Origin: Acidobacteriota bacterium
GTDB taxonomy: Bacteria; Acidobacteriota; Terriglobia; Terriglobales; Acidobacteriaceae
DNA: 64,000 bases
Assembly (NCBI GenBank): GCA_021846945.1
Contig: JAJZVZ010000007.1
Span: 1 to 64,000 of the forward strand
Direction of reading: 5' to 3'
Shown: positions 1 through 64,000 of the stretch, one piece after another
How the letters are laid out: each line of letters opens with the position of its first letter
Numbering within the stretch: the first letter of the stretch is position 1
Position numbers and translations under genes: made by a program
The notes under the pieces: generated by a model
Database searches by the model: none
The model's input: only the letters and a program-made list of their open reading frames with translations
What the model was told of the DNA's origin: nothing

Positions 1-33
1 CGCTTCGATTACAGCAGACGGAAGCCTTCTCGT

Positions 34-1509
<1,476 letters not shown>

Positions 1510-1584
1510 ATAGGAATTTTAGCGCGCGGTGCTGCACCCCAATTGTCAGCCGGCAGAGCTGTTCTCCTCACGGTCCAGGCGGCC

Positions 1585-3189
1585 CTATTGAAAGCGGTAC
1601 AGCGAAATCTTCTCGATCTTGATGCCACCACGCGAGTCAAAACGCCAGGCCTTGCCCTGGTCGTTTTCGTCGCCATTGAGACGGCGGGCAGGGATCCATT
1701 TGCCATCTTTGAAGACACCTTCATCGATGGCGGCAATGCCAACCTTGGGCCCGCTCTCGGGGCGCTGCGTGAAGGTGACGCGGAAGCCCTTGCCCACGCC
1801 CAGAAACTCATCCTTGCCGATGGCCATGATCATGCCAAAGCCGCTTGCAGCGCGGTTGCCGAAGATCTCATCGCGCGTGACGTGGAGCGTGTAGCCGTTC
1901 ATCGTGAAATCCACGTCAGAGCCGAGCACAAAGCCGTGCACGTTGCCCGCGCTCTGGTGCTCGAGCAGCAGAGGCATGACGCTTTCAATGGCGTGGTAGC
2001 TCTCCCCCAGCGGATCCGTCGCGCTGGCCTCGGACTCAATAGCGAAGGGCGAAAAACCGAATCCGGCCTCTTCGCCCAGCGCATAGAACACATTTGCCGC
2101 TCCCGCTTCGAGGCCTCGCGTCTCCGGCATGTAGAGCGGATTGCCGGCGCGATGGTAGCGGCGGCACCACTCCTCAAAGTTGGTTGCATACAGGTCGGGC
2201 GAGTAGAAGTCGAGCGACGATCCCGCTGCCTTCCACACATCGACAACCCACGGCTCCGGGCATCCGCTCGGGAACTCGCCCGGCGGCGTTGTGTCGCCCG
2301 CCAGCCAGGTATTCACATACATGGGGATGTCGTATTCAGCCTTGCCAGCTTTGGCCACGGCCTGGATGTAGCCCGCGTAATTCCACGCCATGAAGATTTC
2401 GTCGGTGCGCAGATCGTCGCCGAAGACTGCCGTCCACGTGCCTGTGGTCTTGTCGCCATGCGCATCCCAGCGCGCCCGCAGATCAGGATAAAGCTCGTTG
2501 TAGTGAGTCTTGAGGTAGGAGGTCAACTGCTCGGGCACAGCCGAGTTGAAGGCGCGGTTGGCGGCTGGGGAGTGATCGCGTGAGTCGCCCAGCACGCCGA
2601 CCTCGTTCTCCACCTGCATCATCAACACGGTGTGCTGGCTTCCATCGACCTGCTTGATGTGGCGCATCAGCGCGGCAAAGGCGCGCGCGTCCGCTTCTTC
2701 GGTGGCCGTGCCAAGCGGGCTCAGAATCTCCACAGGATTGCCGTGCTCGAACACACGCGGAAAGCGTGCCACATCCGACTTGACCCACACCGGCGCATAG
2801 CTCGACATGCCGTTCTTCCACGACGCCAGCCACAGAAAGACGATGCGTTCATGCGCGGCCCGTGCCTGGTCTATCAGCCCGTCGACGAGTGCAAAGTCGA
2901 AGCTGCCTTCTTTGGGTTCGATCAGTTCCCAGCTCAGCGGCGTCACGACCGTATTCAGGCCCAGCGCTTCGAGCTTCGGCCAGATCGGCTTCATATACTC
3001 AAGGCTCGAAGAAGACGAATTGTGCAATTCGCCGGAAAGCATCAGAAAGGGCTTGCCGTCCACGATGAGTTGGGTAGCTGCGCCCCGCTTTTCCAGATGA
3101 GGCGGCTGAGTCTGCTGCGCGGAGAGAACCCCGGCTTCAATCCCGGTCAGGAAGATCAGAATAGGCAACGCAAAGCGTCGGATTTTCAT
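1585..3189 (-). CDS. Exported GH35 beta-galactosidase-like enzyme (DUF5597 C-terminus)
   Basis: A 534-residue glycoside hydrolase of family 35 type, expected to remove terminal beta-galactosyl residues. Residues 1-24 are a Sec signal peptide (basic MKIRR start, hydrophobic core, cleavage near LSA/QQ). The catalytic TIM barrel follows: GKPFLMLSGELHNS (45-58), the acid/base motif QVENEVG with E196, and MPETRG with the probable nucleophile E356. The region after about residue 390 looks like the DUF5597 all-beta extension often attached to GH35. It is the last gene of the lacI-heparinase-heparinase-GH35 series, 40 bases after its neighbour, so it probably serves the same polysaccharide. Substrate is inferred from family only. 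Confidence 0.85.
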   Translation of the reverse strand: MKIRRFALPILIFLTGIEAGVLSAQQTQPPHLEKRGAATQLIVDGKPFLMLSGELHNSSSSSLEYMKPIWPKLEALGLNTVVTPLSWELIEPKEGSFDFALVDGLIDQARAAHERIVFLWLASWKNGMSSYAPVWVKSDVARFPRVFEHGNPVEILSPLGTATEEADARAFAALMRHIKQVDGSQHTVLMMQVENEVGVLGDSRDHSPAANRAFNSAVPEQLTSYLKTHYNELYPDLRARWDAHGDKTTGTWTAVFGDDLRTDEIFMAWNYAGYIQAVAKAGKAEYDIPMYVNTWLAGDTTPPGEFPSGCPEPWVVDVWKAAGSSLDFYSPDLYATNFEEWCRRYHRAGNPLYMPETRGLEAGAANVFYALGEEAGFGFSPFAIESEASATDPLGESYHAIESVMPLLLEHQSAGNVHGFVLGSDVDFTMNGYTLHVTRDEIFGNRAASGFGMIMAIGKDEFLGVGKGFRVTFTQRPESGPKVGIAAIDEGVFKDGKWIPARRLNGDENDQGKAWRFDSRGGIKIEKISLYRFQ

Positions 3190-3229
3190 GGCGACAGGAG
3201 TCTACCATAGAAAATCCTTCCCCGCAGTT

Positions 3230-5254
3230 CTACGCGTGACTGAACTCGTACGTCCAACTGCCCTTCGCCACTCGCTGCCTTGAATTAAGCAGAATGCGGC
3301 AGACCGAGTCTCCCCACTCCGCATGCAGGTGCGCATCGGAGATATGACGCTTTTCAATGACCGCCTCTAACTCGGCGGCATTGAACCGGAGCGATGTCGG
3401 ATCAGATTCCGCGCCGGCGAAGGTCATCGTGATCGCTCCATCGCCATTCATCGACGCCAGCCGCGAGGTCATAATCGACAGGCTCACGGGCACGTCACGC
3501 TCCAGTTCGAAGTTCTCCTGAATGACGACTTTGCCATGCAGGCGATCCAGCGTAACCGTACGTATCCATGACTTGACTCCCGCTTTCTGCGGATAAGTTG
3601 CGGCCAGGTTAAAGGAGTACATTGCGCGCTCGTCGTTGCTCGCGTATTTGCGATCGGTAGCGCGGTACTCGGCGCCATTCTGCTGCATCACGCCGCCGAT
3701 CGTCGGCAGGTTGTGATAGGCCGATTGCATGGTCCAGATCGAGTAGCGATCTGCGCTGAATGTCTTGGCGTTGTAAGTGCCCACGCCCACGTCAATCGTC
3801 ACCGGGCGGCCATTCCGGTAAATGATGAAGCTACCGGTATCGTTGTGGCTATGACTCCGGCCGTTGTTTGCCGCCAGCACTGCTACGTACATGCCATCGG
3901 TGGTTCCGGCCTTTTCGCGTGCCGTCATCAGGCCCAGGTCGGGATACCACGCATCGCGAATCAGAACATCTTCCTGGTGCGCGCCGCGAATCTCGCTGGC
4001 CTGGAGGACTGCCGGGATGGAACGCGACAGAAACGTCAGGCCCGCGTTCACCGCGCGGGTCAGCGCCTCGCCGGTTGCCGTCCAGCCCTCTTTGGCTGCC
4101 AGCCATGCGCCGAACGCCTGCAGTTGATCATCGCGGACGGCCCTGCCATAGCGGTAGAGCAGGTCGCCGTCCGGACCCGCCTTCACATCCGCGTCGCCAT
4201 AGTTGATGTAGTCTTCGCCGGCGATGTGCGCGGCGAGAATGTATCGCCCCATGGCGTCAATGAATGGATTCGCGAAGATCTTGGTCGAGCTGCCTGTGGC
4301 CAACTCCAGAAACGTGATGCACTCGAAGAGGCACATCGGAGAGACGGTGAAGTATCGCGGGCCTTCTTCTTCGCCCGCGTCCGGCGAGTATTGATTCAGA
4401 TATTGATCGATGCTTCGCGTAATGCGCACCATCTCCTGCAAACGCAGCTTGGGATCTTCCTCCAGCAGCAGATTGGCGACCAGCAGGTTAGAGTTGATCC
4501 ACGGATTCCAGTTGTTCAGCTTACGTCCCGAGCCGTCCAGCCCCATCCACCAGAAGTCGTTGCGCTGGCGCGCCGGCGTGAGGATGCGCCGCTCGGCTTC
4601 AACCACAATGCGCTTGTTGATGAGCGGCGAAATGCCGTCGAGCTGCTCGCCGAGCAGATAGCGTGTCCAGGCCAGGTTCTCCACTGTGACTGCCGCAAAG
4701 AGATCGACGATTGGATCGGTCACATCGGGCAGCCCCACGCCGGCATGCTGCATGTACATGTGGGCTGAATCGCCCCAGAAGGATTCTTCGCAGATCGCCC
4801 AGATGCCGTTGGTAATGTCGTCGAGGAAGCGCCCTTTGTTCTCCATGCACTCCGCCAGAACCATGCGCCCCAACTGTCCGCGTCTGCCGAAGCTGGCGTT
4901 TTCGTAGATGGATTGATTGCCGTTGCGCTTGAAGTTCAGAAACATGGTGGCCGGTAACTGGGCCCAGCCTGCCTTTTGGTCGGCCTCTGCCTTTGCGATG
5001 AATGCCGCGCGGATGTCCGCGGGAACCGCCTCCCAGGGAGCGCGATCGCTGCACTTCGGGTATGGATGCCACTCGTTCGCACTTAGAAGCTTGCTCTGCA
5101 AAAAGGATTCCGGGTAAGTGGTAGTGAAAAGGTTATGCGGAGCCACCAGTTTCGGCTCATTTTGTCCACCGTCAGGCACCGCTCCCATGGAACGAAGTAG
5201 ATTGCGCTGGCCTGCCAGTGCGATGCTACCCGCGATAAAATTTCGGCGATTCAT
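3230..5254 (-). CDS. Heparinase II/III-like polysaccharide lyase, copy 1
   Basis: A 674-residue protein of the heparinase II/III superfamily, lyases that cleave uronate-containing polysaccharides by beta-elimination. The start at 5254 is chosen because AAAGGACG lies just upstream and because it yields MNRRNFIAGSIALAGQ, a twin-arginine-like export signal matching the paralog next door. An alpha-toroid occupies roughly residues 60-420, with NNWNPWINSN (247-256) and DAGEEEGPRYF (292-302) equivalent to conserved heparinase motifs. The beta-sandwich begins near SHSHNDTGSFIIYRNG (467-482), which carries the His-Asn-Asp signature. It is paralogous over its whole length to the gene at 5320-7350. Substrate (heparin-like, alginate-like or pectin-like) cannot be decided from sequence. 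Confidence 0.85.
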   Translation of the reverse strand: MNRRNFIAGSIALAGQRNLLRSMGAVPDGGQNEPKLVAPHNLFTTTYPESFLQSKLLSANEWHPYPKCSDRAPWEAVPADIRAAFIAKAEADQKAGWAQLPATMFLNFKRNGNQSIYENASFGRRGQLGRMVLAECMENKGRFLDDITNGIWAICEESFWGDSAHMYMQHAGVGLPDVTDPIVDLFAAVTVENLAWTRYLLGEQLDGISPLINKRIVVEAERRILTPARQRNDFWWMGLDGSGRKLNNWNPWINSNLLVANLLLEEDPKLRLQEMVRITRSIDQYLNQYSPDAGEEEGPRYFTVSPMCLFECITFLELATGSSTKIFANPFIDAMGRYILAAHIAGEDYINYGDADVKAGPDGDLLYRYGRAVRDDQLQAFGAWLAAKEGWTATGEALTRAVNAGLTFLSRSIPAVLQASEIRGAHQEDVLIRDAWYPDLGLMTAREKAGTTDGMYVAVLAANNGRSHSHNDTGSFIIYRNGRPVTIDVGVGTYNAKTFSADRYSIWTMQSAYHNLPTIGGVMQQNGAEYRATDRKYASNDERAMYSFNLAATYPQKAGVKSWIRTVTLDRLHGKVVIQENFELERDVPVSLSIMTSRLASMNGDGAITMTFAGAESDPTSLRFNAAELEAVIEKRHISDAHLHAEWGDSVCRILLNSRQRVAKGSWTYEFSHA

Positions 5255-5288
5255 GAAAACGTCCTTTCTTCCCGGCAGAATTGTTTCT

Positions 5289-5307
5289 GCATAACGTTTT
5301 GTTATGC
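5289..5307. promoter_or_regulatory. Perfect inverted repeat between the two heparinase-like genes
   Basis: GCATAAC and GTTATGC arms of 7 bases are separated by GTTTT. The repeat lies in the 65-base gap between the tandem lyase genes, 35 bases upstream of the copy 1 start. It could be an operator, for example for the LacI-type protein encoded upstream, or a small intercistronic RNA hairpin. It differs in sequence from the palindrome at 8688-8701. Confidence 0.35.
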
Positions 5308-5319
5308 TTCTCGCTTGTG

Positions 5320-7350
5320 CTACGCACGACTGAATTCGTAGGACCACTTACCTTTCACTACCGGTGCCCTGGTGTTCAGCCGGATTCTATAGATGTTCTC
5401 TCCCCAATCCTCCCGCAGGCGGTTATCGGTAAGCGCGATCGTCTCCACCGCGGGATGAAAATCCACCGCGCTATATCGAAGCAAACATGGCTTAGCTTCT
5501 CCCTTGGATAGTTTCAGAGTGATGTGCCCAATCGGATTGATCGCTGCTATGCGGGGAGTCATAACCGTAAGGCTCACCGGAACGGCGCGCTCCAGCTCGA
5601 AGTTTTCTTCCACGGTAATCTTGTCCTGCTGGCGATCGAGCGTTACCGTGCGTGCCCACGACTTGACGCCAGCCTCCTTCGGATATGCGGCGGCAATATT
5701 GAAGGAGTAGCTGGCGCGATCGTCATTGCTTTCGTGTTTGCGGTTCGTCGCCCGGTATTGAGGGCCCGCATGTTGCATCACGCCACCAATGGTGGGCAGG
5801 TTGTGGTAAGCGGACTGCATGGTCCAGATCTTGTAGCGATTGGGTCCCGCATTTTTGGCAGTGTAAGCCTCCGCTCCCACGTCGATCGCCACTGGCTGGC
5901 CATCCTGGTAAATGATGTAGCTGCCAGTGTCGTTGTGGTTATGAACGCGGCCGTTGTAGGCGGCCAACACGGCAAAATACATCCCTTCCGAAGAGCCAGC
6001 CTTTACCCGTGCTGTTACCAATCCGAGGTCGGGATACCAGGAGTCGCGGAGGAGCACATCTTCACGCCGCGCATGGCGAATCTCATTGGCATCAAGCACG
6101 TCTGGCAAGGCCCGGGACATGCTGGGCATGTTGTTGTTCAGTGATTTGGTTAGCCCTTCTCCCATTGCGGTCCAGCCCGCCCTGGCGGCGCACCAGGCGC
6201 CGAAGGCCTGCAACTGTTCATCGTGCACGGCTTTGCCGAACCGGTAGAGCAGAGCACCGTCCGGGGCCGCATGGACGTGGGCATCGCCAAAGTTGGTGTA
6301 GTCGCCTCCGGCGATATGAGCATGCAGGATATATCGACCCATAGCGTCGATAAACGGATTGGCGAGGATGTTTGCTGAATTGCCGGTGGCTGCTTCGATC
6401 ATGCTCACGCATTCGAAGTAGGCCATGGGCGATTCGCTGAAGTACCCCGGTCCTTCTTCCTCTCCTGCATCCGGCCAGTAGCTGTTCAGATAAGCATCCA
6501 GGCTTCTGGCAATTCTGGACACTTCATGAACTCGAAGTTTCGGGTCTTCTTCAAGGATAAGATTGGCCACCAGAAGGTTTGAATTGATCCACGGATTCCA
6601 GTTGGGCAGCCGGTTCGGTCGCTTGCTGTCATCCAATCCCATCCACCAAAAGTCATTACGATCGCGAGCAGGCTTAAGAATGCGTCGCTCCGTTTCCAGC
6701 GTGATGCGCTTTCCGATCAGCGGCGAAATCTTGTCCAGTTGAGGCCCAAGCAGATACTTGGTCCATGCCAACAACTGGGCCGTCGCGGCGCCAAACAATT
6801 CAATAATCGGTTCGGTCACATCAGGCAATCCGATGCCGGCGCGCTGCATGCTCAGGTGAGCCGGAACTCCCCAGAAGCTCTCTTCGCAGATCAGCCAGAC
6901 ACCGTTCATGATGTCATCCATGAAGCGCCCTTTACCCTCCATGCACTCGGCCAAAACCAGATGCAACACCTTGGCGCGGCGCCGGAAGGTGTCCGTTTGA
7001 TAGTGGGTTCGATTGCCGTTTCGCTTGAATTCCATGAACGTTGTCGCCAGAAACGCGGTCCATCCCGTCTTTTGGTCATCTTCCGCCTTTTCGACACATG
7101 CTCCCACGATGTCCGCTGGTACAGACTCCCAGGTTGCACGCTCGCTCCACTTCGGGTAGGGATGCCATTCAGTCGTAGAAACAAGGTTGCTGGCCAGGAA
7201 TGATTCAGAATATGTCGAACTTAGGAGATTCTGCGGAGGCCAGCCTGGACGAACGACTTGTCCGCCGAGCGACAATGCCCCCATGCTATGAGCAAGCTGA
7301 TGCTGTCCTGCCAGTGCGATGCTGCCCGCGACAAAATTCCGGCGATCCAT
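5320..7350 (-). CDS. Heparinase II/III-like polysaccharide lyase, copy 2
   Basis: A 676-residue paralog of the preceding lyase with the same architecture: MDRRNFVAGSIALAGQ twin-arginine-like leader, alpha-toroid with LPNWNPWINSNLLVANL, DAGEEEGPGYF, and the beta-sandwich motif HNHNDTGSYIIYQDG. The ATG at 7350 follows AGGAGAG at good spacing. It is 84 bases downstream of the LacI-type regulator and 65 bases upstream of copy 1, on one strand. Tandem retention of two full-length intact copies suggests they differ in substrate or mode of action rather than being a fresh, redundant duplication. Confidence 0.85.
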   Translation of the reverse strand: MDRRNFVAGSIALAGQHQLAHSMGALSLGGQVVRPGWPPQNLLSSTYSESFLASNLVSTTEWHPYPKWSERATWESVPADIVGACVEKAEDDQKTGWTAFLATTFMEFKRNGNRTHYQTDTFRRRAKVLHLVLAECMEGKGRFMDDIMNGVWLICEESFWGVPAHLSMQRAGIGLPDVTEPIIELFGAATAQLLAWTKYLLGPQLDKISPLIGKRITLETERRILKPARDRNDFWWMGLDDSKRPNRLPNWNPWINSNLLVANLILEEDPKLRVHEVSRIARSLDAYLNSYWPDAGEEEGPGYFSESPMAYFECVSMIEAATGNSANILANPFIDAMGRYILHAHIAGGDYTNFGDAHVHAAPDGALLYRFGKAVHDEQLQAFGAWCAARAGWTAMGEGLTKSLNNNMPSMSRALPDVLDANEIRHARREDVLLRDSWYPDLGLVTARVKAGSSEGMYFAVLAAYNGRVHNHNDTGSYIIYQDGQPVAIDVGAEAYTAKNAGPNRYKIWTMQSAYHNLPTIGGVMQHAGPQYRATNRKHESNDDRASYSFNIAAAYPKEAGVKSWARTVTLDRQQDKITVEENFELERAVPVSLTVMTPRIAAINPIGHITLKLSKGEAKPCLLRYSAVDFHPAVETIALTDNRLREDWGENIYRIRLNTRAPVVKGKWSYEFSRA

Positions 7351-7434
7351 GATTCTCTCCTATCATTGAGTTGGCCCGCAGCTTTAGTACGCCGGTCCGG
7401 TCCGTTCGATTCGGTGCGTTTGGCGACGCGGGCT

Positions 7435-8544
7435 CTATTTAGGATTCTTTCCGGACTTGTTGCGGCCGGTCTTCTGCACCAGAGCCGGCAGCGTTCCGCG
7501 CGGAAAGGCGGTTGACTGGCGCACCACCAGCCGAGTCGGAATTGGCCACTCCTTCTGCGTGGCTTTGCGATGGTCCGTCTCGACGCCGGCGCGGAGCGCT
7601 TCCACGGCCGCATCAGCCAGATCCCTGCACGACATCTGCACGGTGGTCAGCGGCGGCAGCATAAACTGCGCCAGGTGAATGTCGTCGAACCCGACCACTG
7701 AAATCTCCTGTGGCACACTGTGGGTGGTTCTGTAGAGCCCATGAAGCACGCCGATGGCGGTCATATCGTTTGAGCACAAAACCGCGGTGGGCAATTCCGG
7801 CAGCGCAAGCATGCGCTCCATGGCCGCAATGCCGCCCTCCATGGTGTGCGTACCGGTTACGATGAACCCTGCGGGTGCGGTCAGTCCCAGTTCCTTCATC
7901 GACTTCACAAAGGCATCGCGCCGCGCCACCGCCGAGCGCAGATGCAGCGGACCGGTGATAAACGCCATGCTGCGGTGGCCGAGCGCGGCCAGATGCTGCA
8001 CCGCCTGCCGGATTCCCTCCTCGTAATTCACTTTGAGGATGCGGATATTCGGCAGGTCGGGTCCGGCGTCCACAAACACCAGCGGGAACTCGCTCTCGAC
8101 AAGCCTTTGCACAAGCTCTTCCTCGATGCCGAAGGTCATGACGGCGACACCATCCACGTTGCGCTGCAGCATGCGCCGGACAAGCAACTCGGTGCGGGCC
8201 GGGTCATAGTTCGTCGAGCCGATCATCACTTCGTAGCCCTGCGCCACGGCCAGGTTTTCAAATTCCTGCACCAGTTCCGGGAAAAACGGATTCGTGATCT
8301 CCGAGACGATCAGGCCCAGAATGCGGCTGCGGCCTGAAACCAGCGCGCGCGCCTGTGTATTGGGCAGGTAGCCGATCTCGTCGACGGCCTTCCATACGCG
8401 CTTGGCCAATTCGGGATCGACGCTGGAAATGCGGTTGACCACGCGCGAAACGGTGGCGATGGAGACACGGGCGCGCTTGGCCACGTCGCGAATGCTGGCC
8501 GCTGCGCGCTTCCGCTTTGAAGATTGATTCCTGGGGGTTCTCAT
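7435..8544 (-). CDS. LacI/GalR-family transcriptional regulator
   Basis: A 369-residue repressor-type protein. The DNA-binding helix-turn-helix is ASIRDVAKRARVSIATVSR (about residues 16-34) with the hinge helix near NTQARALVSGRS, followed by the periplasmic-binding-protein-like sensor domain (ILGLIVSEITNPFFPELVQE to the C-terminal VVGFDDI region). Start taken at the ATG at 8544; a TTG two codons earlier (8550) is also possible and neither has a strong Shine-Dalgarno. It heads the run regulator, two lyases, GH35, so it most likely senses a sugar released by those enzymes. The 14-bp palindrome 144 bases upstream fits autoregulation. Confidence 0.93.
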   Translation of the reverse strand: MRTPRNQSSKRKRAAASIRDVAKRARVSIATVSRVVNRISSVDPELAKRVWKAVDEIGYLPNTQARALVSGRSRILGLIVSEITNPFFPELVQEFENLAVAQGYEVMIGSTNYDPARTELLVRRMLQRNVDGVAVMTFGIEEELVQRLVESEFPLVFVDAGPDLPNIRILKVNYEEGIRQAVQHLAALGHRSMAFITGPLHLRSAVARRDAFVKSMKELGLTAPAGFIVTGTHTMEGGIAAMERMLALPELPTAVLCSNDMTAIGVLHGLYRTTHSVPQEISVVGFDDIHLAQFMLPPLTTVQMSCRDLADAAVEALRAGVETDHRKATQKEWPIPTRLVVRQSTAFPRGTLPALVQKTGRNKSGKNPK

Positions 8545-8687
8545 GGACAAAAGGATTGTACGCTTTCCGGGTGTTTCTCAGGTATAAGTTCCCGCGGAAG
8601 AACATGGCTGCGGCACGAAAATCAGAGCAAGCATCGCATAGCCGGCAATGATCAGCAGAGTTCTCATGCCAGAAAACGCTGTATTCA

Positions 8688-8701
8688 GGAAAGCGCTTTC
8701 C
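8688..8701. promoter_or_regulatory. Palindromic LacI-family operator
   Basis: GGAAAGCGCTTTCC is a perfect 14-bp palindrome with the central CG and AAAGCG/CGCTTT half-sites typical of LacI/GalR and CcpA operators. It sits between mogA and the LacI-type gene, 144 bases upstream of the regulator start. Two imperfect half-sites are close by: AAAACGCTG near 8673 and a TACGCTTTCC near 8560. The natural reading is control of the regulator and the lyase/GH35 genes behind it. Confidence 0.55.
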
Positions 8702-8766
8702 ACGGGCAGTTGGATATCTTCCGCAGAAGCGCGCTTCAATCCCGTTGCGCGGACCCGCCTCGTTCT

Positions 8767-9246
8767 TTACGGATGATTCTGCCCGCCGGCCACCACTTCA
8801 AGGCCATGCCGCAGCAGATCTGTTATAGACGCGAGGCTCTCTTCAGCGCCACGCTTGCTGCCGGGCAGATTCACAATGAGCGTGCTGCCTCTGAGCCCGG
8901 CCACACCGCGCGAGAGCCACGCGAATGGATTGCGTGCCGCGCCGTTCGCGCGCATGGCTTCAGCCAATCCCGGAGCTTCGCGGTCGATTACGCGGCGCGT
9001 CGCCTCCGGCGTGCGGTCGCGGGGCGCAAGCCCGGTGCCGCCAACGGTGAGCACGAGCGCCGCGCCCTGGTTGCCAAGCTCTTCCAGTTTGGCCGCGATG
9101 GCATCCTCGTCGTCCGGCAGCAGGCCGGTCCACACCTGCGCCCCGGGCCAATGATGCTTGAGCAGCGCGGCTACGGCCGGACCCGCAGTGTCGGTCATCA
9201 GGCCCTGCGAGCACCGGTCAGATATGGTTAAAACGGCGAGCAGCAT
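8767..9246 (-). CDS. mog: Molybdopterin adenylyltransferase-like protein (MogA/MoaB family)
   Basis: A 159-residue member of the MogA/MoaB family, which adenylylates molybdopterin before molybdenum insertion. Start at 9246 because AGGA stands 8 bases upstream and the product then begins MLLAVLTISDRCSQG as in the family; upstream in-frame codons are read from the neighbouring gene region. Seen motifs: TDTAGPAV, LVLTVGGTGLAPRDRTPEAT (the conserved GGTG plus DxTPEA loop) and VNLPGSKRGAEESL near the C-terminus. No other molybdenum cofactor genes are in the window, so the Mog versus MoaB assignment rests on sequence alone. Confidence 0.88.
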   Translation of the reverse strand: MLLAVLTISDRCSQGLMTDTAGPAVAALLKHHWPGAQVWTGLLPDDEDAIAAKLEELGNQGAALVLTVGGTGLAPRDRTPEATRRVIDREAPGLAEAMRANGAARNPFAWLSRGVAGLRGSTLIVNLPGSKRGAEESLASITDLLRHGLEVVAGGQNHP

Positions 9247-9262
9247 GAGGCGATTCCTGATT

Positions 9263-10195
9263 CTATTCCCCAGGCAGCATTTTAATCGTGTGCAGCCATG
9301 TCTCCACCAGCAGCGGCCAGTGGGTGATGGGCAGATCTGTGGGGCGCAGGCCGTAGCCATGCCCGCCCTGCGTATACACATGCAACTCGGCCGGGACTTT
9401 GGCTTTCTTCAATTGGAGAAAGTAGACCACGGCGTTCTCGACGTGCACCGGATCGTCCTCGGCCTGCAGCAGGAATGTGGGCGGCGTGTTGGCGGTCGGC
9501 TGAATGGCGGGGTTGGGCGCAAAGTCCTGATCGGCGAGCGCCAGGTAGCCGGGATAGATGACCACGGAAAAGTCAGGCCGGCAGCTTAACTTGTCGGCCG
9601 CGTCCAGCGGATCGTAGAGCCGGTGCTCATAAAGATTGCTGATCGCGGCGGAGAGGTGGCCGCCCGCCGAGAAGCCCAGCACGCCGATCCGGTTTGGATC
9701 GATGTGCCACTCAGCCGCGTGCAGCCGCACCAGGCCCATCGCGCGCTGCGCATCCTGCAGCGCTGCCGCGGACTTCGGGTAAGGCCCGGTATCGGGGACG
9801 CGGTACTTGAGCAAGATGCAAGTAATGCCCTTCGATGTGAGCCAGTCGCACACCTCTGTGCCTTCCAGGTCGATGGCCAGGATCTTGTATCCGCCGCCGG
9901 GGAAGACCACCACTGCGACGCCAGTGTTATTACCCTTGGGCTTATAGAGCGTAAGCGTTGGCCTGGATACATTCCCGAGGCGATACACCGGCTTTCCAGC
10001 GACAAGATGATCTTTGGTCGTGGTCGTATTCTCCTCGGGCGGCATGTTGGCGGGTTCGCCAGGCGCTGCGCCCGGCCAGATGGGCATGGTCAGATGACCG
10101 GGAGACGGTGGCCAGCCCGACGGCTGCGCCCAAAGGCATAGAGATGCGGATATAGCCGCGGCCGCGGACAGTACAAGAAGCGCATTTGGCTTCAT
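9263..10195 (-). CDS. Exported alpha/beta-hydrolase, acetylxylan-esterase-like
   Basis: A 310-residue secreted esterase. The start at 10195 follows GGGGAGG and gives a signal peptide ending near LWAQ/PS (residue 24); the longer reading frame upstream is not supported. Alpha/beta-hydrolase landmarks: oxyanion loop VVFPGGGY (97-103), nucleophile elbow GFSAGG with S176, acidic EDD at 246-248, and GGHGYG with H279. The family usually deacetylates xylan or other plant polysaccharides. It ends 16 bases before the mog start, so the two may be cotranscribed, although the functions appear unrelated. It complements the lyase and GH genes at 1.6-7.3 kb. Confidence 0.85.
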   Translation of the reverse strand: MKPNALLVLSAAAAISASLCLWAQPSGWPPSPGHLTMPIWPGAAPGEPANMPPEENTTTTKDHLVAGKPVYRLGNVSRPTLTLYKPKGNNTGVAVVVFPGGGYKILAIDLEGTEVCDWLTSKGITCILLKYRVPDTGPYPKSAAALQDAQRAMGLVRLHAAEWHIDPNRIGVLGFSAGGHLSAAISNLYEHRLYDPLDAADKLSCRPDFSVVIYPGYLALADQDFAPNPAIQPTANTPPTFLLQAEDDPVHVENAVVYFLQLKKAKVPAELHVYTQGGHGYGLRPTDLPITHWPLLVETWLHTIKMLPGE

Positions 10196-10599
10196 CTTTG
10201 AAACCTCCCCTCGAAAGAACTTCGCAGCGATGATTGCAGCCGCGGCGGCAACGGCGCAAATCACTATTACGAATTCGCATCGCCTCCGCGGCTTTCTGTT
10301 CAAGCGGACTTCACATGAATGCGCAGCGTGTCGTTGCGCGGTGTGACGCCCACGTTGGCGTCCATCCACTTCTCCTCGGTAATACCCGCGTCGTTGCCGC
10401 CTTTGGTTGTTCTTTCCGGGGCCGGGCGGCGCCAGACCGCCGCTTGCCGGGAAGTCGCAGTTGACGACGTTGACCTGCAAAGAATTGCAGCCGCAGTAAC
10501 ACGCTGCGTTCTTGGGTAGTGCGGAACCACACTGAAATTGCGCAAAAAGAACACCGGCTGCCCAGGCGGCCGGTGGCGATATTTACGGAAAGTGGAGTG
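10196..10599. other. Intergenic stretch between infC and the esterase
   Basis: About 400 bases without a gene I can defend. It holds the infC terminator (10544-10575) and the esterase ribosome binding site. A minus-strand frame ending at 10300 has fairly gene-like codon use over its last 35 codons (ending in RNDTLRIHVKSA) but no credible start or recognised family; it may be a decayed gene end. Confidence 0.4.
10544..10575 (-). terminator. Rho-independent terminator of infC
   Basis: CACCGGC and GCCGGTG form a 7-bp GC-rich stem around a 10-base loop (10552-10575), 24 bases after the infC stop. On the minus strand the stem is followed by TTCTTTTT, a good U-tract. The position and orientation fit intrinsic termination of infC as a single-gene transcript. 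Confidence 0.75.
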
Positions 10600-11211
10600 T
10601 TATTGTGCCTGGGTCACTGGCGGGCGCGGCGCGGGCTGAGCCTGAGGCGACGTGGCAGGCTTGGGTTTTCCGCTTTCCTGCTTCCGCGTCGGTGCCAGAA
10701 TCGCATGCAGGATCGTACCTTCCATGCGCGGCATGAACTCAACCGTCCCGGCATCGCCGATGTCCTGAATGAGCCGGTTGATGATGTTGTAGCCCAGCTC
10801 GCGATGCGCCATCTGGCGGCCGCGGAAGCGCAGGCTTGCCTTGACCTTATCGCCTTCATTCAGGAAGCGCACTGCCTGGTTCTTCTTGGTCTGGTAGTCG
10901 TGCTCATCCACGGTCACGGAGAATTTGACCTCCTTGATCGTGATGACCTTTTGCTTCTTCCGGGCGGCGCGCTCGCTCTTCTCCTTTTCATAAAGGTAGC
11001 GGCCGTAATCCTGGATGCGGCAGACCGGAGGGATGGCGTTGGGCGAAACTTCCACCAGGTCAAGCCCACGCTCGCGGGCAATCTTCAACGCCTCAAAGGG
11101 CGGAAGAATGCCGAGCTGCTCCCCGTTTTCGTCGATCACACGAACTTCGCGCGCGCGAATCCGGTCGTTGATGCGGATAAAAGACTTTGTCGAACGTTTA
11201 TCGAATGCGAT
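10600..11211 (-). CDS. infC: Translation initiation factor IF-3, probable ATC start
   Basis: IF-3 binds the 30S subunit, keeps the subunits apart and checks initiator tRNA and start codon. The N-domain runs from FIRINDRIRAREVRVI through GLDLVEVSPNAIPPVCRIQDYGRYLYE; the C-domain from KEVKFSVTVDEHDYQTK to GTVEFMPRMEG, followed by a Pro/Gln/Ala-rich tail of about 30 residues. No ATG, GTG or TTG in frame sits behind a ribosome binding site. GGAGG (11222-11218) is followed six bases later by ATC at 11211, giving 203 residues starting at AFDKRSTKSF. A rare start is a hallmark of infC and its self-regulation. Genes rpmI and rplT, usual downstream partners, are absent. Confidence 0.9.
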   Translation of the reverse strand: MAFDKRSTKSFIRINDRIRAREVRVIDENGEQLGILPPFEALKIARERGLDLVEVSPNAIPPVCRIQDYGRYLYEKEKSERAARKKQKVITIKEVKFSVTVDEHDYQTKKNQAVRFLNEGDKVKASLRFRGRQMAHRELGYNIINRLIQDIGDAGTVEFMPRMEGTILHAILAPTRKQESGKPKPATSPQAQPAPRPPVTQAQ

Positions 11212-11389
11212 GATGCTCCTCCATCTATCTTCTGCGCCCGCCACCGGGGAGTTCCCCGACCGCCACGGGCCCACGAACTGACCCTGAGTATAGCATTGGC
11301 CCGGCTTTGCGGGACAAAGGACTTAGCCGGGACATCGACCTGTTATTCGGCGGCATTTAGTCAATTTATGGGCCGTGATAATCTATATA

Positions 11390-11408
11390 GGTAGAAGATC
11401 AGGTAGAA
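11390..11408 (+). promoter_or_regulatory. Direct repeat upstream of vapB, possible operator
   Basis: GGTAGAA occurs twice (11390-11396 and 11402-11408), one helical turn apart, directly before the vapB start at 11416. A TATA-like GATAAT lies just upstream at 11377-11382. Antitoxin-toxin complexes commonly bind such sites to autoregulate. The assignment is by position only. Confidence 0.3.
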
Positions 11409-11415
11409 AGATACC

Positions 11416-11673
11416 ATGCCTCTCAGTATTAAATCCCCCGAGGCTGACCGTCTCGCCCGCGAACTCGCTGCCACCACCGGGGAGTCCATCACGGTTGCGG
11501 TTACCACTGCCATCCGCGAGCGCCTGGCACACGAGCAGCTAAAGCGGCAAGATAAGGCTGGATTGTTGGCTGACATTCGAGCTATTGCCGATCATTGCGC
11601 TGCTTTGCCTGTGCTGGATACTCGCAGCGAAGATGAGATTCTTGGTTACGACGAAGGCGGAATTCCCTCGTGA
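11416..11673 (+). CDS. vapB: Type II antitoxin, VapB family
   Basis: An 85-residue antitoxin of the Rv0623-like VapB class, expected to neutralise the adjoining PIN ribonuclease and to bind DNA as an autorepressor. The N-terminus ([22 protein letters not shown]) followed by [15 protein letters not shown] is a ribbon-helix-helix type dimerisation and DNA-binding segment; the C-terminal [17 protein letters not shown] is the toxin-wrapping tail found in this family. Its stop overlaps the GTG start of the toxin by four bases, so the pair is translationally coupled. Confidence 0.9.
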
Positions 11674-12062
11674 TTGTCGATACTTCGGCTTTAGTTGCGA
11701 TCCTCTTCAACGAGCCCGAAGGGCGTCGCATAGTCGTGTCCATCGCAGACTGCGTTGAATGCAAGATGTCAGCGGCGAGCTTTCTTGAGGCATCGATGAT
11801 TCTTTTGGCTCGCAAGGGCAAGGAGGGAGTTAGGGATCTCGATCTGCTGATGGCCCGGTTCCGGATCAGGCTCGCTCCTTTCACAGAGTCGCAGGCGCTC
11901 CTGGCACGCAAGGCATTTGAACGCTACGGCAAAGGCCACCACCCCGCCAAACTCAACTTAGGCGACTGCATTGCCTACGCTTTGGCCAGAGAGACGGGCG
12001 AAGAGTTGCTGTTCAAGGGAACCGATTTCGGCCTCACGGACATTACGCCCGCGCAATATTGA
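11670..12062 (+). CDS. vapC: Type II toxin, VapC PIN-domain ribonuclease
   Basis: A 130-residue PIN-domain endoribonuclease. The four acidic metal-binding positions expected for VapC are visible: D4 in IVDTSA, E40 in ASFLEAS, D99 in [11 protein letters not shown] and D119 in KGTDFGLTD. The start codon is GTG, overlapping vapB (GTGA). The last 88 bases overlap, on the opposite strand, the 3' end of mtaB, an arrangement that looks like insertion of the module at the end of that gene. Likely RNA targets of VapC toxins are tRNA or rRNA; the target here is unknown. Confidence 0.92.
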
Positions 12063-13465
12063 TCGCCGGTTGGGCAGCCTTCAAGCATCCCTTCTTCATT
12101 TAGCCTCTTCGCGCGCACCCGCACCATTCGGTTGACTTCAAAGCAGCCCACGATCTTGACAGGCAGAAAATTCTCCGTCAGAGCGGCGGTGCGTTCCTGG
12201 CCCGCCAGTTCCGGCGGCGTGTGCAGCGTGATGGCGTCCAACTCGCAGCCCACGAACCGTTCGCGATGGGCTAGGCTTTTCTCCGCCGCGAGTGCGCGCA
12301 GCGTAGCCATGCGCTCTTCCGCCACTTGTGGCGGCACGGGCGACTCGGCGTGCAGCGCCTGGCCGCGCGTGCCCGGCCGCGGCGAAAACGGGAAGAGGTG
12401 CAGATAGCCGAAGGGCAGCGCCCGCACCATCTCCAGTGTCTCTTCGAACTCGCTGTCGGTCTCGCCGGGAAAGCCCACCATGATGTCCGCGCCCACGGTC
12501 AGCTCCGGGCCGGCCGCACGAACCAGCGCGGCGACTTTTTCGGCATAATGCCAGGGTCGGTAGCGCCGGTGCATGCGCCGCAGCACGGCATCCGAACCCG
12601 ACTGCAGCGGCAGATGCGCATGGCGCGCCAGCCTTCTACCGCCGAACTCCGCCATCAGCGCGAGCAATTGCTCATCCCAGTCCATGGGCTCTATGGAGCT
12701 CAGCCGCAGGCGGGGCAGGGAGGTTTTCGCGAAGATCGTCCGCGCCAGCCAGGCCAGCGTTGGCCGGTCGACGGCGTCCGAGGGCGGCAGATCGCGCCCC
12801 CAGCGTCCCAGGTTGATGCCCGAAAGCACCAACTCATTGCCGCCGGCGGCCACAAATCCCTCCACCTGGCGCAGGATGCTTGCCGCGGGAAGGCTCCTCG
12901 ATGCGCCGCGTGTCCAGGGGATCACGCAAAACGTGCAGCGGTTCCCGCACCCCTCCTGAATCTTCAGGTTGGGCCGGGTCAGCGTTCCCGGCGTAAGCTG
13001 GGCTTCTTCCAGAAACGAGTGCGCAAAGCGGTCGTCCACCCACACCGGCGTCTTCGTCCGGCCAGTCATGAGCGACGCCACGCTTACCAGTTGCGCAGAT
13101 TGGCCGGTTCCCGCGCCGGAACGGTCCGCGGTCAGCCCCAGGACAATCTCCGGCGCCAGCGCCTTATGGCTGTTGCCTACCACGGCGGCCACGCCGGCCA
13201 GCCCGGCCAGTTCCTCGGGCGCGCGCTGCGCATAGCAGCCGGTTACTATGATGCGCGCTTCCGGATTCAGCCGGTGTGCGCGGCGGATGAACGCCCGCGC
13301 CGCCCGGTCTGCCTCCGCGGTCACGCTGCAGGTGTTGACGATGACCACATCGGCTGCCGCGGGCTCGCGCTCGTCGAGCCCGGCTGCGCGCAAGCGCCCG
13401 CTGACCGCCTCGCCATCGGCGCGCGCCGCCCTGCAGCCAAAGTGCTCCACGTGAAATCCAGGCAT
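11975..13465 (-). CDS. mtaB: tRNA t6A37 methylthiotransferase
   Basis: A radical-SAM methylthiotransferase that converts t6A to ms2t6A at position 37 of tRNAs. Start at 13465 (GAAGGT upstream) gives 496 residues. The N-terminal MTTase domain has HFGCRAARADGE and VVIVNTCSVTAEAD and VTGCYAQR, providing three cluster cysteines; the radical SAM cluster motif is CGNRCTFCVIP; the C-terminal TRAM-like region ends around NEEGMLEG. Length is above the usual 430-450 because the last 28 residues are encoded by antisense of the vapC gene, so the native C-terminus was probably replaced when vapBC arrived. The domain set remains complete. Confidence 0.9.
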   Translation of the reverse strand: MPGFHVEHFGCRAARADGEAVSGRLRAAGLDEREPAAADVVIVNTCSVTAEADRAARAFIRRAHRLNPEARIIVTGCYAQRAPEELAGLAGVAAVVGNSHKALAPEIVLGLTADRSGAGTGQSAQLVSVASLMTGRTKTPVWVDDRFAHSFLEEAQLTPGTLTRPNLKIQEGCGNRCTFCVIPWTRGASRSLPAASILRQVEGFVAAGGNELVLSGINLGRWGRDLPPSDAVDRPTLAWLARTIFAKTSLPRLRLSSIEPMDWDEQLLALMAEFGGRRLARHAHLPLQSGSDAVLRRMHRRYRPWHYAEKVAALVRAAGPELTVGADIMVGFPGETDSEFEETLEMVRALPFGYLHLFPFSPRPGTRGQALHAESPVPPQVAEERMATLRALAAEKSLAHRERFVGCELDAITLHTPPELAGQERTAALTENFLPVKIVGCFEVNRMVRVRAKRLNEEGMLEGCPTGDQYCAGVMSVRPKSVPLNSNSSPVSLAKA

Positions 13466-13630
13466 CGTACCTTCAGTGTAGATTGGCGGCGCAGGCGGTG
13501 GATTGGGCGGACGGAATGGCTGAGCCGGTAAGTGGTATGACCACATAACGGGACTCGGGGAACCGTCTCTTCGCTATACTGATTTAAGATCAAGAGCCGG
13601 CATTCATTTGCCGGCCTCCTGCCTCACCCA

Positions 13631-14833
13631 ATGCAAGATTCCGCCGCAGCCAGCGTGCTCGATTCTTCGCCCGTAGACCGCCAAAGCGCGCGTCATATCC
13701 TGAGTTTTGTTTACTTTACCTTCATTTGTTACCTTTCCATCGGCTTCCCGCTCGCAGTCCTGCCGGAGTACGTGCATCTGCGCATGGGCTATAGCGCCAT
13801 GCTGGCCGGTCTGGTCATCAGCATTCAGTACATCGCCACGCTCGCCAGCCGCCCTTGGGCCGGCCGCATCAGTGACCACGTGGGCGCCAAAGTTGCGGTT
13901 CTGGGAGGCATGGGAGCCTGCACTGCCAGCGGCGCCATGCTTATTTTTGCTGCGGCCCTGCATGCTGTCCATTGGCTTAGCTTTTCCGTGCTGATCGTGA
14001 GCCGCCTGCTGCTGGGCGTGGGCGAAAGCCTCGGCGCTACGGGATCGACGCTGTGGGGCATCACCAGCGCCGGCCCGCAAAGCATAGCACGGGTTATCGG
14101 CTATAACGGGATCAGCACTTACGGCGGCATGGCCATCGGCGCGCCTCTGGGTGTAATTCTCGATCAGCGGTGGGGCCTGTCTGCGATCGGCTTTATCACT
14201 ATCCTGATCTGCGCTTTCAGCTTCTTTCTGGCGTTTCGCAAAGACCCTGTGCCGGTTGTTCCCGGCGAGCATCTTCCTTTCGCCCATGTGCTGGGCCGGG
14301 TCACCCCGCACGGCATGGGTCTGGCGATGGGCGGCATGGGCTATAGTGTCCTCGCTACCTTCGTAACCCTCTTTTACGCGAGCCGCCACTGGAACGGCGC
14401 CGCCCTCTGCCTCTCCGCCTTTGGCGTTGGTTTCATTCTGGCGCGGATTTTCTGTATCCGCCTGATCGACGTTTATGGCGGTTATCCGATGGCTATCGTC
14501 ACGCTGGTGATTGAAGCCGTCGGTATGACTCTGCTCTGGCTTGCCTTCTCGCCGTGGATGGCCCTTGTGGGCGCGGCCGTGGATGGCTTCGGCCTGTCGC
14601 TCGTCTTTCCCGCTATTGGTGTCGAGGCCGTCAAGCGCGTTCCGGAATACAATCGCGGCACTGCCCTTGGCGTTTACACCGCCTTTGCCGACGTTTCGTT
14701 CTTCCTCACCGGCCCTATAGCCGGCGCCATCATCGGAGTCTATGGCTACGCCAGCGCGTTCCTTTTCGCCGTCATCAGCATCCTCAGCGCGCTGGGTATC
14801 GTCATGGTCCTGCGGCAGCTTCAAAGAGATTGA
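13631..14833 (+). CDS. Major facilitator superfamily transporter
   Basis: A 400-residue inner-membrane transporter with about twelve hydrophobic segments starting at HILSFVYFTFICYLSIG. Family signatures include the loop 2-3 pattern ASRPWAGRISDHVGAK (D/R-rich, roughly residues 72-87) and LLLGVGESLGATGSTLWG in the first half. The closing segment SILSALGIVMVLRQLQ ends the protein. It resembles small-solute or drug exporters of the MFS_1 class; substrate is unknown. It is transcribed divergently from mtaB, whose start is 166 bases away, and convergently with the cupin gene, leaving only 16 bases between stops. Confidence 0.9.
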   Translation: MQDSAAASVLDSSPVDRQSARHILSFVYFTFICYLSIGFPLAVLPEYVHLRMGYSAMLAGLVISIQYIATLASRPWAGRISDHVGAKVAVLGGMGACTASGAMLIFAAALHAVHWLSFSVLIVSRLLLGVGESLGATGSTLWGITSAGPQSIARVIGYNGISTYGGMAIGAPLGVILDQRWGLSAIGFITILICAFSFFLAFRKDPVPVVPGEHLPFAHVLGRVTPHGMGLAMGGMGYSVLATFVTLFYASRHWNGAALCLSAFGVGFILARIFCIRLIDVYGGYPMAIVTLVIEAVGMTLLWLAFSPWMALVGAAVDGFGLSLVFPAIGVEAVKRVPEYNRGTALGVYTAFADVSFFLTGPIAGAIIGVYGYASAFLFAVISILSALGIVMVLRQLQRD

Positions 14834-14849
14834 CCGATTCCAATTCGCC

Positions 14850-15251
14850 CTATCTGGCGTTGTACTCGGCGTCCGTCACGTGCTCCATCCAAACTGCGTC
14901 CACGCCCCGCGCATCCGACTCATAGAGAGCAAGGTGCACCATGGTGTTGGCGGGGCCGGCGCCGTGCCAGTGGCGCTCGCCGGGCGCGATCACCACCGTG
15001 TCGCCGGGATGAATCTCGCGCGGCGGTTCCCCCGTAGTTTGCACAAGTCCCTCACCGGAGAGCACATGCAGAACCTGTCCCGCAGGATGCGTGTGCCAGG
15101 CCGTGCGCGCTCCCGGCGGAAAGCTCACCCGCATGAGCCGCACGCGCGAAGAGTCCACGCCCCTGAAAATCTCGTCGATCCAGACATCTCCCGTAAACCA
15201 GTCCGCCGGTCCCTTCCGGCTCGCGCGTTCATTGCCGTTTGCAATCTTCAT
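14850..15251 (-). CDS. Manganese cupin related to acidobacterial hydroxynitrile lyase
   Basis: A 133-residue single-domain cupin. The start at 15251 has GGAGGA seven bases upstream; the ATG two codons earlier is too close to it. Metal ligands H53 and H55 (WHTHP), Q59 and H94 (GERHWHG), plus H106, fall at the positions I remember for the manganese-dependent (R)-hydroxynitrile lyases of Granulicella and Acidobacterium, and KGPADWFTG and WMEHVTD are shared. The natural substrate of that group is uncertain, so cyanohydrin cleavage is a possible, not proven, activity. It lies downstream of rpsA on the same strand, separated by a strong hairpin. Confidence 0.82.
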   Translation of the reverse strand: MKIANGNERASRKGPADWFTGDVWIDEIFRGVDSSRVRLMRVSFPPGARTAWHTHPAGQVLHVLSGEGLVQTTGEPPREIHPGDTVVIAPGERHWHGAGPANTMVHLALYESDARGVDAVWMEHVTDAEYNAR

Positions 15252-15331
15252 GTGCATTCCTCCGCATGGAATCTCCGCTTCGAATGTTAGACCTTGTTCT
15301 CGGTGGTTTCATCCCCTATTTTCTCCAGACG

Positions 15332-15363
15332 CACAACGGCCACCCCGAGGGGTGGCCGTTGTG
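15332..15363 (-). terminator. Strong hairpin after rpsA
   Basis: Fifteen-base arms CACAACGGCCACCCC and GGGGTGGCCGTTGTG form a near-perfect stem 28 bases after the rpsA stop. There is no U-tract on the minus strand, so it may work as an mRNA-stabilising 3' end or a factor-assisted terminator rather than a textbook intrinsic terminator. Confidence 0.55.
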
Positions 15364-15390
15364 TACGAGTTTGACTTCGTGAAGATCGCC

Positions 15391-17364
15391 TTACCGTTCG
15401 CCCTTGCGCCAGTTGATCAGGTCGCCCAGAGTCGTGGTCGAGCTTGAGACCGGATGCTTGTGGCTCTCGGCCTTGTAGCTCTCCACCTGTGCCCGGCTGG
15501 CCTCGTGGCCCACCGCGCGCAGGCTCAAGCCCACCTTCTTCTCTTCCACGTTGATCTTGATGATCTTGAAGTCGTGCTCGAGGCCCTGCTCCAGCTTGGC
15601 GTGTCCTTCGCCGTCCTCACCCGCTTCGGAGATGTGGCACAGGCCCTCAACCCCCTCGGCGATCTCGACGAATGCGCCAAACTGCGCCGTCCGCAGGATC
15701 TTGCCATGCACCACATCGCCCACCCGGTGCGTGGCAAAGAAGCTCTCCCACACGTCGGGCTGCAACTGCTTGATGCCCAGGCTCAGGCGACGGTTCTGCG
15801 GCTCGACGCCAAGAACGACGGCCTTGACTTTTTCGCCCTTTTTTACGACTTCGGATGGATGCTTGACGCGCTTGGTCCAGCTCAGGTTTGATACGTGCAC
15901 CAGACCATCGATGCCGTCTTCAATCTCCACAAAGGCGCCGAAGTCGGTCAGGTTGCGCACGCGGCCCTCGACCACGGCGCCAGTGGGATAGCGCTCGCTC
16001 AGGTTCTCCCATGGGTTCTCCATGAGCTGCTTCATTCCCAGCGAGATACGGCGATCGGCCGGATTCACGCTGAGCACTACGGTCTCAACCTCATCGCCCG
16101 GTTTCACCAGCTTGGACGGGTGCTTGAGCCGCTTCGACCAGGTCATCTCCGACAGGTGAACCAATCCCTCGATGCCCTGTTCCAGCTCCACGAAGGCACC
16201 ATAGTCGGTGACCGAAAGAACCCGGCCGCGCACATGCGCGCCCACCGGATAGCGCTCGGCGGCATCCAGCCAGGGGTCAGGCGTCAACTGCTTGAAGCCC
16301 AGGGACACTCGCTGCTTGTCCTTGTCAAATTTGAGCACCTTCACCTGAATCTCGTCGCCCACGTTCACCAGGTCGCGGGGATGCGTCAGCCGTCCCCAGC
16401 TCATGTCGGTGATGTGCAGCAGGCCGTCGATGCCGCCCAGGTCAACAAACGCGCCGTAGTCGGTCAGGTTCTTTACAGTGCCCGTCAGCACCGCGTTCTC
16501 GCCGAGGTGCTCGAGGGTGGCCGACCGCTTCGAGTTCTGCTCTTCCTCAAGAAGCTCTTTACGGCTGACGACGACATTGCCGCGCTTCTTATTCAGCTTG
16601 ATGACCCTGACCTGAATCTGCTGGCCCAGGTAGCCGTCCAGATTGCGCACCGGACGGATCTCAAGCTGCGAGCCGGGCAAAAATGCCTTCAGCCCGATAT
16701 CCACGGTCAGCCCACCCTTGACGCGGCTCACCACCGTCCCCGTGATGGGGCTCTTATCAGCCGCAGCCCTTTCGATCGTGTCCCACACGCGCAGCCGCTG
16801 AGCCCGCTCGTAGCTCACCAGGTAGCCGCCCTCCGGCTCTTCCCGCTCAATGACTACGTCAATCGGCTCGCCCGGCTGGAACTTGACCGCGCCGGTGTGG
16901 TCGACAACCTGCTCCAAAGGCACCAGGCCCTCAGACTTCAGCCCCACATCCACCACAAGGTGCTTGTCCGTCTGCTTCACCACCGTGCCGGTGATGATCT
17001 TGTCTCCGTATGCCTCGACGGCGGCTGCTTCCGCAGCCTGTTCCCGCTCAAAGGCCGCGAGCGCGGCAGAAAAATCTTCGGCGGCATCGAACCCGTGATC
17101 GGCCGCCTTTTCCTGCTCCGCGGCGGAGGCCGGCGGGGCATCTTCCATGGGGATTTCTTGTGCTTGGGGTGCGGCCTCGATTACAGGCTCGGTTGTTGGG
17201 GCATCTGCGTCCAGCGCGACAGGTTCGGCGGTTCGGGAGGTCTCGGGGGTGGACGTGGATTCGTACAACGGCTGCTCTTGCTCCGTCGCAGGCTCTAAGG
17301 TTGGGGTTTCCAATTCGGTGTTCAGGGTTATGCTCTCGGGTTCGGGATTGAGGACGTTTGCCAT
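15391..17364 (-). CDS. rpsA: 30S ribosomal protein S1 with acidic N-terminal extension
   Basis: S1 binds mRNA on the 30S subunit and helps start translation. The start at 17364 (GGAGC upstream) gives 657 residues. Six S1/OB repeats can be counted, beginning near [78 protein letters not shown] and [17 protein letters not shown]; the first two are the diverged ribosome-binding repeats. Before them lies a Glu/Pro/Thr-rich tail of about 115 residues, longer than in E. coli S1 but not rare in this phylum. It is transcribed from the 544-base region shared with the HIT gene. Confidence 0.95.
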
Positions 17365-17908
17365 CACTACTTGCTCCGGAATTCCTTGCTCCCGCGGCGG
17401 ATCGTGCCGGCCGCTGGGAATGGCTTCCACGCTCCGGCGCGGTGGACCACGGCAAATTGCCAGCGAGGAAACCTACAGGCCTTACTCCTGCTGTCAAAAC
17501 TGCGTGACCTTACTGGCCAGCGTGTTCCAGAAAAGCACTCTCTCCGCCTCTTGCCGGCGTCAAAAACTGGGCCCATCTGCTGGAGAAACGCCACACAGGC
17601 GACGGCTTGCTGGAGAGCGGCCGCAACTCACTGCTGGAATCCGCGCAGGAAGCTACCTTGTCGAGTGTAGCAATCTCGGCTTTCCAGCGTCAATGCAAGG
17701 GATTACCTAATTGCGACGTGTTCTGCGTCACAGCCGCAAGCGTAAAAAAGGCGTAAAGAATGCGGATTCTTTCGTGTTCTGTGGCCCTCCGCCAGGCTGA
17801 ATCCGGCGTTGCCGCCCGTGCCGCGATCCCGGATATGCCATCAGGCGCCGTCGCCGGAGCAACGGCTAGCTCCGCGGCCCACTATACTGGTCAGAACGGC
17901 GCAACCCT
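17365..17908. other. Divergent intergenic region, rpsA / HIT gene
   Basis: No gene is apparent in these 544 bases; the open frames here are overlaps of noise. The stretch must hold the rpsA promoter (minus) and the HIT gene promoter (plus). A TATACT at 17883-17888, 20 bases before the HIT start, is the best -10 candidate, without a clear -35 partner. Confidence 0.4.
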
Positions 17909-18499
17909 ATGGATTATCTCTGGAGTCCCTGGCGCTTTGCCTACGTCACTGCCGCGGAAAATGCGGTGCGTCCCGGCGTTCCCCCCAGCCTTGATGCATG
18001 GCCCGGCGATCACTGTTGCATCTTCTGCAACCTGGTGGCTTCAGTTGACTACGCCATCGCTCACGGCATGGAGCGTGACCGTGCCGAGGCCGCAGGCGGC
18101 CTGGTCTATCGCGGCGAGCATTGCTTCATCTGCCTCAACGCCTTCCCTTACACCTCCGGCCACGTGATGGTGATGCCTTATGCTCACATGGACCGGCTTG
18201 CCGCTCTGCCAGCGCAGACGGCGCATGAGTTGATGGATCTGGCGCAACGCACCGAACAGGTTCTGGAGCGCGTCTATGCCCCGCAGGGCCTCAACTTCGG
18301 CATCAACCTTGGCAAGGCTGCTGGCGCCGGTGTCGAGAGCCATCTCCACATGCACGCCATGCCGCGCTGGACCGGCGACACCAATTTCATGACCACCGTG
18401 GCCGAAACCCGCGTCCTGCCTGAAGATTTGCCTACGACGTGGCGGAGGTTGCGCGAGGCATTTGCGAAGATGCAGGACGAGCGGCGCCAGCGGGGTTAG
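17909..18499 (+). CDS. HIT-family nucleotide hydrolase/phosphorylase
   Basis: A 196-residue histidine-triad protein. The triad SHLHMHAMPRW (about residues 146-156) supplies the catalytic histidine, and CCIFC near residues 36-40 is the zinc-type cysteine pair of the Ap4A-phosphorylase/FHIT branch. FPYTSGHVMVMPYAHM is the conserved nucleotide-binding strand. Such proteins cleave Ap4A or other adenylated small molecules in the cytoplasm; the precise substrate is not decided by sequence. The gene ends four bases across the stop of rmuC, which runs the other way. Confidence 0.9.
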   Translation: MDYLWSPWRFAYVTAAENAVRPGVPPSLDAWPGDHCCIFCNLVASVDYAIAHGMERDRAEAAGGLVYRGEHCFICLNAFPYTSGHVMVMPYAHMDRLAALPAQTAHELMDLAQRTEQVLERVYAPQGLNFGINLGKAAGAGVESHLHMHAMPRWTGDTNFMTTVAETRVLPEDLPTTWRRLREAFAKMQDERRQRG

Positions 18500-19920
18500 C
18501 CTGCGGCTTCCGGGGCATCTTCCGCTTCGGCGGCGAGAGCGAGGTTGGGAGATGGCGCCCAATCCTCGGCGGCTAGCTGCCGAGGCTCCGCGGCTAGCGT
18601 CTCCGTGATCTCAACCTCGTCGTTATCGTGTACCAGAGCTCCTAATTTGCGTGCATGGAAAAATGCTCCGCCGCGGCCTTCAATTGCGCCGACAAATTTG
18701 TTGTAATGGCCAACGGCGTTACCAAGCGCGCTGCCCATCTTGTCGAAATACTCGTGCGCGTTGACGAGCTTGTTGTAGAGGTCCCGGCCCGCCTCCTGAA
18801 TGGCCTTGGCGTTCTGCGTGATCTGCGACTGCTGCCAGCCGTACGCGACCGCTTTGAGCAGCGCGATGAGCGTGGTGGGCGTGGCCATCATGACATTGCC
18901 CTGCGTGCCGAACTCGATCAGGGACGGGTCCGCTTCCAGCGCCGCGCTGAACAGTGCTTCGCTGGGTAGAAAGCAGACTACGAACTCCGGCGTGTGTTCG
19001 AACTGCTTCCAGTAAGCCTTGCTCGACAGCTCGCGAAGGTGAACCCTTACCCGTTCCGCGTGGGCTGCAAATCGCAATGCCTGCAAGGATGGCTCGGACT
19101 CATTGCCGGAGCCGAGAAAGGCATCGAGCGGTGTTTTGGCATCCACAATAATGGTGCGGCCGTTCGGCAATTGAATCGTCATATCAGGACGCAGCAGGTT
19201 GTTGTCGCCGTCGCGCGTTGAGGTCTGCTCGGCAAAAGAGCAGTACTCGACCATGCCGGCATATTCCACGCAGCGCTTGAGCTGCAACTCGCCCCAATTG
19301 CCGCGCGTCTTCGGCGCGCGCAATGCGGTGATCAGCTGCGTGGTTTCGTTCTTCAGCGATTTCAGAGATTCGGGGATTTCCCTGCCAATTCCTTCGACAA
19401 GCGTTTTGATTTCGCCATAAGCGCCGGCGCGGGTCCTTTCCATCTCCCGCGTCTGCGCATCCAGTTTCGTCAATGCTTCGTTCAGTGGATTCAGCAGATT
19501 CCTGATGGCGAGTTCCTTCGCCTCAAGAGTCTGTTTGGCGTCCTGGGTCTGGCCACCCAGTTCCTGTTTCGCAAGCGCGAGGAACGACTGTGTATTGGCG
19601 CGCAATGCGTCGGCCGCAGCCCCCTTGAAAGCAGCGTTAATGTCCGCCTTCATCTGGGCGTACTTTTTCTCTTCATCTTCGAGCCGCTGCCTGACCGCCG
19701 CCAGTTCCTCGGCCTTGGGCTTCAATCCGGCAATCTCCGCGTTGGCGGCGGCCAGTTGTTCGCGCAGCCCGGCTTCCCGCGCTTCGGCGATCTTGCGCTC
19801 GCTGGCCAGCGCTTCCTCCAGCTGCGTCTTGGCGGCGGCGTGGCTCTGGCGCAATCCCAGCCAAAGCCCCAGAAGAAACACGGCAACAGCCACCAGCGCA
19901 AAAATGAGATCAGTCCCCAT
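18496..19920 (-). CDS. rmuC: RmuC-family DNA recombination protein
   Basis: A 474-residue RmuC protein, a family with a restriction-endonuclease-like nuclease fold that limits inversions at short inverted repeats in E. coli. One N-terminal transmembrane helix ([18 protein letters not shown]) is followed by an Ala/Glu/Lys-rich coiled coil to about residue 110, then the conserved core: [34 protein letters not shown] and [19 protein letters not shown]. The acidic C-terminus overlaps the stop of the HIT gene by four bases. Confidence 0.93.
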
Positions 19921-20203
19921 CCTTCAATCCCTCTTCGCCAAATATACGCCTCCAGGCTGTGCATTTTTTCCCAAAATTGGCCCGGGTCCCGTTCCCTCTC
20001 TCCGGTCCGCTATTCCTTGGCCAGTAGTACCTTTACACCTTTCTGCCCGCCCGGTAGACTTGGAGATTCGGGGCCATGCGCGGATTTTTTGGCGCGGTGG
20101 TTGTTTTTCCCAGCCGCGGGCCGGTATTGTAAGCAGGCGGGTCGGGAACGCTTTTGGACCCCGGAAAGTGACTAGAGTTTGCAAAATTCGAGGAGAAGCA
20201 CGC

Positions 20204-20455
20204 ATGGGCGTTGAAGAAAAAGTCAAACAGATAATCGTCGAGCAACTGCAGGTGGACGAAGCCGAGGTAACTCCCGGCGCCAGCTTCCAGGAAGATCTGG
20301 GCGCTGATTCGCTCGATGTGGTCGAACTGGTGATGCAGTTTGAGGAAGCTTTCGATCTGGAGATTCCGGACGAGGATGCCGAGAAGATCAAGACCGTGAA
20401 GGACGCCATCGACTACATCGAGAAGAGCGAAAAGAGCGCGAAAGGAACCAAGTAG
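20204..20455 (+). CDS. acpP: Acyl carrier protein
   Basis: An 83-residue acyl carrier protein for type II fatty acid synthesis. S36 in [12 protein letters not shown] carries the 4'-phosphopantetheine arm. The start at 20204 follows CGAGGAGAAG; the much longer open frame upstream is not coding. The tail [10 protein letters not shown] is basic, as in many ACPs of this phylum. The stop is three bases before the TTG start of fabF, a classic acpP-fabF pair likely translated together. Confidence 0.97.
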
Positions 20456-20458
20456 CCC

Positions 20459-21706
20459 TTGACACGTCGAGTCGTCATCACCGGCCTGGGGCTGGTGTGC
20501 GGTGTGGGCAACACCGCTCCGGAGGTGTGGCGGCAGCTTGTGGCCGGCGTCAGTGGTATGGCGCCGATTCAGGGTTTTGACACCACAGGCTTTTCCGTCA
20601 CCTTTGCCGCCGAGGTCAAAAACTTCGATCCGCTCAACTTTGTGGACAAGAAAGAAGCGCGCAAGATGGGGCGCTTCATCCACTTTGCCTTTGCCGCTAC
20701 GCAGGAGGCCATGGCCCAGTCGGGCCTCGAGGTTACTCCTGAGATTGCGGATCGCGTCGGTGTCTTTATTGGCTCCGGCATTGGCGGGTTTGAGATCATC
20801 GAGCGCGAGCACTCCAATCTGCTGCAAGGCGGGCCCCGCAAGATTTCGCCATTCTTTATTCCGGCGGCTATTGTGAACATGGCAGCCGGTCAGTTGAGCA
20901 TTCGCTATGGAGCCAAGGGGCCTATCTCCGCGACCGCGACGGCCTGCGCCACCAGCGCCAACTCTATTGGCGACTCGGTGCGCATGATCCTGCACGGCGA
21001 CGCGGACGCGATGATCGCGGGCGGCGCGGAAGCGGCAGTCACGCCTCTTTCGGTGGGAGGCTTTGCCTCGATGCGAGCGCTCTCCACGCGCAATGACGAT
21101 CCCACACATGCCAGCCGCCCCTTTGACAAGGATCGCGACGGCTTCGTTATCGGCGAGGGCGCCGGCATCCTCATCCTTGAGGAGCTGGAGTTTGCCCGCG
21201 CGCGCGGCGCCAAAATTCTGGCCGAGGTGATCGGCTACGGCATGAGCGCCGACGCCTATCACATGACCGGCATCGCTCCTGAAGGTCAGGGCGCCCAGCG
21301 CAGCATGCGGGCGGCTCTCAAAGACGCTGGCATCCGGCCCGAAGAGGTGGGCTACATCAACGCGCACGCCACTTCCACTCCGGCCGGCGACGGCAATGAG
21401 TCGCGGGCTATCGAGCTTGTCTTTGGCGAGCACGCGCTCAGTCGAAAGCTCAAGATCAGCGGCACCAAGTCCATGACCGGCCACCTGCTTGGCGGCGCGG
21501 GCGGTCTGGAAGCGGGCATTACCGTGCTGGCACTGCAGCATCAGATGCTGCCGCCGACCACGAATCTCAACGAGCCCGATCCCGAATGCCGTCTGGATTA
21601 CGTGCCCAACAAGGCCATTCCGCACAGCTTCGATGTAGCTTTGTCGAATTCTTTCGGATTCGGCGGCATCAACGCTACGCTGATCCTGCGCCGCTGGACT
21701 GAGTAA
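20459..21706 (+). CDS. fabF: Beta-ketoacyl-ACP synthase II, TTG start
   Basis: The 415-residue condensing enzyme elongates acyl-ACP with malonyl-ACP. Catalytic residues are C163 (TACATSANS), H303 (NAHATSTPAGD) and H342 (TKSMTGHLLGGAGG). The product begins MTRRVVITGLGLVC, and the only fitting start is TTG at 20459, three bases after the acpP stop, with AAAGGAACC inside the end of acpP. The weak start may set FabF output relative to ACP by coupling. A GC-rich terminator-like hairpin follows at 21736-21771. Confidence 0.96.
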   Translation: MTRRVVITGLGLVCGVGNTAPEVWRQLVAGVSGMAPIQGFDTTGFSVTFAAEVKNFDPLNFVDKKEARKMGRFIHFAFAATQEAMAQSGLEVTPEIADRVGVFIGSGIGGFEIIEREHSNLLQGGPRKISPFFIPAAIVNMAAGQLSIRYGAKGPISATATACATSANSIGDSVRMILHGDADAMIAGGAEAAVTPLSVGGFASMRALSTRNDDPTHASRPFDKDRDGFVIGEGAGILILEELEFARARGAKILAEVIGYGMSADAYHMTGIAPEGQGAQRSMRAALKDAGIRPEEVGYINAHATSTPAGDGNESRAIELVFGEHALSRKLKISGTKSMTGHLLGGAGGLEAGITVLALQHQMLPPTTNLNEPDPECRLDYVPNKAIPHSFDVALSNSFGFGGINATLILRRWTE

Positions 21707-21735
21707 AGCGGCTTTCGCCTGTCATTGAATGCATG

Positions 21736-21771
21736 ACGACGCGCGCATCCGGCCCGATGCGCGCGCGTTGT
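21736..21771 (+). terminator. Terminator-like hairpin after fabF
   Basis: CGCGCGCATC (21740-21749) pairs with GATGCGCGCG (21756-21765), extended past a two-base bulge by a few more pairs. It lies 30 bases after the fabF stop and is followed by ATTGTTT, a weak U-tract. Confidence 0.55.
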
Positions 21772-21913
21772 ATTGTTTCGGCCGCGGATTCATTCCATGT
21801 GCCCCGGCAGTGACGGAGTCAATCCCCATCTGTGCGCGGCACGCGCAGATGATTCCCGGCGCAGTTTTCAAATGCGCCGGTTGGTCTATTGCCGCTGAGC
21901 TTTTGCATTACGT

Positions 21914-23497
21914 CTATGCGGGATAGGCAATCCATTCCTTATGCATGCGCGTTTCATACCATGGGTCGCCGGCCACCTTCAGCCATCGTCCCAGTTCCTT
22001 TTGAAGAAAGCTGAAATCAGCCGGATCGATCGACTGATGCCCCAGGTTCTTCATTTGACAGGGATCCGCCGCATTGTCGAAGAGCAGAGTCATCCCTTTT
22101 GAGTCGACCTGATAGGTGTAGCGATCGGTGCGCACTCCTTTGCTCGTGCTCATCAAGAATGGCGCCGACCGCGGCTTGCTCGACTCTGAAGATTCTCCCG
22201 TCAAAATCTCTTTCGAATAATCAACGCCCTGCGCGGTTGCAGGAATCTGGTCTTTGAGTCCCATCATGCCGAGGAGCGTCGGCATCACATCGACCCGGCC
22301 CAACAGCAGACTCTCCGCGCGCGGCTTGAGCCTCTTCGGATAGCGGATCATGAATGGAATCAGGAAAGCCTCGTCATAAATCACGCTTTTGCCGGTCAGC
22401 CCGTGGCTGCCCATCATTTCGCCGTGATCCGACGTGAAAACGACAATCGTGTTCTCTGCTTCGCCCGACTCATCGAGCGCCCCCAGCACGCGGCCGACCT
22501 GCTGATCGATGCTGGTGACGAGCGAAAAGTAGACCGGGCCGCACTTTTGCGGATCGAAATAGCCATCCGACACGGCCTTCGCAATCTCCACGTTCGGGCG
22601 GTTCAGAAGCTTGCTGATGGGAACATCTGCGTAGTATTCGCGGTAGACCGATTCCTGGCAGTCCTTCAATGAGTTGTAAGGCGGATGCGGCGGATTTGGC
22701 GCCCATATCATGCTGAATGGTTTGCCGGGATCGCGCTGCCGATTCTTGTTGCGCAGGTAATCGACGAGAATGTCGGCCTCAAGTTTGGGAGTGAACCCCT
22801 TCGGGCGATAGACCTGACCATCCTTTTTGCCGCCGACCAGCGCGGGCACGGAAGCGTATGTCCAGGGATCGAAATGCCGATCCTTGATGGTCTGAAACCA
22901 GTATTTGTTGCCGTGCCGGCCTCTACCCGGCGGAATATACGTATCAAACTGATTCGCGTAATGCCCGCCCGCAGGATTCTCTGTGCCTACATAATTTCCC
23001 TGTGCATCGAAGAGAGGCTGATTGCGCTCCCAGTGGGTCTTGCCCACGTAGGCTGTTTCATAGCCGGCATCTGACAGCACATCGGTAAAGCAGGTGATGC
23101 TGTCATGCATCCCTTCGGGGCGGCCTGCCGCGCAATTGGTGCCCATCACGCCGTTACGGCTCGGATACATGCCGGACATCATCATGGCGCGGCTTGGACT
23201 GCAGATTGGCGAGGTGCTGGTTGTCTGCGTGAAGAGGATGCTCTCGCGGGCCAGCCTGTTCAGTTCCGGCGTATGCACGGGATCGCTGACTGTATGCAGT
23301 AGATTTCGATAACCCGGCTGGTTCCAGATTCCGAGCGCCTGGATGCGAAACTCATCAGGCATGATGAAGAGCAGGTTCGGGCGTGACGCTTGCGCGCCTT
23401 GCGCCGGGACTTGCTTTGCGGCCGCCAGTTGCTTTTCGAGAGCGACCGCCGCCGCAATCGCCGCTGCCTGTCTAAGAAACGTGCGCCTGTTGATCAT
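21914..23497 (-). CDS. Exported sulfatase (formylglycine type)
   Basis: A 527-residue sulfatase of the alkaline phosphatase superfamily. MINRRTFLRQAAAIAAAVA is a twin-arginine signal. C99 in SPICSPSRA is the CxPSR motif that must be converted to formylglycine, so a maturase is needed and is not in this window. Metal ligands are suggested by MPDE at 46-49 and FTSDHGEMMGSHG in the C-terminal half. Such enzymes desulfate carbohydrates or aryl sulfates. Gene context offers no direct partner, but the PL8 lyase at 28.2 kb and the heparinase-like lyases at 3-7 kb make a sulfated polysaccharide substrate reasonable. Confidence 0.9.
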   Translation of the reverse strand: MINRRTFLRQAAAIAAAVALEKQLAAAKQVPAQGAQASRPNLLFIMPDEFRIQALGIWNQPGYRNLLHTVSDPVHTPELNRLARESILFTQTTSTSPICSPSRAMMMSGMYPSRNGVMGTNCAAGRPEGMHDSITCFTDVLSDAGYETAYVGKTHWERNQPLFDAQGNYVGTENPAGGHYANQFDTYIPPGRGRHGNKYWFQTIKDRHFDPWTYASVPALVGGKKDGQVYRPKGFTPKLEADILVDYLRNKNRQRDPGKPFSMIWAPNPPHPPYNSLKDCQESVYREYYADVPISKLLNRPNVEIAKAVSDGYFDPQKCGPVYFSLVTSIDQQVGRVLGALDESGEAENTIVVFTSDHGEMMGSHGLTGKSVIYDEAFLIPFMIRYPKRLKPRAESLLLGRVDVMPTLLGMMGLKDQIPATAQGVDYSKEILTGESSESSKPRSAPFLMSTSKGVRTDRYTYQVDSKGMTLLFDNAADPCQMKNLGHQSIDPADFSFLQKELGRWLKVAGDPWYETRMHKEWIAYPA

Positions 23498-23808
23498 TGC
23501 AACCCGCGCTTCTCCCAGGGTGGATTTTTCGAGCGTTCCAGAAGCATCGTATGAGGTTCAGGCGCAACTGCCGAAGGGCGCAGCGCCGACACGCTCTGGT
23601 TGTCGGGCAGTATCCCAACTTTGCATCAGAGCAGAAACTCTGACAGAGGGATGCCTCAAACCTTTCGCAGTGTAGGTGCGAAGGCAAGAGGGAGTCAAAC
23701 GCGGAGCCTGCGCATGGATGGGCGCTGCGCGTGAAGCGCTGCTTATGGTGAGGATTGGCTGATTGCCCGATGGTTTAAGATGGTGGCGCTTCCTGTGGAG
23801 GCGCCGCG
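23498..23808. other. Divergent intergenic region, sulfatase / ICMT-like gene
   Basis: About 310 bases separate these divergent genes. I see no gene, no clear promoter pair and no repeat here beyond the GGAGG ribosome binding site just before 23809. Confidence 0.4.
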
Positions 23809-24465
23809 ATGAAAACAGGCAAAGCAGCTTTGATCGGTTTTGTCTCCGCAGTCTTTCAATTCGCGCTCGCCGTGCTGGGTTGGGGCGGATTGCGAGCCTT
23901 TTTCGCGCACCGAGCCTTTATTGCTCTGGCGGTGGCAACGGCGGTTATGTGTGCGGCTGCGCCCTTCAGCGGCGGAAATATCAACCCCGGCGAGCGCGAG
24001 GATCGCGGCAATCGCTGGGTGCTCATCGCGTTCAGCGTGCTTGCCGTGCCGCTCGCTTACCTGCCGGCATATACAGACCGCATCGGCTTCTGGACCTTCG
24101 GCGGAGACACGCTGCGATGGGCGGGCGTGGCGATTTTTTGCGCCGGCGGCGCGCTGCGCATCTGGCCGGTCTTTGTGCTGCGCAACCGGTTCAGCGGCCT
24201 GGTGGCCATTCAGCCCGGGCATACGCTGGAGGCGCGTGGCGTCTATGGCGTCGTCCGCAATCCGAGCTACCTGGGGCTGCTCATCAACTCACTCGGGTGG
24301 TCGTTCACGTTTCGCTCGGGTGTCGGGGTGCTGCTGACGGCACTGCTCGTTCCACCGCTTCTCGCCCGCATTCATTCGGAAGAGAGGCTGCTGCGGGCGC
24401 ACTTCGGCGCGGAGTACGAGGCTTACTGCGCGCGGACGTGGCGGCTGATTCCGGGGATTTATTGA
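23809..24465 (+). CDS. Isoprenylcysteine methyltransferase-like membrane protein
   Basis: A 218-residue membrane protein of the ICMT/PEMT-type methyltransferase group. Five hydrophobic segments are visible. The C-terminal half has the family pattern: GHTLEARGVYGVVRNPSYLGLL (RHPxY-like, here RNPSY, about residues 136-157) and EERLLRAHFGAEYEAYCART, in which the EE..L...FG..Y..Y motif lines the S-adenosylmethionine pocket. Bacterial homologs methylate unknown small acceptors or lipids. The start follows GGAGG. The aroB gene begins 41 bases after its stop. Confidence 0.83.
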   Translation: MKTGKAALIGFVSAVFQFALAVLGWGGLRAFFAHRAFIALAVATAVMCAAAPFSGGNINPGEREDRGNRWVLIAFSVLAVPLAYLPAYTDRIGFWTFGGDTLRWAGVAIFCAGGALRIWPVFVLRNRFSGLVAIQPGHTLEARGVYGVVRNPSYLGLLINSLGWSFTFRSGVGVLLTALLVPPLLARIHSEERLLRAHFGAEYEAYCARTWRLIPGIY

Positions 24466-24506
24466 GGCGCGGCAGTCCGAATCTCGTGCTTTAGCATAAG
24501 AGCATT

Positions 24507-25607
24507 GTGCAGATCATTCGCGTAGAAACACCTTCGGCGAAGTATGACGTTTTTGCAGGCAGCGGCCTGCTGCGGACGCTGGCGCCGCGCATTGAGCGGG
24601 CGGCGGGCCGCCTTCCCCCACGGGTCTTTGTGCTGACTTCGGCGCCGATCTGGGCGCTGTGGGGCGAGGCATTTTGCAGCTCATTTCCCGAGCCGCCGAT
24701 CGCTCTTTTTCTGCCGCAGGGCGAGCGCCACAAGACCATGGCCAGCGTGGAGCGGCTGGCGCGCGAGATGCTGCGCGCCGGCGGCGACCGCGGCAGCCTG
24801 CTCATCGCCTTTGGCGGCGGCATTGTGGGCGACGTGGGCGGCTTTCTGGCGTCGATCTTCATGCGCGGCATTCCCTACGTGCAGGTGCCCACGACACTGC
24901 TGGCGCAGGTGGACTCGAGCGTGGGCGGCAAGACCGGCGTGAATCTGCCCGAGGGCAAGAACATGGTGGGCAGCTTTCATCACCCGCGAGCGGTCTTTGC
25001 GGATATGGGCGTGCTGGGCACGCTGCCCGAGCGCGAGTTACGCGCGGGCCTGATGGAGAGCGTGAAGTCGGGCATCATTCGCGACCGGGGGCTGGTGCGA
25101 TTTATGGAGGAGAACGCGGACCGCGTGCTGGGCCGCGACGCGAAGGCGCTCGAAAAGGTGATTGCGGCATCGATCCGTGTGAAGGCCGGCGTTGTGAACC
25201 GCGACGAGCGAGACACCGGGCTGAGGATGATCCTGAATCTGGGGCATACGGTGGGCCACGCGGTGGAACAGGCAACAGCCTACAAGGCATTGCTGCACGG
25301 CGAGGCGGTGGGATGGGGCATGATCGCAGCCCTCTACCTGGCGCGGCAGCGGGGCACAATCAATGGCCGGCAACTGGAACGACTGGAGAACCTTGTTCGC
25401 ATGTACGGACCCCTGCCGCCGCTGAAGCTGCGCGCCGCCAAGGTGGTGGCCGCCACGGGCGCCGACAAGAAAAATGTGGGAGGAGTGAGGCGGTTTGTGC
25501 TGCCGGTGGGGATTGGCGACGCGGGCGTGGTCGAAGACGTAACCCCGGCAGAATTGGAGGCCGCGGTGCGGTATATGCTGGCGCAAGCGGCGGAGAAACA
25601 CGCGTAG
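24507..25607 (+). CDS. aroB: 3-dehydroquinate synthase
   Basis: Second step of the shikimate pathway: DAHP to 3-dehydroquinate, NAD- and metal-dependent. The 366-residue protein has the NAD loop GGGIVGDVGGFLAS (about 108-121), the substrate region VDSSVGGKTGVNLPEGKN (135-152), the SGII motif and the metal-binding NLGHTVGHAVE and LHGEAVGWG histidines. The start is GTG at 24507, giving MQIIRVETPSAKYDVFAG. No other aromatic biosynthesis genes are near. Confidence 0.97.
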   Translation: MQIIRVETPSAKYDVFAGSGLLRTLAPRIERAAGRLPPRVFVLTSAPIWALWGEAFCSSFPEPPIALFLPQGERHKTMASVERLAREMLRAGGDRGSLLIAFGGGIVGDVGGFLASIFMRGIPYVQVPTTLLAQVDSSVGGKTGVNLPEGKNMVGSFHHPRAVFADMGVLGTLPERELRAGLMESVKSGIIRDRGLVRFMEENADRVLGRDAKALEKVIAASIRVKAGVVNRDERDTGLRMILNLGHTVGHAVEQATAYKALLHGEAVGWGMIAALYLARQRGTINGRQLERLENLVRMYGPLPPLKLRAAKVVAATGADKKNVGGVRRFVLPVGIGDAGVVEDVTPAELEAAVRYMLAQAAEKHA

Positions 25608-25862
25608 GCCGGATTTTTGGTTTTTCCACAATTTTTGGGAGCACGAGGGGCGGCGCGTCGAGATCTCACCTGGGATTGCCGCGCATATCTCTGGTTTGAT
25701 TGAAGTTGAGAAGAGCGCCCGCTGCCGGCGCGGCCGGCCAACGCGGAGTACCGTTCTGTGCGTCCAATGATTATCAGACAAAGCCGTATCCGGTTAGGCA
25801 CTCGGAAGCGGAGACGGAACATTCTAAACTGGAGATGCTCTCGATTGTCCGCACGCCTCTTG

Positions 25863-27182
25863 ATGCGCCGGATTTTCTTTATTGTGGTGGTGCTGGCTCT
25901 GCTTGTGCCGGCTCTGGCCAGCGGCTCGCCGGCAGCGCAGGCGAAGGCCCACAGGAAGACTCCGGCTGCGTCAACCGCGCACAGTTCCCATCACGCAACA
26001 CGTAGCGTTCACCACACGCGCACATCTGTGCGTAGCCACAAATCTCAGGCGAAGCTCTCCCGCCGGTCCGTGCGTGAGCGCAGCTCTCGTGCGGCGCTTA
26101 CGCGCCGGCCGGTCACGAAGACGCATCGGCCGACACCCGAGCAGGTGGGACACGCGGCAGGCTTGAAGATCCGCCGTGAACTTCAGGCGCGTAAGGCGGT
26201 AAGCTCGCGCCGTTACGTGAGCCGGCGCAGGCGCAGTTCACACGCACCCGGGGTGCGCAGAACCGAGGTGGCGAGCAGGCCTACAACGAGTGCAAGCCGC
26301 TCCCTGCGCAGCCAGCGGACCCCCTCCAATGAAGCCGATGATGCCGGACGCGCTGGCGCACCGGCGATGAGCGCGGCCAGTACTTCGCTCACCGATCGCG
26401 ATCAACCCGATGAAGTTGGCGGCCCTGAGGCCGGCGCGGATGCCACGGGGGCTACCCCCGTCAGCGGCGAAGCCGATGCGCTGCCTCCCGCGGAACCCAG
26501 CGTTACGAGCGGGTCCGCCTTGCTACGAGCCGCGTCGCTGCACGTGGGACGGGGAGGGATGCCACCTCCGCTGCGTGGTTCCCTGGCCTCGCTGGTGCGG
26601 CAAAACCAGCGGCTGGATGCAGAGGGACTCGAGCGGATTCTGGATGAAGACGACCTGGCTAGCAGGATTGCTCATCGCCTGCTGGTGCCCGTGCCGGTTT
26701 CCGACGATCTGACCGTGAACCAGAACCTGACCCCGACACACCGCTATTGCCGGCCATGGACAGCGCAATTCCTGAGGGATTTGGCGAGCGCTCACGCGGA
26801 GCAGTTTGGCCGGCCGCTGGAGGTTACCTCAGCGGTGCGAACCGTTGAGTATCAGAAGCGGCTGATGAGAATCAATGGAAACGCTACGGCCGCCCAAGGC
26901 GAAATCGTGAGCCCGCATGAAACCGGCTCGACCATCGATATTGGCAAGAAGGGAATGGGCCGGCAGGAACTGGCGTGGATGCGGAGCGTGCTGCTGGCGC
27001 TGCAGAATGCCGGAAAGATCGATGTGGAGGAGGAGTTCCAGCAGGCATGTTTCCACGTCACGGTCTACAAGAGCTACATGCTGCGGCGAAGAGCGCCCAT
27101 GAGCGCGCCGGCGGAGGGAAGCTCCCCCAGTACGATCGACTCGTCCGATACGGCGGGTGAGCTCTCTAAGGCTGGATTCTAG
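25863..27182 (+). CDS. DUF5715 protein, M15/VanY-like peptidase fold
   Basis: A secreted or membrane-anchored protein of about 439 residues. After a signal anchor (MRRIFFIVVVLALLVPALASG) comes a 150-residue low-complexity, Arg/Ser/His-rich basic segment, then an acidic Ala/Gly/Pro linker and a C-terminal domain. That domain has SAVRTVEYQKRL, SPHETGSTIDIGKKG and CFHVTVYKS, which match the zinc-ligand layout (HxxxxxxD and a late His) of D,D-carboxypeptidases of the M15/VanY type, so a role in peptidoglycan trimming is inferred. The start is uncertain: no Shine-Dalgarno precedes 25863; a TTG at 25842 with GGAG upstream or a GTG at 25758 are alternatives. Confidence 0.75.
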   Translation: MRRIFFIVVVLALLVPALASGSPAAQAKAHRKTPAASTAHSSHHATRSVHHTRTSVRSHKSQAKLSRRSVRERSSRAALTRRPVTKTHRPTPEQVGHAAGLKIRRELQARKAVSSRRYVSRRRRSSHAPGVRRTEVASRPTTSASRSLRSQRTPSNEADDAGRAGAPAMSAASTSLTDRDQPDEVGGPEAGADATGATPVSGEADALPPAEPSVTSGSALLRAASLHVGRGGMPPPLRGSLASLVRQNQRLDAEGLERILDEDDLASRIAHRLLVPVPVSDDLTVNQNLTPTHRYCRPWTAQFLRDLASAHAEQFGRPLEVTSAVRTVEYQKRLMRINGNATAAQGEIVSPHETGSTIDIGKKGMGRQELAWMRSVLLALQNAGKIDVEEEFQQACFHVTVYKSYMLRRRAPMSAPAEGSSPSTIDSSDTAGELSKAGF

Positions 27183-27320
27183 AATCCCCTCGGTGGTTGA
27201 GCTGTCCCGGCCACATGTTTGCCCAACCGAAAAATTGAACCAAAATTGATTGCGTCTTTCGCGCGGAACAAGGGTACAATCGCGGGCAAAGCCAAAAATT
27301 GCTTTGCGAAAGGCGGAATC

Positions 27321-28091
27321 ATGAGCGATTCGGGATTTCAATCTGCCGTTCAGCCGATGGCGGCGCGCGCGCGTTTGTCTCAGTGGCAGCGCGTAGCCAA
27401 TATTTTCTCCGTGCCGTCGAAGACCTTTGAAGACATCAAGCGCGGCAACGCAAGCTGGTGGATGCCGTTTATCATCCTTGCCGTGGTTGCATACATCCTG
27501 TTTGCGGTGATTTCGATCAAGATCGGCATGCAGCAGGTGGTAGACAACCAGGTGCATATGAATCCAAAGGCTGAGGCGCGTCTGGCTCAGGTGCCGCCGG
27601 AGCAGCGGGCGATGGCCAGCAAAGTATCGCTCTATGCTACCGAGGGCGCATTCATTGCCAGCCCGGCGCTGACGATTGCGGCGCTTGCGCTTGGCTCGCT
27701 GGGACTGTGGGGCACCATCAATTTTGGTTTCGGCGGCAGGGCAAAGTATGGCAGCATTCTGGCTGTATGGTTTTACGCAACCCTTCCCTCCATCATCAAG
27801 TCGCTGCTGGGGATGATCGTGATCTTCGCGGGAGGAGCGCCGGAGTCGTTCAACATCAAAAACTTTGCGCCGACGAACGCGGGAGCGTTCATGAATCCGG
27901 CAGAGGCAAACCATGTTCTCTACACGCTGGCGAGCTCGCTGGATGTGATCACTATCTGGACGCTGGTGTTGCTGGGAATGGGTACGGCGATTGTGGCTGG
28001 AGTGAAACGCGGTTCCGGCTACATTGCGGTCTTCGGATGGTGGGCGCTCTTCATTCTGGTCCAGATGGGGTGGTCAGCGGCAATGGGTTGA
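27321..28091 (+). CDS. Yip1-domain membrane protein
   Basis: A 256-residue integral membrane protein with five predicted helices, the first at WWMPFIILAVVAYILFAVISI. The arrangement, with QRVANIFSVPSKTFEDIKRG before the first helix, is typical of bacterial Yip1-domain proteins of unknown function. The start at 27321 is preceded by AGGCGGA. It follows the DUF5715 gene on the same strand after a 138-base gap. Confidence 0.82.
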   Translation: MSDSGFQSAVQPMAARARLSQWQRVANIFSVPSKTFEDIKRGNASWWMPFIILAVVAYILFAVISIKIGMQQVVDNQVHMNPKAEARLAQVPPEQRAMASKVSLYATEGAFIASPALTIAALALGSLGLWGTINFGFGGRAKYGSILAVWFYATLPSIIKSLLGMIVIFAGGAPESFNIKNFAPTNAGAFMNPAEANHVLYTLASSLDVITIWTLVLLGMGTAIVAGVKRGSGYIAVFGWWALFILVQMGWSAAMG

Positions 28092-28198
28092 TACACTTCC
28101 GTTGCCCGTGAAAGGCGCCATGATCCGCGTCTGGCTCAGCCGGCGAGTATAGATTCCGGGCTTAGCGGCGGTCATTCCTCGTGCCCCTGGGGTCCCAT

Positions 28199-30418
28199 AT
28201 GAAGCATCTGTTTTCCTTTGTCCTTCTTTTCCTCATTGTTCCAACCGCGGCACCTGCCAGGCTGGCAGATACCCGCGCAGTATCGCAAGCGGCGGATGCT
28301 TCAGCGCTTGCCGATCTGGCGAAGATTCGCAACCGCTACGCGCTCTCAGTGCTGCCGTCAGACGCGCCGGGCATCGAATATCTGCATGAGCAGGGAGCAA
28401 CGTACGCAGCGAGCGAGCGCGCGGACGGAAGCTGGCCCGACATCAACTACGGGGACTCGCCCCAGCCCTTCTGGCCGGCCACCAATCATCTGCAGCGCCT
28501 GCTGGTGATGTCCAAGTCCGCGCGCCTTTTCCGAAACGCCGGCCACTCCGATGCCGCGCTCGAAAAGAAGATTCAACTGGCGTTTCATTGGTGGACCATG
28601 CATGACTACCAGGATCATCTGAATCCGGCGCTGTGGTGGTGGAACGAGATCGGCGTGCCTGAGCTGATCGGCGAAAGCGCCAACCTGATGTGGGCCCAAC
28701 TGCCCAAAGATGAGATCGCCGGAGTTGCCGAGATCATGACGCGCGCTGACTGGCAGCGTGGTCCCATCGGCAGATCGATCGGCGCCAATCTCATCTGGAA
28801 GGTCTCCAGCGAAATCGTGCGCGGTTGTCTGCAGAATGATCCCGCGCCGGTTGCCGAGGGCTACAACCGCATGTACCAGGAAGTCCGCATCGTCGGCCCC
28901 AATGATGCCGGCATTCAGCAGGACTTTTCCTTCCATCAGCATGGCAACCAGATTTACAGCGGCGGCTATGGACTCGACTTTGCCGACGATGTGGGGCGGT
29001 TTGTCTCCTTTGCCTGGGGCACGCGCTTCCAGATTCCGCCGGATCGCATGGCCATCTTCAGCAGCTATCTGCTCGATGGCGAGCAGTGGCTCATCCGCGG
29101 CAACATCATCGACTACAGCACGGTGGGCCGCGAGATTGCGCGCGAGGGCAAAGTAGCCGTGCCGCGCATTCATCCCACCGGCCCTATCTCCGGCGCCACT
29201 TCTCCGGTGGGCGCGGCGTACAGCATCGGCAACGTGGTTGCGATGCTTGCCGCCGAGCCGACTCCGCGCCAGAAGGAGTTTCAAGCCTTCTCTGCGCGGC
29301 TTCAGGAAGAGCCAGGCGCGCCGGCCTTCACCGGCAACAAGCAGTTCTGGTGTTCGGACTTCATGGCGCACCGGCGCAAGGCCTTCTATACCTCGGTCAA
29401 GATGATGTCTACGCGCATCCGCAACGGCGAGCTGGTCAACTCGGAGGGCAAAAAATCGGCGCATCTCTCCGACGGCGTGAACTACCTCTACCTCACCGGC
29501 GACGAGTACAAGGACATCTTTCCCGTTTGGGATTGGACCAAGCTTCCGGGCATCACGGCGATCCAGGGCACGCTCAACACCGGCGAGAAGGATCCGATCA
29601 ATGAGCTTGGCACGACTACTTTCGACGGTGGCGTCTCCGACGGAATCTACGGCATGGCCGCCATGGACCTGGCGCGCGGCGAACTCACCGCCAGCAAGGC
29701 GTGGTTCTTTTTCGATTCGAGTTATGTCGCGCTGGGCGCGGGCATCACGCTCACAGATGATCGGGCGCACCCGGTGGCAACCGACGTGAATCAAACGTTG
29801 CTTTCGGGCACGGTCCTTACGAGCTGGTCACACGGGCCGCTTGCTACAGGCTTGCGAACCTACGATGCCGGCGGTCCTGTTTGGGTTTATCACGACCATG
29901 TGGGCTACGTTTTTCCGCGCGGCGCGAGGTTGTCACTGTCGGCCGGTCCGCAGTCCGGCAGATGGACCGATCTGGGCTTTGGAAGAAGCGACCTGGTGAC
30001 GAAGCAGGTTTTCGATCTCTGGATCGATCACGGCCACTCGCCGCGAAATGCAAGCTACGAGTACATCGTGCTGCCTGGCGCAACTCCCAAGCAGGTTGCC
30101 CAGCGCGCGGCAAACACCGGCCTTCTGGTGCTGTCCAACACCGGCGACATGCAGGCGGTGTATAGCGAACGCCTCAAGCTTGTCGAAGCTGCCTTTCGCA
30201 AAGCCGGCACGCTGGCCACGCCACTCGGCCCGGTCGAGGTGGATCACTCCTGCCTGCTGATGGTCAGCCCGGCCGCGGGCGGCGGCTGGAAGGTCTCGGC
30301 ATCGAACCCTGAGAATCAGCCACTCACGCTGCACGTGAGTCTGAAAGGGAAGAGCTTCACCATGGAGCTTCCCATGGGCGAAATGGCTGGTTCGACGAAG
30401 ACTGCGGTTTATCGCTGA
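28199..30418 (+). CDS. Polysaccharide lyase family 8
   Basis: A 739-residue exported lyase similar to chondroitin AC/hyaluronate/xanthan lyases, which cleave uronate-containing chains. ATG 28199 is chosen over the GTG at 28181 because it starts a clean signal peptide (MKHLFSFVLLFLIVPTAAPA). The alpha-toroid carries WWWNEIGVPE with N149, FHQHGNQIYSGGYG with H248 and Y257, and STVGREIAREG with R311/R315, matching the Asn-His-Tyr-Arg catalytic set of PL8; beta-sandwich domains follow from about residue 350. Together with the sulfatase and the heparinase II/III-like enzymes it points to glycosaminoglycan-like or other acidic polysaccharide use. Confidence 0.88.
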   Translation: MKHLFSFVLLFLIVPTAAPARLADTRAVSQAADASALADLAKIRNRYALSVLPSDAPGIEYLHEQGATYAASERADGSWPDINYGDSPQPFWPATNHLQRLLVMSKSARLFRNAGHSDAALEKKIQLAFHWWTMHDYQDHLNPALWWWNEIGVPELIGESANLMWAQLPKDEIAGVAEIMTRADWQRGPIGRSIGANLIWKVSSEIVRGCLQNDPAPVAEGYNRMYQEVRIVGPNDAGIQQDFSFHQHGNQIYSGGYGLDFADDVGRFVSFAWGTRFQIPPDRMAIFSSYLLDGEQWLIRGNIIDYSTVGREIAREGKVAVPRIHPTGPISGATSPVGAAYSIGNVVAMLAAEPTPRQKEFQAFSARLQEEPGAPAFTGNKQFWCSDFMAHRRKAFYTSVKMMSTRIRNGELVNSEGKKSAHLSDGVNYLYLTGDEYKDIFPVWDWTKLPGITAIQGTLNTGEKDPINELGTTTFDGGVSDGIYGMAAMDLARGELTASKAWFFFDSSYVALGAGITLTDDRAHPVATDVNQTLLSGTVLTSWSHGPLATGLRTYDAGGPVWVYHDHVGYVFPRGARLSLSAGPQSGRWTDLGFGRSDLVTKQVFDLWIDHGHSPRNASYEYIVLPGATPKQVAQRAANTGLLVLSNTGDMQAVYSERLKLVEAAFRKAGTLATPLGPVEVDHSCLLMVSPAAGGGWKVSASNPENQPLTLHVSLKGKSFTMELPMGEMAGSTKTAVYR

Positions 30419-30454
30419 CCTTGCACTGGCTCGGCTGTCGGCGCAGAGCGATAC

Positions 30455-31138
30455 TCAAATGCACGCCCTGCGCCGGCTGATCCAGCCCGCCGTTTGCATT
30501 GCGGCAGCAATGGCCACGCATGTCGCGGCCGTCACCACAAACGGCAGGTGCTGCTTTTCGATCTTCTGGTAAGCGAAGGCATGGACCGCCGTCAGCGCGA
30601 AGATGGCGTAGTTCCAGCGCTGGAGCTGCTTCCAGCGCGGCGTGCCCAGCGCGCGCAAGGCGAGGTCGCTGGAGGTGGCCAGCAGCGCAGCGAGCACCAG
30701 CACAGCCGCCGCGCCGGTGTAATTCGCCAGCCCGAAGAGGTCGTGGCGCAGAGGGAAGTGGTGGTGATGCTCCCACGGGCCGTAGACGTAATAGAGCCAG
30801 GGCCGCCCGCGCAGATGAACGCACTGGCCGATGACGGAGTGCAGCACGCCCACGATGCCCGCCCAGATGCCCACGTCCCGGCGCAGGTCGCTCGACACCG
30901 GATTCTGCCGGCGGCGCAGCACATTCCACGGGCCCAGGAGCAGTGTGGCGGCCAGTAGCGCCAGCGCCGGGTAAGCCGTGGCGAAACTGGCCTTCATCAC
31001 CGTGTCCTTGTAGGGCCGCGTGAGGTAGAGCGCGGCGACGGCAGCGGTGGTGAGAGCAAAAAGCGGCAGATGATGCCTGAGCAGCCGCAAGCGCAGGCGC
31101 CTTTGCTGGATTTGTGAAGTTGCGGTTGCAGGACTCAA
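30455..31138 (-). CDS. Ferric-reductase-like heme membrane protein (MsrQ-like)
   Basis: A 227-residue inner-membrane protein with about six helices. Histidines fit two b-heme sites of the ferric reductase domain: HSVIGQCVH in one helix, the HHHHF loop, and HAFAYQKIEKQH near the C-terminal end. MsrQ/YedZ proteins pass electrons to a periplasmic partner, but no msrP-like gene is present. The assigned start is TTG at 31138; an ATG at 30994, inside the sequence, would remove the first helix. It is convergent with the PL8 gene. Confidence 0.75.
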   Translation of the reverse strand: MSPATATSQIQQRRLRLRLLRHHLPLFALTTAAVAALYLTRPYKDTVMKASFATAYPALALLAATLLLGPWNVLRRRQNPVSSDLRRDVGIWAGIVGVLHSVIGQCVHLRGRPWLYYVYGPWEHHHHFPLRHDLFGLANYTGAAAVLVLAALLATSSDLALRALGTPRWKQLQRWNYAIFALTAVHAFAYQKIEKQHLPFVVTAATCVAIAAAMQTAGWISRRRACI

Positions 31139-31221
31139 TTGGATGCTCGGTCACGAAATTGGGCGATGGTCTGGCTCACATAGAAGGATACTGCCCGGAG
31201 CCAAAAGCGGCGAGGGCGCGG

Positions 31222-32799
31222 TTACTGCACGGTGGTTGTGATCACTTCCAGAGAGTAGGATTCGTAATTGGTCAGGTAGAGAGTGGAATCGTCCGAGCCG
31301 GCCCAGATTTCGCGAGGGAACAATCCTGTTTGTGTGGTTTGCACAACGCTGGCCGACGCAGGCACGGCTACATCGAGGATGGTCGCATTCTCGGTACCGG
31401 TCCCGAAGCGGTTTGAGTTGGCCACCGCAAGAAGCTGGTCCTTGTGGAAGAGGTGCAGGCCCACGGGCGCTGTACCGCCGGTGTCCGCGTATCCCAGGAG
31501 CGCATTGCCGGCATTGAGTTCGAGCATTCCGGTGCTGAACGCGAGTACACGATTGTCGCCGCGGGCGGTCACCCAGAGCGTGGAACCGTCGGCAGTCTCC
31601 GCCATGCGCACGGGTGAGCAGCCGGCGTCGACCGTGGCCAGGATCGCCGATGCCCCCGGCGCGCTCTCTGCCTTGGCCACGTCGATCACAGTGAGCACGC
31701 CGTTCAGTTGCGGAGTGCTCGACGCCTGGACGCAGTCTGATTTCGACAGCACCGGATTGCCGCTTCCGGCGCCCACCGTGCTTGATGCGGCTATCTCGCT
31801 CGTCACGTAGAGCCGCTTCCCATCGGGCGAAAGCATCATTCCGGCGATGGCATTGCCGTTGGTAGCGATCTGGCCGAGCAGCTTGCTTCCAGACGATACG
31901 TTGCCATTGGCGTCGTACGCGAGCTGGACCACTCCAATGTTGCCCCGGGTCACGGCGTTCGTTACCACGCCATACTCATTTGAGACAAAGGCGTATTTTC
32001 CGTCGGGCGTGATTGCGACGCCGAGCGATCCCTGATCGGGAGTAGCGGGGCCCTGGCTTACCACGAATCCAGCGGCCGAGCACGTCTGCAGCGCGGCCAC
32101 GTTGAAGAAGGCCGCACCGTAGGCTCCGATGCCGGCGGCCAGCTCCATTTGATTGGGCAAAAGGCTCAGGTCCGCAACCGATGAGCCGTCCCCGGTGGGC
32201 AGCGGGTTGACGCAACCGGGCGTGAGCCCGCCGCCGCTAGGCGTGAATACCTGGATGCCGGCGGACGCGCCTGAAACCGAGACAAAGACAGTTCCCGTGC
32301 TTGTCGTGATCGCCTGGAATGGCGGCCCTGCCGTGGGATAGGTGACGTAGGAGGTTGTGACGGACGGGACTCCGCGCAGGGCCGTGACTGTAACCGAAGC
32401 GGTTCCGGAGGCCTTGTTGTAGGCGCCAGCGCTGGCTGCATCGGGCGCATAGTTCGCCGTCAGCGTGTCACTGCCCGCGGCCAGCAGCGCCGCGGGAACG
32501 CTGATGGTTGCGCCGCCGCCGCTGAGCGCCGTGGCTAACGAGGCGTAATTGCCGCTGCTCAGTGTTACCGAACCGGTGGGCGTGGAACCGCCGCCGCTTA
32601 CGGTGACGGCCACGGAAAGCGGCTGGCCGGCCCCCACGCTCGACGACGCGGGCTTCACGCTCACTGACGGCGTGACCAGCTGATTAGACGGCCCGGTGGA
32701 AGAGCCCGGCGAAGAACCGCCGCCGCAACCTGTCAGGACTGCGGCAGCACACACAGTTTGGACGATCAACAGGAGCTTGGGCAGACGCCGGATCGACAT
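31222..32799 (-). CDS. Lipoprotein with Ig-like and beta-propeller repeats
   Basis: A 525-residue exported lipoprotein. The start at 32799 (AGGGAG upstream) gives a type II signal with lipobox LTGC and acylated C25, followed by a Gly/Ser linker. Residues about 45-140 form a Big_3-type Ig-like domain (TPTGSVTLSSGNYASLATALSGG). The rest consists of repeats such as GVAITPDGKYAFVSNEYG and MLSPDGKRLYVTSE, which is the YncE-like seven-bladed propeller pattern. Function unknown; related acidobacterial surface proteins are common. It lies below the VWFA operon on the same strand, after the relic at 32912-33004. Confidence 0.82.
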   Translation of the reverse strand: MSIRRLPKLLLIVQTVCAAAVLTGCGGGSSPGSSTGPSNQLVTPSVSVKPASSSVGAGQPLSVAVTVSGGGSTPTGSVTLSSGNYASLATALSGGGATISVPAALLAAGSDTLTANYAPDAASAGAYNKASGTASVTVTALRGVPSVTTSYVTYPTAGPPFQAITTSTGTVFVSVSGASAGIQVFTPSGGGLTPGCVNPLPTGDGSSVADLSLLPNQMELAAGIGAYGAAFFNVAALQTCSAAGFVVSQGPATPDQGSLGVAITPDGKYAFVSNEYGVVTNAVTRGNIGVVQLAYDANGNVSSGSKLLGQIATNGNAIAGMMLSPDGKRLYVTSEIAASSTVGAGSGNPVLSKSDCVQASSTPQLNGVLTVIDVAKAESAPGASAILATVDAGCSPVRMAETADGSTLWVTARGDNRVLAFSTGMLELNAGNALLGYADTGGTAPVGLHLFHKDQLLAVANSNRFGTGTENATILDVAVPASASVVQTTQTGLFPREIWAGSDDSTLYLTNYESYSLEVITTTVQ

Positions 32800-32911
32800 C
32801 GAAAGACTCCCTACGGGAGTTGAAAATTTGATTGTCACAACAGTATGCATCGAATGACCGGTTTGCGAAATTGAATTCATACTGCATCTCATAGGGAGAT
32901 CGAGGACGAAG

Positions 32912-33004
32912 TCATTTTTGTTTGGACGGCTTCAGGTGATTCTTGAGCGCCGCGCGCCATTCGCTGACGATGCGCTGATCCCTCTGAAGAAACGCCAATC
33001 GCAT
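32912..33004 (-). pseudogene. Relic C-terminus of the operon's paralogous domain
   Basis: A 30-codon frame not long enough to stand out on its own encodes MRLAFLQRDQRIVSEWRAAL followed by KNHLKPSKQK. This aligns with the extreme C-termini of the proteins at 34952-35959 (LLNELQQWRAALKGHLKPAK) and 35965-37995 (LLDRKLHAWRLALEDHLKP). The rest of the domain is missing; a stop codon lies directly upstream in frame. A strong AAGGAGG and a nine-codon frame precede it. Most likely the remnant of a third copy. Confidence 0.6.
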
Positions 33005-33082
33005 CACCAATCAAAACCAAGGTAGCGCATAACACGATTTCCTCCTTTACTGTCCCGGCGCCGGGCGCCAACGCTGCCGCTG

Positions 33083-33547
33083 CTACTTGGACGTGACCAT
33101 CACAGGGACTTCGATCGACCCGACATGGCCGGCAACCAGGTCCTGGACCGCGACCCGCAGATAGTCCTGTCCCGGCGGCAGATCGAGCGTCAGGCGCGCG
33201 TTGACGCTCGTGGTCTTGGCGCTATCATATTGCTCGGGCTTGATGTTGATGAGGTATCTCTTCTCCTCATAATTTATGCAATCTCCCGCTGCGTCATAGG
33301 CCACCAGCACGAACTGCAACAGTGACTGATGGACGCCATTCGTCAGCTGATGAAAGCCGAGGCCACCTGCGTCGAGTGCCAGTTCGGCGACGTAGAGATG
33401 CGGGTGCTTTAGTTTGGCCGCCATTTCTCCGGCCGGCGCATCCGGGAATTTGAGATCGCTGAAGGATGGGTCGGTTGCGGGCAAGATCTGCGCCACGAAT
33501 TGCACCTGTGTGGAATCAGGAGTGCCATGCAGCACCGCTTCCTTCAT
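33083..33547 (-). CDS. C-terminal fragment of the VWFA-related protein
   Basis: A 154-residue frame starting MKEAVLHGTPDSTQVQFVAQ. In full-length VWFA-related acidobacterial proteins this kind of all-beta segment follows directly after the YRxGYY... motif of the VWA half. Here it lies in a different frame from the upstream gene. Reading one base more at the run of four cytosines (33605-33608) joins the two halves as YRRGYYADPADKPSAHNP then this frame. So it is probably not a separate gene. It could still be translated by reinitiation at the ATG at 33547, which overlaps the upstream stop. Confidence 0.6.
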   Translation of the reverse strand: MKEAVLHGTPDSTQVQFVAQILPATDPSFSDLKFPDAPAGEMAAKLKHPHLYVAELALDAGGLGFHQLTNGVHQSLLQFVLVAYDAAGDCINYEEKRYLINIKPEQYDSAKTTSVNARLTLDLPPGQDYLRVAVQDLVAGHVGSIEVPVMVTSK

Positions 33548-34947
33548 CAGGCTGGGTGCGCCTGGATTGTGAGCGGAAGGTTTGTCGGCCGGATCAGCAT
33601 AATACCCCGCCGGTAGGAGAGATTGTATTTGGCGTGATCCAGGCGCACTTTAATCTTGTGGAAGCGACCATCGAAGTTTGTCTCGGCGGGAACATAGCCG
33701 ATGGTGTAGTAGCTGGAACCATTGTCGATGGCGCTGGCCACCGCCTCCTTCAGGCCGTTGCTGTCGTAAAATGCCTTTCCGCCGGTCTCCTCGGCCATCT
33801 CGCGCATGGCGCCGTGCTCCTGTAGAGTCTGGTTCAGAAACCGGGTATTCGCATTCGCAATCATGGCCCCGTTCGAGCGCATAATGATGCCACGACGCCC
33901 TGGCCCAAGGGCGGCGCGATTCCTCGAAGGAATAAAGTTGCCATTCATTGCGGGCAGAGTCATCAGCCCACGCGCATCCACCGGGTAAACAGCTACTCTT
34001 GCTGCCGAGAGCAGGTCGCTTGTTTTCTGTATTTCATCGGCGTAAAGACGCAAATTGCGAAATGGGCTCTCTTGCGTCTCGTCGGGGTTTAAGGCCAGCG
34101 GGAATGACCCGGAGAACCAGATCAGATTCTTGCGTCCCGGAATTACGCTCAAGTAGCGTGCCAGTTCATCCATCGCCTGGAGCGTCATGCGCACGCGCAA
34201 GTCGGTCTGAAAGGTTTCCACATCGGTCTCGAATTGTTCCAGCGCGCCGATCGCGTCCGCGGTCGCGTCAGAGGAGCCGGAGGCCGCCATGCCCTCGGCC
34301 AGCGCGCCAACGGAGGAATCAGTAAGCGCGCCGTTCTGCGGGTCAAGAACTACTGACTGTTGCGGGTTTGCCTTGCGGCTCTCAAGGATCTTCGCCAGCG
34401 ATGGCACGTCGGTCGTGAATCCCGCCACCATGCGCAGCCGCGACGAGAGCGTGAAGATCGCCATCGGCGTGCCCGGCTTCACCTGCTTCATGAACTGAAT
34501 AATCTGCAAGCGCGCATACTGCTGGTCCGGCATCGGCGTATTCAGCCCGTCCAGCAGCAGCACATTGACCACACTGGTCTCTGGATAGGTGGGGACGTTC
34601 GTGTAGGTGTTGGGCGGCAGCGGCGGAAGCTGAGCCGCGCGTTGAGCGGCGGCCGCGGCGGAGAGACTGTGCTCGTCGAAGGAGGTGATGGTCTGCTCCT
34701 TGCCGTTTTCCAGGATGTGAAAGCGGCTGCGATCGAGGCCGTGGACGGCGTTGCCCTTGTCCGTCACCACCACGTCCACCAGGACGAGATTGGCGTTGGC
34801 GTGCAGCACGGTGGAAGGCGCGGCTGACGTCGAGTTAGAAGCGGGTGAAGATGTGGCTTGCTGCGCAATCGCGGCGCTGCCACCGGCGAAGGCCAACACG
34901 CAACCCAGGATTACCGTGAATTTGATCATTGATTCTGAGGTAAACAT
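33547..34947 (-). CDS. VWFA-related exported protein, N-terminal part (frameshifted)
   Basis: This frame encodes about 466 residues: a signal peptide (MIKFTVILGCVLAFAGGSAAIAQ, starting at residue 7), the entry domain LVLVDVVVTDKGNAVHGL-DRSRFHILENGKEQ, and a von Willebrand A domain (NVLLLDGLNTPMPDQQYAR, then GRKNLIWFSGSFPL). This is the acidobacterial VWFA-related type, of unknown function and thought to act in the envelope. The stop comes 22 codons after SYRRG, where a one-base frameshift at 33605-33608 diverts the frame. The start at 34947 is taken for proximity to the upstream gene, whose stop is four bases away; 34929 is an alternative. Confidence 0.82.
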   Translation of the reverse strand: MFTSESMIKFTVILGCVLAFAGGSAAIAQQATSSPASNSTSAAPSTVLHANANLVLVDVVVTDKGNAVHGLDRSRFHILENGKEQTITSFDEHSLSAAAAAQRAAQLPPLPPNTYTNVPTYPETSVVNVLLLDGLNTPMPDQQYARLQIIQFMKQVKPGTPMAIFTLSSRLRMVAGFTTDVPSLAKILESRKANPQQSVVLDPQNGALTDSSVGALAEGMAASGSSDATADAIGALEQFETDVETFQTDLRVRMTLQAMDELARYLSVIPGRKNLIWFSGSFPLALNPDETQESPFRNLRLYADEIQKTSDLLSAARVAVYPVDARGLMTLPAMNGNFIPSRNRAALGPGRRGIIMRSNGAMIANANTRFLNQTLQEHGAMREMAEETGGKAFYDSNGLKEAVASAIDNGSSYYTIGYVPAETNFDGRFHKIKVRLDHAKYNLSYRRGIMLIRPTNLPLTIQAHPA

Positions 34948-34951
34948 AAGG

Positions 34952-35959
34952 CTATCTCGCAACACTTTCTCCCTTGGCGGGTTTCAGGTGCCCTTTAAGC
35001 GCCGCGCGCCATTGCTGCAACTCGTTGAGCAGGATGACAGCCCGCGCCTGGTCCGGCGACACCGGTCTTGCCTGAGCAACTTGGTCTACGGTTGGCTGCT
35101 TGCTTCCCGCAGGCCTCCATGGAAACCCTCCTCGCAAATAATGCGAATAAAATTTCCGCAATGCGCTTCCAGGGGGAGAAAGGCTCGCTTCCAGACTGCG
35201 GTAAAACTGGACCATGGCAGTCATTCCATCCAACGTATAAAGGCTGTCGACGGCAGGGTCAGACGCGTATCCCGCGCTGCCTGATGGAAAGGCCGCTCCA
35301 GGGTTGATTTGGTAACGTAGCGATTGCGAATAGCCGTGCAATGTGCCCAAGCCCTGCTCCAGACTCATCTTTCCGTTCGCAACCTGCTCCAATATGGGGA
35401 TCGAGCGGCCAATCGCGGCGTAAATGCCTTGCCGCTGCCTGTACATTCTCCACATATCGACTCGGTTTCCTTCGCTCCGGCCGTCTGCAAAGAGAACGGT
35501 TTTGACGCCGCCGGAACAGCGGACATAACCAATTGGAAACCGCAAATCCATCCGGGTGCTGCCTCCAGGTGGAATTTCAAAGTTCGCCGTTTCCGCGGAG
35601 AGTGAATCGTAGATGATGAAACGATTCCCACCCGAGGAATTGATGCCCGGAATTACTCTGGTATCCAACCATGTATTTGCCCGACTTCTGCTGGGTGGAG
35701 CGGAATAGCCGCAGTGGAAAGCTGCGAACAAAGCGACGATTGGGCTGGAACTGTGATTTCCGACCTTCTTGTACCACAGCCTGTCGGGCGGCGGCCCCTG
35801 GGTGAGTCTTCCTTCAACGACGCCGGGGATGTGTTTGTTTGGCTTGAGCGCGATGCTGTGTGCGGTTGCCGGTGCGGCTTGCTGCGCGGCCATGCCAAAG
35901 CTGCCGGCGGCAACGAATGCGCTACCCAGGATTAGCCCTGAGCGAAATGACGCAAACAT
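34952..35959 (-). CDS. Exported protein, paralogous family A (single domain)
   Basis: A 335-residue protein. ATG 35959 follows GAGGTAATTC and starts a signal peptide (MFASFRSGLILGSAFVAAGS). The mature part contains NKHIPGVVEGRL, FEIPPGGSTRMDLRFP, GGVKTVLFADGRSEG and MYRQRQGIYAAIGRSIPIL, and ends LLNELQQWRAALKGHLKP. The same motif series recurs in the C-terminal half of the next gene upstream. I do not recognise a named family. The domain appears to combine a beta-rich part (to about residue 190) with a helical C-terminal bundle. It is embedded in an operon with 4- to 16-base gaps. Confidence 0.8.
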   Translation of the reverse strand: MFASFRSGLILGSAFVAAGSFGMAAQQAAPATAHSIALKPNKHIPGVVEGRLTQGPPPDRLWYKKVGNHSSSPIVALFAAFHCGYSAPPSRSRANTWLDTRVIPGINSSGGNRFIIYDSLSAETANFEIPPGGSTRMDLRFPIGYVRCSGGVKTVLFADGRSEGNRVDMWRMYRQRQGIYAAIGRSIPILEQVANGKMSLEQGLGTLHGYSQSLRYQINPGAAFPSGSAGYASDPAVDSLYTLDGMTAMVQFYRSLEASLSPPGSALRKFYSHYLRGGFPWRPAGSKQPTVDQVAQARPVSPDQARAVILLNELQQWRAALKGHLKPAKGESVAR

Positions 35960-35964
35960 CGGAA

Positions 35965-37995
35965 TTACCTCGCGCCTCGTTGAGGCAGCGGCGGTTTCAG
36001 GTGGTCCTCCAACGCCAACCGCCACGCGTGTAACTTCCGATCCAGCAAGATGAGGTTGAATTGCTCGCACGAAATGGCCGACGCCTTGGCAGTTTCCTGC
36101 CCGCTCGACCGTGCAGGTATAGGCCATACACATCGAGCCTGCGCGGTGGATGGAATCGCGTAACCCTGCACCTGGTGCCTTAGCATAAAATAAGTCGCCC
36201 TCGCTCCAGAGATCTCCGAGACGGACGTTATATTTACATTGCCCATGGCGCCTGAGTCTTCCCAACTCTCCCAAATAGCCGCCGCCCGCTGGGTGGTTAT
36301 TTTGCCGCTTGTCAGTTCATTCAGAAGGGCGATCGATTTGCCAAGCGCCCTGTAGACGCCCTGGCGCTCCGCGTACATCCTTTGCACATCTCCCCGACCG
36401 CCTTCGCTGCGACCGTCCGCAAAGATTACAGCCTTGACACCACCCCGGCAATTACTGCCGCCCATGAGGTCAATTTCGGCAGCACCGCCTGGAGGTATAT
36501 CGAAGTCATCTCCATAGTGAACGAGCGGATCGTAATCGACCTCGTGAGTGATCCCCAAAAATGTTCCACTTTCGATACAGCGGGATTCCGCAAGCAGAGC
36601 GTCGATCGAACTGGAGCCGTGATTTTCAACTACCGCGTTCCACTCCTTCTCCGTGAGGCCTCCCTTAAAGGGCTCGTCTTCAATGACGCTTGGAATCTTA
36701 CGGTTGGGCTTTTTCACTGTTAAAGCTTGGGCAACTGCTCCGAGAGTGAGTACAGAGGCAAGCGGCCTATCGGGTCTGTTTGGAGTGCGCACTCCCGACC
36801 AACTCAGTGCATGCGCTCCGGTCCGATAGGCAATCGTGCGATACACAATCGCCGTCCCATCCGAGCCCAAAACCCTGCCTGCTCTTGGCCAAAACCGTGG
36901 CCCGGACCGGTCTGGCCGTATCCACTCCCACGCTGCAAGGCCTTCGCGGTAAGGAAGCATCAACTGAAAGAATCCCATCAGTCCCGATCTCCCCATACTG
37001 GGCGAGCGGTTGCTCCTCAGAGTATTCATGGTCACGATGATCCTGCCATCGCTCGTCACGGCAAATCCGGTGATCCACGATCCAACGTTGTTGTATTGGG
37101 TGTCGACTCGCACCAGTGTCAGGGCATGTCTCGAGGAACTGTACCAGTAGAGAAGCCCGCTTCTGCCATCGTAGAGAACTGCGCCGTTATGCAAGGCTCT
37201 TAGCCATGTCTGTGTTCGAACGGAGGGCCCGTCGTAGTCGCCTTGCAGACCCCAAAACGGCGGGCCGTACACCGCCAGCAGTTTCCCTTGGTTGTCGTAC
37301 GCATGCAGCACATTCCTGCCGGAGGCATCACCCTGTTGAGTGACGTATGCAGTCATTGGTCCCCAACGCGGGATGAAGCTGTTGAGAAGCGTGCCGGTGG
37401 GGCTGTAGTGCCGCAGCATGTCATAGTTCTCCCACCGTTTCGTGGCCGCATTCGGGGCTTGACTCGATTCCGGCGCTTCCGCTCCGACAGCCCAGATCGA
37501 ACCATCGTCGGCGACAGCGATTTGGGCCGCGCAAAAGTTGCCGGTGCTGAAATACATTGGGTCTTTCCCGTCGAGATCCGATCTCGCAATAAGAAACGAG
37601 ACACTGCCGCCGGTATTGGTCTCTTGACCGGCTACGGCCAACCGACCGTCTGCTCCGACATCGACTGAATTGAGGAGCAGATGCGAGGTTCCATGGGGCC
37701 AAATGGCCACGCTGTGTACAAGCTGGCCGGACGAGTTCGTGAGGTAGACATCCGGAGTCCCAGCGGAAGAGACCTGACTTCTGAATTGGATTAGATAGCC
37801 ATGGCTGAACAGCGAGGTGAAAGATTGCTGGAGACGTATCGGTACATAGGCCGCTGTCTTCTCCGGGGATAACAGAACGCTCCACCCGCCCTGGTAATAG
37901 AGAAGCGGGTGGCACAGGCCGATGCTGCCGCCGGCGAACGCGAGCGCACAACCGAGCATCGCCGCAGATTTGATCATTGCCTTCATCTTGAACAT
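35965..37995 (-). CDS. Exported propeller-like protein fused to family A domain
   Basis: A 676-residue two-part protein. Residues 7-24 form a signal peptide nearly copied from the VWFA gene (MIKSAAMLGCALAFAGGS). Residues 40-400 have repeats such as VDVGADGRLAVAGQE, IAVADDGSIWAVGAEA and GFAVTSDGRIIVTMN, suggesting a beta-propeller. Then LASVLTLGAVAQALTVKKPN, which looks like an internal signal peptide, introduces a full family A domain (FDIPPGGAAEIDL, GGVKAVIFADGRSEGGRGD, MYAERQGVYRALGKSIALL) ending HAWRLALEDHLKPP. It looks like a fusion of two once separate exported proteins. Function is unknown. The gene starts nine bases after the stop of the next upstream gene. Confidence 0.8.
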   Translation of the reverse strand: MFKMKAMIKSAAMLGCALAFAGGSIGLCHPLLYYQGGWSVLLSPEKTAAYVPIRLQQSFTSLFSHGYLIQFRSQVSSAGTPDVYLTNSSGQLVHSVAIWPHGTSHLLLNSVDVGADGRLAVAGQETNTGGSVSFLIARSDLDGKDPMYFSTGNFCAAQIAVADDGSIWAVGAEAPESSQAPNAATKRWENYDMLRHYSPTGTLLNSFIPRWGPMTAYVTQQGDASGRNVLHAYDNQGKLLAVYGPPFWGLQGDYDGPSVRTQTWLRALHNGAVLYDGRSGLLYWYSSSRHALTLVRVDTQYNNVGSWITGFAVTSDGRIIVTMNTLRSNRSPSMGRSGLMGFFQLMLPYREGLAAWEWIRPDRSGPRFWPRAGRVLGSDGTAIVYRTIAYRTGAHALSWSGVRTPNRPDRPLASVLTLGAVAQALTVKKPNRKIPSVIEDEPFKGGLTEKEWNAVVENHGSSSIDALLAESRCIESGTFLGITHEVDYDPLVHYGDDFDIPPGGAAEIDLMGGSNCRGGVKAVIFADGRSEGGRGDVQRMYAERQGVYRALGKSIALLNELTSGKITTQRAAAIWESWEDSGAMGNVNITSVSEISGARATYFMLRHQVQGYAIPSTAQARCVWPIPARSSGQETAKASAISCEQFNLILLDRKLHAWRLALEDHLKPPLPQRGAR

Positions 37996-38004
37996 GGAGA
38001 CCCC

Positions 38005-38775
38005 TTACCGCGCCGACGGCGGGCACGGTACTTGATGCAATGCCACGGTCACAGTCTTGTAGTTGGCGGGTGGCTGGAAGAGCGCGGGGTCGGGTGCATT
38101 CAGGCTCAGGCTCACCAGTTCCATGATCTCCTTTCCCATCAACGGATCGTTGAACGAGTAGCGCAGCGTAATGGGCGGATTCTTTGCCGCCCATTCCTCA
38201 CTCGTCCTGAGCAGCGGGCGGTCGTTCCCGACGCCGCCGGTTGGAATCGTCAGGATCGTCCGGCGGCCGTGCGCCTCCAGCCCCATGATCGTCTCGGTGC
38301 CCAAATCCTCATTCACCGGCTTCAAATACGGCGGTTGGCCAGGCGGCGGCTGGGCGCTCGGCTCATAATTTATCGATTCGCTTCTATTGGCGTCAGCCCA
38401 GCAGCCACGCTGCTCGTCTCGCGGGGGAAATTTCGTGATCGACCCCGTTTTGCGCCAACCCATCCAGCTGCCGGAGGTTCCGGCGACCGGATCGCTGATT
38501 CGGAGGAACGTGCTGTCCGGTTTCGGGGTACCGTCAGTTCCAATAGGAGTGCTCGCCTGCATCAAGCGCCCCTCGGAGTCCATTGCCTTCACCGACTTGG
38601 TCACGTGGGTGATCGTCGCTCCGTTGGCCAGTGTACGGACCAGGGTAATCCTGTACTCGGCGGTATAGGGCTGGCGCTTCATTGCGGCGCCCTGGCCTCC
38701 GGCTGTTACTGCGCACGCGGCCAGCGCGAACTCTGCGGCCAACAGTGCCAAATGCCGATTCATCCTGTTACGCAT
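38005..38775 (-). CDS. Exported protein, paralogous family B, copy 1
   Basis: A 256-residue protein with N-terminal hydrophobic signal (LALLAAEFALAACAVTAGG; the AAC could be a lipobox). ATG 38775 follows GGAGGG. The mature part shares QPYTAEYRITLVRTLANGAT, DLGTETIMGLEAHG, IPTGGVGNDRPL and PDPALFQPPANY with its neighbour at 38792-39577. The family is familiar as an acidobacterial exported type, but I know of no defined function. It lies 16 bases after the stop of copy 2 and nine bases before the propeller fusion gene. Confidence 0.78.
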   Translation of the reverse strand: MRNRMNRHLALLAAEFALAACAVTAGGQGAAMKRQPYTAEYRITLVRTLANGATITHVTKSVKAMDSEGRLMQASTPIGTDGTPKPDSTFLRISDPVAGTSGSWMGWRKTGSITKFPPRDEQRGCWADANRSESINYEPSAQPPPGQPPYLKPVNEDLGTETIMGLEAHGRRTILTIPTGGVGNDRPLLRTSEEWAAKNPPITLRYSFNDPLMGKEIMELVSLSLNAPDPALFQPPANYKTVTVALHQVPCPPSAR

Positions 38776-38791
38776 GGCGGGCCCTCCTCAT

Positions 38792-39577
38792 CTACTTCGC
38801 CTGATCCTGGCAAGGCACCTGGTGCAGTTCCTGTGTCATGATGGTGTATCCCGCCGGTGGCTGAAAGAGCGTAGGGTCCGGCTCGCCCAGGGTCAGGTTC
38901 ACCAGCTCCCGGGTTGTCGTTCCCTCCTGCGGATCGTCGGTCACCGAGCGGAGCACCAGGGCCAGCCTCCGCGATAGCCAGGTTTCGGCGGTGGTTACAA
39001 GTGGCTCGTCATTGCCGATCTGCCCGGTGGGGATGGTTGTGGTTCTTCGGGTGCCGTACGCTTCAACCCCATCAATGACCGTAGTCCCCAGATTTTCAAT
39101 CACCGGCGGTGCGGATGCGGGCCTCGGCATTGCCGCGGCCGGCCTGGACGGCTGCACACGGTCGTAATTGCGCATCTCGCTTCCCATGGCGCTTGCCCAG
39201 CAGCCGTGCCTCTGCTCGGGCGGCGGCATTTTCAGGGTCGATGCGTTGCGATACCAGGACAGCCAGTCCGTCCAGCCCCCATCGGGATTGCGCACGATAC
39301 CCTCCGTTCCGGCGGGACGGCCTTGCCACGGCACGGTGCTCGTCGTTTCCCGTAACGTTCGCCGCTGCGAGTCCCGCGCATCCACCTCTTTGGTCACCCG
39401 CGTGATCGTCGTTCCGTCGGCCAGCCGCTCCATATGGGTGATCTTGAACTCCGCCGTGTAGGGTTGAAGGACATTGCAGGGAGCCGTCGCCCGGTTGCCA
39501 CTGCTCTGGGTACAGACCGGAATTGCCGATCCCAGCACCAGAATCGCCGCCAAAATTCGACAAGGCCCTACTTGCAT
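38792..39577 (-). CDS. Exported protein, paralogous family B, copy 2
   Basis: A 261-residue paralog of the preceding protein. ATG 39577 with AAGG upstream starts MQVGPCRILAAILVLGSAIPVCTQ, a signal peptide. Shared elements include QPYTAEFKITHMERLADGTT, LGTTVIDGVEAYGTRR, IPTGQIGNDEPL and PDPTLFQPPAGY near the C-terminus. It is the first gene of the tight minus-strand operon that runs to 33083, so the promoter should lie in 39578-39793. Confidence 0.78.
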   Translation of the reverse strand: MQVGPCRILAAILVLGSAIPVCTQSSGNRATAPCNVLQPYTAEFKITHMERLADGTTITRVTKEVDARDSQRRTLRETTSTVPWQGRPAGTEGIVRNPDGGWTDWLSWYRNASTLKMPPPEQRHGCWASAMGSEMRNYDRVQPSRPAAAMPRPASAPPVIENLGTTVIDGVEAYGTRRTTTIPTGQIGNDEPLVTTAETWLSRRLALVLRSVTDDPQEGTTTRELVNLTLGEPDPTLFQPPAGYTIMTQELHQVPCQDQAK

Positions 39578-39793
39578 CACATGCCTTGGGTCGACTATGG
39601 CCGAAATAACCCACAAAAGGCCCATCGCTGATTCCCCTTGGGAACAGCGCAGTGAGTATCTGCTCGCCGCGTGGCACGAATTGTAGCACCGGCTGCCCCC
39701 CCCGCAAGTCTGTTCTGAGAAAGATGCGATCAGACCGGAGTGAGGTCCTTGTTGGCGGGGCTGTCTTTGATGACCGTGCCGGACGGAGCGGCG

Positions 39794-40672
39794 CTATTGC
39801 CGCTCGCGGCGGATGGTCTCCAGCAAGCGGCGGTCTTCTTCGCTGAGCGCGGCGCGTTCGAGCAGATCGGGCCGGTTGGCCAGCGTCTTGCGCAACTGCT
39901 GCTCGCGGCGCCAGCGGCGAATCTGCTGGTGATCGCCGTTGAGCAGGACCTCGGGCGCGCGCAGCCCGCCGAACTCCACCGGCCGCGTGTAGTGCGGATA
40001 ATCGAGCAGCCCGCCGGCGCCGTGCTGTGAGCGCGGCACGCCTTCCACGTCCGTGGCGATCTCGGCATCGGCCGCGCCAAAGCTCTCGAAGGCGCCGGAG
40101 GCCTCGTTGCCGAGCACGCCGGGAATCAGGCGCATCGTCGCATCCACCACCACCGCCGCCGCCAGTTCGCCCCCGCTCAGCACGTAGTCGCCGATCGAGA
40201 GCTCCATGTCGCAGTAGAGTTGGTTGATGCGCTCATCCACGCCCTCATAGCGTCCGCAGATCAGCACCACGCGGTCGAGCGCCGCCAACTCGCGGGCAAC
40301 GGCCTGAGTAAACGGTCGTCCCTGCGCCGAAAGAAGAATCACGCGGGTCTGTTGCGCGGAAGACAACTGCGCGGGTGCCCCATCCTTGCGCCGCTCCTCA
40401 GGCGCAAGGGTGGGAGCCGATGCCGCACGTTCCGCCTTGGGCGCAATGCCCAGCGCGGCCAGCGCCTCGGCCAGCGGCTCCGGCTTCAGAACCATCCCTT
40501 CGCCGCCGCCGAAGGGCCGGTCATCGACGGTGCGGTGCCGGTCGTGCGTGAACGCGCGCAAGTCGTGTACGTCCACCTTTACCCGTTCCTCGGCAATCGC
40601 GCGCCGCACGATGCCGTGCTCGAAGATGCCGGCAAAGAAGCCGGGGAAGATGGTGATGATCTCGAAGCGCAT
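39794..40672 (-). CDS. trmD: tRNA (guanine37-N1)-methyltransferase
   Basis: TrmD methylates G37 of tRNAs reading CNN codons and prevents frameshifts. Start at 40672 gives 292 residues beginning MRFEIITIFPGFF. The SPOUT knot motifs are PFGGGEGMVLKPEPL, ICGRYEGVDERI and YVLSGGELAAAVV, and the C-terminal helical domain ends VLLNGDHQQIRRWRRE. It is about 45 residues longer than usual because of an Ala/Glu/Lys-rich insert (residues about 90-125) after the substrate loop. Unlike in most bacteria, it is separated from rimM by a two-gene plus-strand cassette and no rplS follows. Confidence 0.96.
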   Translation of the reverse strand: MRFEIITIFPGFFAGIFEHGIVRRAIAEERVKVDVHDLRAFTHDRHRTVDDRPFGGGEGMVLKPEPLAEALAALGIAPKAERAASAPTLAPEERRKDGAPAQLSSAQQTRVILLSAQGRPFTQAVARELAALDRVVLICGRYEGVDERINQLYCDMELSIGDYVLSGGELAAAVVVDATMRLIPGVLGNEASGAFESFGAADAEIATDVEGVPRSQHGAGGLLDYPHYTRPVEFGGLRAPEVLLNGDHQQIRRWRREQQLRKTLANRPDLLERAALSEEDRRLLETIRRERQ

Positions 40673-40747
40673 ACCTTGCTCTGATGATATAGGCGAATTT
40701 TGATGATCCGGCGTTGCAGATGTGTGCTTTAATGTTTCCCAATCATC

Positions 40748-41953
40748 ATGGCTGATATTGAAACGTTGCTGAATCGCTGGCAGACGGCCGGCGCTTTGGA
40801 TGCAGCGGCGGCAGCCCGCATCCGCGCCTTCGAAGCTGCGCAGCGCCGTCCCGCAGGGTTGCGGTGGCAGGTGCTGGCGGCGCTCATTCTGGGGGCCATT
40901 CTGCTGGCTGGGGGCGTGGTGCTGTTCGTCTCCGCGCACTGGGACGAGATTGGACCCGGCTGGCGTTACGCACTGGTCATCGCGATGGTTGGCGTCTTCC
41001 ACCTGGGCGGCGGATGCGCACGGGAGAAGTTTCGCGGGCTTTCAACCGCACTGCACGCGGTGGGGACGGTGGCAACAGGCGCGGCCATTGCGCTGGTTGG
41101 CCAGATCTTCAACATTCAGGAGCACTGGCCGGCCGCTGTGCTGCTGTGGGCGGTGGCCGCTCTGGCCGGCTGGCTACTGCTCCGCGACCAGGCCCAGCAG
41201 ACGCTGGTGCTGCTGCTCGGGCCGGCGTGGATGCTCTCAGAGTTCGCGTTCTATCTGCGCGGCAGCGGCCCTGAGGGCCACATCGGCCAATGGGTCTACA
41301 TCGGCCGCTTTCTTTTCGTCTGGGCGATTTTGTATCTGACCTTCTTTCTGGGCTCGCGGCGCAAAGTGGCATACGGAATTCTTTTTGGCGGGGGAGCGAT
41401 CCTTGCGGTCATTGGGACCCTGCTGATGCTGGAGGGATGGAGCTCATGGTCGCCGATGCAGACCTTTGTGCCATTTGCGACGCGCTTCTGGGGCTGGATC
41501 GCCATTGGTGTTGTGCCGCTCGCTCTTACCGCATTCAGGGGCCGCAAGGAACTGCTTCCGATTGCGGCCGCCATCGGCTACGTTTTGGCGATGCCCTGGT
41601 GCCTTCGCGTTTGGAATGAGACCCACAGCACCTCTGATGGCCATCTCTGGATTGAAACCCACACCGGGCCGAATCTCCTGGCTTATCTGCTCGTTGCCGC
41701 CTTTTCCGTCTTCATCATCGGGTGGGGGGTACGTCGGCTGAGCGAGGCGCTGGTGAACCTTGGCGTGGTGGGTTTTGCGGTCGCCGTGGCGTGGTTCTAC
41801 TACAGCAATATCTACGACAAGGTGGGTCGATCGCTGGGGTTGATCGGGCTGGGCATCCTGTTTCTTGCCGGCGGACGGGCGCTTGAAGTCGCACGGCGAA
41901 AGCTGCTGGCGCGCATGGGCCAGGCGGAGACAGCGGTCGGGGAGACCAGATGA
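40748..41953 (+). CDS. DUF2157 membrane protein
   Basis: A 401-residue integral membrane protein with the DUF2157 N-terminal segment (LLNRWQTAGALDAAAAARIRAFE) followed by about ten hydrophobic helices from LAALILGAILLAGGVVLFVS onward. These proteins are unstudied; they are usually paired with a GDYXXLXY protein, as here, where the following gene overlaps by four bases (ATGA). It is divergent from trmD, whose start is 75 bases away. Confidence 0.85.
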   Translation: MADIETLLNRWQTAGALDAAAAARIRAFEAAQRRPAGLRWQVLAALILGAILLAGGVVLFVSAHWDEIGPGWRYALVIAMVGVFHLGGGCAREKFRGLSTALHAVGTVATGAAIALVGQIFNIQEHWPAAVLLWAVAALAGWLLLRDQAQQTLVLLLGPAWMLSEFAFYLRGSGPEGHIGQWVYIGRFLFVWAILYLTFFLGSRRKVAYGILFGGGAILAVIGTLLMLEGWSSWSPMQTFVPFATRFWGWIAIGVVPLALTAFRGRKELLPIAAAIGYVLAMPWCLRVWNETHSTSDGHLWIETHTGPNLLAYLLVAAFSVFIIGWGVRRLSEALVNLGVVGFAVAVAWFYYSNIYDKVGRSLGLIGLGILFLAGGRALEVARRKLLARMGQAETAVGETR

Positions 41954-42546
41954 AAGTCTTCAATATTTCGCTGCCGGGGGCGTCGCTGGCGCTGCTGGTG
42001 ATTCAATTGGCGCTGGTTTCATCGATCGCAGTCAAATATCTTTACCAGCGGCAAACCTGCCCGCGCGTCTGGACGCGTGCCGACGCCTATGACCCGGAGC
42101 TTCCCATGCGGGGCCGCTATCTGAGCCTGCAACTGACCGCGGACGGCTGCAAGAGCACATGGCCCGGTACGAAAGAATCCAGCCTGCCAAAGACCCTCGC
42201 CGACGCGGCCAAATCCAGTCCTCTTGGTACCATTTTGCCCTCGGATGTTTTGTTCCCCGCCGAGCTTAAGGTCGAAGGGAACAAGCTGATGGCGTTGCGG
42301 ATTCAGGATCCGGAGAGGAGCGAGGCTGGCCAGACGGTATCCGTCGGAGTGGGCGCGCCGTGCAATGCGGTGCATCTCTTTGCTCCGGTATTTTTCTATA
42401 TAGCGGAGCATGCACAGAGCCCCTTGCCGGTCGGGTCCGGGCAGGAGCTTTGGATCGAGGTGACTGTGCCTCCAAGCGGGCCTCCGCGCCCGATTCAACT
42501 GGCGCTTAAACAGGATGGCGTCTGGAAGCCGCTGTCGTTTCAATAG
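41950..42546 (+). CDS. GDYXXLXY-type exported partner of DUF2157
   Basis: A 198-residue protein with one N-terminal membrane anchor (ALLVIQLALVSSIAVKYLY) and an extracytoplasmic domain. MRGRYLSLQL (about residues 54-63) is the local version of the GDYxxLxY motif for which the family is named. It overlaps the DUF2157 gene by four bases and so should be made with it. The role is unknown; the domain has a beta-rich appearance. Confidence 0.78.
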   Translation: MKVFNISLPGASLALLVIQLALVSSIAVKYLYQRQTCPRVWTRADAYDPELPMRGRYLSLQLTADGCKSTWPGTKESSLPKTLADAAKSSPLGTILPSDVLFPAELKVEGNKLMALRIQDPERSEAGQTVSVGVGAPCNAVHLFAPVFFYIAEHAQSPLPVGSGQELWIEVTVPPSGPPRPIQLALKQDGVWKPLSFQ

Positions 42547-42591
42547 GAGCTGCGTGAGAAGGCGCGTTTGCCGCGAGATGCAAAGCGATTG

Positions 42592-43167
42592 CTATTCCCC
42601 TGCGTTCAGGTCCACAAGTCCTTCCGGCAGAGCCATCTCCACCCGCCCGGCCTCCAGGTCAATCTTCCGCAAATAGCTCCTGGCAAAGGGAATAAGAATT
42701 TCGCCACCTGCGCCGCCGCGGACCACCAGCAGCGCCACCGGTCCCGCCGTCCGGTCCACGTCCTCAATTTCGCCCACGCGCACCGGCGTTCCGCCAGCCA
42801 CATCCACCAGCGCGCAGCCGATCAGATCGCCGATGTAGGCCTCGTCGTCGGCCAGAGAGGCTCGCTCCGCGCGGGGAATCGCCACGATCATCCCCGCCAA
42901 CGCCTCGGCGTCACTGATCGAGCTCACCTTGGCAAAGTGCAGCACTATGCCGCCCTTGTGCAGCCAGTGCGCCACCAGCTCCACCTCGCGCGGAGCCGCG
43001 CCCTGCTCCGTGTCCTGTTCCATGCCCTCGGGCGGCAGCAGCCACAATCGCCGCCGCTGGGCAAATCTTTCAGGGAAATCGGTCAGAATCTCGGCGAGGA
43101 TCTCGCCTTTGCGGCCCTGAGGACGGCGGATCCGCGCCAAGCTCACCCATTGCGCCGGCACAGCCAT
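42592..43167 (-). CDS. rimM: 16S rRNA processing protein RimM
   Basis: RimM helps assemble the 30S head around S19. The 191-residue product shows the N-terminal beta-barrel (VSLARIRRPQGRKGEILAEIL), the typical AEALAGMIVAIPR segment, and the PRC-barrel with DLIGCALVD and the C-terminal LPEGLVDLN. It starts one base after the khpA stop. Confidence 0.94.
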   Translation of the reverse strand: MAVPAQWVSLARIRRPQGRKGEILAEILTDFPERFAQRRRLWLLPPEGMEQDTEQGAAPREVELVAHWLHKGGIVLHFAKVSSISDAEALAGMIVAIPRAERASLADDEAYIGDLIGCALVDVAGGTPVRVGEIEDVDRTAGPVALLVVRGGAGGEILIPFARSYLRKIDLEAGRVEMALPEGLVDLNAGE

Positions 43168-43168
43168 T

Positions 43169-43438
43169 CTACGTCTGGTCGTCTTCTTCCAGGATGTCCA
43201 GCGTGTAGCGGTGATGCAGCTTCATGCTCACGGCGCCCAGAATCGTGCGCATCGAGCGGGCGGTTCGCCCCTGCTTGCCGATCACTTTGCCCACGTCCTG
43301 CGGCGCCACCCGCAGCTTCAGGACGGTGTTCTCGTCCTTGTCCACGGATTCAACCGCAACCGCTGTCGGCTCATCCACCAAGGCCCGCGCAATTTCACGG
43401 ACCAACTCATCGACGGAGACCATATCTTGTTGGGTCAT
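43169..43438 (-). CDS. khpA: KH-domain RNA-binding protein KhpA
   Basis: An 89-residue KH-domain protein that binds RNA, usually with KhpB. The KH signature is VGKVIGKQGRTARSMRTIL (about residues 49-67), with the GxxG loop GKQG. ATG 43438 has AGGGG upstream; the ATG at 43423 is an alternative. It sits between rpsP and rimM, the standard place. Confidence 0.92.
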   Translation of the reverse strand: MTQQDMVSVDELVREIARALVDEPTAVAVESVDKDENTVLKLRVAPQDVGKVIGKQGRTARSMRTILGAVSMKLHHRYTLDILEEDDQT

Positions 43439-43581
43439 GTTCTTGCCCCTGACCTGATGCATTCAGATTTTGGCGACCGGAGTCTGTGCGCGAATAGTAG
43501 CAAAACCAGCCGCCGTCAGCAATTGTTGAGTGCGCTTAACAAAATCATCGGCGCACAAGCATCGGGAAGGAGCAGTAAGGA

Positions 43582-43848
43582 TCAGGCCGCGGCCGAGTCC
43601 GCAGCCGGAGCCTGCGCCGGGTGCTTTGCGATCAGCTTTTCAACGGTGGGCGTGCACTGCGCGCCCACGCCGCGCCAGTAGGCGATGCGCTCCTGCTTCA
43701 GGTCAACTGAAGCAGGGTTGGTGCGGGGGTTATACGTCCCGACCACCTCAATCGAGCGGCCGTTACGGGCACGGTCCTTCTCAATCACAACAATGCGGTA
43801 ATAGGGTTGTTTGCGGGCGCCAACACGCGCCAAACGAATCATGACCAC
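43582..43848 (-). CDS. rpsP: 30S ribosomal protein S16
   Basis: S16 binds 16S rRNA early in 30S assembly. The product reads MIRLARVGARKQPYYRIVV, then RNGRSIEVVGTYNPR, as in the family, with a short Ala-rich tail. The start is set at GTG 43848, which stands 11 bases after AGGA; the ATG two codons further (43842) is equally plausible by homology and 43869 less so. It heads the rpsP-khpA-rimM run. Confidence 0.93.
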   Translation of the reverse strand: MVMIRLARVGARKQPYYRIVVIEKDRARNGRSIEVVGTYNPRTNPASVDLKQERIAYWRGVGAQCTPTVEKLIAKHPAQAPAADSAAA

Positions 43849-44095
43849 GGCGTTACAGTTCCTTTCCAATCCAATACTCTGTTGCGGTCTTCAGGGTAAC
43901 TCCTGGCCGCCGCAGGCCCGCCGCGTCACGGCCGATCTGCCGCTGACGCCAAGGCGCCCTGACCCAGAAACGGCTGGACGCACCGGCCCAGCCTTACAGC
44001 CATTCACAAGACACAACTTCTACTAAGTATCGCTGAAACCGTGCCCTGGAGCAAGTTTCAGGATGTGGAATGCGGGGCGCGAGAGCAGGTAGCCA

Positions 44096-44671
44096 TCAGC
44101 CGGCCCGGCCGCCAAACTCCCGAGTCTCCGTGTGCACCTTCACCTTTTCGCCGTCTTCAACGTAAAGCGGGGCCTTGATCTCCAGCCCGGTCTCCAGCCG
44201 CGCCAGCTTGGTCACATTGCCGCTGGTGTCGCCGCGCGCGCCCGGCTCAGTATAGGCCACCTTCAGTTCCACCTGCGCCGGCAACTGCAGCCCGATGGGG
44301 TTGCCGTTGAACTTGTGCAACTGCACGATGGCGCCCTCCACCAGGAAGTCCAGTGCGTCGCCCATCATCTGGCTCGACAGCGAATGCGTCTCAAAGCTCT
44401 CCTGGTCCAGAAAGTACGAGCCGTCGGCGTCGCTGTAGAGGTACGAGGCCTCCACCGTCTCCAGGTCCGGCTCCTTGAACTTGTCGCTGGCCTTGAAGGT
44501 TTTGTCGAAGACGGCCCGCGTCAGCAGGTTGCGCATCTTCAGCCGCACCAGCGTCTGCCCGCCCCGCGCCGTGGGCGTGGAAACCTCCACATCCATGCAG
44601 TAGTAAGGGGTATTTTCAAACTCGAAGTACATCTTGCGCTTGACGTTAATGGCTTCAATCAATGCGGCCAT
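44096..44671 (-). CDS. Elongation factor P family, EfpL/YeiP-like loop
   Basis: A 191-residue three-domain EF-P-type protein that would relieve ribosomes stalled on prolines. The start at 44671 is preceded by GAGGA. The functional loop reads STPTARGGQTL. Canonical E. coli EF-P has PGKGQAF with the modified Lys34; the longer TARG loop instead matches E. coli YeiP (EfpL), which uses an unmodified Arg. The C-terminus FGGRAG also resembles YeiP. Domains II and III have SYLYSDADGSYFLDQE and GLQLPAQVELKVAYTEPGA. No modification enzyme genes are adjacent. Whether the genome also has a canonical efp cannot be seen here. Confidence 0.88.
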   Translation of the reverse strand: MAALIEAINVKRKMYFEFENTPYYCMDVEVSTPTARGGQTLVRLKMRNLLTRAVFDKTFKASDKFKEPDLETVEASYLYSDADGSYFLDQESFETHSLSSQMMGDALDFLVEGAIVQLHKFNGNPIGLQLPAQVELKVAYTEPGARGDTSGNVTKLARLETGLEIKAPLYVEDGEKVKVHTETREFGGRAG

Positions 44672-44788
44672 GCATTCCTCGGCAAAAAGGCAGAATCGGC
44701 GGCCGGAAATCTCCTCCGGCTCCTCATCAATTATAGGTTCCGGCGCCAAAGTTGACGCGCGCTCGTCCGCTCTGCGAGACTCACGCCC

Positions 44789-45502
44789 ATGGGGTATAGC
44801 GGCAGGGTTGAATACGCCGAGGAGCGCAAGATTCGCTCGCGCAACACGAACATTTACCGGCTGGCACACTGGCCGATCTGGATATGGGTCTTTTTCCTGG
44901 CTCCCGGACCGCTCACCTTCAGTCTCTTCGACCGCGGCTTTCATTGGGCGAACTCGGTGTGGCTGGCTGCGGTGCTGATCGGGACTGGCATCGCCGGCCT
45001 CAACGCGCAGTTGCCTGGCTGCGAGCACCGCCCTTACATCCTGCGCTTCGACGAGGACAGGCCCAATCCCCTCTACCGCAAAGTCTGCTACACTTTTGCC
45101 TGGAACGCCCTGCTCAACTTCGCCCTGCTGAACATGGCCGGCCTGGTCTATGCCGTGGTGACCGGCGCCTGGCGGCTCAAGCAGATTTACTGGTACTGTT
45201 ATTCGCCGCTCTGCGCCCTGATCCTGCTGCTCGGCATCCTCGGCAAACTGCCCCGCGTGGGCCGCTCCACCCAGGGCGAAGGCATTGAGCGCCGCTACTT
45301 CTACGGCACCGTCTGGTCCGTCGCCATTGCGCAGACCGTGCTGCTGGTGCTCTGGAAGACGCTGCCTGAAACCCGCACCGGCAGCCTGATCAAGCTCGCA
45401 GCATTCGTCGCCGCGCTCGCGATCACCGGCTCAGCCGCGTATCACGGACTGCTCCCACGTACCCGCCCCATCGTCCCCGGCGAGATCATGATCTCCGACT
45501 GA
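44789..45502 (+). CDS. Hypothetical membrane protein
   Basis: A 237-residue protein with about six hydrophobic segments (for example WPIWIWVFFLAPGPLTFSLF and VWLAAVLIGTGIAGL) and a cytosolic-looking cysteine/histidine-bearing loop (LPGCEHRPYILRFDED). Codon use and length argue for a true gene. I do not recognise the family. It is divergent from the EF-P-like gene, with 117 bases between starts. Confidence 0.7.
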   Translation: MGYSGRVEYAEERKIRSRNTNIYRLAHWPIWIWVFFLAPGPLTFSLFDRGFHWANSVWLAAVLIGTGIAGLNAQLPGCEHRPYILRFDEDRPNPLYRKVCYTFAWNALLNFALLNMAGLVYAVVTGAWRLKQIYWYCYSPLCALILLLGILGKLPRVGRSTQGEGIERRYFYGTVWSVAIAQTVLLVLWKTLPETRTGSLIKLAAFVAALAITGSAAYHGLLPRTRPIVPGEIMISD

Positions 45503-45620
45503 GCGCACCTGACGCGCGCAACAGAACCCGGCGATCCTGCATTATGATGCAGGACGAGAACCAGGTTATGGGGACTTATTGCGACCGCCGTGATCGAGTA
45601 CCCGCCCTGTTGAGGTCTTT

Positions 45621-45656
45621 GCTCTCCCAGATCCCCAAGTGCGAGGGACTTGGGAG
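45621..45656. repeat. Weak relative of the dispersed hairpin repeat
   Basis: CCCAAGT (45634-45640) and ACTTGGG (45648-45654) form a 7-bp stem around a GCGAGGG loop. The arms recall the CCCA...TGGG ends of the four clear repeats, but loop and tail differ. It may be a decayed member or a coincidence. Confidence 0.25.
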
Positions 45657-45701
45657 ACCAGATTCAGTGAATGCGCTTACCTCCCGGGGCCCGGGCCAAC
45701 C

Positions 45702-45794
45702 GCCATCGGCAAAACCACCTTCTATCGCAAGCTCAGGGAACTGCGCCAAGGGCTGTTTGAGACGCACTGCGGCTCAAATCTATATGCGATCTGA
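45702..45794 (+). pseudogene. Relic of a Fis-type helix-turn-helix C-terminus
   Basis: Thirty codons ending at a TGA read AIGKTTFYRKLRELRQGL then FETHCGSNLYAI. The GIGKTTxYRKL pattern is the recognition helix at the end of sigma-54 activators of the NtrC class. Upstream sequence in this frame does not resemble the rest of such a protein, so only the 3' end of a decayed gene is seen. Confidence 0.4.
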
Positions 45795-46760
45795 TCGCTG
45801 GGCGGTGGGAATCTGACTTGTCCACTTCAGGCCAAGCCAAGTGAGATAGCTCAGCTGAATCGTCCAGGTAACTGTGTAGGCGGCGACCACGAAGTGGTGG
45901 TCGATTATCTGCTCTATGCTGACCGCATAGGCAGGTGGGTGCGTGGCCCATAGATAGGCACAGCCGAAGAGTGCGAATGCGTAGACGATGGCGAGAGGAA
46001 CGATGAATCGGTTCAAGATTGTATTCGTTTCGACAGCAAACTCGCTGTCGGCCGACTCCGACTTGCGCAATGCAAGATCGGCTTCGTGGGCAGCCATCTG
46101 CTGGCGGTGGCGTTCAACGTAATAGCGAAGAATAAGGACCATCACTCCCCAGGCGAACCACGCGACCATGTTCCACAGAAACACTTGCATCATAGGCCAC
46201 GCCATACCTGAACCTGTCGCACCGCCAAAAACCGGTGCCGGATGCTGTGTGCGCCACCAGCGGTTTGACATATAGACGATAGGTACGTCGAGCGCACCAA
46301 AAATACCCAGTACCGCGGCAAGGCTCTGCATCTGCGGGCCGGCCGCAAAATGGCGCAATAACAGATAACTTACGTAAATAAGCCAGAGCACAAGGGACGT
46401 CGTAAGCCGGGCGTCCCAAGTCCACCAGATGCCCCACGCGCGGCGGCCCCAAAGTGGACCTGTGGTCAGACCGACCGTGCAAAAGACCAATCCCACTTCA
46501 GCGCCTGCGACAGCTAACGCATCAAAGACCTGCGCCCGATCAAAGTGGTCGCGTCTGGAAGCAAGAAAACCAATCGAGCCGACAAAGCTGACAGCGAAAA
46601 AGGTAAACACCACGGCCCATGACGGCACGTGATAGTAGAGAATTCGAAAGATCTCCCCCTGCATCGCGTCATTCGGCGCTACGTAGATAGCCTGGTAAAA
46701 GCCCCAAATCATGAGTGCGACGGTAACAGCGGCGTAAAGACCAATGGAGAGTTTCTTCAT
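45780..46760 (-). CDS. ccmC: CcmC-like heme handling protein
   Basis: An inner-membrane protein of 326 residues with about eight helices. WGIWWTWDARLT (near residue 110) is the tryptophan-rich WWD heme-binding motif of CcmC/CcsA cytochrome c maturation proteins; histidines H45 and the one in YLLLRHF are placed to ligate heme. It is about 80 residues longer than CcmC, with a C-terminal extension holding two more membrane segments. ATG at 46760 (second Met) is used. The other ccm genes are not nearby, so the cytochrome c maturation path is only inferred. Confidence 0.85.
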   Translation of the reverse strand: MKKLSIGLYAAVTVALMIWGFYQAIYVAPNDAMQGEIFRILYYHVPSWAVVFTFFAVSFVGSIGFLASRRDHFDRAQVFDALAVAGAEVGLVFCTVGLTTGPLWGRRAWGIWWTWDARLTTSLVLWLIYVSYLLLRHFAAGPQMQSLAAVLGIFGALDVPIVYMSNRWWRTQHPAPVFGGATGSGMAWPMMQVFLWNMVAWFAWGVMVLILRYYVERHRQQMAAHEADLALRKSESADSEFAVETNTILNRFIVPLAIVYAFALFGCAYLWATHPPAYAVSIEQIIDHHFVVAAYTVTWTIQLSYLTWLGLKWTSQIPTAQRSDRI

Positions 46761-46926
46761 CAAGAGATGCCTTATTGATTCAGGTGTCGGACCAGTGCGA
46801 TCCCTTGTGTTCCTGGCATTCGGGCTGGTTGGTCATTGTTCGAATATTAGCATCCACATTTCAATTTCCATTCACGAACTTGTTGCTTTACCTAAGAAGA
46901 CAGTTCTTGAACGAGTTGGCGGGCGG

Positions 46927-46962
46927 CCCATGTCCCAAAATCGGGACATGGGCAACCAAATG
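46927..46962 (+). repeat. Dispersed hairpin repeat, copy b
   Basis: CCCATGTCCC, loop AAAATC, GGGACATGGG: a 10-bp perfect stem followed by the tail CAACCAAATG, close to the GCACCCAAAT tail of other copies. Intergenic, 85 bases before the esterase start at 47047. Confidence 0.75.
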
Positions 46963-47046
46963 ATAGGATTGGTCCGAATTGAAACCCGGGCCACCAATGA
47001 TGCCTTTCACATCTACCCACAACGCACGCACCGCGCAGAGGTCCTG

Positions 47047-48039
47047 ATGCAACAAGCTGCCCTAAGAGAACGCAAGCCGATCGATCCAGAGCTGCGGCGG
47101 TATCTCGATGCGATTGCTCCGCCCGCCCCGCCTGCCGCCCAGCCCAGCAACGCGGAGATGGTTCAGGCACGCCGCGCGCTGATGATGAAAGCGCTCGAAG
47201 GCCGCACGGCGATCCCCGGCCTGCCCAATGGCGTGCAAGTGCGCGATGTGGCAATCTCCGCAAGCCTCGGCGCCCGCCTCTACACTCCGCCCGGCGCCAC
47301 GAAGCCGCTGCCGGTGCTGGTGTATCTGCATGGCGGCGGCTGGGTTGCCGGCTCCGTTGCGACGCACGACCCCTTCTGCCGCCTGTTGAGTGAAGCTGCC
47401 GGGATCATCCTTCTTGCCGTCGAGTACCGCCTTGCGCCGGAACATCCGTTTCCAGCCGCGATCGAAGACACGCTGGCCGCGTTCCGCTGGGCAGCGCAAC
47501 ATGCGCCGGGCTTTAGCGGCGATCCACGACGGCTGCTTCTGGGTGGCGACAGCGCCGGGGGCAATCTGGCGGCCGTTGCGGCCAACCACCTCTGCGCCGC
47601 CGATGCAGTCGGGCCGACGGCGCTGCTGCTGCTTTATCCGGTGATCGACCACCCCGGCGCGGCGCACGCGTCGTATACCGTGAACGGCACGGGATATGGG
47701 CTTGAGGCGAGCCTCATGCGCTGGTTCTGGGATCAATATGCGCCCGGGATCGCGCCGGATCATCCGGAGATTTCGCCGCTGCACCTCAAAACATTGCCCG
47801 CGCTGCCGCCAACCCTGGTGGCGACGGCGGAGTATGACCCGCTCCGCGATGAGGGAATCGCCTACGCGGACAAGCTCAAGGCGGCCGGAGTGGCCGTGAC
47901 CCACCACCACGCGCCCGACATGCACCATAACTTCCCGGTACATCCCGGCACCGTGGCGCGGTTTCCCCAGTCCGTGGCTGCGCTCAACGATTTTGCCCAG
48001 TGGCTGCGGACGAACCTGGCAGGAGCCGGGCGCCCCTAA
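47047..48039 (+). CDS. Alpha/beta-hydrolase, hormone-sensitive-lipase family
   Basis: A 330-residue esterase of family IV. ATG 47047 follows AGAGG and fits the family N-terminus (LRERKPIDPELRRYLDAIA). Motifs: HGGGW (95-99), GDSAGG with S169, the Asp in TAEYDPLRDEG and the terminal His in DMHHNFPVHPG. It lacks a signal peptide, so it is likely cytoplasmic. It acts on short-chain esters by family analogy. The repeat at 46927 lies in its leader region. Confidence 0.9.
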   Translation: MQQAALRERKPIDPELRRYLDAIAPPAPPAAQPSNAEMVQARRALMMKALEGRTAIPGLPNGVQVRDVAISASLGARLYTPPGATKPLPVLVYLHGGGWVAGSVATHDPFCRLLSEAAGIILLAVEYRLAPEHPFPAAIEDTLAAFRWAAQHAPGFSGDPRRLLLGGDSAGGNLAAVAANHLCAADAVGPTALLLLYPVIDHPGAAHASYTVNGTGYGLEASLMRWFWDQYAPGIAPDHPEISPLHLKTLPALPPTLVATAEYDPLRDEGIAYADKLKAAGVAVTHHHAPDMHHNFPVHPGTVARFPQSVAALNDFAQWLRTNLAGAGRP

Positions 48040-48142
48040 CGGGCCCGTGAGCGGAGGCTTCCCGTGAATTGCGCGACACATTCACTTGCCGTGATCCAAA
48101 TCATGTTTCGCGAGCCCGGCGGCGCGGTATAACAGACTTGTC

Positions 48143-48519
48143 ATGTGCCTTGCCATTCCGGGAAGGGTCGAAGCAATCACCACGGACGGCCTCGTCCGTA
48201 TGGGCCGCGTGAACTTTGGCGGCGTGGTCAAGAACGTCTGCCTGGACTACGTGCCTGAAGTTGAGGTGGGCGACTACACGATTGTTCACGTGGGCTTTGC
48301 CATCTCGAAGATCGACGAGGAGACCGCCGAAAAGACCCTGGCCGACTTTCGCGCCATGGGCGTGCTCGACGAGGAGCTGGCCGGCGAGGAGGAAGCCTTT
48401 GCGCGTGCCGCCAGGGCCGCTCCTTCGCCTTGTCCCGACGGTAGCTGTTCTGTAGCTTCCCAGGTCCCAGAATCGGGACCTGGGGCACCCAATGTTTGTG
48501 GGGATGCAGGCATCGATAG

Positions 48520-48523
<4 letters not shown>
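48143..48523 (+). CDS. hypC: Hydrogenase maturation chaperone HypC, extended C-terminus
   Basis: HypC binds HypD and the hydrogenase large subunit during Fe(CN)2CO assembly; the essential N-terminal MCLAIPG with Cys2 is present. The standard OB-fold domain ends about residue 90. Residues 91-126 form an extra Cys/Pro/Ser-rich tail whose codons 106-117 are a copy of the dispersed hairpin repeat (48459-48494). The stop overlaps the hypD start by four bases. The tail may be a by-product of the repeat insertion and not needed for function. Confidence 0.92.
48459..48494 (+). repeat. Dispersed hairpin repeat, copy c, inside hypC
   Basis: CCCAGGTCCC, loop AGAATC, GGGACCTGGG: a perfect 10-bp stem followed by GCACCCAATG. 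It occupies codons 106-117 of hypC and lies 26 bases before the hypD start, so the mRNA hairpin sits at the hypC/hypD boundary. Confidence 0.8.
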
Positions 48524-49632
<1,109 letters not shown>

Positions 49633-49740
49633 CTTCATGCTTCTAAATCTCTGGCCGCATGATTTTGCAACTCGAGGTCGAGCTTCCCGGCGGCTGAAAG
49701 CTCACTTCGCGCGCAGCGCGAGGAAAGGAAGACCTGATCG

Positions 49741-50811
49741 ATGGAGGCTCCAAAGGCAGCGCCTGACTTTGCAAAGTGGATCTGTCCGCTGCCGCTGGCG
49801 GATTATCCCGCCATTGTGATGGGCCACGGCGGAGGCGGCAAACTCGGCAGCGAGCTGGTGGAGCATCTTTTTCTGCCCGCCTTCCGCAATCCCGCGCTTG
49901 AAAATCTCGGCGATGCCGCGGCGATCGACCTGCCGGCCGGCCGGCTGGCCCTCAGCACGGATTCTTTCGTCGTACAGCCTTTGTTTTTCCCGGGCGGCTC
50001 GATCGGCGAACTGGCCGTCAACGGCACGGTCAACGATCTGGCGGTTTCCGGCGCCGTGCCGAAGTTTCTCAGCGCCAGCTTCATCCTCGAAGAAGGATTC
50101 CCGCTGGCTCAACTGGCGGCAATCGTCGAGGCTATGGCGAAAGCGGCGGCTGTGGCCGGCGTGCAGATCGTCACGGGTGACACAAAGGTTGTCGAGCGCG
50201 GCCACGGCGACGGCTGCTACATCAATACCGCCGGCGTGGGGGTGCTGCGGGATAACGTTGCAATAGGCCCGCATCGCGCCCAGCCCGGCGATGCCGTGCT
50301 CATCTCCGGAACCATCGGCGACCACGGCATGGCGATCATGAGCGTGCGCGAAGGTATGGAGTTCGAAAGCCCCATCCGCTCGGATTGCGCGGCGATGAAC
50401 GGCCTGATTAGCGAAGTGCTGGATGCGGCGGGCACGGCGGTTCATGTGATGCGCGATCCCACGCGCGGTGGGCTGGGTTCAACGCTCAATGAGATTGCCT
50501 CAGCTTCCGATGCGGGCATTGAGATTGACGAAACCAGGCTGCCGGTGCGCGAAGAGGTGCAATCTGCCTGCGAACTGCTGGGCCTTGATCCGGTCTATGT
50601 GGCTAACGAGGGTAAAGTCGTCTTCGTTGTCGCGCCCAAGGCAGCGGAGCGCGTGCTTGAAGTTTTGCGCGCTCATCCGCTGGGCTGCGAAGCAGTGCGC
50701 ATCGGCCAGGTGACCGCGGCGCACAAACGCATGTTAGTTGCGCGCACTGCGATGGGCGCACAGCGTGTGATTCCTATGCAGATTGGTGAGCAGTTGCCGA
50801 GGATTTGCTAG
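49741..50811 (+). CDS. hypE: Carbamoyl dehydratase HypE
   Basis: HypE converts the carbamoyl group delivered by HypF to cyanide on its C-terminal cysteine. The 356-residue protein is of the AIR synthase/PurM type: GHGGGGKLGSELVE, the Asp-rich DSFVVQPLFFPGG, ATP-binding NDLAVSGAVPKFL and VMRDPTRGGLGSTLNE. It ends PRIC, with the essential terminal Cys356. The set hypCDE is complete; hypA, hypB, hypF and hydrogenase subunits are not seen in the window. Confidence 0.95.
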   Translation: MEAPKAAPDFAKWICPLPLADYPAIVMGHGGGGKLGSELVEHLFLPAFRNPALENLGDAAAIDLPAGRLALSTDSFVVQPLFFPGGSIGELAVNGTVNDLAVSGAVPKFLSASFILEEGFPLAQLAAIVEAMAKAAAVAGVQIVTGDTKVVERGHGDGCYINTAGVGVLRDNVAIGPHRAQPGDAVLISGTIGDHGMAIMSVREGMEFESPIRSDCAAMNGLISEVLDAAGTAVHVMRDPTRGGLGSTLNEIASASDAGIEIDETRLPVREEVQSACELLGLDPVYVANEGKVVFVVAPKAAERVLEVLRAHPLGCEAVRIGQVTAAHKRMLVARTAMGAQRVIPMQIGEQLPRIC

Positions 50812-50816
50812 TAGCT

Positions 50817-52982
50817 TCATCCGCGCATCGCTGTTACTTCAAGCACCTCTACCGGCTCGCCCTCGGGAAACTGGATCGGTACGCCGTGCTTCCATGCTGA
50901 TTCAGTAAATGTTCCAAGATCCTTTCCAGTTATCACGGAATGTAACTTGTAGTTACCCGGGGGCAGCAGGGGTAACTTCACCGTAGCTTCCGCCGCGCCC
51001 GACTTATTCCGGAAGAGCGCAATCATACCGTTGCCGTTGCGGGCAAAACGCGCGAAGCCATCCCATGCCGCAGGTGTGGTTTGCAGCCAGTTGCCGAGCG
51101 GGAAGAAACTTTCGCTGATCTTGGTGCTTCTGCGCAGCTTTTTGAACCAGCTTATCCTTTCGTGATACCACTGTTGGTCGGCGGCGCTCAGCTGGCGCAG
51201 GTCGCCCAGCAGCACGGGCGCTGAGCCGATAGCAGTGGCGAAGCGCTCCTGAATCGGCTGCATATCCGCGTGCATATTGCCGATCAGCATCGCCTCCACC
51301 GGCATTGAGGCGGCGCGTTGATACAGCAGTTGCCGAACCTGCAATGGGCCTGCCGAATCCGGCTCCGCGTCGCCCACATTACTCATCCAGTCCAGATCGC
51401 CGGCTGCCAGCAGGCCCGCATCGATAATGTGCTTCTGCCCCCAAAGCTCGAAGGTGAGGTCGAGTAGCACATCCGGATGCTCCTCGTAGACCTTGCGAGT
51501 TACATAGGAGATGCCTTCATAGATCCGGTTGAGCGACTCGGACCAGTTCTCGTGATAGTGATCCCTGGCCCAGCAGCCGGGAGCTTCGCCATACGCATTG
51601 AATATCGTGGTCAGATCGAGCTTGACGTAAGCGAGGTGATAGCGCTCGATGGCGTCGTTGATGCGGTCTGCAACCGTCTCGCGATACGCCGATGCCATGC
51701 ACATCACCGCCTTGGGACCGGCCGCCGTTCCTGTGATCTTAGGCGCTCCGCTCTGGTCGAGAGCAGCCCATTCCGGGTGATCGCGGTAGACTGCTGTCGA
51801 AGTTCCAATAGCGGCCATGGGCAGCCAAAGACCCAGCCGCATGCCGTGCGATGCAACCGCTTCGATGATTGACTGCAGCCCGCCGGGAAAAGCCTCCAGA
51901 TTCACTGCGTTTTCGCCGTACTCCTTCTGCCATCCGTCGTCGATGGTAAAGACGTCCATGCCCATGGCGCCGGCGGCGGCGATCAACTCCATAACGATGT
52001 TGTGATTGATTCGCCGCGTGAATGGTTCCCAGGTGTTGTAGATCCACGGCGGCCCCTGTGCATCCACGCGCCGCTCCAGCACCTGCGCGGTGTAAGAGGG
52101 CAGCAGCCAATGCGGATCGTTGAAGCCCTCGCCGTTGCGGAACACCACCAGCGATGCAGAGGCCGTGGTGAATTGCTCGCCGCTGGCCAGCGCGCGCTCG
52201 AAAGGCATCAGATCGGTGTCATACATGACGCCAATCTGCACATGCTCCGCATCGTAGAAGCCGCTGATCTCGGTGCGCTTCATGCAGCCGGGTACTTCAC
52301 TAAGAATGGCCATGCCCTGGCCCGTCAGGCCATTGGCGAGCAGGAGGCCCGCATCTTCCGAGCGCCCGGTATAGAAGATCTCGCGCGGAATCGCTCCGTA
52401 CTGTGTCAGAAGCGTGGTTTCATCCTCGGGGCCCAGGGAGATTACGATGGCTTCGATGCTCAAATGAGTGATGTGCAGCACGGATGTGCCGGAGTTGCGC
52501 AGCACCAGATGCTTGCGGGTCGCTGGATGGCCATCATACACGCTGTAAACCACAGACACTTCCAGCGGAAGCTCGTTGTGGCGCAGATGAACGGTGAGCG
52601 CTCTACCGTTGGCCAGCGCGCTCTCGCCGGCATCCACCAGGCTGAACGATGCGCCTTCGCCGGCACAGCGGCGCCCGTTGCACACAAATGAAAACTCCTG
52701 CGACCTGCGCATCTTTTCCGGCGCGATGAAATCTGAATGCGTTGCGAGATCGGAGAACCGCTGGGTGAACAATCCTGTCTGCGGTTGGAAGGCAACGGTT
52801 CTCGTGATGAGGTCATTGCCGATGGTCCAGGTCTTGCCTGAGCCTGCCGCGGCGGCATTCTGCTGCGCGCTGGCTGCTTCGCTGAAATTCCACGGCAGCC
52901 ACAGACGGCTTGACGCCAACAGCAATCCGTTTTGAACCAGCCTTCTTCTGCTGACCGTGCCTGCGCCTGTGTCATCGCTCAT
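50817..52982 (-). CDS. Exported GH36-like alpha-galactosidase
   Basis: A 721-residue enzyme. The start at 52982 follows GGAGGCG. The leader SRRRLVQNGLLLASSRLWLPW is twin-arginine-like. An N-terminal beta-supersandwich (to about residue 300) is followed by the TIM barrel: YNTWEPF (315-321), DVFTIDDGWQKEYG with D348/D349, YVKLDLTT with nucleophile D456, and DLDWMSNVGDAEPDS, from which the acid/base Asp should come. The family releases alpha-galactose from oligo- and polysaccharides. It is convergent with hypE, with only five bases between stops. Confidence 0.87.
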   Translation of the reverse strand: MSDDTGAGTVSRRRLVQNGLLLASSRLWLPWNFSEAASAQQNAAAAGSGKTWTIGNDLITRTVAFQPQTGLFTQRFSDLATHSDFIAPEKMRRSQEFSFVCNGRRCAGEGASFSLVDAGESALANGRALTVHLRHNELPLEVSVVYSVYDGHPATRKHLVLRNSGTSVLHITHLSIEAIVISLGPEDETTLLTQYGAIPREIFYTGRSEDAGLLLANGLTGQGMAILSEVPGCMKRTEISGFYDAEHVQIGVMYDTDLMPFERALASGEQFTTASASLVVFRNGEGFNDPHWLLPSYTAQVLERRVDAQGPPWIYNTWEPFTRRINHNIVMELIAAAGAMGMDVFTIDDGWQKEYGENAVNLEAFPGGLQSIIEAVASHGMRLGLWLPMAAIGTSTAVYRDHPEWAALDQSGAPKITGTAAGPKAVMCMASAYRETVADRINDAIERYHLAYVKLDLTTIFNAYGEAPGCWARDHYHENWSESLNRIYEGISYVTRKVYEEHPDVLLDLTFELWGQKHIIDAGLLAAGDLDWMSNVGDAEPDSAGPLQVRQLLYQRAASMPVEAMLIGNMHADMQPIQERFATAIGSAPVLLGDLRQLSAADQQWYHERISWFKKLRRSTKISESFFPLGNWLQTTPAAWDGFARFARNGNGMIALFRNKSGAAEATVKLPLLPPGNYKLHSVITGKDLGTFTESAWKHGVPIQFPEGEPVEVLEVTAMRG

Positions 52983-53112
52983 CGTACGCGCCTCCATTCG
53001 AACATCGTTCCGGTGCGACCGAATGCTATCACGGCAGGCAACCGGCAATATCCTGGCGGAGTATGCGGCGCGACGAGTAGCCCGAATCTCCACATGGATC
53101 CTGCATCAACAT

Positions 53113-53148
53113 CACTGGGCGCCCCGGGTCTCGCTTTTGAGACCCGGG
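53113..53148 (-). repeat. Dispersed hairpin repeat, copy d
   Basis: Read on the minus strand: CCCGGGTCTC, loop AAAAGC, GAGACCCGGG, tail GCGCCCAGTG. A perfect 10-bp stem with the conserved tail. It points opposite to copy e, about 107 bases away. Confidence 0.75.
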
Positions 53149-53254
53149 AGAGCCAAACAATTTAGCTCATAAAAACGCCCGCCATCAACGATGCCGGAGT
53201 ATGGGTGGCCAAGTTCTGGTTTGCCGTGCCGGGGAAGGCGTGGGAAGATACAGC

Positions 53255-53290
53255 CCACTTCTCAAAATCGAGAAATGGGGCACCCAAATT
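53255..53290 (+). repeat. Dispersed hairpin repeat, copy e
   Basis: CCCACTTCTC, loop AAAATC, GAGAAATGGG, tail GCACCCAAAT. One mismatch in the 10-bp stem. Same layout as copies b, c and d. Confidence 0.75.
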
Positions 53291-53528
53291 TCTTTGGTGA
53301 AAGCGGAATCAAGACGTGGGCTGTCCGCCAGGAATCGTGAGTCATGAGACCTAATTGTTCTCTTTCAAGTCATTGTTAAGTACCTTGGTGATTGGCTATC
53401 TCCGACATCAGAAAAAATTCGCTAAAGTCCTCAAAGTTACAACTCTACATTAGAAGTAGCTAAGACCGCGGAGCGCCGCCGGATCTGGCTTGCCGTCTCC
53501 CTGGTCCTGAAAGGTAGATCACCCGACA

Positions 53529-56075
53529 TTGGCACGACTTGCATTTTGTCTGGCCGGAGCGCTTGCGCTCGCGGCATCGGCCTCGTGCGCTCTGGCGCAG
53601 ACCCCGGCCATGCGCGCCGCACTGCCCGTCGACGAGAGCCGATCGGTGACGCTCGCGGGGAATGTGTACCCACTGGCGCGGCCGGAGTTCGACCGTGGCG
53701 TGGTGAACGATGCAACGCGTCTTAACCGGATGATGCTGGAGTTGAAGCTGCCCGCGATCCGGCAATCGGCGCTCGATGCGCTCGTAGCGGCGCAGCACGA
53801 TCCGGCGTCGCCATCCTTCCATAAATGGCTTACGCCGGTGGAGTATGGCGAGCGCTTTGGCGCCAGCGCGCAGGACGTGGCGCGGGTGGCGGTGTGGCTA
53901 CAGGGGCATGGCTTCACGGTAGAGGAGGTCGCGGTGAGCCGCCGCGTGGTGATCTTTTCCGGTACGGCGGGAGATGTCCTCGATGCCTTTCACACGGAGA
54001 TGCATCGCTACCGGGTGGGTGGGATTGCGCACATTGCGAACGCGCAAGATCCGCAGATTCCCGAGGCGCTGGCCAGCGTGGTGAGCGGAGTGGTTTCATT
54101 GCACGACTTTCGGCACATCTCGGAGATAGCGGGTGCGGCATTGCAACCGGGCACAAAGACTGCGGCGAATCCGCTTTATTCAGCCGGAGGCACACATTAT
54201 CTATTCCCAGCCGACTTCGCCGCCATCTACGATCTGAATCCTCTCTATGATGACCGAATCACGGGAGCTGGCACATCCATTGCCATTGCGGGACGCAGCA
54301 ACGTCAAGCTGAGCGACGTGGCGGGCTTTCGCTCCATCTCCGGCCTGACGGCAAGCACCCCGCAGGTGATTCTGCCGGGAGCGGATCCGCCGCTGGTGGC
54401 CGGCGATCAGGACGAGTCGACGCTGGATGTTGAGTGGGCCGGAGCAGCGGCGCCGGTGGCGGCAGTGAAACTGGTCGTGGCGGCGTCCACGGCTACGTCG
54501 GACGGCGTGGATCTGGCCGCACAGTACATCGTGAACCACGCGCTGGCGCCGGTGGTTGAAGTGAGCTATGGCAGCTGCGAGCGCGAGATGGGTGCCGCGG
54601 AGCTTGGCTTCTACAACAGCTTATGGGAGCAGGCTGCCAGTCAGGGGATGAGCGTGATTGTTGCCTCGGGTGACGCGGGCGCGGCCGGCTGTTCGGAGGG
54701 GGCCGACGCGGCTGGTTCAGATGCCGCGGTGAATGGGCTCTGCAGTTCACCGTATGCGACATGTGTGGGCGGGACGGAGTTCGACGAAGGTTCGAATTCG
54801 ATGCAGTACTGGTCCTCAAGCAACTCCGCAAGCTATGGATCGGCGCAGGGCTATATTCCCGAGGAGGTATGGAATGAAAGCGGATCAAACGGCGGGGCCG
54901 GTTTGTGGGCCTCCGGCGGCGGAGCGAGCCTGGTTTACGCGCAGCCTGCCTGGCAGGCGGATGTGAGCGGTGCCAGTGCAGCCAATGGCATGAGAGCGGT
55001 GCCGGATGTGGCCATGGCGGCGGCCCAGCACGATGGATACTTCGAATATGAAAACGGTGCTGTGCGCGTCGTCTCGGGGACATCCGCGGCCGCCGCGGCG
55101 TTCGCCGGCGTGATGGCTCTGGTGGTCGAGAGCCAGGACGGGAAGAGGCAGGGAAACGCGAATATGAGCCTGTATAAGTTAGTCAACGCCGAGCGTAATC
55201 CATTTCATGCAACCCCATCGGGGAGCAACAGCGTGCCGGGCGTGCAGGGGTTCATCGCCAGTGGTGCGGACTACAACCTGGCCACCGGCCTGGGCTCTGT
55301 GGACGGCGCGGCGCTGGTGAGCGCCTGGGGTTCTGGATCTGCCGCAAGCGGCTCAGGCGCGAACTTTGCGCTGACGGCTTCAGCCGATAGCGGAACGGCT
55401 CTGGCAGGTCAGACGCTGGCGTTCAACGTCAGCGTAACGGGCAGTGGTTCCTCGGCTGATGGCGTCACGTTTACGGCGGCTGCGCCCGCCGGTGTAAAGG
55501 TTTCAGTTCAGCCGAAGACGATTGTTCCCGGAGCTGCCGTATCGGTGACCATCACGGTGGATTCCGCGGCAACGGCAGGCAAGTGGAATGTCACGCTGAC
55601 AGGTTCCAATTCTTCAGGATCGCGCACGGTCACGTATGCGCTTACCGTGATGCCGCCTCCCACGCTGGCGCTGGCCGCCTCGCCCGGCGCTCTTGCCCTG
55701 GCTGACGGCAGTTCCGCCACGCTCGTCCTGACAGCGGTTACAGGAGGAGCCTTTAGCGGTGGGATTCAGTTCTCGGTCAGTGGCTTACCGGCAGGCGTCT
55801 CGTACCGCTGGTCTGCGAATCCGGCCGTGCCGGCATCCGGCACGAGCACAACTACGGTGGCGCTAATCCTGACCACGGCAGCCCGCGCTCCAGCCTGGTC
55901 GGGCAACTTCGCGGTGACGGCCTCGGGCGGCGGACTGGTGTCCTCGCTCAATGTCCCCTTGCAGGCCGGGCGACGGCCGGGGTGTTCCTTCCTGCTCCAT
56001 TCGCTGCGCTCGCGATGTCCCGCATCGCCGCCGTTACCCGTGCGCGTGCCGATTTTGCTGGCACCGTTCAGGTGA
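53529..56075 (+). CDS. Secreted S53 (kumamolisin-type) protease with Ig-like domains
   Basis: An 848-residue serine-carboxyl peptidase precursor. After a signal (LAGALALAASASCALAQ) comes the activation prodomain (residues about 40-195), then the catalytic domain with E296 and D300 (DESTLD), D382 (ASGDAG) and S519 (SGTSAAAA), plus DYNLATGLGSVD as the Ca2+ site. Residues about 600-810 hold two Ig-like domains. The final 35 residues are Arg/Pro/Leu-rich and may result from a late frame change. The start is TTG at 53529 with only a distant AAAGGT; the leader region is AT-rich. Such acid-active proteases suit acidic soils. Confidence 0.87.
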   Translation: MARLAFCLAGALALAASASCALAQTPAMRAALPVDESRSVTLAGNVYPLARPEFDRGVVNDATRLNRMMLELKLPAIRQSALDALVAAQHDPASPSFHKWLTPVEYGERFGASAQDVARVAVWLQGHGFTVEEVAVSRRVVIFSGTAGDVLDAFHTEMHRYRVGGIAHIANAQDPQIPEALASVVSGVVSLHDFRHISEIAGAALQPGTKTAANPLYSAGGTHYLFPADFAAIYDLNPLYDDRITGAGTSIAIAGRSNVKLSDVAGFRSISGLTASTPQVILPGADPPLVAGDQDESTLDVEWAGAAAPVAAVKLVVAASTATSDGVDLAAQYIVNHALAPVVEVSYGSCEREMGAAELGFYNSLWEQAASQGMSVIVASGDAGAAGCSEGADAAGSDAAVNGLCSSPYATCVGGTEFDEGSNSMQYWSSSNSASYGSAQGYIPEEVWNESGSNGGAGLWASGGGASLVYAQPAWQADVSGASAANGMRAVPDVAMAAAQHDGYFEYENGAVRVVSGTSAAAAAFAGVMALVVESQDGKRQGNANMSLYKLVNAERNPFHATPSGSNSVPGVQGFIASGADYNLATGLGSVDGAALVSAWGSGSAASGSGANFALTASADSGTALAGQTLAFNVSVTGSGSSADGVTFTAAAPAGVKVSVQPKTIVPGAAVSVTITVDSAATAGKWNVTLTGSNSSGSRTVTYALTVMPPPTLALAASPGALALADGSSATLVLTAVTGGAFSGGIQFSVSGLPAGVSYRWSANPAVPASGTSTTTVALILTTAARAPAWSGNFAVTASGGGLVSSLNVPLQAGRRPGCSFLLHSLRSRCPASPPLPVRVPILLAPFR

Positions 56076-56130
56076 GTATGCGAGCGCCTGTGTGTCTGAC
56101 GGATCGGATGCAGATGACGCCGAAAACCTC

Positions 56131-56952
56131 TCAGGCGAAGCGAGCGAATGCCTGCTCAATCCGGCCAGGGATGGAGGCGGTTGTGTCGTGGAGCGTGTAA
56201 TTGATTTCGAGCACGGTGGCGGGAGGCGCGGCAAGCGCCTTGAGCGCTGCGGCGGCGGCCGGCCAGTCGATGCTGCCGTCGCCGGGCCACAGGTGCTCGT
56301 CCTTCACGCCGTGGTTGTCGTGGACGTGCACGGAAACGATCCGGTTACCAAGTGTGGCGATGGCGTGCGCGACGCCGACGGTAATGTGGGCATGACCGAG
56401 GTCGAGGCAGACACCGATGTTATGGAGGTGGCCCAGCTCAAGGATCAGGAGCAGATGCTCGGGCGTCGTCGGCTCGCTGAGCAGGTTTTCAACGAGTAAC
56501 CGGACACCGAGGGGCCGGGCAAATGCGCCCAGGTGTTCCAGGGCGGTATGCGCGTACTCGATGGTGCGCTGCGACCACGTGTCGGTCCGCTCGCCCAGGT
56601 GGACGACGAGGTTGCGGAAAGGAACGTGCTCGGCGGCTTCAAGAGCGCGCTTGATTTCGTCCATGGCGTCGATGCGGCGCGCCTTTTCCGGGTGCAGAAT
56701 ATTCACGGCAGGCGCGCCTGCGCGACCCATCTCGCGATCGGGAAAGAGTGGGGCGTGCATCGAGAATGCTTCAAGTGTCCCGGAGCGGAACCACTCGCCC
56801 AACTCGACTACATGTTCGCGGTTGGTGTAGTCAAAGTGCTGGCGGGCCGCAAAGATCTCAACGGCCTGAGCACCGGATCGGCCGGCAAGTTCCAGCAGGC
56901 CCGGGTGTAAACGATGATTCAGAAACAGGTGAGTAGAGATAACTCGCAGCAT
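56131..56952 (-). CDS. Sugar phosphate isomerase/epimerase-like TIM barrel
   Basis: A 273-residue protein of the xylose isomerase/AP endonuclease 2 superfamily. Metal and substrate residues are suggested by FSMHAPLFPD, NLVVHLGE, LLVENLLSEP, CLDLGHAHI and VHVHDNHGVKDEHL, a pattern of His/Glu/Asp at the C-terminal ends of strands. Reaction unknown. The gene is convergent with the S53 gene (55 bases between stops). Confidence 0.82.
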   Translation of the reverse strand: MLRVISTHLFLNHRLHPGLLELAGRSGAQAVEIFAARQHFDYTNREHVVELGEWFRSGTLEAFSMHAPLFPDREMGRAGAPAVNILHPEKARRIDAMDEIKRALEAAEHVPFRNLVVHLGERTDTWSQRTIEYAHTALEHLGAFARPLGVRLLVENLLSEPTTPEHLLLILELGHLHNIGVCLDLGHAHITVGVAHAIATLGNRIVSVHVHDNHGVKDEHLWPGDGSIDWPAAAAALKALAAPPATVLEINYTLHDTTASIPGRIEQAFARFA

Positions 56953-57444
56953 GATTCAAGGTCCCCGGCGTCCGGTAGCTATGAAAACAAGCTCGGCTCA
57001 ACTCCATTTTCTCATTTTTGAGCAGGCTGGCCGGAAACACTGAAAGGCAAAGCCAGCCATCATACAGAATGGCTGGCTTTGCCTTTTCTTACTTACGCTG
57101 ACTGGAGAATGGTAACGCCACGTTTCTGCGGCGATCCCGCTTCGCGGGAAAAGTAATTCCAGCAAGGCGGATTCGAACTCGACGCCATCTCGCTGGCCGG
57201 AAATCTGAGTTTCCAGTTCCACACTCTGCGGCCGCCTAGTGCACAACCACAAAGATGCCTGTAAATAAGATAGGCTCTGAGGCACCATGGTTGCACCTTT
57301 TTCGCCTGCAACTTTCGTGGAGCACCCGCGGATTAAGCCGCGCGAACCATCCCGATTCAAGATCGATTCCGGAACCCGGTTGACGCCCGCATTTGCAGGG
57401 TAAGCCGCCTTGGGGGCTGGCGGAGATTCGCCGGCTGTTGGCGC
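56953..57444. other. Intergenic stretch before the TIM-barrel gene
   Basis: About 490 bases with no recognised gene. It holds the 18-bp hairpin at 57043-57086. A minus-strand frame containing VELETQISGQRDGVEF shows some gene-like codon use but runs straight through the hairpin and matches nothing I know. Confidence 0.4.
57043..57086 (-). terminator. Long perfect hairpin between nhaD and TIM-barrel gene
   Basis: AAAGGCAAAGCCAGCCAT pairs over 18 bases with its exact complement at 57069-57086, around an 8-base loop. The stem ends in T-runs on both strands (GCCTTTTCTT on plus, GCCTTTC on minus), so it could end nhaD transcripts before the TIM-barrel gene, 90 bases further. Confidence 0.6.
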
Positions 57445-58797
57445 TTACTGCATCATCAGTCCGTGATTCATGATCATGTGCGCAGCGATACCCGCGGCAA
57501 AACCAAGCAGGATTGCCCAACTCCATTTCAGGTGCGAAGTGAAGGTATACGTCTCTCTCCCGAGTCCCATGAGCGCAACACCCGCAGCCGAGCCAATGGA
57601 TAAGAGTGATCCTCCGATACCTGCTGTGAGTGTGAGAAGAAGCCACTGCCCCAGGTTCATGGCGGGATGCATCGTGAGGACGGCGAATGTCAGCGGAATG
57701 TTGTCAACAATCGCGGATAAGATGCCGATTATGATATTGGCCGATGTACTGCCAAGACCGGCATAGAGGAATTTCGACAACCCATCGAGATAGCCGAGAG
57801 CTCCAACGCCACCGATGCAGAACATGATCCCATAAAAGAAGAGCAGCGTATCCCATTCCACCTTTTCGAGAATATTGAAGATGGAAAAAGGTCTTCTCGG
57901 AGCCCAGCGCGCATTGCCCTGCAGTGAGAGCGTCAAGTCTGCCGAGTCATTTGCCAGGATTCTGGCTTCGGCGCGATGCAGAAAATATGAATAGAGATTG
58001 AGTGCTCCCAATCCCATCATCATGCCGAGAAATGGCGGAAGGTGCAGGGTATGGTCGAGTGTTACCGTGGTTGCGATCGTTGCCAGGAATAATCCGGCAA
58101 CGAAGTAGCCGCCCTTGCGCGCCGTTGCCGTATATCCTGCCGCGGCTGTCATTTCTTTTGGAATGGAGAGAGAGATGATGGCGGCTGGAATCAGCCAACT
58201 GATCAGCGAGGGAAGAAAAAGCGCAAAAAAGTCGTTGAACGGCACCATGCCTCTTTGCCAGATCATGAGTGTCGTGATGTCTCCGAAGGGAGAAAACGCG
58301 CCTCCGGCATTGGCCGCTACAACAATATTGACGAGCGCGCCGACTGTGGCCTTTTTGCTTTGCCCGAGAGTTGCGATGGCTACGGTTCCCATGACCAGCG
58401 CGGTGGTCAGGTTATCGGCAAGAGGCGAGAGAAAGAAGGCGATTGTTCCAACGGTCCAGTAAACTCCGCGCGCGGAGAGCCGCAACGTTGTCAATCGCGC
58501 GCGCAAAACTTCAAAGACGTCGCGCTCCACCATCGTATTGACGAAGCTCATCGCAGACAGGAGAAACAGGAATAGCTCGGCGTAATCGAGCAAGACAATC
58601 CGCAACTGGATGCCAACTTCTTGTGGGCGGCCTTTGAGGTGGAAGGCGATGGCGACCAGAATCCATATCAGGCCCGCCGCGATCATGACCGGCTTCGACT
58701 TGCGGAGATGCAACTTCTCTTCCGCAAAGACGAGCGCGTAGGCTATGCAAAATACCGCCAGGACGGCAGGGCCGATCCAGGTGCTTGCTAACGGCAT
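57445..58797 (-). CDS. nhaD: NhaD-type Na+/H+ antiporter
   Basis: A 450-residue inner-membrane antiporter of the ion transporter (IT) superfamily with about twelve helices. Family features: FFLSPLADNLTTALVMG, VVAANAGGAFSPFGDITTLMIWQ, ILSAIVDNIPLTFAVLTM and GGSLLSIGSAAGVALMG; the aspartates and asparagines in these half-helices form the ion path. ATG 58797 is used; GTG 58806 is the longer choice. It would export sodium or drive pH homeostasis. Confidence 0.93.
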   Translation of the reverse strand: MPLASTWIGPAVLAVFCIAYALVFAEEKLHLRKSKPVMIAAGLIWILVAIAFHLKGRPQEVGIQLRIVLLDYAELFLFLLSAMSFVNTMVERDVFEVLRARLTTLRLSARGVYWTVGTIAFFLSPLADNLTTALVMGTVAIATLGQSKKATVGALVNIVVAANAGGAFSPFGDITTLMIWQRGMVPFNDFFALFLPSLISWLIPAAIISLSIPKEMTAAAGYTATARKGGYFVAGLFLATIATTVTLDHTLHLPPFLGMMMGLGALNLYSYFLHRAEARILANDSADLTLSLQGNARWAPRRPFSIFNILEKVEWDTLLFFYGIMFCIGGVGALGYLDGLSKFLYAGLGSTSANIIIGILSAIVDNIPLTFAVLTMHPAMNLGQWLLLTLTAGIGGSLLSIGSAAGVALMGLGRETYTFTSHLKWSWAILLGFAAGIAAHMIMNHGLMMQ

Positions 58798-59063
58798 CTC
58801 ATCCACCCACCGATTGACATTTTGCTCCGGGGCCGAACAAATTCATCGTACTATTTCCCGCGCAACAAATGCGGACAAATGCAGCGCAGAGCGTCGCTAA
58901 GCGTGCCGTCAGGAGTGCAATTGCGGAAATGACGGGCAGCTTGAAGGGAACATTCAACCTGGACGAGGGCTGCCGAAAGCATGATTTCAGCAGCCTGAGA
59001 TCGAGGTTTCCCACGACCGGTCCATTCATCGGGGGGTTCCGGGCGAACTCGCGAGCGGCGAAA

Positions 59064-60053
59064 CTAGGCCAGCAACTGCGATGCCTCTTTGGCGAAGTAG
59101 GTGACGATGAAGTCTGCTCCGGCACGCCGCATCCCGACGAGGGATTCAAGGATGGCGCGATTTTTGTCGAGCCAGCCTTTTTCGATGGCGGCCTGCAGCA
59201 TCGAGTACTCTCCTGAAACCTGATAGGCGCCGATGGGCACGTCCACGCGCTCGCGCGCCGCGCGCACCACATCCAGGTAGGGCATGGCGGGCTTCATCAG
59301 GATCATGTCCGCGCCTTCGGCGAGATCGAGGTCGATTTCGCGCATGGCTTCGCGCAGATTGGCGCCGTCCATCTGGTAGGACTTGCGGTCACCGAATTGG
59401 GGCGCCGAGTCGGCTGCTTCGCGGAAAGGCCCATAGAACGCGGACGCGAACTTGGAAGCATAGCTGAGGATGGGCGTCTGCGCCAGCGACGCTTTGTCGA
59501 GAGCGCGGCGAATGGCGGCCACGCGGCCGTCCATCATGTCGCTCGGCGCAACTACGTCGGCTCCGGCTTTGGCCAGGCTGACGGCGGTGCGGGCGAGCAG
59601 ATCGAGGGTGGGGTCGTTATCGACTTCCCAGCCTTCGCGGCCTTCCACGATGACGCCGCAGTGGCCGTGGCTGGTGTACTCGCAGAGGCACACGTCGGCG
59701 ATGACGACCAATTTCTTGGAAGCTTCTGACTTCTTCAGCGCGCGTAATCCCTGCTGCACGATGCCATTCTCATCCCATGCACCGGTGCCTTGCTCGTCCT
59801 TCGACTCGGGCAGGCCGAAAAGCAACAGGCCGCCTACGCCAAGTTTTGCGGCTTCCTCGGCTTCACGCACAGCCTCGTCCACTGAGAGATTGAAGACGCC
59901 GGGCATGGAGCCAACCTCGCGTCGCACGCCCTTGCCGGGACACAGAAACAGCGGGTAGATCAGATCGCCGGGATCTAGAACGGTTTCGCGTACCAGCGCC
60001 CGCAAAGATTCGCTGCGCCGCAACCGGCGCATCCGCATTTCAGGGAAACTCAT
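59064..60053 (-). CDS. hemB: Delta-aminolevulinic acid dehydratase
   Basis: Porphobilinogen synthase, joining two ALA molecules in heme synthesis. The 329-residue product has active-site lysines K201 ([15 protein letters not shown]) and K254 ([13 protein letters not shown]), and zinc cysteines C122, C124 and C132 ([14 protein letters not shown]), so it is of the zinc-dependent type. Other heme genes are not adjacent; the CcmC-like gene at 46 kb uses the product indirectly. Confidence 0.97.
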
Positions 60054-60238
60054 AGCTTGATTTTAAGGCAGCTATCAGCCTTCAGCTTTCAGATCCTTGG
60101 AGACGGGGATGCTGTTTGTTCAAAGGGTAGCAGCCGCTCTTCACATCACGTCTGGATGGAATTCCCCGCTGACGTGCCGACGTTTGCGCCTGGGTGCTTC
60201 AGGCGGGTCGGCTGGTAACTAAAAGGCTGACAGCTGAT

Positions 60239-60270
60239 AGCTGTTCTTAAAGCTGTTCTTAAAGCTGTTC
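60239..60270. repeat. Twelve-base tandem repeat across a stop codon
   Basis: AGCTGTTCTTAA occurs at 60239-60250 and 60251-60262 and partly at 60263-60270. It spans the stop of the zinc-ribbon gene, so that the terminal codons GAA CAG CTT TAA are repeated after the true stop. Nearby CAGCTATCAG (60069-60078) and CTGATAGCTG (60234-60243) form an inverted pair 155 bases apart. Confidence 0.5.
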
Positions 60271-60771
60271 GTAGAGCCGCGCATTGCGGTAGCCCAGCAG
60301 GACGATGAAGGTCCAGATGGCCAGGGCAGTTCCGAAGGGGAATTTGAGAACGCTGAGAATGGCCACGACGATCGCCAGAATCCTTCCCCAGTGGGTATGC
60401 TCCAGTAGGCCCCAAGCGGCCGCCAGAGCCAACCCGACCCGGAGTAGGAGGAACATCCAGATAAGCGGGATCAGCGCCGAGCCGAGAAACGCGGGCGGCA
60501 TCGGACCGTGCATCCAGGGTCCATGCATCCAGGGCGCGAAGTGTCCGGAGAAAAAAGCGCGCATGATGGTAACCCCGGCGAAGCCGATCACCAGCGACAG
60601 GCCCGCGTAAATGAACCAGAAAATGCTGAGAAGCTTTACCTTACCGGCATAGCGCTCCACTTGAAACTGAAGCCCGGGTACCGGTGGCACGGGTACTCCG
60701 GCCGGGCGGCCACACTGGGAGCAGAACGCCTGGCCTGGCGCCAGATTCTGACCGCATCCGCTGCAAAACAT
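60259..60771 (-). CDS. Zinc-ribbon membrane protein
   Basis: A 170-residue protein. ATG 60771 with GGAGG upstream starts MFCSGCGQNLAPGQAFCSQCG, a double CxxC zinc ribbon (cysteines 3, 6, 17 and 20). A short linker leads to three or four membrane helices (LLSIFWFIYAGLSLVIG and later segments), with two copies of WMHGP between the first two. Function unknown; zinc-ribbon membrane proteins of this build are common in soil bacteria. It is the gene upstream of hemB on the same strand, 205 bases apart. Confidence 0.78.
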   Translation of the reverse strand: MFCSGCGQNLAPGQAFCSQCGRPAGVPVPPVPGLQFQVERYAGKVKLLSIFWFIYAGLSLVIGFAGVTIMRAFFSGHFAPWMHGPWMHGPMPPAFLGSALIPLIWMFLLLRVGLALAAAWGLLEHTHWGRILAIVVAILSVLKFPFGTALAIWTFIVLLGYRNARLYEQL

Positions 60772-60939
60772 AGTGCCTCCTCTGCTCGCATTGCATACGA
60801 GGGTACTACGCAACCGGGGAGCAGCACGTTCCATGGAATTTCAACTTCCAGATCCGGGCCGGCCCCTTCGTTTTTTCTTGCTATTTACCGACGGCATCCT
60901 TACGATCCGGCGTGCAACAATGGCCTTACCTTGCAGAAC

Positions 60940-61911
60940 GTGCCCGTGAACACCATAGAACCCGGCGCAATGCTCGACCACTACCGCATTGAGAAGGTAG
61001 TGGCGCGCAGCGGCATGTCCACCCTCTACAAGGCGACTGACCTGAACACCGGCCGGCTGGTTGCCGTCAAGGCGCCCCACGATGAGTTGGAAGCGGATCC
61101 GGTTTTGCTGGAGCGGTTCCGGCGCGAGCAGGAGATCGGCCAGCAGTTGGATCACCCCGGGATTGTGAAGACCTATGACAATGAGACGCGCAGCCGCTTA
61201 TATATGGTCCTCGAATGGGTGGAAGGACGGCTGCTCCGCACCATCCTGAACCAGGAACGCAAGCTGCCCATCGACAGGGCGGTCAACATCACCCTTGCCA
61301 TCTGCGACGCGCTCGACTACATGCACAGCTTTGGCGTGGTGCACCGCGACCTGAAACCGGAAAACGTGATGGTGGATGAACAGGACCGCATCAAGCTCAT
61401 CGACTTCGGCATCGCCATGAAGGAAGACGCACGCCGGCTCACGATCACTAATTTAGCGGCAGTGATGGGCACGCCGGATTACATCTCTCCCGAGCAGGTG
61501 AAGGGCCAGCGCGGCGACCAGCGCAGCGACATCTACTCCCTGGGCGCGATCTTCTACGAGATGCTGACCGGCCAGACGCCCTTCAGCGGCCCCAACCCCT
61601 TGGCCGTGATGAATGAGCGCGTGCAGAATGACCCGCAGCTGGCCCGCAAGCTCAATCCTGAGATTTCACCCCAATTGCAGGAGATTCTCTTCCGCGCCAT
61701 GGAGCGGGAACCGCGCCACCGCTACGCCACCGCCAGCGAGATGGCCTGGGATCTGGAGCATCAGGATCAGATCGGAGTGGAAGACGGCGAGAGGCGGCCG
61801 GCGCTGCGGAAACAAGGAGTGCCGGGCGGTCGCAAGCTGCTCCTCTATTTGTTGCTGGCGCTGGTGCCGATCGCGCTCTTCGGGCTCATGCTGTTGCTGG
61901 CCAGGAGATGA
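60940..61911 (+). CDS. Serine/threonine protein kinase with C-terminal membrane helix
   Basis: A Hanks-type kinase of about 323 residues. Motifs: [12 protein letters not shown] as the glycine loop (Gly-poor), VAVKAPHDE with the ATP-binding Lys, [11 protein letters not shown] (catalytic loop), IDFGIAM (DFG) and SPEQVKGQ (APE-like), then [20 protein letters not shown]. The C-terminus [22 protein letters not shown] is a single membrane helix with almost nothing outside, so no sensor domain. The start is unsure: GTG at 60940 or TTG at 60931, without a good ribosome binding site; the long open frame upstream is antisense to the zinc-ribbon gene. Confidence 0.9.
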
Positions 61912-62020
61912 ATGATCCGGAACGGACTGAATCGCTGGATGAGGGGCGAAAAGATGAGCGCGTGAACAGATTTCGCCCGCCTCGGCGTGACCACTTTGCC
62001 AAATCCGGGTGGCTTTCGCT

Positions 62021-63355
62021 CTATCGGTAAGACTCATCCCGGTGAATCACAAACTCCGGATAGGCCCCGCCGCCGAGCTCGTGCAGGTCCATGCCGATGC
62101 GCTCGCCGTCGGGATCGACGCGGAAAGGAACCACGCGGTCGAGCAGCCAGAAAAGCAGGTATTCGAGCGGCAGCACGAGGCCCAGAAGTGTAGCAATGCC
62201 CACCAGTTGCGCGACAAGCTGTCCCTTCTGCGGCGCAAACATTCCGGCGGCAAAGAGCCCCCAGAAACCGGCGGCGGCGTGTACTGCGATGGCGCCGGAG
62301 GGATCATCGATGGAGAGAGCGAGTTCGAGCAACTCGACCAGCAGCGGCGTGAAGATGCCGGCGACAAGCCCGGCGAAGAGTGCCTGACCCGGCGTCACCA
62401 GAGCGGCGCAGGCGCTGGAGGTGACCAGCCCGGCCAACCAGCCGTTGGCGCACAGGCTGGCGTCCGGCTTGCCGAAGCGGATGCGGGTCACGGTGAAAGT
62501 GGCCAAAATGGCGCCGGCGGCAGAAAGCCATGTATTCAGTATGGTTTCCGGCAGGGCGGCGACCGGCGCATGGAGCCAGAGCACGGCGCCGGCAGCATTC
62601 CAGGCCAGCCAGCCGGTTAACGCCAGCAGGCAGCCGAAAAGCACATAGGCGGCATTGTGGCCGGGCACGGCTGTGGAAAGCCCTTCTTTCGGGAATTTGC
62701 CCCGGCGCGGCCCAGCGATCCATACCACGGCCAGCGCGCTCAAGCCGCCCAGTACGTGCACCGTGGCCGCGCCACCCGGGTCAAGGAAGCCGGCGCCGAG
62801 CGAATAATTCATGCCGAGCTGGGCCAGCCAGCCACCGCCCCAGATCCAATGCGTAAGCAACGGAAATACGATCGCGGCCGTCACGGCGGCCGTCGCCAGG
62901 CCGGCCGCCAGCCGCCAGCGATCCGCCCCTGAACCCCAGGGCAGCAAAGCGGCCAGGGCCGCGGAGAGGAGCTCAAAGATCAGTGCGAGTTGCGTCTGGA
63001 GTGGAGCCGCGCCGAAGCCGCTCATCAGAAACGGTCCGGAGCCGATCCAATTCCACGATTTGCCCGCCAGTTGAAAGGCATGGCCGGCGCTGCCCGGTGT
63101 TCCCGGCACGGCGCCGGCCAAGGTCGCGCCTGCGAGAGCAAAGACGACGGCGGTGACGGCGACGATCGCGAGATTGCCCAGGAGGGCCTGCGCGGCAGAA
63201 CGCGAGCGGCCAAGCCCGGCATTGATAAGGGCCACACCGGCGATGGCCAATGGAGCGATCAGCAGTAGCGCAAGTGTCAGTGCAAAAACGCTTTCCGGCA
63301 TCGGCGCGGACAGGGGCGGCGCAAGCGGCGGAGATGGAGGCAGGATGATCGTCAT
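62021..63355 (-). CDS. amt: Ammonium transporter
   Basis: A 444-residue channel of the Amt family with about eleven helices. Signatures: LMSGFGAAPLQTQL, GMNYSLGAGFLDPGGAATVHVLGG with the pore histidine, GWLAWNAAGAVL, and ANGWLAGLVTSSACAALVTPGQALF and IAVHAAAGFWGLFAAGMF with the second pore histidine. The start at 63355 overlaps the stop of a 60-residue membrane protein (ATGA). No glnK/glnB gene follows, which is unusual. The N-terminal 20 residues are Pro-rich. Confidence 0.92.
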   Translation of the reverse strand: MTIILPPSPPLAPPLSAPMPESVFALTLALLLIAPLAIAGVALINAGLGRSRSAAQALLGNLAIVAVTAVVFALAGATLAGAVPGTPGSAGHAFQLAGKSWNWIGSGPFLMSGFGAAPLQTQLALIFELLSAALAALLPWGSGADRWRLAAGLATAAVTAAIVFPLLTHWIWGGGWLAQLGMNYSLGAGFLDPGGAATVHVLGGLSALAVVWIAGPRRGKFPKEGLSTAVPGHNAAYVLFGCLLALTGWLAWNAAGAVLWLHAPVAALPETILNTWLSAAGAILATFTVTRIRFGKPDASLCANGWLAGLVTSSACAALVTPGQALFAGLVAGIFTPLLVELLELALSIDDPSGAIAVHAAAGFWGLFAAGMFAPQKGQLVAQLVGIATLLGLVLPLEYLLFWLLDRVVPFRVDPDGERIGMDLHELGGGAYPEFVIHRDESYR

Positions 63356-63534
63356 GGCCGTCGATCTCCGCGTGCCGGCATGTGCCCACGCACTGCCACT
63401 GCCAGGCCCAGGCCCTCGACTGCCAGTCCGGAAAGGACAAACGCCGCTCTCGGGGCCGGGGCGAGAAATAGGATGAGCGCGGCCATTGAGAGAAAGAATC
63501 CGGCTGGCATCAGCAGCAATCCGGCATACTTCAT
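63352..63534 (-). CDS. Small two-helix membrane protein coupled to amt
   Basis: A 60-residue protein, MKYAGLLLMPAGFFLSMAA at the start, with two hydrophobic helices and a basic C-terminal tail (RGHMPARGDRRP). AAAGGAAG lies at good distance before ATG 63534 and the stop overlaps the amt start by four bases, so it is very probably a real, translationally coupled gene. Function unknown; a small partner of the Amt protein is a possibility. Confidence 0.75.
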   Translation of the reverse strand: MKYAGLLLMPAGFFLSMAALILFLAPAPRAAFVLSGLAVEGLGLAVAVRGHMPARGDRRP

Positions 63535-63790
63535 AATCTTCCTTTCTCACCGCCTCGAATCCGGCCGGTTCGCCGGGGTATGGAGACAGACCCCGAGGTG
63601 GAACCCAGATTCAAGGTATTCACATGACAGAATGATTTTTCGCGGATCGGCCGGTACACTTTTACGAATTCTATAGCATTTGGTTGCTACGATTGGGCCT
63701 GCGGCGGCGGGCAAGAGGGTTGTTGCCCGCCGTTGGGCCCCGTTTTCTCCGCAGAAGTCTCTATTCACATACATCTTGAGGTTTGATCCT

Positions 63791-64000
63791 ATGCATCTTA
63801 TTCATCGCATAGTCTCGAACCCTCTGGGAGCTTTGTCGGTTCTTTCACTGGCGGCATTCCTTGAGGCGTTCGGAGATTCGCTCTTTCAATCGGGCTTCTA
63901 TCGCTCAGCTGGGACCGGCCGGGTGCTGGCTCTGGCTGGGGGAGTGATAGTACTGACGGTCTATGGCGCCACGGTCAATGTGCCGCGCTGGGATTTTGGC
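63791..64000 (+). CDS. Membrane protein, truncated by the window end
   Basis: The first 70 codons of a gene: MHLIHRIVSNPLGALSVLSL followed by AAFLEAFGDSLFQSGFYRS, then a second helix (VLALAGGVIVLTVYGATVN) and PRWDFG at the edge. The pattern recalls small multi-helix transporter-like proteins, but the family cannot be fixed from this fragment. It is divergent from the amt pair, 256 bases away. Confidence 0.7.
   Translation, partial: MHLIHRIVSNPLGALSVLSLAAFLEAFGDSLFQSGFYRSAGTGRVLALAGGVIVLTVYGATVNVPRWDFG

Follow-up and report, generated by a model that had tools for sequence, protein, structure and literature searches.

A probable acidobacterial branch of EfpL: an elongation factor P paralog with a nine-residue arginine loop

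The 64,000-nucleotide stretch of acidobacterial DNA analyzed here (hereinafter, the window) encodes a paralog of elongation factor P (EF-P) that, with a probability of roughly 0.8, represents an acidobacterial branch of EfpL. This assignment rests on the gene itself, its domains, the loop length, the arginine at the loop tip, a conserved proline and the position in the phylogenetic tree. The EfpL family and its presence in Acidobacteria are already known, and the find, although genuine, is for the most part an ordinary one: Acidobacteria, Thermodesulfobacteria and the PVC group have been listed among the carriers of EfpL (Sieber et al., 2024; PMC11611912). Accordingly, of the initial annotation's view that an acidobacterial EfpL would be an informative novelty, the occurrence of the protein in an acidobacterium stands, and the argument for novelty, anticipated in print, is weak. 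What is added here is the extent of the family in Acidobacteriota, its misnaming by curated models, the nested position of Escherichia coli EfpL, the restricted distribution of the regulatory K51 site and a genome with three EF-P paralogs. The features of the gene are as follows.

44096–44671, minus strand: gene for an EfpL-type EF-P paralog of 191 amino acids (from the reading of the open reading frame, three Pfam domains and the tree)
44096–44098, minus strand: TGA stop codon of this gene (from the sequence)
44676–44680, minus strand: Shine-Dalgarno-like GAGGA, five to nine bases upstream of the ATG (read from the sequence)
44552–44578, minus strand: nine-residue loop TPTARGGQT between strands beta3 and beta4, residues 32–40 (from the alignment and the structural model)
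44564–44566, minus strand: CGG codon of Arg36, the loop tip (from the sequence, alignment and model)
44510–44512, minus strand: GTC codon of Val54, the residue that pairs in the alignment with Lys51, the regulatory lysine of E. coli EfpL (no gaps from the loop onward)

The open reading frame is complete: it starts with an ATG at 44671 and extends on the minus strand over 191 codons down to 44096. Its GC content (0.616) is close to that of the window (0.610). The Pfam domains EFP_N, EFP and Elong-fact-P_C each score above the cut-off, and no other Pfam domain was detected in the protein. An AlphaFold2 model based on an alignment of 70 sequences (mean pLDDT 90.5) matches ribosome-bound EF-P over the whole chain (6enj; Z 18.0, 188 residues) and E. 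coli EfpL with a lower score (8s8u; Z 15.9) and a large rmsd of 6.7. This large rmsd fits the tilted KOW domain of the E. coli EfpL structure, a tilt attributed to crystal packing in the original description (Sieber et al., 2024; PMC11611912).

The arginine loop, which the initial annotation had described as two residues longer than that of canonical EF-P, is indeed of this length. In the alignment of 113 proteins, the loop of the window protein exceeds that of every seven-residue EF-P by two columns, and in the model, strands 21–31 and 41–48 leave exactly nine loop residues, with R36 as the fifth and middle one (the confidence for this block is lower, pLDDT 77). Proline P33 lies three residues before the tip arginine. 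Among 276 distinct EF-P proteins, the motif P-[ST]-A-R-G is present in all 182 with a nine-residue loop and in none of those with seven-residue (0/78) or eight-residue (0/16) loops. The P-T-A-R-G form is kept in all 51 close orthologs that were read, among the 71 Acidobacteriota genomes that have one, so the loop is not a chance feature. In the definition of Sieber et al. (2024; PMC11611912), EfpL is marked by the length of its loop and an arginine tip; the window protein has only the three domains, a loop of more than seven residues, the arginine tip, the proline three positions before it and a place on the branch of E. coli EfpL. The gammaproteobacterial EfpL (YeiP in E. coli, PDB 8S8U) shares with it the three domains, the nine-residue loop, the P-T-A-R-G core, the arginine tip and the side of the tree, and the long-loop EF-P of Desulfuromonads and Verrucomicrobiota share the loop type and the branch. 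Canonical EF-P with a lysine or asparagine tip has the same fold and domains but a seven-residue loop and falls on the opposite side of the branch.

Among the alternatives, a modified tip survives best, although we consider it improbable: some enzyme different from EarP could modify the arginine, in which case the protein would be a modified arginine-type EF-P with a longer loop. Tip modification is common in the lysine-type and EarP-type EF-P (Sieber et al., 2024; PMC11611912), and the EarP-type proteins, with their rhamnosylated arginine, resemble the window protein in the arginine tip. They differ from it in having a seven-residue loop that lacks proline and has an S-G-R-N core. Neither the short proline-less arginine loop nor the earP gene that mark EarP-dependent EF-P was found in the window protein and its genome, respectively; the same search recovered EarP in both of the two records that carry earP. 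With the EpmA model, the genome yielded a single frame of 566 amino acids that scored 117–127 bits against a cut-off of 286.9 and is most simply a lysyl-tRNA synthetase. The failure to find EarP, together with that of any EpmA match to reach the cut-off, fits an unmodified arginine tip. The genome also encodes a deoxyhypusine-synthase-like protein, which could be counted in favor of a modified tip; this class of enzymes acts on lysine as far as is known. We considered this gene as the modifier of the arginine tip and found no reason for tying the two together. Furthermore, the long-loop loci share no common neighbor gene that would be a candidate for a dedicated modifier, and R33 of E. coli EfpL was shown by mass spectrometry to be unmodified (Sieber et al., 2024; PMC11611912). 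As judged from gene content, no known modifier in the genome fits the arginine tip, which probably needs no modification.

The genome of the window encodes three EF-P proteins: one of canonical length, the window protein and one with an eight-residue loop. The canonical-length efp for which the initial annotation had advised a search is thus present, along with an additional paralog. It has an asparagine tip (loop TPGNLRA; locus L001 on contig C316), whereas the EF-P that accompanies EfpL in E. coli has a lysylated lysine, and lies on a different contig from the window gene. The loop TPGNLRA is found in 21 of the 276 distinct EF-P proteins. The third gene, with the proline-less loop AGAAKMAG, is located as follows.

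L003:1285–1866 (contig C102 of the same genome), minus strand: third EF-P gene, with an eight-residue loop that lacks proline

The third type (AGAAKMAG and its kin; L003, L119–L132 and L302) forms a group of its own in the 113-row tree (support 100/99) and is represented in 15 of 120 genomes of the window's family; one relative, L302, with the loop AGGGQQGS, is encoded on a conjugative plasmid of Paraburkholderia hospita. The structural model of the third protein also shows an eight-residue loop, with low confidence at residues 31–33. Adjoining this gene (L003:160–1285, minus strand) are the genes for an adenosine-specific kinase (PF04008) and a protein with an aminoacyl-tRNA editing domain (PF04073); within the fetched flanks, the kinase is found beside 5 of the 15 third-type loci and the editing protein beside 3. 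The aminoacyl-tRNA editing family includes prolyl-tRNA deacylases, and an editing protein of this kind would suit an EF-P-like partner. According to the survey data given by Sieber et al. (2024; PMC11611912), three EF-P-type proteins occur in only 6 of 4777 genomes. With their different loop types, the three paralogs form a natural set in which tip chemistries can be compared.

For the main phylogenetic tree, 113 rows were hand-picked for spread from the 276 distinct proteins and analyzed under a mixture model after removal of the loop columns plus one flanking column at each end; the tree is unrooted. A first tree, of 133 rows, had been built with the loop columns kept in. In the 113-row tree, the 70 long-loop proteins with P-[ST]-A-R-G, among them E. 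coli EfpL, all fall on one side of a single branch (support 99/89). This side comprises Acidobacteriota, Desulfuromonads and other members of the phylum of genome G400, one Myxococcales record, Verrucomicrobiota and three gammaproteobacterial species. The window lineage is a group of its own (100/99), and a second group of acidobacterial proteins (100/100) joins it. The EfpL proteins of E. coli, Klebsiella and Proteus, which are the only three gammaproteobacterial EfpL sequences in the trees, are nested in a fully supported group (100/100) with Verrucomicrobiota proteins and one protein from the phylum of G400. In a tree of all 276 rows, computed under a simpler model without mixture, the nine-residue loop requires one change, and the long-loop branch has an SH-aLRT support of 91, with a warning of long branches from the program. 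With the long-loop proteins confined to one side of a branch and a single change in the loop extension, the window protein is assigned to the EfpL lineage, as the initial annotation had proposed from the resemblance to E. coli YeiP. On these trees, the nine-residue loop likely has a single origin, the direction of the change not being fixed by an unrooted topology. Three rows of EarP-type EF-P are placed apart from the long-loop group in the unrooted 113-row tree; a constraint holding the two together was not rejected (AU p 0.125), and EarP-type proteins appear as the sister group of EfpL in the published KOW-domain tree (Sieber et al., 2024; PMC11611912).

Under a second alternative, which is slightly less probable still than a modified tip, a duplicated acidobacterial canonical EF-P would have gained two loop residues and an arginine by convergence, so that it only resembles EfpL. 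Two observations are in line with convergence, namely, the assignment of the window protein to EF-P by NCBIfam and its raw identity, 33% with E. coli EF-P as against 29% with E. coli EfpL. However, the latter difference arises because the E. coli EfpL branch is long, and the raw identity misleads in the same direction as the name. A topology that unites the window lineage with acidobacterial canonical EF-P was rejected (AU p 0.024), the single branch that holds every long-loop row was recovered without the use of loop columns, and one change in loop length across 276 rows speaks against repeated extension. According to the initial annotation, the EfpL assignment would be contradicted if the protein fell within canonical EF-P and TARG loops were frequent in that group; the AU test points the other way, and none of the 94 proteins with shorter loops has a loop of this type.

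The membership in EfpL is not apparent from curated models. The window protein scores far under the cut-offs of the NCBIfam EfpL/YeiP equivalogs (143.1 of 216 bits for NF003392 and 125.2 of 264.05 bits for TIGR02178), which in effect describe the E. coli-like type of EfpL. It also misses the canonical EF-P equivalog TIGR00038 (184.4 of 185.8 bits), its loop being of nine rather than seven residues, and exceeds the cut-off of the general EF-P model NF001810 (191.1 bits against 161). With the EfpL/YeiP models missed and the general model scoring higher, annotation pipelines would name the protein plain EF-P. As proteins of this kind escape the curated EfpL models, a large acidobacterial EfpL lineage would for the most part be hidden under the name 'elongation factor P'.

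Close orthologs of the window protein (at least 248 bits, 63% identity) were identified in 71 of 297 Acidobacteriota genomes, and those of 51 genomes were read. Proteins with P-[ST]-A-R-G were found also in 12 further genomes at 46–52% identity, in 25 of the next 28 rows and in 1 of 20 lower-scoring rows (L113). Altogether, at least 109 of the 297 genomes carry a long-loop protein; this is a lower bound that includes the 20 close orthologs left unread. Of the 31 genomes sampled from the family to which the window belongs, 24 have a close ortholog, and none was found in G007, a genome of the same genus with an estimated completeness of 100%. In four draft genomes, G183 (99% complete), G003 (98%), G201 (84%) and G646 (completeness not given), the long-loop protein is the sole EF-P match; these bacteria may have no EF-P other than EfpL, although this state could reflect gaps in the drafts. 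A full-text search that combined EfpL with Acidobacteri found a single paper (PMC11611912), and the protein set of Volkwein et al. (2019; PMC6544042) leaves YeiP out.

By analogy with E. coli EfpL, the window protein would bind the ribosome and rescue XP(P)X stalls, with the tip Arg36 acting unmodified. Acylation of K51 inactivates E. coli EfpL (Sieber et al., 2024; PMC11611912). Because the corresponding residue is valine, the window protein would not be switched by acylation at this position. E. coli EfpL is acylated at four lysines, of which the window protein keeps only K57; K23 is replaced by methionine, K40 by arginine and K51 by valine. Among the 182 long-loop proteins, 25 have lysine in the K51 column, all of them gammaproteobacterial, Verrucomicrobiota or L256 sequences, and the other 94 EF-P proteins mostly have valine, methionine or leucine. 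The confinement of this lysine to an offshoot of 25 sequences makes the K51 switch look like a later addition in the offshoot to which the E. coli protein belongs. The window protein is a natural EfpL lacking K51 that can be used to test whether loop length alone makes an unmodified arginine work. Least probable of the alternatives is a diverged paralog that binds the ribosome without rescuing proline stalls, for instance, a regulator of translational pausing, which would suit the patchy distribution in the window's family and its own genus and the ability of E. coli EF-P and EfpL to induce pauses as well (PMC11611912), but hardly the invariant loop core of all close orthologs read or the presence of a long-loop protein as the only detected EF-P in four drafts.

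With the window protein taken as an EfpL, a broader scenario can be put forward tentatively, as one that may well prove wrong. The long-loop EF-P with an unmodified arginine would be an old factor present across Acidobacteriota, Desulfuromonads and Verrucomicrobiota, E. coli EfpL would have branched off late, probably by transfer, and acquired control by acylation at K51, and the long-loop protein would have replaced canonical EF-P in some bacteria. If true, this scenario reverses the view of EfpL as mainly a gammaproteobacterial helper.

The efpL-type gene lies about 240 bases upstream of rpsP-khpA-rimM, and the following neighbors were identified by domain matches.

42592–43869, minus strand: rpsP, a gene for a KhpA/B-type KH protein and rimM, downstream of efpL on the same strand
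39794–41002: trmD domain, further on from rimM
48143–50811, plus strand: hypC, hypD and a gene for a hypE-like AIRS protein in a row (hydrogenase maturation)

A link of efpL to the ribosomal operon was considered and rejected: when 217 long-loop entries (including duplicates, with flanks from 0 up to 2.5 kb long and longer ones in E. coli) were searched with tblastn, the window locus alone had any of the five neighbors, and the locus of a congener, L007, has none of them in the same search. Clustering of the flanking frames from 182 distinct entries showed that common neighbors are mostly confined to one group, largely of Holophagaceae records, and are not universal. At six loci from Desulfuromonads and related bacteria (L138, L139, L140, L142, L146 and L148), canonical efp adjoins the long-loop gene and is transcribed divergently, unlike the arrangement in the window's genome, where the two genes are on separate contigs.
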